A stretch of DNA of 32,394 nt. It comes from a virus. This document shows positions 1 to 32,394 of the stretch, one piece after another; the first letter of the stretch is position 1; every line of letters begins with the position of its first letter. The translations under genes were made by a program, and so were the position numbers. The stretch is taken from IMG/VR virus record IMGVR_UViG_3300030098_002502, positions 10,250-42,643 of that record; one strand, written 5' to 3'. The notes under the pieces were generated by a model, which was not told the DNA's origin, did not search any database, and saw only the letters and a program-made list of their open reading frames with translations.

Positions 1-237
1 CTGGCTGTTTGGCCCGTCACTTGCATATGGCTTACCGCTATGGGGATTTCTACCATGGCTTTCAACCTCAACGGATTCAACTTTAATCAATCCGTAGTTG
101 ATTCAGCTGGTAGAACTATACCCACATGGGCTGATGTATTAAACCGTGCCAACTTAGGTATGGAAGTAATGCATGAGCGTAATGCTCACAACTTCCCACT
201 AGATTTGGCAGCATTACCTGAGAAAGAATATGCCTAA
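1..237 (+). CDS. psbA: Photosystem II D1 protein, C-terminal fragment (5' end outside window)
   Basis: Reading frame 1 is open from the first base and encodes the last 78 residues of D1, the photosystem II reaction-centre core subunit of the thylakoid membrane. The ATG at 40 is internal, not the start. The Mn-cluster segment [13 protein letters not shown] is intact (His332, Glu333, His337, Asp342 and Ala344 in standard numbering). After Ala344 the precursor tail is only eight residues (ALPEKEYA), shorter than the roughly 16-residue tail usual in cyanobacterial pre-D1. Phage psbA is known to keep host photosynthesis running during infection. It lies directly upstream of the capsid module. No intron is visible in this part. 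Confidence 0.97.
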
Positions 238-286
238 AGGAAAAGGTACCTACGGTACAAAGAAAGGGAGACCCCCTAAGAAATAA
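230..286 (+). CDS. 18-aa basic peptide overlapping the psbA end
   Basis: A very small ORF starts inside the last codons of psbA and ends just before the oxygenase gene. The peptide begins MPKGKGTYG and ends KKGRPPKK, so it is glycine- and lysine-rich with an AT-hook-like RPPKK tail. Small peptides of this kind (Gly-Lys-Gly-Thr-Tyr-Gly followed by GRPPKK) are, from memory, common in marine cyanophages, but their function is unknown. The overlap with psbA suggests translational coupling. No Shine-Dalgarno sequence stands out. It could still be a chance ORF, but its composition fits coding sequence. Confidence 0.55.
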
Positions 287-291
287 TACAG

Positions 292-888
292 ATGAGTTTC
301 CACCTAGATAAATATACTATATTAAGAGAGGTGATCTCTCCTGAACTTGCTAAGTTTATCACTGAATACTTCATGTTAAAGAAGCAAGTCGCTAGAACTA
401 TGTTCGATACAAAGTATCTACCTGATACTGTAACAGAGTTTGGTGTATGGAATGATCCACAAGTACCCAATACTTATTCTCACTATGCAGATATTGCTAT
501 GGAGACTCTCTTAACTTGGGTACAACCTATAATGGAAGAACATACTGGTTTAGAATTAATACCTACTTATTCTTATGCAAGGATCTATAAGAAAGGGGAT
601 GTACTAGAAAGACATAGAGATAGATTTAGTTGTGAGATATCAACTACAATGAATCTCGGTGGTGATCCCTGGCCTATATATTTAGAACCAAAAATTAAAG
701 TAGACTTATCACCTGGTGATATGCTTATCTACTCTGGATGTGAATTAGATCATTGGAGAGATGAGTTTAAAGGTACTAATTGTGCTCAAGTATTTCTACA
801 TTACAATAGAAAAACAAAAAAATCTGAAAAGAATAAGTTTGATCAACGATTCCATCTGGGATTACCTGTTGGATTCAAAAACTTATAA
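292..888 (+). CDS. 2OG-Fe(II) oxygenase-like protein
   Basis: A 198-aa protein with the double-stranded beta-helix metal-site pattern of 2-oxoglutarate/Fe(II)-dependent oxygenases: a facing-triad HxD (His108-Arg-Asp110) in the segment ERHRDRFSCEIS, and a distal His at 154 in CELDHWRDEFKG. The expected Arg about ten residues after the distal His, which binds 2-oxoglutarate, is not obvious, so cosubstrate binding is less certain. This family hydroxylates proteins, nucleic acids or small molecules, and 2OG oxygenases are common in marine cyanophages, mostly with unknown substrates. It sits five bases after the 18-aa peptide gene. A second, unrelated-looking member lies at 21951-22454. Confidence 0.75.
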   Translation: MSFHLDKYTILREVISPELAKFITEYFMLKKQVARTMFDTKYLPDTVTEFGVWNDPQVPNTYSHYADIAMETLLTWVQPIMEEHTGLELIPTYSYARIYKKGDVLERHRDRFSCEISTTMNLGGDPWPIYLEPKIKVDLSPGDMLIYSGCELDHWRDEFKGTNCAQVFLHYNRKTKKSEKNKFDQRFHLGLPVGFKNL

Positions 889-909
889 CAACTAAGCCAC
901 GTCCGTTCA

Positions 910-957
910 TCCATATTCATGGACGCATGAAACCAAGGCATGGAACGGGGTCTTGGT
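910..957 (+). other. Two tandem hairpins in the gap after the oxygenase gene
   Basis: The 84-base gap holds two perfect short stems in a row: TCCAT (910-914) with ATGGA (919-923) around a 4-nt loop, then ACCAAG (932-937) with CTTGGT (952-957) around a 14-nt loop that contains GGCATGGAACGGGG. No T-run follows, so it is not a classic terminator. A 25-codon ORF (927-1004) beginning MKPRHGTG runs through it but has no ribosome-binding site. It may be an mRNA-stabilising or processing element. Confidence 0.35.
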
Positions 958-972
958 ATTCGAGGTATTATT

Positions 973-1080
973 ATGTCTCCATTAGAACTTCAAGCTCGTG
1001 TTAAAGAGCAAGATCTTTTTAAGAGAGAACAAAAACTCAAATATCGTGGCATCACTTACTACAAATCTTACAAAAATTAA
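973..1080 (+). CDS. 35-aa protein, DUF4278-like C-terminus
   Basis: A 35-codon ORF preceded by GAGG seven bases before its ATG, a good ribosome-binding site that decides the start. The N-terminal half is charged and helical (MSPLELQARVKEQ). The C-terminal half, LKYRGITYYKS, resembles the short Tyr-Arg-Gly motif of the cyanobacterial DUF4278 family, a match made from memory and based on few residues. Function is unknown. It stops four bases before the secreted beta-barrel-like gene, so the two are probably co-transcribed. Confidence 0.6.
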   Translation: MSPLELQARVKEQDLFKREQKLKYRGITYYKSYKN

Positions 1081-1083
1081 TTA

Positions 1084-1440
1084 ATGAAAAAAATTGCTCT
1101 AGCCCTAGCGGCATCTATCGCTTCAGCTCCTGCAATCGCCGGACCTTATGTTAACGTAGAAACTAACGCTAACTACACTGGCTCTGATTATACATCAAGA
1201 GCTACTGACCTACACATAGGTTATGAGAATACAGCTGGTGCTGTTGATTGGTATGTACAAGGTGGTAAGACCATCAATGCTACTGACGGTGCTGAAGCTG
1301 ACTCTAACTTCTCTGGTAAGTTAGGTGGTTCTATAGCAGCCAGCCAAAAGCTTGGTATATATGGTGAGGTTTCTTTTGCTAATGTAGAAGATGCTGACAA
1401 TACATATGGTACTAAACTAGGAGCTAAGTATAGCTTCTAA
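1084..1440 (+). CDS. Secreted beta-barrel (porin-like) protein
   Basis: A 118-aa protein with a clear Sec signal peptide: a basic start (MKK), a hydrophobic Ala/Leu core and an Ala-x-Ala cleavage site near residue 19 (AIAG). The mature part alternates polar and aromatic residues in short strands (DLHIGYEN, DWYVQGGK, GKLGGSIA, LGIYGEVSF) and ends in Tyr-Ser-Phe. A terminal aromatic is the usual insertion signal of outer-membrane beta barrels. About 100 mature residues is small for a porin but enough for an 8-strand barrel. A role at the host outer membrane, such as superinfection exclusion, is inference. Neighbours are the 35-aa gene and an overlapping 45-aa gene. Confidence 0.65.
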   Translation: MKKIALALAASIASAPAIAGPYVNVETNANYTGSDYTSRATDLHIGYENTAGAVDWYVQGGKTINATDGAEADSNFSGKLGGSIAASQKLGIYGEVSFANVEDADNTYGTKLGAKYSF

Positions 1441-1577
1441 TGGCACAACAATCAAAACCAGGTGGTGGTTTAGGTACTGCACATCCAGTACCATACTCCC
1501 CTGAAGAAAAAACTGAGACAAAAGAGAAGAAGGAGGTTGATTATAACTCCCTTGAAGAAGCTCTTACATCAGGTTAA
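1440..1577 (+). CDS. 45-aa hydrophilic protein of unknown function
   Basis: The start overlaps the stop of the beta-barrel gene (TAATG), a sign of translational coupling. The peptide begins MAQQSKPGGGLGTAHPVPYS, continues with a Lys/Glu-rich stretch and ends in a short acidic helix (YNSLEEALTSG). No known domain is recognised. Its position just upstream of the capsid gene recalls the scaffold, but it is far too short to be one. A second, hydrophobic reading frame begins within its 3' end. Confidence 0.55.
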   Translation: MAQQSKPGGGLGTAHPVPYSPEEKTETKEKKEVDYNSLEEALTSG

Positions 1578-1707
1578 TGGACTATGGCTAGGGGTCTTCG
1601 GACTCCTATCCATTTTCATAATGATAGAAGTATTACATACTCATTATCATCATAAGGCAGCACCTCATTGTGCTTCCAGCGAGATTAGTTTAGCGGTAAA
1701 ACTGTAG
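1552..1707 (+). CDS. Possible small membrane protein (TTG start) overlapping the tRNA-Gly
   Basis: In the +1 frame relative to the 45-aa gene there is an open frame with a convincing transmembrane segment: two lysines, then NGLWLGVFGLLSIFIMIEV, then a His-rich tail (HTHYHH). There is no ATG, so a TTG at 1552 (51 aa) is the best candidate. AAGGAGG at 1530-1536 is a strong Shine-Dalgarno sequence but lies 15 nt away. The frame runs into the tRNA-Gly gene and stops at 1707, which argues for caution. The non-random hydrophobicity is the only positive evidence. Confidence 0.35.
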   Translation: MKKLLHQVNGLWLGVFGLLSIFIMIEVLHTHYHHKAAPHCASSEISLAVKL

Positions 1708-1749
1708 CCTTCCAAGCTATTGTCATCGGTTCGATTCCGATATCTCGCT
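1679..1749 (+). tRNA. tRNA-Gly(UCC)
   Basis: A complete 71-nt cloverleaf. Acceptor GCGAGAT (1679-1685) pairs with ATCTCGC (1742-1748). The D arm contains TTTAGCGGTAAAAC. The anticodon stem GTAGC/GCTAT holds the loop CTTCCAA, giving anticodon UCC. The T arm is ATCGG-TTCGATT-CCGAT. The discriminator is T1749 and no CCA is encoded, as in cyanobacteria, where the enzyme adds it. It reads GGA glycine codons and lies between the small-gene cluster and the capsid gene. Confidence 0.93.
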
Positions 1750-1784
1750 TTGGCTTTTGGCCCTGTACGCAGGATACCCTTTAG

Positions 1785-1796
1785 CCGTCTAGACGG
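1785..1796. other. Perfect 12-bp palindrome upstream of the capsid gene
   Basis: CCGTCTAGACGG is its own reverse complement. As RNA it can form a 4-bp stem with a CTAG loop, extended beyond bulges by CCC/GGG. It sits between the tRNA-Gly and the capsid start. It may be a tRNA-processing or mRNA-processing hairpin, or a protein-binding site. No promoter could be placed with confidence in 1750-1868. Confidence 0.3.
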
Positions 1797-1868
1797 TGGG
1801 ATAGACCACAACAATTGATCAAAAAATTTACGCGTAAGAAAGATAACTATACAAATTTTTAATTAATC

Positions 1869-3107
1869 ATGGCACAACAAGCCACTACAGCCACTGCCAA
1901 TGGTCCTATTTATGGAGGTGCCAGTAATGGTGATCTCACTAATGCGGGTACCGTTGAACAGAGGCGAGCCCTTTACCTGAAATTGTTCTCAGGTGAGATG
2001 TTTAAAGGTTTCCAGCACAACACAATTGCTAGGGATCTTGTAACAAGACGTACACTTAAGAATGGAAAATCATTACAGTTCATCTACACAGGTCGGACCA
2101 AAAGTGAGTTCCATATTCCAGGACAGAGCATACTCGGTAACGACGAGAAGACTCCTCCAGTAGCAGAGAAGACCATCACGGTTGATGATCTATTAATCAG
2201 TTCAGCCTTCGTGTATGAACTCGATGAGACACTTGCTCACTACGATTTGAGGGGAGAAATCTCTCGTAAGATCGGTTACGCTCTTGCTGAGAACTATGAT
2301 AGAAGAATCTTCAGAGCTATAACCAAAGCTGCTAGACAGGCTTCTCCAGTCTCTATGACTAACTTCAAGGAGCCAGGCGGAAGTATGCTTAAGGTTGGTG
2401 CAGATACAAGTACAGATAAGAAAGACGCTTACGACTCTACTAAGCTGATAAATGCATTCTATGATGCTGCAGCTATTCTAGATGAGAAGGGTGTTTCTGG
2501 TGATGGACGTGTAGCTGTTCTTAACCCAAGACAGTACTATGCTCTTATACAGAACGTATCTTCTAACGGTCTAATCAACCGTGATGTACAAGGTACAGCA
2601 CTACAGTCTGGTAATGGCATCATTGAAATTGCAGGTATCCGTATCTTCAAGTCAATGAACATCCCATTCTTTGGTAAGTATGGTACATCTGCTGATCCTA
2701 ACAGAACAGGTTACGACTCACAAGATAACTTCGGTGATCATGTTGGCGCAACCATGGAAGACATGGAGAAAGCTGCTAACAGTGGTACTCCTGCTGGTGG
2801 ACAGAAGACAACTAACAACTATGGTTTAGCTGCTAAGTTTGCTAATAGTTGTGGTCTCATCTTCCAGAAGGAAGCCGCAGGTGTAGTAGAAGCCATTGGC
2901 CCTTCTGTACAAGTTACATCTGGTGATGTCTCCGTGATTTATCAGGGTGACGTTATCCTAGGTAGGTTGGCAATGGGTGCTGATTTCCTAAACCCTGCAT
3001 GTGCAGTGGAGTTGATCGCTGGTATTAACACAGCTTCCTCTAACGCTACAGGTTGGGATGGATCTGGTACTGATGCTACAGCTATCTCTAACGCTGGTTT
3101 CGATTAA
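1869..3107 (+). CDS. Major capsid protein (T7 gp10-like)
   Basis: A 412-aa protein recognised as the T7-group HK97-fold major capsid protein from its whole-length pattern. The N-terminal segment EQRRALYLKLFSGEM leads into a conserved early region (TGRTKSEFHIPG). Next come the ITVDDLLISS / VYELDE segment and the central helix where residues RKIGYALAENYDRRIFRAI lie. Length agrees with T7-like capsid proteins of about 350-400 residues. It forms the icosahedral shell. The start ATG has no strong Shine-Dalgarno sequence and is preceded by an A/T-rich stretch. A strong hairpin terminator follows directly, so the capsid gene ends a transcript like T7 gene 10. Confidence 0.96.
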   Translation: MAQQATTATANGPIYGGASNGDLTNAGTVEQRRALYLKLFSGEMFKGFQHNTIARDLVTRRTLKNGKSLQFIYTGRTKSEFHIPGQSILGNDEKTPPVAEKTITVDDLLISSAFVYELDETLAHYDLRGEISRKIGYALAENYDRRIFRAITKAARQASPVSMTNFKEPGGSMLKVGADTSTDKKDAYDSTKLINAFYDAAAILDEKGVSGDGRVAVLNPRQYYALIQNVSSNGLINRDVQGTALQSGNGIIEIAGIRIFKSMNIPFFGKYGTSADPNRTGYDSQDNFGDHVGATMEDMEKAANSGTPAGGQKTTNNYGLAAKFANSCGLIFQKEAAGVVEAIGPSVQVTSGDVSVIYQGDVILGRLAMGADFLNPACAVELIAGINTASSNATGWDGSGTDATAISNAGFD

Positions 3108-3135
3108 ACTAAGTAATATTTTTAACCAACATATC

Positions 3136-3162
3136 GGGGGGCTTCGGCTCCCCTTTTTCTTT
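3136..3162 (+). terminator. Intrinsic terminator after the capsid gene
   Basis: A stem of seven pairs, GGGGGGC with GCTCCCC (one G-T pair), closes on the extra-stable C(TTCG)G tetraloop. It is followed at once by TTTTTCTTT. It occupies the same position as T7 T-phi, between the capsid gene and tail tube gene A, where it lowers expression of the downstream genes relative to capsid. Confidence 0.93.
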
Positions 3163-3172
3163 ATATAATTTT

Positions 3173-3847
3173 ATGGCTACTCCCACAACAATTGACACCG
3201 ATACAGAACTATCCGCAGTGAACTCAATACTGGGAGCTATCGGTCAATCTCCAGTTACAAGTTTAGGTAATGTTCAATCAACAACTACAACAAATGCAGC
3301 TGGTGTAACAAGTACAATACATTCATATGAAAACCCTGAAATAGCTTTTATATATAATATCCTTTCAGAAGTTAATAAGGATGTACAAAATGAAGGATGG
3401 GGTTTTAATATTGAATACCATGTAAAGATAAGTCCAACAGCTACTACAAAGTATGTACATATACCTACTAATGTCCTAAGTTATGATATTAATGATGGCC
3501 AAGCTATACGTACTCAAGATGTAGTTAGACGTAATGGTAGATTATATGATAAAGTTCATCACACTGATGAGTTTGAAAGTGATGTCTATTTAGATGTCGT
3601 TTACTTATGGCCTTATGAAGATTTACCACCTGCCTTTAAAAGATATATAGTTTACAGAGCAGCCGTAAGAGCTGCTACCCAATTAGTAGCTAATCCAGCA
3701 TTAGTACAATTATTACAACAACAAGAACTACAAGCTAAAAGTACATGTCTTGAATATGAATGTAATCAAGGAGATCATTCATACTTCGGCTTATCACATG
3801 ACCAAAGTTATAGATCTTATAAACCTTATCAAGCTTTACGAAGATAA
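3173..3847 (+). CDS. Tail tubular protein A (T7 gp11-like)
   Basis: A 224-aa protein in the T7 gp11 position and close to its length (about 196 aa). It has the family's N-terminal helix (LSAVNSILGAIGQSPVTSL) and conserved segments such as EVNKDVQNEGWGFN, then a conserved region near residues 155-180 (LPPAFKRYIVYRAAVRAA). It forms the ring that joins the portal to the tail nozzle. The start follows the capsid terminator after ten bases. The stop overlaps the start of tail tubular protein B by one base (TAATG), indicating coupled translation. Confidence 0.95.
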   Translation: MATPTTIDTDTELSAVNSILGAIGQSPVTSLGNVQSTTTTNAAGVTSTIHSYENPEIAFIYNILSEVNKDVQNEGWGFNIEYHVKISPTATTKYVHIPTNVLSYDINDGQAIRTQDVVRRNGRLYDKVHHTDEFESDVYLDVVYLWPYEDLPPAFKRYIVYRAAVRAATQLVANPALVQLLQQQELQAKSTCLEYECNQGDHSYFGLSHDQSYRSYKPYQALRR

Positions 3848-6800
3848 TGACAAGTGTTACACAGCAAATACCATCCTTTATTGGAGGTATATCTCAACAA
3901 CCAGATCAATTAAAAGTACCAGGACAATTAACTGAAGCAACTAATGTAATCCCTGATGTAACACATGGCTTATTAAAACGTCCTGGTGGTACATTAGTAG
4001 GTACTAATATGAGTTCCTATACTACTGATAGTAAATGGTTCCATTATTATAGGGATGAAAATGAACAGTACACTGGGCAGATAAACCTCTCTGATGGTGC
4101 CATAAAAATGTGGGCGTTGACAGAAGTTAAAAACGCTGCCGGGCAAACTGTTCATAATGCTGGTGCTGCAGTAACAGTATCCTTTGATCCAAACCCATGG
4201 GCAACAGCAACTGAATATAAAATTGGAGATATTGTTTCAGCAAATAGTAAGGTTTATAAAGCAACAACTGAAGCTACTTCTACAGGTAGTACAGCTCCAT
4301 CACATAGCTCAGGTTCTACAGCAGTAGGAGGAAACACTTGGGAATATGTAAGTACAACAGCAGCTAGAGAAACATTAATTAAAAATTATTTAAAAACAAC
4401 TCCTAGTGTAGGTAGTATTACTGATAGTGATTTACAAACATTAACACTAAATGATTTTACTTATATAGCTAATCGTAATTGTACTGTCGAATTGGATGCT
4501 ACTGTTGCAACTGCAAGACCGCCAGAAGCCTATATTGAATTGAAGAAAATAGCATATGCTAATCAGTATTCAGTTAACTTATTTGATAATACAAATTTAA
4601 CTACTATAAATACAGCTACTAGAGTTGAAGTCGAGAGAGTAATTGATAGTAGTAATAGTTGTAATGGTGATAATTTCCCTAGCTATGGTACAGCACCTGG
4701 GTCAGGTTCATATACAGGTGTATGTGATAATACTAATAACATACATGAAGATGGTTACTGTCCTAGTGTAGATACAAAAATCTTTTCAGTAACTCATGGT
4801 ACAGTTATAGCTGCTAATAAGGATAATCATGGTGTCTCATATACCCAGACAGTTACACCTGCTTCTGGAGCCGCTGCTGATCGTAAACATCTTTACTTCC
4901 GTATTGCTACAACTGGACAAGCTTTACCTGAAAGTGATGAGGAAACTCCTGTTTATAGATGTAGATATACAACGATTATAGATTTATTATATGGAGGAGA
5001 AGGTTGGATCACAGGTGATACTGTTGAAGTTTGGATGAATAAAGCTAAATATAAAATAACTGTTACCTCACATAGTACTTCTAAAGTACAAGCAAACTTA
5101 GGTTTGATTAGACCAGAGCCTACCTCATTTGATACTAAAACTACAGTGACAGCAGAAACTGTTGTAGGTTCAATCAGAACTGCAATTGTTGCTACAGGTA
5201 ATTTTGCTGATGCTGATGTACAAGTAATTGGTAATGGTATTTATATAACTCGAGCATCAGGTACCTTCAATATAACTGCACCGTCTGGAGAATTGATGAA
5301 TGTCGTATCAGATTCTATAAAAGATATAGCTGAATTACCTAGACAATGTAAGCATGGTTATGTGATTAGAGTTGAGAATTCTAATGCAGATGAAGATGAT
5401 TATTATGTAAAATTCTTTGGTTCTAATGATAGAGACGGTGATGGTGTATGGGAAGAGTGTCCTAAACCTGGTATCAAAACTACATTAGATGCATCTAAGA
5501 TGCCTGTCCAAGTTGTTAGACAAGCTGATGGTACATTTAGAGTATTACAAGTAGCATGGGATCCTAGACAAGTTGGTGATGATGTAACAGTACCAGAACC
5601 ATCCTTTGTTGGTAAGACAATTAACAAGCTAATCTTCTTTAGAAATAGACTTGTTATATTAAGTGACGAGAATGTAAACTTATCACGTCCTGGAGATTTC
5701 TTTAATTTCTGGCCTAAATCTGCTATTACTTATACAGCTACAGATAATATAGATTTGTCTTGTAGTTCAGAATACCCAGCTATTGTTTACGATGCTATCC
5801 AAGTTAATAGTGGTCTTGTGTTATTCACTAAGAATCAACAGTTTATGTTGACTACAGATAGTGATGTATTAAGCCCGTTAACTGCTAAAATAAATTCTTT
5901 AGCATCCTATAATTTTAACTTTAATTCTAATCCAATATCTTTAGGTACTACTATTTCCTGGCTAGATAATGCTGGTAAATATACACGGTTATTTGAGATG
6001 GCTGCTGTACTTAGAGAAGGTGAACCGGATATATTTGAACAGAGCAAAATAATTTCAAAAAAATTTCCGAAGGGAATTACAATTGTAGCTAATTCCAGGG
6101 AGAACTCTGTAATCTTTTTTGCTGAAAAAGGTCAGTCAACTATATATGGATTTAGGTACCATACTCAAGGTGAAAAGCGTGTACAACAAGCATGGTTCAC
6201 ATGGACCTTAGGTGGTGCTATTCAGTATTTATGTATGTTTGATGATTCCTTATATGCTGTTATACGTAATGGATCTAATGATGTTATACATAGATTTTCA
6301 ATTAAATTAGCAGATGATACTCCTAGTGTAATAGACGATCTGGGTACTGCATCTACGGGTGATGATATTACATATAGAATACATTTAGATAATGCTAAAG
6401 AGTTTGATTATACAGCATTAACCTATGATGCTAGTAACAACTGGACTAAATTCACATTAGGTGATGGCTTTAATCAGACTGGTCAACTAGCTATTTTCGC
6501 TAGATCTACTAGTACTGATAAAGAATTTAATGGACAGTATAAAACTGTTACAACTTTCAATGATAGTGGTACTATTAAAGTAAAAATACCTGGTGATTTT
6601 ACAACTAGTACTAGTGCTAAAGCATTTAAAATAGTATTAGGCTACCTATATGATATGGAACTTGTCTTCCCTACTATATATGTGAAGCAACAAACTGGTG
6701 AAAACTTTAGAGCTGACACTCAATCTACCTTAATTTTACATAGATTTAAGTTAAATTTAGGTGCATCAGGTGTGTATGAAGCTACTTTAAAACGTGTTGG

Positions 6801-7017
6801 TAAACAAGATTATACTGAATTATTTGAATCTACGTTAGCAGGTGCTTATTATGCCAATAGAGTAGGTATAGAAGAAGAGCAAATACGGACAATTCCAATA
6901 TATGAAAAGAATGATAACGTAAAGTTTACTTTAAAATCAACACATCCATCTCCAGCTACCTTATATTCTATGGTATGGGAAGGGGATTACACTAATAAAT
7001 ACTACAGACGTGTCTAA
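3847..7017 (+). CDS. Tail tubular protein B (T7 gp12-like nozzle)
   Basis: A 1056-aa protein with the start typical of T7 gp12 nozzle proteins: QQIPSFIGGISQQPDQLK, then NVIPDVTHGLLKRPGG. The central GKTINKLIFFRNRLVILSDENV and GDFFNFWP segments are also characteristic of the family. T7 gp12 has about 794 residues, so this copy is some 260 longer. The extra material appears to include an insertion around residues 110-180 resembling a small carbohydrate-binding or fibronectin-like module (WATATEYKIGDIVSANSKVY). The six-subunit nozzle closes the tail tube and anchors the fibres. It overlaps the gp13-like gene by eight bases. Confidence 0.95.
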   Translation: MTSVTQQIPSFIGGISQQPDQLKVPGQLTEATNVIPDVTHGLLKRPGGTLVGTNMSSYTTDSKWFHYYRDENEQYTGQINLSDGAIKMWALTEVKNAAGQTVHNAGAAVTVSFDPNPWATATEYKIGDIVSANSKVYKATTEATSTGSTAPSHSSGSTAVGGNTWEYVSTTAARETLIKNYLKTTPSVGSITDSDLQTLTLNDFTYIANRNCTVELDATVATARPPEAYIELKKIAYANQYSVNLFDNTNLTTINTATRVEVERVIDSSNSCNGDNFPSYGTAPGSGSYTGVCDNTNNIHEDGYCPSVDTKIFSVTHGTVIAANKDNHGVSYTQTVTPASGAAADRKHLYFRIATTGQALPESDEETPVYRCRYTTIIDLLYGGEGWITGDTVEVWMNKAKYKITVTSHSTSKVQANLGLIRPEPTSFDTKTTVTAETVVGSIRTAIVATGNFADADVQVIGNGIYITRASGTFNITAPSGELMNVVSDSIKDIAELPRQCKHGYVIRVENSNADEDDYYVKFFGSNDRDGDGVWEECPKPGIKTTLDASKMPVQVVRQADGTFRVLQVAWDPRQVGDDVTVPEPSFVGKTINKLIFFRNRLVILSDENVNLSRPGDFFNFWPKSAITYTATDNIDLSCSSEYPAIVYDAIQVNSGLVLFTKNQQFMLTTDSDVLSPLTAKINSLASYNFNFNSNPISLGTTISWLDNAGKYTRLFEMAAVLREGEPDIFEQSKIISKKFPKGITIVANSRENSVIFFAEKGQSTIYGFRYHTQGEKRVQQAWFTWTLGGAIQYLCMFDDSLYAVIRNGSNDVIHRFSIKLADDTPSVIDDLGTASTGDDITYRIHLDNAKEFDYTALTYDASNNWTKFTLGDGFNQTGQLAIFARSTSTDKEFNGQYKTVTTFNDSGTIKVKIPGDFTTSTSAKAFKIVLGYLYDMELVFPTIYVKQQTGENFRADTQSTLILHRFKLNLGASGVYEATLKRVGKQDYTELFESTLAGAYYANRVGIEEEQIRTIPIYEKNDNVKFTLKSTHPSPATLYSMVWEGDYTNKYYRRV

Positions 7018-7468
7018 ATATTTCCATCCAATCACTTTGGAGGCTGCTATTGAAGTGGCCTCTAATCTACGTCCAGATGACCGTAGAGAGGTCGAAGAAG
7101 GTCATGGGGTAAATGCTATGGAACATTTAACTTTGGTAGCTAAGAGCGGCTCCTGTGAGTATTTTACGGTGCCTAGCGGCAAGACTGCCGGAATGGTAGG
7201 TGTAGATCCAGGAGGACAGATATGGATGTTAGCCACACCTGATATCGAACAGTATCCGTTAACCGTTGCTAGAGAAACTAAACGTTTTGTAGAAAGTAGA
7301 AAAGAAAAGTTGCTGTGGAACATTGTTGATAAACGAAACACTGTACATTTAAAGCTTCTTAAATTCCTTGGGTTCAAATTTTTACGGGAATTAAAACATG
7401 GACCTAACCAATTAACCTTTATAGAGTTTTGCCGTGTGTTTAGGAGCCGAAGCCAGAGCAGCAAATGA
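7010..7468 (+). CDS. gp13-like internal virion protein A (DUF2833 type), GTG start
   Basis: A 152-aa protein at the T7 gene 13 position. It begins at a GTG that lies inside the end of the tail tube B gene. The N-terminal segment is SKYFHPITLEAAIEVASNLRP-like, followed by EHLTLVAKSG and GGQIWMLATPDI, the pattern of the gp13/DUF2833 family, which has a GNAT acetyltransferase-like fold. In T7 gp13 is needed for correct assembly of the internal core and is not known to be catalytic. The overlap with tail tube B and with the next gene (7434) implies translational coupling. Confidence 0.85.
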   Translation: MSKYFHPITLEAAIEVASNLRPDDRREVEEGHGVNAMEHLTLVAKSGSCEYFTVPSGKTAGMVGVDPGGQIWMLATPDIEQYPLTVARETKRFVESRKEKLLWNIVDKRNTVHLKLLKFLGFKFLRELKHGPNQLTFIEFCRVFRSRSQSSK

Positions 7469-8069
7469 AACTGCTAGGCGTAATTATGCGTACCAACTAA
7501 AGAAGCGTGAAGCTGATTGGATGCAAACTATCAGCCTTACTAATTTAGAAAGGGTACAATATAAGCAAGGGATTGATGCTAGTAATTTAGGTTTATCCCA
7601 AGTATATGGAGAAATTGAATCTAAATTTGGAGATCAGATTGGTGAAACTTTACAAGCTGATGAATCTAATTGGAAACAATTTTTAGAGAAAAGTGCATCT
7701 TCTAGTTTACAAGCTAGTGGTAGAACAGGTCGATCTATTGATCGTATAAGTACTGCAGATTTAGGTAATTACTTAAGAGAAGGTGCACGTAACGCTTATG
7801 CTTTAACTAGATCTAGAGAAAAATTAGACGCAGCTGGAGCCCAAGCTGTAGCAAAAGCAAGAGCTGAACAAATGAATTTATTTGCTAAAAACAATATTAT
7901 CAAGAACCCTGACTTAGCCCCACCAGCTCCTGTTATGCAAAATGTAGCAGCCGCTAGTCTAATGGATGGTCTGAAAATTGCTGGAAGTATTGCTGGTATT
8001 GCCAGTGGAGTTAGTTCAGTTGGACAAGGTAACACCTTAAAACAAATCTTAGGCGTATTGAAGCAATGA
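7434..8069 (+). CDS. Internal virion protein B (T7 gp14-like), GTG start
   Basis: A 211-aa protein starting at GTG 35 bases before the gp13-like gene ends. It matches T7 gp14 in position, length (T7 196 aa) and architecture: an N-terminal charged coiled-coil region (residues about 5-35), a Gln/Ala-rich middle, and a hydrophobic C-terminal segment (LKIAGSIAGIASGV, near 180-195) suited to membrane insertion. In T7 gp14 is ejected and forms the outer-membrane pore of the DNA-ejection conduit. The stop overlaps the start of the gp15-like gene by four bases. Confidence 0.87.
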   Translation: MCLGAEARAANETARRNYAYQLKKREADWMQTISLTNLERVQYKQGIDASNLGLSQVYGEIESKFGDQIGETLQADESNWKQFLEKSASSSLQASGRTGRSIDRISTADLGNYLREGARNAYALTRSREKLDAAGAQAVAKARAEQMNLFAKNNIIKNPDLAPPAPVMQNVAAASLMDGLKIAGSIAGIASGVSSVGQGNTLKQILGVLKQ

Positions 8070-10423
8070 CAATTGAAAATGATCTTAGTTTAGTTACTAA
8101 TTGGTTAGATCCAATAGAAAAAATTTATGCTAAACAATCCCAACAACGGGAACGCCACCATCAACAATCTCAGCAAGTATGGAAGCAGGAAGAAGCTGCT
8201 ACATTTACTACAGATAAAGCAGTAGCAGCTCTTGAAAGTGTTTCTAAATTATCTTCATCTGCCCGGAAGATATTAAAAGATAGAAACAAAAAGTTAACTC
8301 AACAGTTTGAAGCAGGTTATAAAACTTTACCAGTTGCTACACAAGAGGCAATAGAAAAAGTAGCAATTCAAAAGCAGGATTTATCTAAAGATCGAGTAAA
8401 TTTAATAACCAGATTAAAACAACAGGTTGACCAAGACGGTAAGCGAATAGTATCTGATGAAGCAATTGCTAAAATCAAAAGTTTACACGGGTATAGTGCT
8501 TTACGATTAGACCAAATTATTGGTCAACAAGTATTAGATGGTAGTGTTGCTACATTACGTGAAGAGATTGAAAAGGACTTAGACGTACAGAATGAGTATA
8601 TAGAGGCAAAGAGATTAGGAAGAGTAAGTGACTGGATGGAAGGACGACAACTACAGTATTTATACAATGTTGGTATATTAAATGATGACTTTATAACAAC
8701 AGAATTTTTACCTCAAATTAAAAAGTTTGCTAAAACACAAGCAACTTTAGCTTCTCTTGATTTTAAAACAGCTGAGTTGACTAAGGATGGGGCAACACTA
8801 CTGGCCACTCTTGCAGGTTTTAACAAAGGAGGTAAACTTGATACTCAAATAGGTAAGAATGAATCTGCCCAATGGTTAGCAGATACGCTTAAAGAGACAG
8901 GGGATAGAAAGCAACTCCGTACTTTACTTTATAAGGCAACTCAAACAGAGCACGGTCTAGATGAAAAATTGATAGACGCTATCAAAAAAGGTGTAGTAGA
9001 AGGTCATCCAGCGGCTAAGTTTGGAAAAGATTTGTTAAGTGAAGATGATTGGAAATTTTTAGAACAAGCTAGAAGAGACTTTGATCTAAATAAAATAAAC
9101 AGTGCTAACGAAGCTGTTAAACAACAATTAATAACAGGTGTAGCAGATCTACGAAACGGAGATCCGGTTGACAGGCAATATTTACTTAGTCTGGGAGCCA
9201 GCTATGGCTTAAAAGATACTGCTATATATAAACAACTAGAAAGTTATAATGCTGACAGTCTAAACCCAGTCATTCAACAGGACGAATCTAAAAGAGCTGA
9301 CAGTTTAATTAAGTCAGGTAATTTAGAGGCATTAAAAAACTTTAAAGAGGAAATACAAAATGGTGAAGTATTCAATAGAGTTGAAGCTGAAATTAACAGG
9401 CAAGAAACACTACGAGCAGACTTTGGTTATGATGAAAGATGGATAGATTCTCAAGTCTCTTCATTTATGAACAAATCTTTAGCTAAAAATGAAGATATAC
9501 ACGCTAATGGAGTGGGCGTTCGTAATGATATTTTAGCCAAATTCCAAGAACAATGGACAATATTTTCTAATGAAAAAGACCCACCTAATCCTAATCCCAT
9601 GGAAGCTGCTAGATTGGCAACCTTGGAATACATAGAGAAAAATGGTGGCTTTGCCTCAGGAATTTCGAAAAAGAAGTGGGCGAAGGAGAAGCATAAAGTA
9701 GAAAATGTCGGTAAATTCACCGCTACATCAGATGGTCACTTCGTAGAATTTAACAACCAATCTAAGTTAATTCAAAAAGAGCACCGTGAGAATGTAGAGA
9801 ATCTGGCAATTGTAAATCGTGTAGATACAGCAAAAGAGATTTATGAATATCATACTGAAATAAGTAACAAGCTGAATATAGCTAGTACAGATACGGAAAT
9901 TGAAGGTGATACTACCTTGGAACGCTATCTGAATACTCCTGAAAATATAGTACCTAATGACCAACTACGAGCGATTTTAAAAACTGGTAAGTTCTCACGT
10001 GAATTTTTCACTAAATGTCACCTGCTTCGTGTGGATCCATTTAAAGCACTTTTATCTCAAATAAACGCTGGAATAAAAGCAAAGACTTTAACAGGTATAA
10101 ATAAGCAGACAATGGAGAAATTTAATAAGGCATCACATTCTTTTACAAAAATACTAACTGCTTTAGAAGGTGATCGAGATCTTGTAAATGCAATACTTAG
10201 TTATGGTTTCCCATTATCACCTAATAAAAATGCAAGGGTACTAGCAATACTAGATTCTAAAACCAACCTAGCTAGTCAGGTAGAAACTGCTCATATTGAA
10301 GAGCAAGTTGCTGAATCAACTCCCGAGGGCGTTCAGTTATTAGAAGAAGAACGCAGAGGAAATGTCGAAGGTGTAGACTCTGATCTTAACCCGATACCCT
10401 ACGATAAACTTAAAAACAAATAA
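8066..10423 (+). CDS. Internal virion protein C (T7 gp15-like)
   Basis: A 785-aa, almost entirely helical protein, rich in Lys, Glu and Gln, in the T7 gene 15 position (T7 gp15 747 aa). Coiled-coil character is strongest in the first 60 residues (SQQRERHHQQSQQVWKQEE). In T7 gp15 forms the periplasmic tunnel with gp16 during DNA ejection. The ATG overlaps the end of the gp14-like gene as ATGA. Identification rests on order, size and helical composition, because sequence identity in this family is low. Confidence 0.85.
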   Translation: MTIENDLSLVTNWLDPIEKIYAKQSQQRERHHQQSQQVWKQEEAATFTTDKAVAALESVSKLSSSARKILKDRNKKLTQQFEAGYKTLPVATQEAIEKVAIQKQDLSKDRVNLITRLKQQVDQDGKRIVSDEAIAKIKSLHGYSALRLDQIIGQQVLDGSVATLREEIEKDLDVQNEYIEAKRLGRVSDWMEGRQLQYLYNVGILNDDFITTEFLPQIKKFAKTQATLASLDFKTAELTKDGATLLATLAGFNKGGKLDTQIGKNESAQWLADTLKETGDRKQLRTLLYKATQTEHGLDEKLIDAIKKGVVEGHPAAKFGKDLLSEDDWKFLEQARRDFDLNKINSANEAVKQQLITGVADLRNGDPVDRQYLLSLGASYGLKDTAIYKQLESYNADSLNPVIQQDESKRADSLIKSGNLEALKNFKEEIQNGEVFNRVEAEINRQETLRADFGYDERWIDSQVSSFMNKSLAKNEDIHANGVGVRNDILAKFQEQWTIFSNEKDPPNPNPMEAARLATLEYIEKNGGFASGISKKKWAKEKHKVENVGKFTATSDGHFVEFNNQSKLIQKEHRENVENLAIVNRVDTAKEIYEYHTEISNKLNIASTDTEIEGDTTLERYLNTPENIVPNDQLRAILKTGKFSREFFTKCHLLRVDPFKALLSQINAGIKAKTLTGINKQTMEKFNKASHSFTKILTALEGDRDLVNAILSYGFPLSPNKNARVLAILDSKTNLASQVETAHIEEQVAESTPEGVQLLEEERRGNVEGVDSDLNPIPYDKLKNK

Positions 10424-10431
10424 AAAAAATT

Positions 10432-13400
10432 ATGGATGATTTAGAAAGTACCCTTGGTTCAAGTATAAATCTAGAACTTGACTGGGAGTCAGGTGATGAA
10501 GAATCTACGGAAACTTTAGACTCATCTGAACAACAGGTAGCTCCTACGGGAGATAAATTTGAAGGATTAACAAGGAAAGAAAAGTTTGACCTTGCTGAAC
10601 CTGGTGAATTGATACCAGGTATTGGTAGGAAACCAAGAGAAGGTGTTGGTGGTCTTATACAAGATACTCTCCAAAATACAGCAGAAGGTTTAGCACCAGG
10701 GGTGGGTTTGCTGGATACTGTTATAGATACTATTAATTTTGCCTCACCTAAAGGTATACCAGACATACCTAAAATACCAGAATATGAAGCTAAATCCGTA
10801 CAAGCTGTACGTAATATATCTGGACTTATAATACCATCTCTTGGTCTTAGAAGTATGGCTATTTCAGGAGCTTCTAAACTACAAGCAGCTGGAGGCATAG
10901 GACCAGCGTGGTTAAAATCTTTAGGTAATAGAAAATCATTTGAATATCTAGCTAAGTTTGGTATTGATATTGGTACTTCGGGTTTAGTTGATTATGTAGC
11001 TGAACAAAATCAAAAAGATGATAACTTTTTTGGTACGTTAAAAAAGTATTGGCCTAAAACATTTCAATTTATACCCAATAGTATTGCCACAAACGATGAT
11101 GATACACCAGGAGAAAAACGTGCTAAGAATGTTAATGAAGGTGCTATTTTTGGGATGCTATCAAGTATAGTAGAAGGTGTAGCATACTTAACTAAAGCTG
11201 GTAGAAGTGTAAAACGTACTTCTAAATTTGTACCATCTAAAGAAAATGGTCTAAAAAATATAGATTCATTAACTAAAGATGAGTTCTCAGATATTAAATT
11301 TTCTGAGAATCCTGTAGAAGATCAGGTACTTAGAGGTTATGCACGTAAAGAAAAAGAACTTAACTTACTTAATGAGTATTATGTAAGTAAAGGTGAGCCA
11401 CCTATTGATTGGAATCAATTTGATGAAACTGAAACCTTAGTTCGTACCAAAGATGCTGATGGTATTTATGGTGCTATGGCTGATGCTGCCCAAATTCAAA
11501 ATAATATAGAATCTGCCTGGGGACGAATAGGAAATATTATACATGAAGCTGCACGTAAAGAAGGTATTGAAATTGAAAATTTAGGTAATAGAACTTTAGT
11601 ACGTGAATTAACACAACAAATAAAAGAAGGTGGTGATTTCAGTAAAACCTTAAGATCAGGTACAGTAGTTACCAAACGTATGATAGATAATGCTGGTAAG
11701 AAATTAGCTGCTACACTACTACATCCACGTGTAGAACCTGATGAAATCATAGGTCTTTTAGATAGTTTCAAACGTTCAGTAGATGAATCAGCTGTTAGAA
11801 TTGTAGGTAAAAAAGGTATTAAAGGTGCTATTAAACAGTTAAAAGAAGATATGTTAGATCTTGATGTCCATAAAGCAAGAGCTTATTTAGCTACATCTGA
11901 AGCTGGACAAATATCTGATATGTCTGAAGGTGCTAGATTAATGGAAGAAGGTGATGCAGTAAATCGTGCTGTAGATTTGATGGCTGATAGATTAGAAGTA
12001 TTGATGGTTGAAAAACAATTAGCAAACTTTGAAGCTAATGCAATGTATTCTAATTTTGATGCATGGAAATTAGCTAAAGAAACTGGAGATAAAGAGATTA
12101 TCAATGCTGCAGCTGATACTATTTTAAATAATACTAATAGTCGTTTAACTGAAATAATACCACAAACTAAAGAATGGACTGATACAATTAAAACTGTAGC
12201 TAGAGAAAACCCTCAATTCCTTAAACCTTTATTATTAGCCAATGAATTCACTGATGGTAATGTAGACTCTATGTTTAAATTACATCAATGGGCTGCTAAT
12301 AATTTAGCTGTATTTAAAAAAGCTATTATAGATAGAAATCCTGACGTACCTTCCATTATAAATAAATCAATATGGAGTAATCTATTTAATAGTATGCTAT
12401 CCGCTATGGGAACACCTATGGCAGCTGCTACAGGTAACTTAACTGGTTTAATAGGTAAAGGATCAGCAACGGTCTTTGGTGCAGTTGTAGAAGGTGATCT
12501 AGCTAATGCTAAGAAAGCTATGACAGCACACTTTGCATTAGATAATACTTTAGGACAAGCTTTTGAACATATGAAGTTAGTCTTTAGAAAAGCTTCTACG
12601 AATCCTAAAGATGTTAGTTATGTAATGCGTAGTGACGTTGCTTCTCAAACTGAAAGAGGCTTAACATCACTCAGAGCTTATGCTGATAGTGCAAGTGCAG
12701 AAGGAGAAGATGGTGCTAAAATGTTACTTAGTGTTTTTGATGACTTAGATGCTATTGCTAACGACCCAGTACTAAGGTTTGGTGGTAATGCTATGACAGC
12801 ATTTGATGGATTTACAAGATCAGTCGTAGCTAATACAGAAGCTAAATTTACAGCATTCAATAAACTTGCTCAATCTGGTGATGAGATAACTGAAACTAGC
12901 ATGAAAAAAGCTACCGAGGAAATCTATAATTCATGGTTTGATTCTAATGGTATGATTAGTAATGCTGCTGTTGATGTTGCAACCAGTGAGATAGCATTGA
13001 ATGCTAATTCACCAATTGTAGATGGCTTTAATTGGTTTCTTAAACGATTCCCAGCTGCTAGATCCTTCATATGGTTCCCTAAAACCACTGCAAATGTAAT
13101 AGATACCTTTGGTAAATGGAGTCCAGCTGGTATATTATCTGCTGATCATTATAAAATGTGGGGTCCATTAGGACGTAAACAAATAAGTGAGTTTAGTATA
13201 GATGAAATTACTGAAATTCTAACAAGTAAAGGTAAACCAGTTGATGAATTTGCTTATCAAACTTTTGAAATGCTTCGTTATGAAATTAAAGGTAAAGCAG
13301 CTATAGGTAGTTTAGCTGTCACTATGGCAGGGTTTGCTGCTCTTGGTGATAGATGTACAGGTACTGGCCATTATGATAAAGCTAGGCAAAGGCAAAGAAT

Positions 13401-14409
13401 ACGGAGTGGTTGGAAAGGTAAAACATGTAAAGTACCAGGTACTAATAAAGTAGTTAGTTATGAATGGATGGGACCAATAGGTGATTGGTTAGCTTTAACT
13501 ATTGATGTAATAGATAACTTTGATAGTTTATCTAGTGCAGTACAGGAAGATTTATTTAATAAATTAACATTTGTACTAGGTTCTGCTATAACAAATAGAT
13601 CAACATTATCTCAACTTGAACCTATGTTCGATGTAATGCAAGGTAATGGCGCTGCAGCTAGTAGATGGGCTTCAAGTTTCCTTAATACTCTGGTACCACT
13701 AGGTGGTTTAAGAAATGAATTGGGTAAAATCCTGTATCCACAACTTAGACAAATACGTTCAGAATTAACAAGTCAACTTCGTAATAGAAATGCATGGTTA
13801 GATGCATTCGATCCTGACCGTGCTTTACCAGATTTAGTAGATCCGATTGATGGTAAACGTATAGGTTATCAAGAGAATTGGTTTATACGTGCATTCAACA
13901 GAGGACCATTGAAAATCCATGATAAGCCATCTAAAGAACGCCAATTCTTAATTGATATTGAATTCAATAGTTCACCTACTATGAATTTAAGTCAGAATGG
14001 AGCTGTCTTAGAAAACCATGAGATATCTGCTATCAATAGTAAGATAGGTGAAATGGGTCTCTATCAAGATGCAATACGTGAAATTATGAGAGATGCTAAT
14101 AGATTAACTTATACTGATGCTACTGGTAAAACTTATAAAGGTTTTGTTAATATTATACAAGCTCAAAGACGAGGTATGATTCCATCTGATATTTTAGATA
14201 CTGCTAAATATGCAAATATTTATAGTCGATTAAGAACTGCATACGCTGAAGCTAAACGAGTAGCTGAAAATCAGTTAGATGACACAATGTTAGCTGGTAT
14301 TAGAGCACGTGAATATGATCTACAAAATTCTGAGTATAACCAAAAACTTGGTGATATAGATCAGGTAAAAGAGGATGCTTATCCTGAATACATATTACAA
14401 AATAAATAA
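10432..14409 (+). CDS. Internal virion protein D (T7 gp16-like, no transglycosylase domain)
   Basis: A 1325-aa protein, the size of T7 gp16 (1318 aa) and in the same position. The C-terminal third has segments typical of this family, including KVVSYEWMGPIGDWLALTID near residue 1010 and Ala-rich hydrophobic helices (around 960-975). T7 gp16 begins with a soluble lytic transglycosylase domain of about 150 residues. Here residues 1-50 are strongly acidic (LDWESGDEESTETLDSS) and no transglycosylase catalytic motif is visible, so cell-wall cutting during entry must be done by another protein or is dispensable. Only eight bases separate it from the gp15-like gene. Confidence 0.88.
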   Translation: MDDLESTLGSSINLELDWESGDEESTETLDSSEQQVAPTGDKFEGLTRKEKFDLAEPGELIPGIGRKPREGVGGLIQDTLQNTAEGLAPGVGLLDTVIDTINFASPKGIPDIPKIPEYEAKSVQAVRNISGLIIPSLGLRSMAISGASKLQAAGGIGPAWLKSLGNRKSFEYLAKFGIDIGTSGLVDYVAEQNQKDDNFFGTLKKYWPKTFQFIPNSIATNDDDTPGEKRAKNVNEGAIFGMLSSIVEGVAYLTKAGRSVKRTSKFVPSKENGLKNIDSLTKDEFSDIKFSENPVEDQVLRGYARKEKELNLLNEYYVSKGEPPIDWNQFDETETLVRTKDADGIYGAMADAAQIQNNIESAWGRIGNIIHEAARKEGIEIENLGNRTLVRELTQQIKEGGDFSKTLRSGTVVTKRMIDNAGKKLAATLLHPRVEPDEIIGLLDSFKRSVDESAVRIVGKKGIKGAIKQLKEDMLDLDVHKARAYLATSEAGQISDMSEGARLMEEGDAVNRAVDLMADRLEVLMVEKQLANFEANAMYSNFDAWKLAKETGDKEIINAAADTILNNTNSRLTEIIPQTKEWTDTIKTVARENPQFLKPLLLANEFTDGNVDSMFKLHQWAANNLAVFKKAIIDRNPDVPSIINKSIWSNLFNSMLSAMGTPMAAATGNLTGLIGKGSATVFGAVVEGDLANAKKAMTAHFALDNTLGQAFEHMKLVFRKASTNPKDVSYVMRSDVASQTERGLTSLRAYADSASAEGEDGAKMLLSVFDDLDAIANDPVLRFGGNAMTAFDGFTRSVVANTEAKFTAFNKLAQSGDEITETSMKKATEEIYNSWFDSNGMISNAAVDVATSEIALNANSPIVDGFNWFLKRFPAARSFIWFPKTTANVIDTFGKWSPAGILSADHYKMWGPLGRKQISEFSIDEITEILTSKGKPVDEFAYQTFEMLRYEIKGKAAIGSLAVTMAGFAALGDRCTGTGHYDKARQRQRIRSGWKGKTCKVPGTNKVVSYEWMGPIGDWLALTIDVIDNFDSLSSAVQEDLFNKLTFVLGSAITNRSTLSQLEPMFDVMQGNGAAASRWASSFLNTLVPLGGLRNELGKILYPQLRQIRSELTSQLRNRNAWLDAFDPDRALPDLVDPIDGKRIGYQENWFIRAFNRGPLKIHDKPSKERQFLIDIEFNSSPTMNLSQNGAVLENHEISAINSKIGEMGLYQDAIREIMRDANRLTYTDATGKTYKGFVNIIQAQRRGMIPSDILDTAKYANIYSRLRTAYAEAKRVAENQLDDTMLAGIRAREYDLQNSEYNQKLGDIDQVKEDAYPEYILQNK

Positions 14410-14411
14410 CC

Positions 14412-15506
14412 ATGGCAACAGAAGTAAGTTACAATGGGACTGGATCACAAACTACGTTTAACATTACATTCCCATATATTACATCAACAGATGTTAAAGT
14501 TTCTGTAGGTGGGACAACTCAATCTACAAGTGCTTATACAGTTAATGCATCGAACCAGGTTGTTTTTAATACAGCACCAGCTTCAGGAACTTCTAATGTA
14601 CGACTCTTTAGAGTTACGGATATTACACAAGCCTTAGCAACTTATACCGTAGGGTCTGCAATTTCTGCTCAAGACTTAAATGACAATCAATTACAAGTAT
14701 TATATTCATTACAAGAAGCTGATACAGTTACAGCAAGTGGTGTCGGATTACCATTAACTGCTACAAGTAAAGGTGATATAGCTGTTAATGCAACGAATGA
14801 TTGGGTAATTAATACTAATGCTGTTGAGAAGTCAATGATGGCTGATAATAGTGTTGGTACAAGTGAAATTGAAACAAATGCAGTCACTGCAAATGAATTA
14901 GCTGATAATGCTGTAGATACAAATGCTATTGTGGCTAATGCAGTTACTTTAGCAAAGCTAGCTACTGCCACGTTAACCTCAATACAAACTACATATAGTA
15001 ATCCTGTTGGCACTGTTATCTGGTATGCTGGAACAAGTGCTCCTGGAGGATATTTAAAATGTAATGGTGATGCTATTGCTAATGGTAGTGGTACTACACA
15101 AAGTATAACAGCAGATTTCTCAGCATTATATGCAGTAGTAGGAGCTAATCTACCGGATTTAAGAGGAGAATTTGTCAGAGGTTGGGATGATGGTAAGGGT
15201 ACTGATAGTGGAAGATCTATTAGAAGTACACAAACAGATCAAAATAAACAACATAATCACTCTGCTACATCTAGTTCTGCAGTAACAGACCCAGGACATA
15301 CCCACACTTGGAGTAGGCAAGATAGTCAAAATGACGCAAATTATCGTCCTTGGCCTGCAAGTAATAATGACGTAGCAGAGAATGTTGTAAATACTGGATC
15401 AAACACAACAGGTATATCAGTAGCAACTACAACAACAATAGCAAACGAAGGTGGAACAGATGCAAGACCACGAAACGTGGCTCTTTTAGCCTGTATTAAA
15501 TATTAA
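14412..15506 (+). CDS. Tail fibre with T7 gp17-type N-terminus and collar domain
   Basis: A 364-aa protein. Residues 1-110 are the T7 gp17 N-terminal attachment domain (FNITFPYITSTDVKVSVGG, then RVTDITQALATYTVGSAISA and DLNDNQLQ), which binds the nozzle. Residues about 130-190 are an Ala/Asn/Asp repeat (DNSVGTSEIETNAVTANELA) typical of trimeric fibre shafts. From about 195 comes a phage tail-collar-like domain (PVGTVIWYAGTSAPGGYLKC, LPDLRGEFVRGWDDG, QNKQHNHSA), ending in RPRNVALLACIKY. It is shorter than T7 gp17 (553 aa). It is the first gene of the adhesin cassette, immediately after the gp16-like gene. Confidence 0.93.
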   Translation: MATEVSYNGTGSQTTFNITFPYITSTDVKVSVGGTTQSTSAYTVNASNQVVFNTAPASGTSNVRLFRVTDITQALATYTVGSAISAQDLNDNQLQVLYSLQEADTVTASGVGLPLTATSKGDIAVNATNDWVINTNAVEKSMMADNSVGTSEIETNAVTANELADNAVDTNAIVANAVTLAKLATATLTSIQTTYSNPVGTVIWYAGTSAPGGYLKCNGDAIANGSGTTQSITADFSALYAVVGANLPDLRGEFVRGWDDGKGTDSGRSIRSTQTDQNKQHNHSATSSSAVTDPGHTHTWSRQDSQNDANYRPWPASNNDVAENVVNTGSNTTGISVATTTTIANEGGTDARPRNVALLACIKY

Positions 15507-15518
15507 AAAGGATGATTA

Positions 15519-17969
15519 ATGGCTTCAACAAATTCAACTGACGATTATACAGGAGATGGTTCTAAAGGTGTAGCTGGCGCAGCTCAGTTAACTTTTAATT
15601 TCCCGTATCTAAAAACTGAAGATGTAAAGGTTCAATTAAATGGTGCAACCTTAGCAACAACTAAATATACATTCCCAACAGCCACAACCATCCAATTCAA
15701 TGCGCTTGGAGGATCACCCACAACATTAGAAAGCAATACACAAGAATCAAATGGTGCTCCAAAATCTGGAGTAAAAATACTCTTTTTTAGAGAGACTAAT
15801 GTAGATACAGCACAAGCAATATTCTCAGCGGGATCTGCTTATAGAGCTTCAGACTTGAATAATAATCAAGATCAAACACTCTATCTTCATCAAGAAGTTG
15901 CTGATGCTGCTAACCCTAAATATAGAGACGCAGTTGTTAGCGGTACTGGAGTACCAGCTGCAACATTAGGTAGAGAAGGTGATATCTTTATTGATACAAC
16001 AAATGATAATATTTATGGACCTAAAACTAATGCTACTTGGGGATCTGCTACAACTTTAATAGGAAGTACAGGTTCTCAAGGGGCAACAGGCGCTACTGGT
16101 GCTCAAGGTGCTACTGGAGCTACTGGAGCTACTGGACCTCAAGGTGCTACTGGAGCAACAGGTCCTGCAGGTAAATCAATACTACATGGATCTGGTGCAC
16201 CAACTGGAGGTAATGATGGTGATTTCTGGATAGATACTTCTAATAATCGTTTATATGGACCTAAGGCTTCAGGTAATTGGCCCGGTAGTTATACTTCATT
16301 AATTGGTCCAACTGGACCTCAAGGTGCTCAAGGTACTACAGGTGCAACTGGATCTCAAGGTGCCCAAGGACCTCAAGGTGCACAAGGTCCTCAAGGTGCA
16401 ACAGGTGCAACAGGTGCAACGGGACCAGCTGGTTCAGTGAGTGATGGTGATAAAGGTGATATAACCGTCTCTAGTAGTGGTGCAACATGGACGATAGATA
16501 ATAATGTTATTACAACAGCTAAGATAGCAGATGAAAATGTAACACTTGCTAAGTTAGAACATGGTGATGGATCTAGTAATGGTAAATTCCTAAGATCAAA
16601 TAATGGTGCTGATCCTACTTGGGAAACAGTTAGTACATCAACCGAAGGTGAAGATGTTACATCCACTACTAATAGTAATGAATCTAATACTAAATTCTTA
16701 AGAGCAGATGGTGATGGAACTTGTTCGTGGCAAGTACCACCTGATACAAACACAACCTATTCAGTAGGAGATGGTGGTCTTACACAGAATAATTTTACTA
16801 ATACTCTTAAGACAAAACTAGATGGTATTGCAGCCTCTGCAAATAACTATGCTATATCTTCTGATTTATTAGATGAAGATAATATGGCTAGTGATTCTGC
16901 AACAAAAGTAGCTAGTCAACAATCAATTAAAGCATATGTAGATTCTCAAACCAGTGATATAACAGTACAAGAGGAAGGCTCTGCCTTATCTACAGCTGCT
17001 ACTACTTTAAATTTTGTTGGTACTGGCGTAACAGCAACAGGCTCTGGTACTACTAAAACAATTACAATTCCTGGAGGAACTGCTAATCATACAATCTTAA
17101 CTTTAAGGAATTCAGCTAATAATGGAGCCGCAACTCTAACTAATACAGATTTCACATTAGTCACATCTGGTACTACTACTGCAAAAGCAGTATCATCAGC
17201 ACAACAATTAATTGTCAGTGTTAATGGTGTTATTCAAAAACCAAACGCAGGTAGTACAATAAGTGGATCTGATGAAGGATTCTGTATAGATACAGGAACT
17301 ACTGGTAGAATTAAATTTGCTACAGCTCCTGGTGCTAGTGCTAGTATATTTATTGTATTAAATGGAGATGCTGTTGATGTTGGTACTCCAAGTGATAATA
17401 CAGTTAATTTAGATCAATTAGCACATGCTACTTCAGGTGATATACTTTATTATGGAGCTAGTGGTGTACCGTTTAGATTAGCTAAAGGTTCAGATGGACA
17501 GGTACTAAAATTAGCTAGTGGTTTACCTTCATGGGCTGCTGATACTGATACAACATATTCAGTGGGAGACGGTGGTTTAACTCAGAATAATTTTACTAAT
17601 ACACTTAAAACTAAACTTGATGGTATTGCAACATCTGCTAATAACTATACACACCCTAACCACTCTGGAGAAGTAACATCTACAGCTGATGGTGCTACAG
17701 TTATTGCAGATGATACAGTGGATGAAGCAAATCTAAAAGTAAGTAATGCACCTACTAATGGATACGTCTTAACAGCTAGATCAGGTAATACTGGAGGTAT
17801 GACTTGGGAAGAGGCACAAGGTGGTACTACTGCAATTTTAGAACATCCTCATACTTTAGCAGCAAATCATACCATTACTGCAGGTAATAACGGCTTAGTA
17901 GCTGGACCGTTCTCAACAGGTAGCTACACATTAACGATCCCTAGTGGGTCAGTATTCACGGTGGTATAA
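15519..17969 (+). CDS. Tail fibre with T7-type N-terminus and collagen-like repeats
   Basis: An 816-aa protein with a good ribosome-binding site (AAGGA, nine bases before ATG). Residues 1-140 again form a gp17-type attachment domain ([38 protein letters not shown]). Two collagen-like Gly-X-Y blocks lie at about 182-218 and 263-305. Each is preceded by a similar module of the form [17 protein letters not shown] later 32-residue unit ([19 protein letters not shown]...) occurs twice. The C-terminus ([15 protein letters not shown]) looks like a trimer cap. Two genes with the same attachment domain suggest either a branched fibre or alternative adhesins. Confidence 0.92.
16062..16433 (+). repeat. 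Two collagen-like (Gly-X-Y)n blocks
   Basis: In-frame triplet repeats dominated by GGT/GGA-GCT-ACT and GGT-CCT-CAA run from 16062 to 16172 and from 16305 to 16433. They are separated by a non-repetitive 44-residue module. They would form triple-helical rods in a trimeric fibre. GGA is frequent here, the codon read by the phage tRNA-Gly(UCC). Confidence 0.9.
16755..16850 (+). repeat. Copy 1 of a duplicated 32-residue fibre unit
   Basis: It encodes [19 protein letters not shown] followed by [13 protein letters not shown]. The same unit with one amino-acid change recurs at 17553-17648, about 800 bases downstream in the same gene. Many synonymous differences between the copies (for example AGGAGATGG against GGGAGACGG) show that the duplication is old and kept by selection on the protein. 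Confidence 0.85.
17553..17648 (+). repeat. Copy 2 of the duplicated 32-residue fibre unit
   Basis: The protein sequence is nearly identical to the 16755-16850 unit (Ala to Thr before SANNY), with third-position differences throughout. It leads into a [19 protein letters not shown] segment, a motif common in phage fibre shafts. Confidence 0.85.
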
Positions 17970-17971
17970 CT

Positions 17972-18466
17972 ATGGCAATTACATTAAACGGAACAACAAA
18001 CGTTATAACTCCGACAACTGCTGTTCAACCAACAGGGGGAATCCTTCAAGTAGTTGAAGGTACGACACAAAGTAGAGTGACCATTGATAGTGGAACTGGT
18101 AGTTGGGTAGATACTAACTTAAGTTGTTCAATAACGCCTAGTGCAACAAGCAGCAAAGTGCTTGTAATGGTGAATGGAACACTATTTACAGGATCTACAT
18201 CTTCTGCTGCTGCAACAATATTTAGAGGTGGAACAGGCGGAACAAATATAGGAAATGCAACTAGAGGTCTTTATACAGGTAATAACGGTATCGAAGGAGT
18301 CATGGGATGCAACATGATTAAATTAGATTCTCCTTCTACAACTTCAGCTACAGAATATCTAGTTAAAATTATGAGAGTATGGGCTGGAGCTGGTGGTGAT
18401 ACTATGTTTCCAAGTGCTAATAGCTCTGAAATCGCTTCAATCGTACTAATGGAGATTGCAGGATGA
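17972..18466 (+). CDS. Putative fibre/adhesin subunit, copy A of a paralogous pair
   Basis: A 164-aa Thr/Ser/Gly-rich protein starting three bases after the collagen-like fibre gene. From residue 23 it follows the pattern GGILQVV...WVDTNLSCSITPSATSSKVLVMV and ends SIVLMEIAG. The next gene has the same order of elements. The composition and ending are typical of receptor-facing fibre modules in cyanophages. No catalytic motif is present. It overlaps the next gene as ATGA. A structural or adhesin role is inferred from context and composition. Confidence 0.7.
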   Translation: MAITLNGTTNVITPTTAVQPTGGILQVVEGTTQSRVTIDSGTGSWVDTNLSCSITPSATSSKVLVMVNGTLFTGSTSSAAATIFRGGTGGTNIGNATRGLYTGNNGIEGVMGCNMIKLDSPSTTSATEYLVKIMRVWAGAGGDTMFPSANSSEIASIVLMEIAG

Positions 18467-19095
18467 GTGAAATAAAATTAACAGCTGACTCAGGAGGAGG
18501 CACTGTCTCCCTTAAGGGTCCAGCTACAACAACAAGTAATGCAGATGTTCCATTTGTTCTCCCTGTAGCCGATGGTAGTTCAGGACAATTTTTAAAGACT
18601 GATGGCTCGAAAAATCTTAGTTTTGCTGCAGCTGGTGGTGGAAAACTTCTACAAGTAGTAACAGCATCAACAGATACGGCGCAAAGTACAACATCTACTA
18701 CTTATGTTGACACAGGCTTAACATGTAATATCACAACAACTGGAAGCAATAAAGTTTTATGTATGGTTTCTCAGAGTTGGTGGTTAAAACGAGATGATAG
18801 TAGTGGTTATGGTGGTATAAAAATACTTAGAGATAGTACTAAAATTCTTAAAATATTAGAAAGTTCCGTGGATCAATCTCCATATGAACTTGGATTTACA
18901 GAAAGTAATGATCCAACAAGACTTTTTGGTAGATTTAATGCAACAGTATTAGATACACCAGGTTCAGCAGCTACCTATACTTATAAAACTCAATGTGCTG
19001 TTTATCAAAATTCTTCAAATGGTACATTTTATACGCAAGCAGGAGGTACTGTTGCTGGTAAATCTTACATAACATTAATGGAGATAGAAGCATGA
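18463..19095 (+). CDS. Putative fibre/adhesin subunit, copy B of a paralogous pair
   Basis: A 210-aa protein. The first 60 residues are an N-terminal module with the FLKTDGSKNLSFAAAGGG pattern of phage fibre shafts. The C-terminal 150 residues parallel the upstream protein: GKLLQVV...YVDTGLTCNITTTGSNKVLCMV and the ending YITLMEIEA. The conserved ends with a variable middle suggest one fold displaying different surface loops. It overlaps both neighbours by four bases. Confidence 0.7.
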   Translation: MSEIKLTADSGGGTVSLKGPATTTSNADVPFVLPVADGSSGQFLKTDGSKNLSFAAAGGGKLLQVVTASTDTAQSTTSTTYVDTGLTCNITTTGSNKVLCMVSQSWWLKRDDSSGYGGIKILRDSTKILKILESSVDQSPYELGFTESNDPTRLFGRFNATVLDTPGSAATYTYKTQCAVYQNSSNGTFYTQAGGTVAGKSYITLMEIEA

Positions 19096-19391
19096 GTATA
19101 ACTACAGAAGAAGCACTTTGCTCTTTAAAACCTGGAGCTGCATGGAATAAGATAGGAGATACTATTACTTGGTTAGATAAATCTCAAACACAACCTACAG
19201 ATTCAGAAATAGCAGCAGAGAAAACTAAATTACAAAATGAGTATGATGCTAAAAAATATCAAAGAGATAGAGTAACAGCTTATCCCTCAATACAAGATCA
19301 ATTAGATCAGCTCTACTGGGACAAAAAGAATGGCACTAACAAGTGGGTCGAAGCCATTGACAAAGTTAAATCTGACAATCCGAAACCATGA
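19092..19391 (+). CDS. Tail fibre assembly-like protein
   Basis: A 99-aa hydrophilic protein. Its C-terminal half, YQRDRVTAYPSIQDQLDQLY followed by WDKKNGTNKWVEAIDKVK, is a pattern that recurs next to fibre genes in many phages (XkdW/DUF4376-like, from memory) and is often annotated as a tail-fibre assembly chaperone. The N-terminal half has Trp-containing strands (GAAWNKIGDTITWLDKSQ). ATGA overlaps on both sides place it inside the fibre operon. A chaperone role is inference. Confidence 0.65.
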   Translation: MSITTEEALCSLKPGAAWNKIGDTITWLDKSQTQPTDSEIAAEKTKLQNEYDAKKYQRDRVTAYPSIQDQLDQLYWDKKNGTNKWVEAIDKVKSDNPKP

Positions 19392-19993
19392 GTCAATTAA
19401 AAACAAACGCAGTACGTCATTTAACAGCATCCTCAGATGCTTTAACATTTGACTCTAGTGGTAATACAACTATAAATGGTACAGCTACAGTAGGTGGAGC
19501 TACTAATCTTACTATAACTGATGGTGATTTAGTAATAGGAACTGCTGGTCATGGTATTGACTTTAGTGCTACAACTGATGGTAGTGGTACAGATACTTCA
19601 GAACTCCTCGATGATTATGAAGAGGGAACTTGGACTCCTGCTGTAACTTTCGGTGGTGCTAGTACTGGAGTAACATACGGAACTCAAGAAGGTAGGTATA
19701 CAAAGATTGGTAGATTAGTTTACGCTACTTTACATATAACACTTAGTAATAAAGGTACTTCAACAGGTAGTTTTTTAATACATGGTTTACCATATAATGT
19801 AGGTAGTAGAGGTACAGGGTGTGTTGGATATTATGATACTATTGGTACTATTGATGACCCAATGGTATTACTAGCAACATATCCAGATAGAATAGCTGTA
19901 TATGGGTCTGCAGATACTAATGCTCCAAATGTAACAAACTCAAATCTTAATAATACCTCGAGGTTTTATTTTACAATTATCTATGAAGTTTAA
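19388..19993 (+). CDS. Putative fibre/adhesin protein
   Basis: A 201-aa Thr/Ser/Gly-rich protein. The N-terminus LKTNAVRHLTASSDALTFDS and the segment LLDDYEEGTWTPAVTFGGAS are very common in phage fibre and structural proteins, with EEGTWTP marking the beginning of a beta-rich C-terminal module. The C-terminus (RFYFTIIYEV) suggests a closed beta fold. It overlaps the chaperone-like gene upstream and abuts the next gene with no gap. Confidence 0.75.
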   Translation: MSQLKTNAVRHLTASSDALTFDSSGNTTINGTATVGGATNLTITDGDLVIGTAGHGIDFSATTDGSGTDTSELLDDYEEGTWTPAVTFGGASTGVTYGTQEGRYTKIGRLVYATLHITLSNKGTSTGSFLIHGLPYNVGSRGTGCVGYYDTIGTIDDPMVLLATYPDRIAVYGSADTNAPNVTNSNLNNTSRFYFTIIYEV

Positions 19994-20272
19994 ATGGCAT
20001 TAACTAAAACAATAACCGAAGATAAAATAGAAGTAGTTGGTGACTACAAAATTGTTCAAATAAGAACAGCAACAGTAATTAAAGAGGATGGTAAAGAACT
20101 GAGCCGTTCCTTTCATAGAAAAGTATTATCTCCAGGAACACTTGATGCAAGTGATAATCTAGTTGATACAGATACTAGTGATGAATCAGCAGAAGTAAAA
20201 GGAATTACTTCATCGGTTTGGACTACTTCTGTTAAAGATGCTTGGAAAGCAAAACTTATAGCGGATAAATAG
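19994..20272 (+). CDS. 92-aa fibre-cassette protein of unknown function
   Basis: A hydrophilic protein beginning MALTKTITEDKIEVVGDYK with alternating beta-strand character (YKIVQIRTATVIKEDGKEL). It starts on the base after the previous stop and ends three bases before the glycine-rich fibre gene. Short proteins of this type recur between fibre genes in cyanophages. It could be an assembly factor or a minor fibre subunit. No motif allows a firmer call. Confidence 0.6.
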   Translation: MALTKTITEDKIEVVGDYKIVQIRTATVIKEDGKELSRSFHRKVLSPGTLDASDNLVDTDTSDESAEVKGITSSVWTTSVKDAWKAKLIADK

Positions 20273-20275
20273 TTT

Positions 20276-21976
20276 ATGGCATTAACTAAATTAGGAACTG
20301 ACGGTATTAAAGATGATGCTATCACAACTGCGAAATTAACTCCTGACTCAATTGGTCAGTATGAAATAGCAGATGATGGAGTTGGAGCGGATCAACTAGC
20401 TGATGATGCAGTAGTTAATGCTAATGTTGCTGCAGGTGCTGCTATAGCAAATTCAAAAATTGCAGGTTTAGCTGCATCAGCTACATCAGATACTACTAAT
20501 GCTGCCAATATAGCATCAGGTACTATACCTACTGCTAGATTAGGTAGTGGTACTGCAAACAATTCAACATTTTTAAGAGGAGATGGTACGTGGCAGAATA
20601 CCTCTTCATTGGGATATGATGATGATATATTACAAACGAATATTGCAATGCTTGGTTTCTATAGGGCTACTGATCATTCATTATCAAAATATAGTTTAGC
20701 TAATCAAGTTATTGATACTTATACAGATGCAACAGGTATAGATGCTGCCGCGTCTATAAATGAAAATTTAAGTGCTGGTTCTTATTGGGGTTCAGCACTA
20801 CCTACCGGAGGAACAATTACTACTTATGATTCTGGTGGTACATCTTATAAAGTCCATACATTCTTATCTTCTGGTACATTTACTACAAGTGCTTCTGGTA
20901 CTGTTGATGTATTAGTAGTTGCTGGAGGCGGCGGTGGCGGTAGACATAGTGGAGGTGGAGGCGGCGGTGTCCGTGCTATCTCTGGTAATTCTGTACCAGC
21001 CGCTGCACATACTGTTACTGTAGGAGCTGGAGGTGCAAAGGCTGATGGTTCTACTGCAACTGGTACAGCAGGATCAAACTCTCAATTCAATTCTATCGCT
21101 GCAACTGGCGGTGGATATGGAGGTGGTACTTCAAACCAATATAACACAGGATCTGGAGGTCCTGGTGGATCCGGAGGAGGTGGAGGCGGTGCAGGTAATG
21201 CTGGCAGTTACTCACCTGTTGAAGGATATGCTGGTGGTTCTTCACAAAATGGCCCTGGTTGTCCTGGTTCTGCTGCCGGAGGTGGCGGAGGAGGAGCTGG
21301 TGGTGTAGGAGCCAACGGTTCTGGTCAATATGCAGGTGCTGGTGGTGTAGGTATAGATAATAACTATCGTACTGGCTCTAACGTCAAATATGGCGGAGGA
21401 GGAGGAGGCTGGGGATTATATACAAACCCAGAATGTTCTCAAAGTTGGTATGGTATAGCTGGTGGTGGTGGTGACGGCGGAGGTGGCTCAGGTGCTGCCC
21501 GTGGTTACAATAACTATCAAGCAGGACAAGATGGTACTGCTAATACTGGTGGTGGAGGAGGAGGTGACTTCTTCCATAATACTGGTACAGGTGGTTCAGG
21601 AATTGTTGTTATTAGATATGTTACTACTGCATTCCCTACTGTTGCTGATGTTACTTTACAATCAACTGATTCAACCGCTACTTCGGCCCCTGATAAAGCA
21701 GATGTTACAACTTTAATTGAGAATACAGCAGGAACAGCCACACTAAATACAGATATTAAAGTATATGTTTCAAGAGATAGTGGAGCTAACTTTACCCAAG
21801 GTACTCTCGTAGATGAAGGTAGCTGGGGAACTAATAAGAAGATACTATCTGCACATGATATTGATATTTCAAGTCAACCTAGTGGCACTTCTATGTGCTA
21901 TAAAATAACCACTCATAACCAGTCATCTGGTTCTAAACAAACTAAAATACATGCAACATCCCTCGGTTGGGCATGA
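20276..21976 (+). CDS. Fibre with glycine-rich domain
   Basis: A 566-aa protein. Residues 1-110 carry fibre-shaft repeats (DDAITTAKLTPDSIGQYEIA, then ANNSTFLRGDGTWQ). Residues about 205-440 form a glycine-rich domain with many runs of five to six Gly (VLVVAGGGGGGRHSGGGGGG), resembling polyglycine-II adhesin tips known from phage receptor-binding proteins. The C-terminal 120 residues are a beta-rich module. Its DNA is GGT/GGA-rich, so two other frames stay open through it. Those are shadows. It is probably the receptor-binding fibre or tip. The last 26 bases overlap the oxygenase gene. Confidence 0.85.
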   Translation: MALTKLGTDGIKDDAITTAKLTPDSIGQYEIADDGVGADQLADDAVVNANVAAGAAIANSKIAGLAASATSDTTNAANIASGTIPTARLGSGTANNSTFLRGDGTWQNTSSLGYDDDILQTNIAMLGFYRATDHSLSKYSLANQVIDTYTDATGIDAAASINENLSAGSYWGSALPTGGTITTYDSGGTSYKVHTFLSSGTFTTSASGTVDVLVVAGGGGGGRHSGGGGGGVRAISGNSVPAAAHTVTVGAGGAKADGSTATGTAGSNSQFNSIAATGGGYGGGTSNQYNTGSGGPGGSGGGGGGAGNAGSYSPVEGYAGGSSQNGPGCPGSAAGGGGGGAGGVGANGSGQYAGAGGVGIDNNYRTGSNVKYGGGGGGWGLYTNPECSQSWYGIAGGGGDGGGGSGAARGYNNYQAGQDGTANTGGGGGGDFFHNTGTGGSGIVVIRYVTTAFPTVADVTLQSTDSTATSAPDKADVTTLIENTAGTATLNTDIKVYVSRDSGANFTQGTLVDEGSWGTNKKILSAHDIDISSQPSGTSMCYKITTHNQSSGSKQTKIHATSLGWA

Positions 21977-22454
21977 AATTATTGATAACTTTTTAGATAA
22001 AGATTATTTTACTCAAGTTAAAGATCTAATAGTATGGAACCATACGTTCCCTTGGTATTTAGCAAAAAATGTAGCAGGAACAGATGAAGATGAAGGGTTC
22101 TATGGAACTCATACCATTTATTTAGATTCTGTCCCTGTTTCAAATCATTATAATTTTTTCAGACCTTTACTACAAAAATTACCAGATCTACAGGCTCTAA
22201 TTAGAGTAAAAATTAATTTCTACCCTCAGTCTAAAATAATCTATGAACATACAAAACATATAGATTATAAGATTAAACATAAAGGAGCATTGTTTTCTTT
22301 AAATACCTGTGATGGATTTACAAGATTAGATGATGGAACTAAAGTAGATAGCGTTGAAAATCGTTTAATGCTATTTGATCCATCTATAATGCACAATTCT
22401 TCTACTACTACCAATGCTAAAGGTAGGTTTAATATCAATATAAATTATTTGTAA
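21951..22454 (+). CDS. 2OG-Fe(II) oxygenase-like protein
   Basis: A 167-aa protein with the full 2OG-Fe(II) oxygenase signature: His103-Ile-Asp105 in the segment KHIDYKIKHKGA, distal His148 in FDPSIMHNSS, and Arg159 eleven residues later (AKGRFNI), which would bind 2-oxoglutarate. Substrate is unknown. It starts within the glycine-rich fibre gene and overlaps the next gene by one base (TAATG), so it is expressed with the fibres. Modification of fibre or host surface residues is one possibility but is only inferred from position. Confidence 0.85.
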   Translation: MQHPSVGHEIIDNFLDKDYFTQVKDLIVWNHTFPWYLAKNVAGTDEDEGFYGTHTIYLDSVPVSNHYNFFRPLLQKLPDLQALIRVKINFYPQSKIIYEHTKHIDYKIKHKGALFSLNTCDGFTRLDDGTKVDSVENRLMLFDPSIMHNSSTTTNAKGRFNININYL

Positions 22455-22849
22455 TGTCAATTCCTCTACCTACTCCTAATCTACCTAAGCCTTTAGATAT
22501 ACCTAGTATCGAGTTTAAACCACCTTCAGCTCGTATACCATCATATAAACCTATGGTGATACCTCCGGCTGATCTAGAACCTCCTGAGGAGGTAGAGAAG
22601 GAAGAGACAAAAGAAGAACAACCTGAACCACCTACACTTAAGATTCCGGTTATAGATATACAAATGCCTATACCGGAAACAGCGGTAGTAGTAACAGCTG
22701 TCACCACAGCTGTAGTAGCAGTGGCAACAACTAGTGTTACTCAATCGTTATTTGAACCAATCAAAAAGAAAGTTCAAAAACAACTACAAGCTAAAGTCAA
22801 CAAATGGAAGGAAAACAGGAAGAAAAAAAAGGAATCCTCGGAAAGCTAA
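22454..22849 (+). CDS. Proline-rich membrane-anchored protein
   Basis: A 131-aa protein. Residues 1-75 are Pro-rich (LPTPNLPKPLDIPSIEFKPP) and then Glu/Lys-rich. Residues about 77-95 are a hydrophobic Val/Ala/Thr segment (AVVVTAVTTAVVAVATTSV) compatible with one transmembrane helix. The C-terminus is very basic (KWKENRKKKKESSES). A long Pro-rich arm, one membrane segment and a cytoplasmic basic tail recall envelope-spanning or lysis-related proteins, but no family is recognised. It overlaps the holin-like gene by 46 bases. Confidence 0.7.
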   Translation: MSIPLPTPNLPKPLDIPSIEFKPPSARIPSYKPMVIPPADLEPPEEVEKEETKEEQPEPPTLKIPVIDIQMPIPETAVVVTAVTTAVVAVATTSVTQSLFEPIKKKVQKQLQAKVNKWKENRKKKKESSES

Positions 22850-23106
22850 AAGATGCTGCAGAGGATCAAGAACACCAAATCCAGATCCTTGGTACATTCG
22901 TCAGACTAGGCGTAGTTGTATGGTCTGGATTTATTATAACTCTTAATTACGTAGATATACCCATGGTTAAGAAATCTGGTAATTCAGATATAACGTTCGT
23001 GGCTTCGGTGTTTACGGGAGCACTTGCCACTTTTGGCTTGACCACTGGTAATAAGAATGGTAATAAACCCGTCAATTGTCCAATGAACAAGAAAAAGGAA
23101 GAATGA
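22804..23106 (+). CDS. Holin-like two-helix membrane protein
   Basis: A 100-aa protein with an N-terminal charged helix (EEKKGILGKLKDAAEDQEHQ), two hydrophobic segments (about residues 30-47, LGTFVRLGVVVWSGFII, and 63-80, ITFVASVFTGALATFGL) and a Lys-rich tail. Size, topology and position between fibres and terminase match T7 gp17.5 holin. It overlaps the gene before it and, as ATGA, the secreted-protein gene after it. No endolysin is visible in the window, so the holin call rests on topology and synteny. Confidence 0.65.
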   Translation: MEGKQEEKKGILGKLKDAAEDQEHQIQILGTFVRLGVVVWSGFIITLNYVDIPMVKKSGNSDITFVASVFTGALATFGLTTGNKNGNKPVNCPMNKKKEE

Positions 23107-23474
23107 AAAAATGGCTTTTACTCTTCCTACTGGCCTCACCCACGGTAGCAAGAGCAGAATTAGTCACCCCCAATTTCACACAGGGGTCGATGAATTCCAC
23201 AACAACAACGACTCAAGAAATCGTGGAGGAAATAACCACCACAACTTATGGATCAGCATTAAACAAATGGTCTGGGGACAATATAACAGTAACCTCGGCA
23301 TCTTCAGGTGGTATAGCAGATTCAGACGCAATATTCAACCTGACAACAGCTGGCTCGGATTTCACTTTAGAAATAATAACCAGAGCAGCCAGTCAAGTAT
23401 TAGAAGTAACAGAAATAGAAAGAGAAATCGACACTACTTCTACTACGGTATCCTTATCAGTCTTCTCTCAATAG
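23103..23474 (+). CDS. Secreted protein of unknown function
   Basis: The start at 23103 is set by AAGGAAG four bases upstream and by a perfect signal peptide: MKKWLLLFLLASPTVARAEL, cleaved after Ala-Arg-Ala. A longer version from 23076 would bury the signal. The mature 104 residues are Thr/Ser-rich and beta-prone (TTTTTQEIVEEITTTTYGSA), without cysteine or lipobox. It overlaps the holin-like gene by four bases and contains the beginning of the next secreted-protein gene in another frame. A role at the envelope during lysis or adsorption is inferred from secretion and context only. Confidence 0.75.
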   Translation: MKKWLLLFLLASPTVARAELVTPNFTQGSMNSTTTTTQEIVEEITTTTYGSALNKWSGDNITVTSASSGGIADSDAIFNLTTAGSDFTLEIITRAASQVLEVTEIEREIDTTSTTVSLSVFSQ

Positions 23475-24022
23475 CACCAGTCCGTGCAGAAGATGAGACG
23501 AATAACGTAAGCAACCCAGTTGCGGCTGCGACTGGAAATGTCACCAATCAAGCGGTGCAATTCCAGAATAATGGTGCTCCATCTAGACAAGTTTATGGAC
23601 CAAACATAAGCTGTAATGGTAGTACCATGACATTCAGCCCATTTTATATGGGCAATCATACAACACCATTTGATGATGTGATGTCTCAGCAAAGCTATAC
23701 TGTAGCTGAAAACTGGGGTTTCCAAGTTAATTTTATGGTGCCACTTGATAAACGTGGTCTTGAGCAATGCCGTCAAATGGCGGCTCGTCAAGAAGAAAAG
23801 ATGAAGTTAAATTATGAACTTGTCCGTATAGACAATTGTGCTAAACTTCAACAAAAAGGCTTCATGTTAATGCCTGGATCACGTGTTTATGATTTATGTA
23901 GTGATGTAATACCTATTTCTGCATTTAAAAAAGCACAAAAAAAGGTTCTTGCTTGTAAAGAACCACCTAAGCCTTGGTATAAACCTTGGCATAAACCTAA
24001 ACCTACATGTCCACTAAAATGA
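23399..24022 (+). CDS. Secreted cysteine-containing protein, start codon non-canonical or uncertain
   Basis: The open frame extends from an ATG at 23111, but its first 96 codons are an out-of-frame copy of the preceding gene. The first protein-like part is a signal peptide: basic RSNRNRKRNRHYFYY, hydrophobic GILISLLSIAPV, Ala cleavage site VRA, then EDE. No ATG, GTG or TTG precedes it in frame. The nearest candidate is ATT at 23399, used for these coordinates. The mature part has six Cys and a Pro/Trp/Lys-rich tail (KPWYKPWHKPK). It may use a rare start, a -1 ribosomal frameshift from the preceding gene, or have lost its start. Function is unknown. Confidence 0.6.
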   Translation: MRSNRNRKRNRHYFYYGILISLLSIAPVRAEDETNNVSNPVAAATGNVTNQAVQFQNNGAPSRQVYGPNISCNGSTMTFSPFYMGNHTTPFDDVMSQQSYTVAENWGFQVNFMVPLDKRGLEQCRQMAARQEEKMKLNYELVRIDNCAKLQQKGFMLMPGSRVYDLCSDVIPISAFKKAQKKVLACKEPPKPWYKPWHKPKPTCPLK

Positions 24023-24186
24023 CACTCATTCTAAAACCAATCCTAATGGCTTTCCTTTCCTCATCCGCAGTTAAGGATCTTGTTATCTCATTACTTGAAG
24101 CGTATGCCAAGAGTACAGATAATACCATTGATGATCAAGCAGTATTATTAATTAAGAAAAACCTATTTCCAGGACTTAAAGACTAA
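24019..24186 (+). CDS. 55-aa small protein upstream of the terminase genes
   Basis: The ATG lies in an ATGA overlap with the preceding stop, which favours it over the in-frame ATG at 24007. The peptide begins MTLILKPILMAFLSSSAVKD, an amphipathic or hydrophobic N-terminal helix, then VISLLEAYAKSTDN and DDQAVLLIKKNLFP. A similar short protein is, from memory, common at this position in marine cyanophages. No function is known. The stop overlaps the start of the small terminase gene (TAATG). Confidence 0.65.
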   Translation: MTLILKPILMAFLSSSAVKDLVISLLEAYAKSTDNTIDDQAVLLIKKNLFPGLKD

Positions 24187-24434
24187 TGACTAAGGCAGCA
24201 GAAGAAGACTTTAACCAATTACATAACCTTGTTACAAATGAATTCCTCAAGCGTGTTAAAAGCGGTGAGGCTTCTACTGCTGACCTTAAAGCAGCATGTG
24301 ACTGGTTAAAAACTAACGACATTACAGGTGTCGATTATGATGGTAGTCCTTTAGAAAAATTATCTAAAGTGATACCTGCAATAGATCCTGAACAAGTAAA
24401 ACGGAGAATGTATGGGACAATCAAAAACCTCTAA
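24186..24434 (+). CDS. Terminase small subunit-like (T7 gp18-like)
   Basis: An 82-aa helical protein: AAEEDFNQLHNLVTNEFLKR, then TADLKAACDWLKTNDITGV, ending in EQVKRRMYGTIKNL. The pattern of a helical N-terminus, a middle segment on discrete gene dosage (SGEASTADLKAACDWLK) and position before the large terminase fits T7 gp18-type small terminase subunits (T7 gp18 89 aa). It recognises concatemeric DNA for packaging. It overlaps the next gene by 23 bases. Confidence 0.8.
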   Translation: MTKAAEEDFNQLHNLVTNEFLKRVKSGEASTADLKAACDWLKTNDITGVDYDGSPLEKLSKVIPAIDPEQVKRRMYGTIKNL

Positions 24435-24660
24435 GCATTATGCCAAGAATAAGGCATCTGCAGCTAAACACTCAAGAGATAATAGCCCTGGAGGTAAATA
24501 CGCCCACTCCAAAGCATATAAACGAGAGCATGCATCAGCTAGAAAACGTTTAGGAATTAAAAAAGGTTCTAAGATGGATGCATCTAAACAACCAGACGGT
24601 TCGTATAGAAAAGAAAGTTTAAAGATTAATAGAGGTAGAGGCGGAGGTAAAGGGAAATAA
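24412..24660 (+). CDS. 82-aa basic protein in the packaging module
   Basis: A Lys/Arg/Ser/Gly-rich protein (HYAKNKASAAKHSRDN, then KREHASARKRLGIKKGSK, ending NRGRGGGKGK) without hydrophobic core segments. The composition suggests nucleic-acid binding. It starts inside the small terminase gene and its stop overlaps the next start by one base, so it is co-translated with packaging proteins. A similar basic protein is frequent in cyanophages, with no known function. A packaging accessory or DNA-condensing role is inference. Confidence 0.65.
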   Translation: MGQSKTSKHYAKNKASAAKHSRDNSPGGKYAHSKAYKREHASARKRLGIKKGSKMDASKQPDGSYRKESLKINRGRGGGKGK

Positions 24661-26339
24661 TGGCAAATTTAGTGAAAATACTTGGTGATGGTAATAATGG
24701 TTGGAATCTTACTACAAAACAAGCTGAACAACTCCATGCTGCTGGAAAAATTGCTGCACCAACTATAGTTGCATTAAAGAATCATTTTCTTAATGAAGTA
24801 TTAATACCTAAATTACAGGAGGTAGCTACAGAAAAAGGTCTTACAAACAAAGCTTTATCACGTGAAATAAGTAATCTTAGAGATGGTATACCTGAAATTA
24901 TTGTAAATGGAAATAAGCATGACTTAATAAATTTAAATAAGTTATGGACTCAAATAAAGAAGAATGCTGGTAAACCTCTTAAAAATGCAAGTTCTTATCT
25001 TCGAGATGATTATAGAACTAGAGCTGGTAAAGGTTTCGATAAAAACAGTTTAAGATTAGCTAATTTTTATGATGATATTGATAACTTACGAGCTATAAGA
25101 GATCGTGACTTAGCAGGGACATTCGATAATGACCAGGTATATGATAAATTTAATCAAGACATGGAGGCGTTATTCCATAAAAATAGAAGATGGTTACCTA
25201 AAGTTGATAACCGTCCAATAAAATATAATCCTTCAGAAGAATGGAAATACGGCTGGAAACCAGGGAAAAATAGACAAGGATTTCTCGACTCTCAAACTAG
25301 TGTCTATGATTTATCCACAGATCAAGCTAGATGGTTAGCTAATAAACTTGGCATCAAACAAGATGCTGGACATATTGTACCTTTAGGCGGTATGATAATT
25401 TCAGACGCTGAACGTCAACGATTTTTTATAGATAAAAGTGAGCTTGAACCGAATCCTGATGGTGAAGGATGGCTTTTACGTGGTACAAACGCTCTTACTA
25501 ATTTAGCAATAGAAGACGCAAAAGGTAATAGAGCTAAAGGTAATCTATCTGGTAGACAGTTAGAAGAAATTATAGCTATGAATACTGCCTTTACTAAGAG
25601 CAGGTCTTTACTTGAATATAATTTAGGTGATGATACGTCGTTTAGAAAGCTTACAGATTTCTCTGCTGCAATTCAAGGTTTATTTGGTCACGGTGATAGA
25701 GATATAAATGAACTACAAGCTATAGCTGAAAATCAACTTCTACAAACAGGTGTTCAAATAACACCAACTCTTTCTAAAAGTAAACTTCCAAGTCAAAAAG
25801 GTTTAGTCCCAAACTATATACCAACAGAAGGAAGCGACGTAGTAGCATATCAGCGAAGAGGTGATAATATACTAAATGTGCGAATTAATGATCAACCTAT
25901 CCCAGAGAACCATCTATTCAAAAGTACAACTCATAACAGATTATCTTTATCTAATACATTAAGTAATCCAAAGATTACTAATGCATTAAGTATTGGTCCA
26001 GACTTTTTTCCTAAATTACATGGAATTACAAAAGCAATAGGTACGCGATTAGGTGGTCCGTATGCTAAAATTAGTGGCGCTGATACCTTAATAAATACAG
26101 CTGTTAAGGAAGAATTGAAGACTTCAGACTTTACTAGTGTTGTAGAACAACCATTAAATTTGCTTGGGGCTACTCATTTTAACAAACCTGATTTAGGAAC
26201 AAATCTCAAAAATGTATCAAAGGTAGTTGAAAGTGGACAGAAGGGAGATATTGTTGGAGTTATCAGTGCTGGATCAGGACTTTTTACACAAGTAACTCAG
26301 GAAAAAATAGACGAAGAGAACCTATTACCGGATAGATGA
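24660..26339 (+). CDS. 559-aa protein with HNH-nuclease-like motif, inside the packaging module
   Basis: This protein lies between the small-subunit-like and large terminase genes. Residues 235-293 carry an HNH-type pattern: DAGHIVPLGG (His238), then NALTNLAIEDAKGNRAKG (Asn281, Asn290, Lys293). It resembles HIxP...G...NL...N..K of HNH/treble-clef endonucleases such as the DUF/colicin-like groups, but the usual second His before HI is Gly here. Residues 1-230 are helical and basic. The region from 370 onward is a separate domain with no recognised match. HNH proteins next to terminase are needed for DNA cutting in some cos phages. A nuclease function here is unproven. T7 has spanins at this place instead. 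Confidence 0.6.
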   Translation: MANLVKILGDGNNGWNLTTKQAEQLHAAGKIAAPTIVALKNHFLNEVLIPKLQEVATEKGLTNKALSREISNLRDGIPEIIVNGNKHDLINLNKLWTQIKKNAGKPLKNASSYLRDDYRTRAGKGFDKNSLRLANFYDDIDNLRAIRDRDLAGTFDNDQVYDKFNQDMEALFHKNRRWLPKVDNRPIKYNPSEEWKYGWKPGKNRQGFLDSQTSVYDLSTDQARWLANKLGIKQDAGHIVPLGGMIISDAERQRFFIDKSELEPNPDGEGWLLRGTNALTNLAIEDAKGNRAKGNLSGRQLEEIIAMNTAFTKSRSLLEYNLGDDTSFRKLTDFSAAIQGLFGHGDRDINELQAIAENQLLQTGVQITPTLSKSKLPSQKGLVPNYIPTEGSDVVAYQRRGDNILNVRINDQPIPENHLFKSTTHNRLSLSNTLSNPKITNALSIGPDFFPKLHGITKAIGTRLGGPYAKISGADTLINTAVKEELKTSDFTSVVEQPLNLLGATHFNKPDLGTNLKNVSKVVESGQKGDIVGVISAGSGLFTQVTQEKIDEENLLPDR

Positions 26340-28072
26340 CCGATACTTTAACCGCCTTAAAAGAAGACTTCAAGCTCTTTCTACAAGCCTTGTGGCATGA
26401 GCTTGATCTACCTTCACCTACAAGAGCTCAGTATGCTATAGCTGATTACTTACAACATGGACCAAAAAGATTACAGATCCAAGCCTTTAGAGGTGTTGGT
26501 AAATCTTGGATTACTGGTGCTTTTGTCTTATGGACGTTATTTAACGACCCCGAAAGAAAAATAATGATTATATCAGCTTCTAAGGAACGGGCTGATAATA
26601 TGTCAATCTTCTTACAAAAACTTATTATTGAAACTGCATGGCTCAAACACCTTCAACCGAAATCGGACGACTCTCGCTGGAGTCGCATCAGCTTCGACGT
26701 AAACTGTTCTCCACACCAAGCCCCAAGCGTAAAGTCGGTGGGCATAACTGGTCAACTAACAGGAAGTCGCGCAGATTTAATGATTTTGGACGACATAGAG
26801 GTTCCTGGAAACTCCATGACGGAGTTAATGCGTGAAAAACTTCTCCAACTTTGTACAGAGGCTGAATCTATCCTCACGCCAAAAAGTGATAGCCGTATTA
26901 TGTATCTCGGGACTCCTCAGACTACCTTTACTGTTTATCGTAAGTTGGCTGAGCGTAACTACCGTCCGTTCGTTTGGCCCTCAAGATATCCAAGAAAGTC
27001 CAAACTTAGTCAATATGAAGGACTCCTCGCTCCCCAAATCCAAGCCGATCTTGATAGTGGAGCCTTAGAATGGGATTGTACAGATGATAGATTTAATAAT
27101 GATGACCTTGTAGAACGTGAAGCATCTATGGGTCGGTCTAACTTTATGCTTCAGTTTCAACTAGACACTAGCTTATCTGATGCAGAAAAGTTCCCACTTA
27201 AAATGGCTGACCTTGTGGTTACTTCCGTTAACCCTACTAAAGCCCCTGAGTCCGTCGTTTGGTGCTCAGACCCCTCAAACATCCTTAAAGAACTCCCAAC
27301 AGTCGGTCTCCCAGGAGATTATTTTTACTCTCCGATGCAACTTGTTGGAGAATGGGAAGATTACGATGAAACAATTTGCAGCGTTGACCCATCGGGTAGA
27401 GGAACAGACGAGACAACTGCAGCGTTTCTCTCCCAACGAAACGGTTTCCTATACTTGCATGAAATGCGTGCCTACAGAGACGGGTACTCAGACACAACTT
27501 TGCTAGATATTCTTAAAGGTTGTAAGAAATATAATGCTACTACACTCCTTATTGAATCTAACTTTGGTGATGGTATAGTAGCAGAGCTATTTAAAAAACA
27601 TATACAGGTAACTAAACAGAACATATTCATAGAAGAGACCCGTGCAAACGTTAGGAAAGAAGATAGAATCATTGATAGCTTGGAGCCAGTTCTTAATCAG
27701 CATCGCCTTATATGTAATAAGTCGGTTATTGATTGGGATTATAACTCTAATAAGAACGAAGCTCCAGAACTTCGTCTTCTCTATATGCTTTTCTATCAAA
27801 TGTCCCGTATGTGTCGGGAAAAAGGTGCAGTTAAACATGATGATAGACTCGATGCCCTCGCTCAAGGAGTAAAATATTTTACAGATGCTTTGTCTATTTC
27901 AGCTGAAAGACAAATAGCTCAACGTAAATTAGATGATTGGAATTCATTATTAGAAGATTTTATCGATCATCCTAAAAAATCAGCTAACCATCTAGTGTTT
28001 GGGATGAATAAAGACCAAATATTAGAAGCTAGAGGGAAAGAAGACGGAAAGTCTCTCCCCACCTGGGTTTAG
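26336..28072 (+). CDS. terL: Terminase large subunit (T7 gp19-like)
   Basis: A 578-aa DNA-packaging motor, the length of T7 gp19 (586 aa). The ATPase domain has Walker A FRGVGKS (residues 51-57) and Walker B LMILDDIE (148-155) with catalytic Glu155, and a coupling-type motif (MYLGTPQ, about 189-195). The nuclease domain shows the RNase H-like acidic triad: Asp351 in CSVDPSGRG, Glu407 in LLIESNFGDG, and Asp502/503/506 in KHDDRLDALA. It cuts concatemers and pumps DNA into the prohead. The start overlaps the preceding stop (ATGA). The stretch 26640-27500 is visibly less AT-rich than its neighbours. Confidence 0.97.
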   Translation: MTDTLTALKEDFKLFLQALWHELDLPSPTRAQYAIADYLQHGPKRLQIQAFRGVGKSWITGAFVLWTLFNDPERKIMIISASKERADNMSIFLQKLIIETAWLKHLQPKSDDSRWSRISFDVNCSPHQAPSVKSVGITGQLTGSRADLMILDDIEVPGNSMTELMREKLLQLCTEAESILTPKSDSRIMYLGTPQTTFTVYRKLAERNYRPFVWPSRYPRKSKLSQYEGLLAPQIQADLDSGALEWDCTDDRFNNDDLVEREASMGRSNFMLQFQLDTSLSDAEKFPLKMADLVVTSVNPTKAPESVVWCSDPSNILKELPTVGLPGDYFYSPMQLVGEWEDYDETICSVDPSGRGTDETTAAFLSQRNGFLYLHEMRAYRDGYSDTTLLDILKGCKKYNATTLLIESNFGDGIVAELFKKHIQVTKQNIFIEETRANVRKEDRIIDSLEPVLNQHRLICNKSVIDWDYNSNKNEAPELRLLYMLFYQMSRMCREKGAVKHDDRLDALAQGVKYFTDALSISAERQIAQRKLDDWNSLLEDFIDHPKKSANHLVFGMNKDQILEARGKEDGKSLPTWV

Positions 28073-28075
28073 CTT

Positions 28076-28158
28076 GGTCCCTGCCCTATACAGGGGAAGG
28101 GAAGGGTGGACCCGACCCCTATGAGGGATCTTATCTACTTCGTAGACATCGATCCCTC
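28076..28158 (+). other. Two strong stem-loops after the terminase gene
   Basis: First structure: GGTCC (28076-28080) with GGACC (28108-28112), enclosing CCCTG/CAGGG. Second: GAGGGATC (28123-28130) with GATCCCTC (28151-28158), enclosing TCTAC/GTAGA around a TTC loop. Neither is followed by a clear T-run, so they are more likely mRNA-processing or stability elements, or weak terminators, than classic intrinsic terminators. They fill most of the gap between terL and the next gene. Confidence 0.6.
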
Positions 28159-28224
28159 TCTTATACTTATATCCCCTTAATGGATATACTTATAATACAT
28201 TCTCTAACTTACTCTAACTTAATA

Positions 28225-28374
28225 ATGACCACTCCCCACCAACCAAAACAGATTAAATCTCATTGGTATTATGTGTTCTGGTCCTTAGCTACTATAGCGG
28301 TAGTTTTAGGACAAGTTTATGTAGCTACTAGTTATAGAGCTCTAGCTGACGCATTAACACTCACCCTAACTTAA
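28225..28374 (+). CDS. 49-aa small membrane protein before talC
   Basis: An upstream in-frame ATG at 28180 would add 15 residues (MDILIIHSLTYS...). The 28225 start is preferred because the peptide from there begins with a normal polar N-terminus (MTTPHQPKQIKSHWYYVFW) and leads directly into one transmembrane segment (SLATIAVVLGQVYVATSY). A similar short membrane protein is, from memory, conserved next to talC in T7-like cyanophages. No ribosome-binding site is evident at either ATG. It abuts talC with no gap. Confidence 0.6.
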   Translation: MTTPHQPKQIKSHWYYVFWSLATIAVVLGQVYVATSYRALADALTLTLT

Positions 28375-29007
28375 ATGAAACTGTTTTTAGATTCTGCTAA
28401 CGTATTCGAGATCGAGAAAAGACTTTCTTCTGGTCTTATAGCAGGTATTACGACTAATCCTACCCTCATTCGTACCTCAGGTAGGAATCCCCAACATGTT
28501 TATAAAGAATTAATAGATTTAGGTATAAATGATGTTAGTATGGAGGTAATAGGTGACTCTGAAGAGGAACTATTCTCTAATGCTATGGGACATGTTAAAA
28601 CATATGGCGATAATGCTACAATTAAACTACCGTGCTCAGTGGACGGTCTAAAGGTCTGTAAGCGACTTAGTGATGTAAGTGTACGAACTAACGTTACACT
28701 CATCTTTAGCGCCTCTCAGGCGATCCTAGCGTCCTTAGCGGGGGCTACATACATATCTCCCTTCATTGGTAGGATGGATGATAACTCTTTGGACGGTATG
28801 AAACTGATTAATGATATCTCTAACGCGCTAACCGGTGATACACAGATATTAGCTGCTTCTATACGTGATCCCCAGTCAGTTGGGGCTGCATTCACACTTG
28901 GTGCCGATATATGTACTGTACCTGTGCCAGTATTCGATAAAATGTACAAACATGTGCTAACTGATAAAGGTATTGAGCAATTTAACCGAGATGCCTCTAA
29001 ATTTTGA
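28375..29007 (+). CDS. talC: Transaldolase, phage TalC type
   Basis: A 210-aa small transaldolase of the MipB/TalC (fructose-6-phosphate aldolase-like) subfamily. It starts MKLFLDSAN with Asp6, has the phosphate-site region GITTNPTLI, the Schiff-base lysine Lys84 in ATIKLPCS, and the C-terminal barrel segments ISPFIGRMDD and AASIRDPQ. In cyanophages TalC shifts host carbon flux from the Calvin cycle to the pentose phosphate pathway, supplying NADPH and ribose for phage DNA. That is established for the family. It is the last late gene, as in P-SSP7-type genomes. The codon pattern is less AT-rich than in the fibre genes. Confidence 0.97.
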   Translation: MKLFLDSANVFEIEKRLSSGLIAGITTNPTLIRTSGRNPQHVYKELIDLGINDVSMEVIGDSEEELFSNAMGHVKTYGDNATIKLPCSVDGLKVCKRLSDVSVRTNVTLIFSASQAILASLAGATYISPFIGRMDDNSLDGMKLINDISNALTGDTQILAASIRDPQSVGAAFTLGADICTVPVPVFDKMYKHVLTDKGIEQFNRDASKF

Positions 29008-29031
29008 CATAATTTTCTCAGGGCAATCCTT

Positions 29032-29078
29032 AAGACAGGCGAGACTCGTTCCCCCCCAAGGGGTCTCGGCGTCTTTAA
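29032..29078 (+). terminator. Terminator-like hairpin after talC
   Basis: Nested stems AAGAC (29032-29036) with GTCTT (29071-29075), and GAGAC (29041-29045) with GTCTC (29063-29067), plus CCC/GGG inside. Only TTTAATAATA follows, so the U-tract is weak. It closes the late transcript at the presumed right end of the genome. Confidence 0.6.
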
Positions 29079-29087
29079 TAATAGTTA

Positions 29088-29186
29088 CCGCTCGCACTTC
29101 GTGCTCGCTCGTTGACATGTAAAATAATTAATTGCACGTGCTATTTATCAGCGAACGTGCGCAATCAGAGCGAGCGAAGCGAGCGG
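29088..29186. repeat. GC-rich 99-bp dyad at the presumed genome terminus
   Basis: The left arm (29088-29111) is CCGCTCGCACTTCGTGCTCG followed by CTCG, itself a hairpin on GCAC-TTC-GTGC. The right arm (29168-29186) is GAGCGAGCGAAGCGAGCGG. The two arms are inverted copies of each other apart from four bases in the middle. Between them ATTGCACGT (29131-29139) faces ACGTGCGCAAT (about 29155-29165). The gene-free stretch 29008-29354 holds this dyad, the terminator-like hairpin and the first promoter. No ORF of interest is seen. It lies between the last late gene and the first early promoter, where T7-like phages have their terminal repeat. Confidence 0.6.
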
Positions 29187-29268
29187 GGTTAACGATTGTG
29201 TATGTTTGTTAACATTAATGTGTGCACATCTGTAAGCTTCCGATGTTAACGAAGGGACACACGGTTAC

Positions 29269-29325
29269 TATCATTATTACAGTATGTAACGAACCCTTGC
29301 GTTCTGCGCAGTTCTATGTTATTAT
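29269..29325 (+). promoter_or_regulatory. Early promoter P1 with upstream element
   Basis: The -35-like hexamer TTGCGT (29297-29302) is 17 bases from TATTAT (29320-29325), within TTATTATAAT. The 14-mer TATCATTATTACAG (29269-29282) begins 28 bases before the -35, exactly as at P2. Transcription would start near 29333, just before the first early gene. Host sigma70 RNA polymerase is expected to use it, like T7 A1-A3. Confidence 0.65.
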
Positions 29326-29354
29326 AATAATGTACACAAGTTAAGGTATTAAAA

Positions 29355-29519
29355 ATGTTATTAACCAAAAAACAATTAGCTTGGGGTTTATGTCAACTAA
29401 GTGAGATAGATTCTGATCTACTAACTGATATGGTTGCTCACTATGTTCAAACGGTTGATGATAACAAACTCAACGATTTAGAAGAGTATGTTAACAGAAA
29501 CATGAATGAACTTATGTGA
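29355..29519 (+). CDS. First early gene, 54-aa protein of unknown function
   Basis: A 54-codon ORF 30 bases after promoter P1, with AAGG about ten bases before ATG as a weak ribosome-binding site. The protein is mostly helical and acidic: TKKQLAWGLCQLSEIDSDLL, then MVAHYVQTVDDNKLNDLEEY. No motif is recognised. First-transcribed early genes in T7-like phages usually encode small host-takeover proteins, so that is the likely class, inferred from position only. Promoter P2 follows it directly. Confidence 0.6.
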   Translation: MLLTKKQLAWGLCQLSEIDSDLLTDMVAHYVQTVDDNKLNDLEEYVNRNMNELM

Positions 29520-29525
29520 GGTTTG

Positions 29526-29582
29526 TATCATTATTACAGAGTATGAACTGCACTTGCATTATTATGCTAACTCTGTTATAAT
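29526..29582 (+). promoter_or_regulatory. Early promoter P2 with upstream element
   Basis: TTGCAT (29554-29559) is 17 bases from a perfect TATAAT (29577-29582). The same 14-mer as at P1, TATCATTATTACAG (29526-29539), again begins 28 bases before the -35. The start point would be near 29590. This is the best sigma70-type promoter seen in the window. Confidence 0.8.
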
Positions 29583-29599
29583 TAAAATATAAACAAAGC

Positions 29600-29655
29600 G
29601 GTTCAATTCTTAACTAGATTGGTATTAATTAGAGGTTCGATTCCTTTACTAGTTC
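29600..29655 (+). repeat. Tandem tRNA 3'-end-like repeats in the P2 leader
   Basis: GGTTCAATTCTTAACTAG (29600-29617) and GGTTCGATTCCTTTACTAG (29634-29652) are near-copies that both resemble a tRNA T arm plus acceptor strand. AACTAG (29612-29617) can pair with CTAGTT (29649-29654), giving a mini-tRNA shape that has a T arm (AGAGG-TTCGATT-CCTTT) but no anticodon arm. It could be a decayed tRNA, an attachment-site relic, or a leader structure. Confidence 0.5.
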
Positions 29656-29675
29656 TTAACTCAATCAAGAGTTAA
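29656..29675 (+). other. Stem-loop in the P2 leader
   Basis: TTAACTC (29656-29662) and GAGTTAA (29669-29675) form a perfect 7-bp stem with a 6-nt loop, just after the tRNA-like repeats and 26 bases before the next start codon. No T-run follows, so a leader-stability or processing role is more likely than termination. Confidence 0.5.
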
Positions 29676-29701
29676 TCTTCAATCAATTCACTTCACAAAC
29701 T

Positions 29702-29821
29702 ATGAACTATTACGAATCATTAGTTAAAGAAATTGACCAGTTAAAGAGTCAAGGTAAGTTAGTTAAATTTACTATACTTCCTTCACAAATTAACAACAAG
29801 AGAAAATCAATTAAGTTCTAA
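29702..29821 (+). CDS. 39-aa early protein of unknown function
   Basis: A short ORF downstream of P2. The peptide starts MNYYESLVKEIDQLKSQGKL and ends in a basic tail (NNKRKSIKF). There is no Shine-Dalgarno sequence. Instead TTCACTTCAC (29687-29696) lies 6-15 bases before the ATG, the first case of the TTCAC leader pattern seen across the early genes. It ends three bases before the next ORF. Confidence 0.5.
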   Translation: MNYYESLVKEIDQLKSQGKLVKFTILPSQINNKRKSIKF

Positions 29822-29824
29822 ATT

Positions 29825-29983
29825 ATGTCTGAATTAAAATCAATGTTCAATGGTTGTGTGTTAATGAATGATAGTGCGATTAACAATCAAGCTATTATGA
29901 ATGTACTACAATCTGAATATGAAAATAACTTTGAGTTTAAATCAATTAACTCATCAAGTTATAACATCTCTGATAGAGATTGA
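29825..29983 (+). CDS. 52-aa early protein of unknown function
   Basis: It starts three bases after the 39-aa gene, so translation is probably coupled. It is Asn/Ser-rich and polar (MSELKSMFNGCVLMNDSAIN, then EYENNFEFKSINSSS). No motif is recognised. The two preceding promoters and the short spacing place it in the early operon. Confidence 0.5.
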   Translation: MSELKSMFNGCVLMNDSAINNQAIMNVLQSEYENNFEFKSINSSSYNISDRD

Positions 29984-30022
29984 TTCAACTAACTAACACT
30001 TACTGTTCACTCATTATTTAAC

Positions 30023-30235
30023 ATGACTAAAATTCTAATTCATCTTAAACCTGAATATTTACCAGATGTACAACGTTTGGGTTTAAGTTACACTCATTCT
30101 GAGAATGATGAAATTGATGTAGTAGTTAACGATCTAGATTATGATCCTAATCATTACTTAGTTGATCCAGATGAGCAACTATGTGAACTCTACGGGATCA
30201 ACTATAATTACGTTAACTGCATGGAAAAAGCATAG
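30023..30235 (+). CDS. 70-aa acidic early protein
   Basis: A small, strongly acidic protein with alternating strands: KILIHLKPEYLPDVQRLGLS, then NDEIDVVVNDLDYDPNHYLV, ending in YNYVNCMEKA. The composition resembles DNA-mimic or host-polymerase inhibitors of phages, but nothing specific is recognised. There is no Shine-Dalgarno sequence. The leader is TTCACTCATT, two bases, TTAAC, ATG, nearly identical to the leader of the gene at 31959. Confidence 0.6.
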   Translation: MTKILIHLKPEYLPDVQRLGLSYTHSENDEIDVVVNDLDYDPNHYLVDPDEQLCELYGINYNYVNCMEKA

Positions 30236-30272
30236 TTAAATATTACTAACTATGTGATCCTTTCTTGTTAAC

Positions 30273-30287
30273 ATTCACAGTCAAATC
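30273..30287 (+). repeat. ATTCACAGTCAAATC element, copy 1
   Basis: The first full copy of an interspersed element found at 30273, 30796, 31528, 31859 and, cut off, 32386. This copy continues GCTGCTCG and lies 63 bases before the KTSC-like gene. A TTG at 30297 follows it but would add an unlikely N-terminus. Confidence 0.7.
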
Positions 30288-30350
30288 GCTGCTCGATTGT
30301 TAACACGAAGGGTTCATAAATTGTTCACCTTCACTATTAAATTATCCACT

Positions 30351-30587
30351 ATGTTTAAAATGTTTCTAACAGTTTCCGATCGTACAAGTACAGCTATCGA
30401 AGAGTTAAAAGTTGATGCTTTAAATAAGCAAGCAATTGTAACATTCAAGAATGGTAATGTGTACGCTTATGAGAATGTATCAACACGAGAGATTATCAAC
30501 GTATTGTTTAACGCTTCAGTAAGTCTTGGTTTCTGGGTTAATAAGAACTTGGTACAATCTGATCGTGCTACATTAGCATTAGCATAA
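30351..30587 (+). CDS. KTSC-domain-like early protein
   Basis: The ATG at 30351 gives a 78-aa protein. A TTG at 30297 would only add an unrelated basic stretch. Residues about 12-65 follow the KTSC domain pattern: SDRTSTAIEELKVDALNKQA, then VTFKNGNVYAYENVS and a helix ending in NASVSLGFWVNKNL. KTSC domains, about 60 aa, occur alone or at the ends of larger proteins in bacteria and phages. Function is not established. TTCACCTTCAC (30324-30334) precedes the start. Confidence 0.75.
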   Translation: MFKMFLTVSDRTSTAIEELKVDALNKQAIVTFKNGNVYAYENVSTREIINVLFNASVSLGFWVNKNLVQSDRATLALA

Positions 30588-30593
30588 CTAATT

Positions 30594-30687
30594 AATGTGG
30601 TATTGTTGTTACTTAGTTATGACACGGTTGCTATTAATTAGCGTAAAATAACACCGTTAGGATAGTAACAACATATAAATCCACATT
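30594..30687 (+). other. Long nested stem-loop upstream of tRNA-Asp
   Basis: Four stems nest about one centre: AATGTGG (30594-30600)/CCACATT (30681-30687), TGTTGTTACT (30604-30613)/AGTAACAACA (30664-30673), ACGGT (30624-30628)/ACCGT (30653-30657) and GCTA (30630-30633)/TAGC (30639-30642). It ends seven bases before the tRNA. No ORF uses it. It resembles the long bulged hairpins that RNase III cuts in T7 early mRNA, an analogy only. Confidence 0.7.
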
Positions 30688-30694
30688 ATTTCCT

Positions 30695-30766
30695 GATCCT
30701 ATAGATTAACGGTTAAATCATTACACTGTCACTGTAAAGATTCGAGTTCAATTCTCGATAGGATCG
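30695..30766 (+). tRNA. tRNA-Asp(GUC)
   Basis: A complete 72-nt cloverleaf. Acceptor GATCCTA pairs with TAGGATC, D stem GATT/AATC, and anticodon stem TTACA/TGTAA holds the loop CTGTCAC (anticodon GUC). T arm is TCGAG-TTCAATT-CTCGA. G73 and G1-C72 are Asp identity features. No CCA is encoded. It lies in the early gene cluster between the nested stem-loop and the 124-aa gene. A TGACAC/GTGTCA hairpin follows it. Confidence 0.93.
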
Positions 30767-30795
30767 TTGACACTTTATGTGTCATTTGTTAACTA

Positions 30796-30810
30796 TTTCA
30801 CAGTCAAATC
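30796..30810 (+). repeat. TTTCACAGTCAAATC element, copy 2, touching a start codon
   Basis: It shares 14 bases (TTCACAGTCAAATC) exactly with copy 1. The ATG of the 124-aa gene follows at once, so the element occupies the place of a ribosome-binding site. Confidence 0.75.
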
Positions 30811-31185
30811 ATGCTGAAAAGTGCATACGAAACAATCAAAGATTCTTATGATCTTGATACTCTTCGAGATATTGTAGAACATGGTTGTCAATCAGGTGCT
30901 GCTAATGAGCACATCTATTATTATGAAACTACTTCATTCTTCGATAACTACGAGGATGAAATAATTGAATACATCGCTGATACTTTAGGTGGTGAATCTA
31001 ACGAGCAAATATGGATAGATAATCCATGTAATATCGTTGGATATAAGAATGATACTGTATGGGTATATGTTGAACTTATTGCTCAACAATTAATTGAAGA
31101 GTATGAGTCAACAACATGTGAGGAATTATCCGATTTAGCTAACACTGAATGGGGTAAGAATCACTTGGAGATAGTAACAGGATGA
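30811..31185 (+). CDS. 124-aa acidic early protein
   Basis: A strongly acidic protein with the conserved-looking segment RDIVEHGCQSGAANEHIYYY, then a Tyr/Glu-rich region (DNYEDEIIEYIADTLG) and a C-terminal helical part (VELIAQQLIEEYESTTCEEL). I recall similar proteins with a HGC.SG motif in other cyanophages (possibly DUF7222) but cannot assign a function. The start is fixed by the adjacent repeat element. The stop overlaps the next small ORF as ATGA. Confidence 0.7.
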   Translation: MLKSAYETIKDSYDLDTLRDIVEHGCQSGAANEHIYYYETTSFFDNYEDEIIEYIADTLGGESNEQIWIDNPCNIVGYKNDTVWVYVELIAQQLIEEYESTTCEELSDLANTEWGKNHLEIVTG

Positions 31186-31259
31186 CAGGTATTATCGCTT
31201 GGATTTGTATTACTATCCTACTATACATCTTTCTTAAAAACGTTACCAACCACTCTTAA
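31182..31259 (+). CDS. 25-aa single-pass membrane peptide
   Basis: A tiny ORF coupled by ATGA to the gene before it. The peptide is MTGIIAWICITILLYIFLKN and a short polar end, that is, one transmembrane helix followed by a lysine. Coupling and hydrophobicity favour a real gene. Size alone would not. Similar tiny membrane peptides in phages disturb host membrane functions, but nothing specific can be said here. Confidence 0.5.
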   Translation: MTGIIAWICITILLYIFLKNVTNHS

Positions 31260-31262
31260 ATT

Positions 31263-31466
31263 ATGTTCTCAATGTCTAATACCAAAGCTGAGTTATTAGC
31301 GGAGGTACGAAGATTGCACAATCAAAGTGAGACTGAACTATCAGGATTACAAATGATTAGTGATGGATCAGTGAAAGTATTTAACACTGTTAAGTATGAA
31401 CTACCATTACTATTCAAAGATGTAAAGAATGCTGGTTCAAGTTTAAGGAAGTTATTAACTTTCTGA
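31263..31466 (+). CDS. 67-aa early protein of unknown function
   Basis: Two in-frame starts are possible: 31263 (MFSMSNTKAEL) or 31272 (MSNTKAEL). The second gives a more usual N-terminus. It is a helical, charged protein (KAELLAEVRRLHNQSETELS) with a C-terminal basic segment (AGSSLRKLLTF). No motif is recognised. Its upstream sequence ACCACTCTTAAATT is only loosely like the TTCAC leaders. A hairpin terminator follows after 36 bases. Confidence 0.55.
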   Translation: MFSMSNTKAELLAEVRRLHNQSETELSGLQMISDGSVKVFNTVKYELPLLFKDVKNAGSSLRKLLTF

Positions 31467-31502
31467 TTCTCTCAATTAATCATCGTAACTGATGATTTCC
31501 TG

Positions 31503-31522
31503 AGGGATTCTTCCCTTTATTT
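31503..31522 (+). terminator. Weak intrinsic terminator
   Basis: AGGGA (31503-31507) pairs with TCCCT (31512-31516) around TTCT, followed by TTATTT. Just before it ATCATC and GATGAT form a second 6-bp stem. The short stem makes partial termination more likely. Confidence 0.5.
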
Positions 31523-31527
31523 ACTTT

Positions 31528-31541
31528 ATTCACAGTCAATT
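31528..31541 (+). repeat. ATTCACAGTCAATT element, copy 3
   Basis: It follows the weak terminator and precedes the ATG of the 87-aa gene by five bases. The TTCACAGTCAA core is identical to the other copies. The 3' part differs (TTCCCCA). Confidence 0.7.
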
Positions 31542-31546
31542 CCCCA

Positions 31547-31810
31547 ATGAAACTAAAACGAACTGGTTACAATCAAACCGTAGTTAGTCACAACAACGGT
31601 GTTGAAGTATTCTTTAGTTATGATACTCCAGTTGCTGGAAGATCAGCTGATTATGAATACTTTAGAACTGAAGATTATTATAGTAAAACAACATCAAGAC
31701 ATATAAATAATTATCTTGGTGGTGTTAAATCTACTACAGTTTCTCAGGAAATTATTGATACTTTAGCGGATGAATGTCCTGCTGTTGTATCATTAGCGGA
31801 GGTTAATTAA
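31547..31810 (+). CDS. 87-aa conserved-type phage protein (possibly DUF8033)
   Basis: The pattern KLKRTGYNQTVVSHNNGVEV, FFSYDTPVAGR, then YYSKTTSRHINNYLGG is one I associate with small proteins in many phages, annotated as DUF8033 or hypothetical. The call is from memory. It is a small beta-rich protein with a helical end (SQEIIDTLADECP). Function is unknown. It is preceded by copy 3 of the TTCACAGTCAA element and overlaps the next ORF by one base (TAATG). Confidence 0.7.
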   Translation: MKLKRTGYNQTVVSHNNGVEVFFSYDTPVAGRSADYEYFRTEDYYSKTTSRHINNYLGGVKSTTVSQEIIDTLADECPAVVSLAEVN

Positions 31811-31956
31811 TGAATAGTGATTTATTATTTAAAATCTATTATAATGCTAGGAAGATTAATCACAGTCAAGTCGTGCTTCCTAATATTAAACCAGAATATA
31901 AGATTGTAGATATACAACCTATTCGTAAACACTCTAATTTTCACTCATTTGGTTAA
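31810..31956 (+). CDS. 48-aa early protein containing copy 4 of the repeat
   Basis: The ATG overlaps the preceding stop (TAATG). The peptide is MNSDLLFKIYYNARKINHSQ followed by VVLPNIKPEYKIVD. The TCACAGTCAA element lies in frame at 31859-31869 and is followed by GTG at 31873, so a shorter protein from that GTG (27 aa) is an alternative. No motif is recognised. Confidence 0.5.
   Translation: MNSDLLFKIYYNARKINHSQVVLPNIKPEYKIVDIQPIRKHSNFHSFG
31859..31873 (+). repeat. ATCACAGTCAAGTCG element, copy 4
   Basis: It matches copies 1 and 2 at 12 of 14 positions from TCACAGTCAA onward and is followed by TGCTT, like the TGCT after copy 1. It is the only copy inside an ORF, which casts doubt on that ORF's upstream start. 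Confidence 0.55.
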
Positions 31957-31958
31957 CT

Positions 31959-32300
31959 ATGTCACACACTAATTCACCCGAATACTTTACTATTACTACT
32001 GTATGTCAGTATGATGGAAGTACAAATGTCCTTGCAATTTGTGAGGATATGGATGCTGTAATGTACAGATTAAAGAGATGTTATACAACTTGTGGTGATG
32101 AATACCGTATCAATTGTTATCACTTATCAACTGCAATTGATGAAGCAAAAGAATACAATGAACAGCAAGTTAGTAGAGTAAAGTATAAGAAAGAGAGTGA
32201 AGTTAAAGATAGATTGTATGAAGCATTCAAGAAAAAGGACAATGAAAGTAACACCGAATTGGCAACATCACAGCAAAAAGCAACAGAAACGAACTCTTAA
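31959..32300 (+). CDS. 113-aa early protein of unknown function
   Basis: A protein with an N-terminal beta-rich part (EYFTITTVCQYDGSTNVLAI), a Cys-containing middle (LKRCYTTCGDEYRINCYHLS) and a charged helical C-terminus (VKYKKESEVKDRLYEAFKKK). Four Cys in residues 15-55 might bind a metal, but spacing fits no named motif. The leader is TTCACTCATT, three bases, TTAAC, T, ATG, close to that of the gene at 30023. A small basic ORF overlaps its end. Confidence 0.65.
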   Translation: MSHTNSPEYFTITTVCQYDGSTNVLAICEDMDAVMYRLKRCYTTCGDEYRINCYHLSTAIDEAKEYNEQQVSRVKYKKESEVKDRLYEAFKKKDNESNTELATSQQKATETNS

Positions 32301-32367
32301 ACCTCAAGCTATTAGACAATCTAAAGCTAAACTTAAGGCACTAATTGTTAAATTATATAGCAATTAG
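32242..32367 (+). CDS. Possible 41-aa basic protein
   Basis: An ORF overlapping the last 59 bases of the 113-aa gene and running into the terminator stem. The peptide is very basic: MKVTPNWQHHSKKQQKRTLK, then IRQSKAKLKALIVKLYSN. AAAAAGGAC before the ATG is a passable ribosome-binding site. It fills an otherwise empty stretch. It could also be chance, as its 5' half is constrained by the overlapping gene. Confidence 0.4.
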   Translation: MKVTPNWQHHSKKQQKRTLKPQAIRQSKAKLKALIVKLYSN

Positions 32368-32385
32368 TGTTTATTTTTTATTTTA
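32339..32385 (+). terminator. AT-rich terminator near the window end
   Basis: CACTAATTG (32339-32347) and CAATTAGTG (32361-32369) form a perfect 9-bp stem with a 13-nt loop, followed by TTTATTTTTTATTTT. The strong U-tract supports termination even though the stem has few G-C pairs. Confidence 0.7.
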
Positions 32386-32394
32386 ATTCACAGT
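32386..32394 (+). repeat. ATTCACAGT element, copy 5, cut by the window end
   Basis: The last nine bases match the beginning of copies 1 and 3 exactly. It lies right after a terminator, as copy 3 does, which suggests another small gene starts just beyond the window. Confidence 0.6.

Follow-up and report, generated by a model that had tools for sequence, protein, structure and literature searches.

Dispersed, strand-specific signals in phages

Stoperators are asymmetric sequences of ~13 bp that occur in a single orientation and vary from one phage to another (PMC9283540, PMC6550527). They are found chiefly in short spacers between genes, and a site bound by the phage repressor halts transcription in a single direction. 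Those of the Cluster A mycobacteriophages (L5, Bxb1, TipsytheTRex) have much in common with the 11-nt ‘words’ that we describe here: they are asymmetric, of similar length and present in many copies per genome, they keep one orientation with respect to transcription, often near gene starts, and they come in lineage variants (PMC9283540, PMC6550527). The words have 10–12 conserved positions, are not palindromic, occur in one orientation (213 copies forward, 0 reverse) and fall into six classes. They differ from stoperators in numbering 5–13 copies, in occupying only the early and replication region, and in lying, many of them, inside genes. They belong, moreover, to T7-like lytic phages in which no repressor gene was recognised among the early proteins scanned.

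Promoters of the single-subunit phage RNA polymerases (T7, Syn5) are also dispersed and strand-specific, and lie between or inside early and middle genes. In the cyanophages, however, the polymerase promoter is a separate element, which occurs as a pair, has a core of the TATACAGGGAGA type and varies independently of the words. The sites of T4 RegB and T7 RNase III, which act on RNA, are likewise strand-specific and largely early or middle; RegB reads GGAG and RNase III reads hairpins, whereas the words are 11 nt long, unpaired and lineage-variable. Shine–Dalgarno (SD) sequences resemble the words in position, since the words precede some start codons by 0–12 nt, among them, within the primase gene, an internal start of the gp4B type. 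The words lack CCUCC anti-SD complementarity, however, are phage-specific, and in many copies have no accompanying start codon. No prior description of them was found in the open papers searched.

The word in the analysed window

The window, the whole stretch of 32,394 nt that was analysed, comes from a T7-like cyanopodovirus, a relative of NATL1A-7. An earlier note proposed that TTCAC, 10–21 nt before the ATG, replaces the SD sequence in six early genes (starting at 29702, 30023, 30351, 30811, 31547 and 31959). The pentamer is indeed at these places, beginning at 29687 and 29692 (gene 29702), 30006 (30023), 30330 and also 30324 (30351), 30797 (30811), 31529 (31547) and 31940 (31959), and it is the commonest pentamer of these leaders (6 of 10; the runner-up reaches 4). 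The supposition that it should occur in ~2% of 20-base windows was too generous: it occurs in 5.8% of the 21-nt windows of this region, and in 13% of those that end between genes. Over the window as a whole TTCAC shows no enrichment (57 observed, 68 ± 9 expected), and it was dropped as a motif for this reason.

What is in excess is a longer, 11-nt word, TTCACAGTCAA. A non-random leader signal is real, then, but it is this word and not TTCAC. The window holds four copies and one cut copy, and two or three more lie outside it on the same contig, every one on the + strand. Only two of the six reported leaders contain the word: at 30797..30807, 3 nt before the ATG of an early gene with a DUF7222 domain (30811..31185, +), and at 31529..31539, 7 nt before the ATG of an early gene of unknown function (phrog_5643; 31547..31810, +). 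The other copies fall outside those leaders. One (30274..30284) is intergenic, preceded by a hairpin and separated by 66 nt from the 30351 gene that follows it; another, ATCACAGTCAA (31859..31869), lies within the small ORF 31811–31957; and the last, TTCACAGT (32387..32394), is cut by the contig end and continues in the near-identical contig L100 as TTCACAGTCAG. Terminator-like hairpins on the + strand stand 12 nt upstream of the 30797 word (30768..30784), 11 nt upstream of the 31529 word (31502..31517) and 14 nt upstream of the 32387 word (32336..32372).

In the remaining leaders TTCAC occurs without the word, always on the + strand: in TTCACTTCAC (29687..29696) before the 29702 gene, which is unsupported as a signal; in TTCACTCATT (30006..30015) before the 30023 gene; in TTCACCTTCAC (30324..30334) before the 30351 gene; and in TTCACTCATT again (31940..31949) before the 31959 gene. 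The TTCACTCATT pair had been singled out as shared between two leaders. It amounts to a 15-nt repeat in two copies, the second inside the end of ORF 31811–31957, and finds no support as a signal; the orthologue of the 31959 gene in the relative L170 has the full word TTCACAGTCAG in its leader instead. Absence from relatives had been named as grounds for giving up the leader signal; relatives carry it, in the form of the 11-nt word, so those grounds fall away.

Most uncoupled early leaders are without appreciable anti-SD pairing, as had been claimed, although 29355 and 31959 pair weakly (−4.0 and −2.7 kcal/mol; the coupled gene 31811, with a clear SD, reaches −10.7). Early and late genes of the window do not differ significantly in this respect (Mann–Whitney p = 0.28): many late genes also lack an SD sequence, and its absence is thus not peculiar to early genes. 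The proposal that the word is a translation-initiation signal standing in for the SD sequence draws on its position, 0–8 nt before the start in the primase linker and in many early leaders, and on the early leaders of G000, which mostly have no SD sequence. We regard it as quite improbable. Words also occur inside genes, and a linked start codon accompanies only 18% of exonuclease copies, 14% of polymerase-internal copies and 12% of those in other core genes (15% at random); such linkage is confined to primase-linker and early-region sites. In some leaders the word occurs together with an SD-like AAGGA, and phages of one host differ in their words, whereas host ribosomes do not. An internal translation start as the sole role suits the primase-linker copies, but not those of the exonuclease or polymerase genes.

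Words and promoters across the cyanopodoviruses

Unsupervised k-mer counts over 26 cyanopodoviruses, by a search that as used here recovers the T7 promoters in T7, yield an analogous word in most of these phages, nearly always CACnnTCA-like. The word ranks first in G000 and NATL1A-7; that of P-SSP7 is ACACACTCATCA. Strand and position were counted at 39 loci from metagenomic and named relatives (506 kb). Each of the 39 relatives uses one of the six classes, to the exclusion of the others. The words run on one strand only, across early and replication genes, in a version proper to each lineage. Long loci contain 5–13 copies. A phage's own word accounts for the 213 forward and 0 reverse occurrences, against 7 forward and 7 reverse for the five foreign words combined. 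No mixed-strand words were found among 20 contigs searched whole, nor any TTCAC-type words in the late part of near-complete contigs. The suggestion of an early-expression signal holds insofar as early genes are involved, but replication genes are involved too. Tandem copies 11–14 nt apart, typical of protein-binding sites, occur at some loci (L175, L164).

The words occupy conserved places, each in the phage's own version: the primase linker at 37 of 37 loci (0.5 expected), the exonuclease gene at 34 of 39 (0.4 expected) and codon ~450 of the RNA polymerase gene at 14 of 32 (1.2 expected). This last site is moved by 9 nt in P60 and S-CBP4, so coding does not explain it, and in the DNA polymerase gene the word is read in another frame. 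Fifty-six of 189 sites are outside open frames, the remainder inside genes. On the tree, the classes switch together at all sites (11 changes among 31 phages). An origin by chance, through codon usage or by common descent of the coding sequence could be argued from the lack of enrichment of TTCAC itself, and CACCATCA counts in the GC-rich Syn5, S-CBP2 and P60 may partly reflect Thr-Ile-Thr codons. Given the strand counts, the intergenic sites, the two reading frames, the shifted positions and the joint switching, we consider such an origin extremely improbable.

With their CAC core and T7-like dispersal, the words were at first favoured as phage RNA polymerase promoters. The promoter element (…TATACAGGGAGA) is another one, however. 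Nearly all of the 26 phages have it as a pair, after the terminase gene and within the polymerase gene, a location that matches the Syn5 promoter established by experiment (PMC3950665, PMC6395800). In the window, the probable promoter CCCTGCCCTATACAGGGG (28079..28096, +) lies directly 3′ of terminase and is distinct from the word. Identical promoters accompany different words, and an identical word accompanies at least seven promoter recognition sequences; word sequence does not change together with polymerase specificity. The simplest form of the earlier note's promoter proposal is contradicted by this independent variation. A Syn5-type promoter, ATTGGGCACCCGTAA, was also considered as a general element, and only Syn5 has it. 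That the words might still be promoters of the early and middle units directly downstream, giving leaderless or short-leader messages, we think unlikely: T7 promoters are equally dispersed and strand-biased, and words often follow terminator-like hairpins and lie 0–12 nt before start codons in the early region, but the promoter of the phage polymerase is a different element that varies independently of the words, and no second conserved box surrounds them. The lack of a sigma-type second box makes a host sigma promoter unlikely as well. These observations directly support the existence of the word family, its restriction to one strand, the mutual exclusivity of its classes, the conservation of its positions and its independence from the phage RNA polymerase promoter. 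As a by-product, phage RNA polymerase promoters could be predicted in >20 metagenomic relatives and in most named cyanopodoviruses of the comparison.

Possible readers of the words

Intergenic copies tend to follow a hairpin (a strong one lies upstream of 17 of 51 and downstream of 6 of 51) and to precede a start codon (within 12 nt in 40%, against 15% at random), the usual order being hairpin, word, start codon. At 37 of 37 loci, the word in the primase gene is followed directly by an in-frame start codon (ATG or GTG) that is the homologue of the internal start of T7 gp4B; cleavage at this point would yield a message for the helicase alone. Both arrangements favour RNA processing, the main rival to a stoperator-like role, and strand specificity suits RNA as much as DNA. 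The transcribed word would be the target of an RNA-binding protein or an endoribonuclease under phage direction, whose binding or cutting would separate early and middle mRNAs at unit boundaries (compare RNase III in T7) or inactivate them (compare T4 RegB). We judge this to be somewhat unlikely. The messages of the polymerase and exonuclease genes would be destroyed by cuts at their internal words. Nor does the word itself form part of a hairpin (mean unpaired 0.62, 0.45 at random), and a role as hairpin loop or RNA structure is unsupported. For a phage nuclease, a single-stranded RNA specificity of 11 nt would be exceptionally long.

We tentatively prefer to see the words as orientation-dependent recognition sites for a putative phage-encoded regulator of early and middle genes, comparable to stoperators, which appears to be the most economical mechanism. 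A small DNA-binding protein of the phage would recognise the asymmetric word as 10–12 bp of double-stranded DNA, both where units meet and in the interior of early and middle genes, and would block or stop RNA polymerase arriving from the early promoters. Early and middle expression would be capped or shut off, while the site-free late genes would continue to be expressed. Protein and site would have shifted specificity jointly between lineages. We infer that the reader is a protein, that the phage encodes it, and that it acts negatively, on transcription. Put more broadly, and with the same reserve, the words may be a hitherto undescribed, lineage-specific, 11-nt, one-strand code, rapidly switching, read by a phage factor that would punctuate early and replication genes at the RNA or DNA level, through a mechanism that T7 is not known to have. 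The WH7803 phages S-RIP2 and S-CBP42 share a host and differ in their words, which argues against a purely host-set code and makes a host-determined one unlikely.

Stable lysogeny has not been seen in these phages (PMC8776855), which counts against the stoperator-like reading. So does the presence of many sites inside genes, unlike classic stoperators, and so does the fact that an RNA-level reader would yield identical patterns.

Pfam searches covered a subset of early proteins, mostly of no known family. None of 20 early proteins from G000/L100 and NATL1A-7, nor of 10 from P-SSP7, had a confident DNA-binding domain, and the only DNA-acting protein among those scanned was a tyrosine integrase. 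On gene trees, no core or widespread early gene gave a near-minimal number of word-class changes (10–14 steps, where the minimum is 5). RNA polymerase, SSB, endonuclease, primase, DNA polymerase, exonuclease and gene 258 were rejected as covarying readers, each with 10–14 class changes. A small basic early protein (PNWQHHSKK..RQSKAxL), found in 17 genomes, was set aside too, being missing from NATL1A-7, P-SSP7 and Syn5.

The hosts of the T7-like cyanophages are the sea's most abundant photosynthetic cells, and the control of the phage genes beyond the switch from host to phage polymerase is hardly known. Words at fixed places in the polymerase, primase and exonuclease genes imply an additional regulatory layer of diversifying specificity. 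They offer testable sites, an aid in typing cyanophage lineages, and a route to the putative reader.

The early gene cluster and its word

The window (bases 10250–42643 of the 42,643-base IMG/VR virus contig) has the gene content of a T7-like cyanopodovirus, including capsid, tail, internal virion proteins, terminase and transaldolase. In the early region the closest named phage is Prochlorococcus phage NATL1A-7, genus Cheungvirus. The finding concerns the early gene cluster, at the right end of the contig. The contig lacks a phage RNA polymerase gene; L100, a relative's locus whose exonuclease is 100% identical to that of the present phage, extends beyond this right end and carries one. Within the cluster lies a tRNA-Asp (GTC; 30694–30767). 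A repeat (29263–29303 and 29520–29560, 71% identical) resembles two early host-type promoter regions (ATCATTATTACAG ... TATAAT), and similar pairs occur in NATL1A-7. Elsewhere the window contains a tRNA-Gly (1678–1750) and, upstream of a small gene, a Glutamine-II riboswitch aptamer (901–957, + strand; Rfam RF01704, 59 bits).

An earlier note reported TTCAC 10–21 bases before the ATG in six of eight uncoupled early genes, and its positions are confirmed. Its chance estimate, about 2%, was too low: TTCAC occurs in 13% of 21-nt windows in the region's intergenic DNA. Since the pentamer is also not over-represented in the window (57 found, 68 expected), six of eight leaders is far less striking than was implied. 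Shine–Dalgarno pairing is indeed missing from most of the uncoupled early leaders, but it is frequently missing from late genes too. Two of the six leaders contain a longer, 11-nt word, TTCACAGTCAA. When k-mers on the coding strand were counted without supervision against a Markov expectation, the top word of the present phage's early and middle region was TTCACAGTCA and that of NATL1A-7 was TTCACAATCGA; each had five forward copies and no reverse copy, with 0.02 and 0.005 expected, respectively. Applied to phage T7 as a positive control, the method recovers the T7 promoter and, once this is masked, no comparable second word. Two other forward-only k-mers, GGAGGAGG (8/0) and CTCAAGGTGC (6/0), counted in the window and in L001 (whole contig), are probably coding repeats of structural genes.

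One word per lineage

In most of 26 cyanopodovirus genomes, which were oriented and aligned by gene order, there is a counterpart of this word, likewise forward-only and usually CACnnTCA-like: ACACACTCATCA in P-SSP7; CCACCATCATC in NATL2A-133, 9515-10a and P-SSP10; TCACAATCATCA in S-RIP2; TTCACACTCATA in S-CBP4; and TCACCATCAC in Syn5. Divergent words occur in S-TIP28 (ATCTCTCATC), SS120-1 and S-CBP42. Counts in the GC-rich Syn5, S-CBP2 and P60 may be inflated by codon usage. K-mer counts gave no strong dispersed word in S-TIP37, S28-C3, S-CBP3 and S-SRP01; the first three have CACACTCA in the primase linker.

A larger test used 80 IMG/VR loci surrounding the exonuclease gene of relatives. Every adequately long locus is dominated by one word: TTCACAGTCA, TTCACAATAAC, TTCACAGTGAAC, TTCACAATCGA, TTCACAATCAC or CACACTCATCA. 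Across 39 loci the locus's own word was counted 213 times, always forward, and the five foreign words combined 7 times forward and 7 in reverse. Because each locus is classed by its most frequent word, part of the own-over-foreign excess is built in; the strand counts and positions are unaffected by this. None of 20 contigs searched whole has copies on both strands, and in the near-complete ones the late part has no copies. In L175, another relative's locus, TCACAATAA is repeated near-tandemly, with four copies 11–14 nt apart packed into about 50 nt (635–680), where there is no open frame. The openly accessible literature, to which our search was confined, yielded no description of the words.

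Placement of the words and the phage promoter

The phage's own word returns at orthologous positions: all 37 loci compared have it in the primase linker (0.5 expected), 34 of 39 in the exonuclease (0.4 expected) and 14 of 32 near codon 450 of the RNA polymerase (1.2 expected). In primase and exonuclease, the residues that best track word class are those encoded by the word itself. Protein conservation does not explain the RNA polymerase and DNA polymerase sites, because the RNA polymerase site is displaced 9 nt in P60 and S-CBP4, and in P-SSP7-like phages the two are read in different frames. In all 37 loci an in-frame ATG (30) or GTG (7) comes after the primase-linker word and corresponds to the annotated internal start of T7 gp4B (the L100 primase gene is 4163–5752), which suggests that a helicase-only form is made. 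Early-region sites are enriched close to starts (40% within 12 nt, versus 15% at random); the exonuclease and polymerase-internal sites have no such enrichment. Hairpins are more often upstream of the word, and in the window three copies lie 11–14 nt downstream of terminator-like hairpins.

The words might be promoters for the phage RNA polymerase, but a separate repeat element, combined variously with the words, contradicts this. Nearly all named phages have a direct repeat of 13–26 bp, one copy directly after terminase and the other inside the polymerase gene; promoter-type pairs of this kind, one site at the right end and one within that gene, occur in most of the 26 cyanopodoviruses. In Syn5, both copies are the experimentally established promoter ATTGGGCACCCGTAA (PMC3950665; PMC6395800). 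Among relatives of the present phage the element's end, TATACAGGGAGA, is constant and its upstream part variable. Two word classes share promoter CGCCACCGTATACAGGGAGA, and among phages of class TTCACAGTCA there are seven or more promoter recognition sequences. The probable promoter of the present phage, CCCTGCCCTATACAGGGG (28079–28096, after terminase), is similar to that of S-RIP2, yet the S-RIP2 word differs.

A proposed stoperator-like reading

That phages S-RIP2 and S-CBP42 differ in their words although both infect WH7803 makes it unlikely that the host alone sets the code. On the core tree of 31 phages, word class switches about 11 times (18 with shuffled labels; minimum 5), and none of the single-gene trees, core or early, accounts for it much better. 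Among the early proteins scanned (20 from the present phage/L100 and NATL1A-7, 10 from P-SSP7), Pfam gave no obvious repressor. A small, very basic protein (MKVTPNWQHHSKKQQKRTLKPQAIRQSKAKLKALIVKLYSN; 32245–32367) is found in 17 relatives, and the segment around its RQSKAxL is mostly confined to phages with the TTCACAGTCA word; it was dropped as candidate reader because several word-bearing phages lack it.

Mycobacteriophage stoperators are 13-bp sites at which transcription is halted by a repressor monomer carrying two DNA-binding domains (PMC9283540, PMC6550527). The words resemble these sites in asymmetry, single orientation, dispersal, tandem copies, placement at unit boundaries and lineage-specific variants. 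The mechanism is something we infer, and tentatively: stable lysogeny is absent in these phages (PMC8776855), and a reader acting on RNA would produce identical traces. The leading candidate, somewhat short of an even chance, is that the words would brake transcription of the early and middle genes in a stoperator-like way; judged by the sequence features compared, they would work like stoperators.
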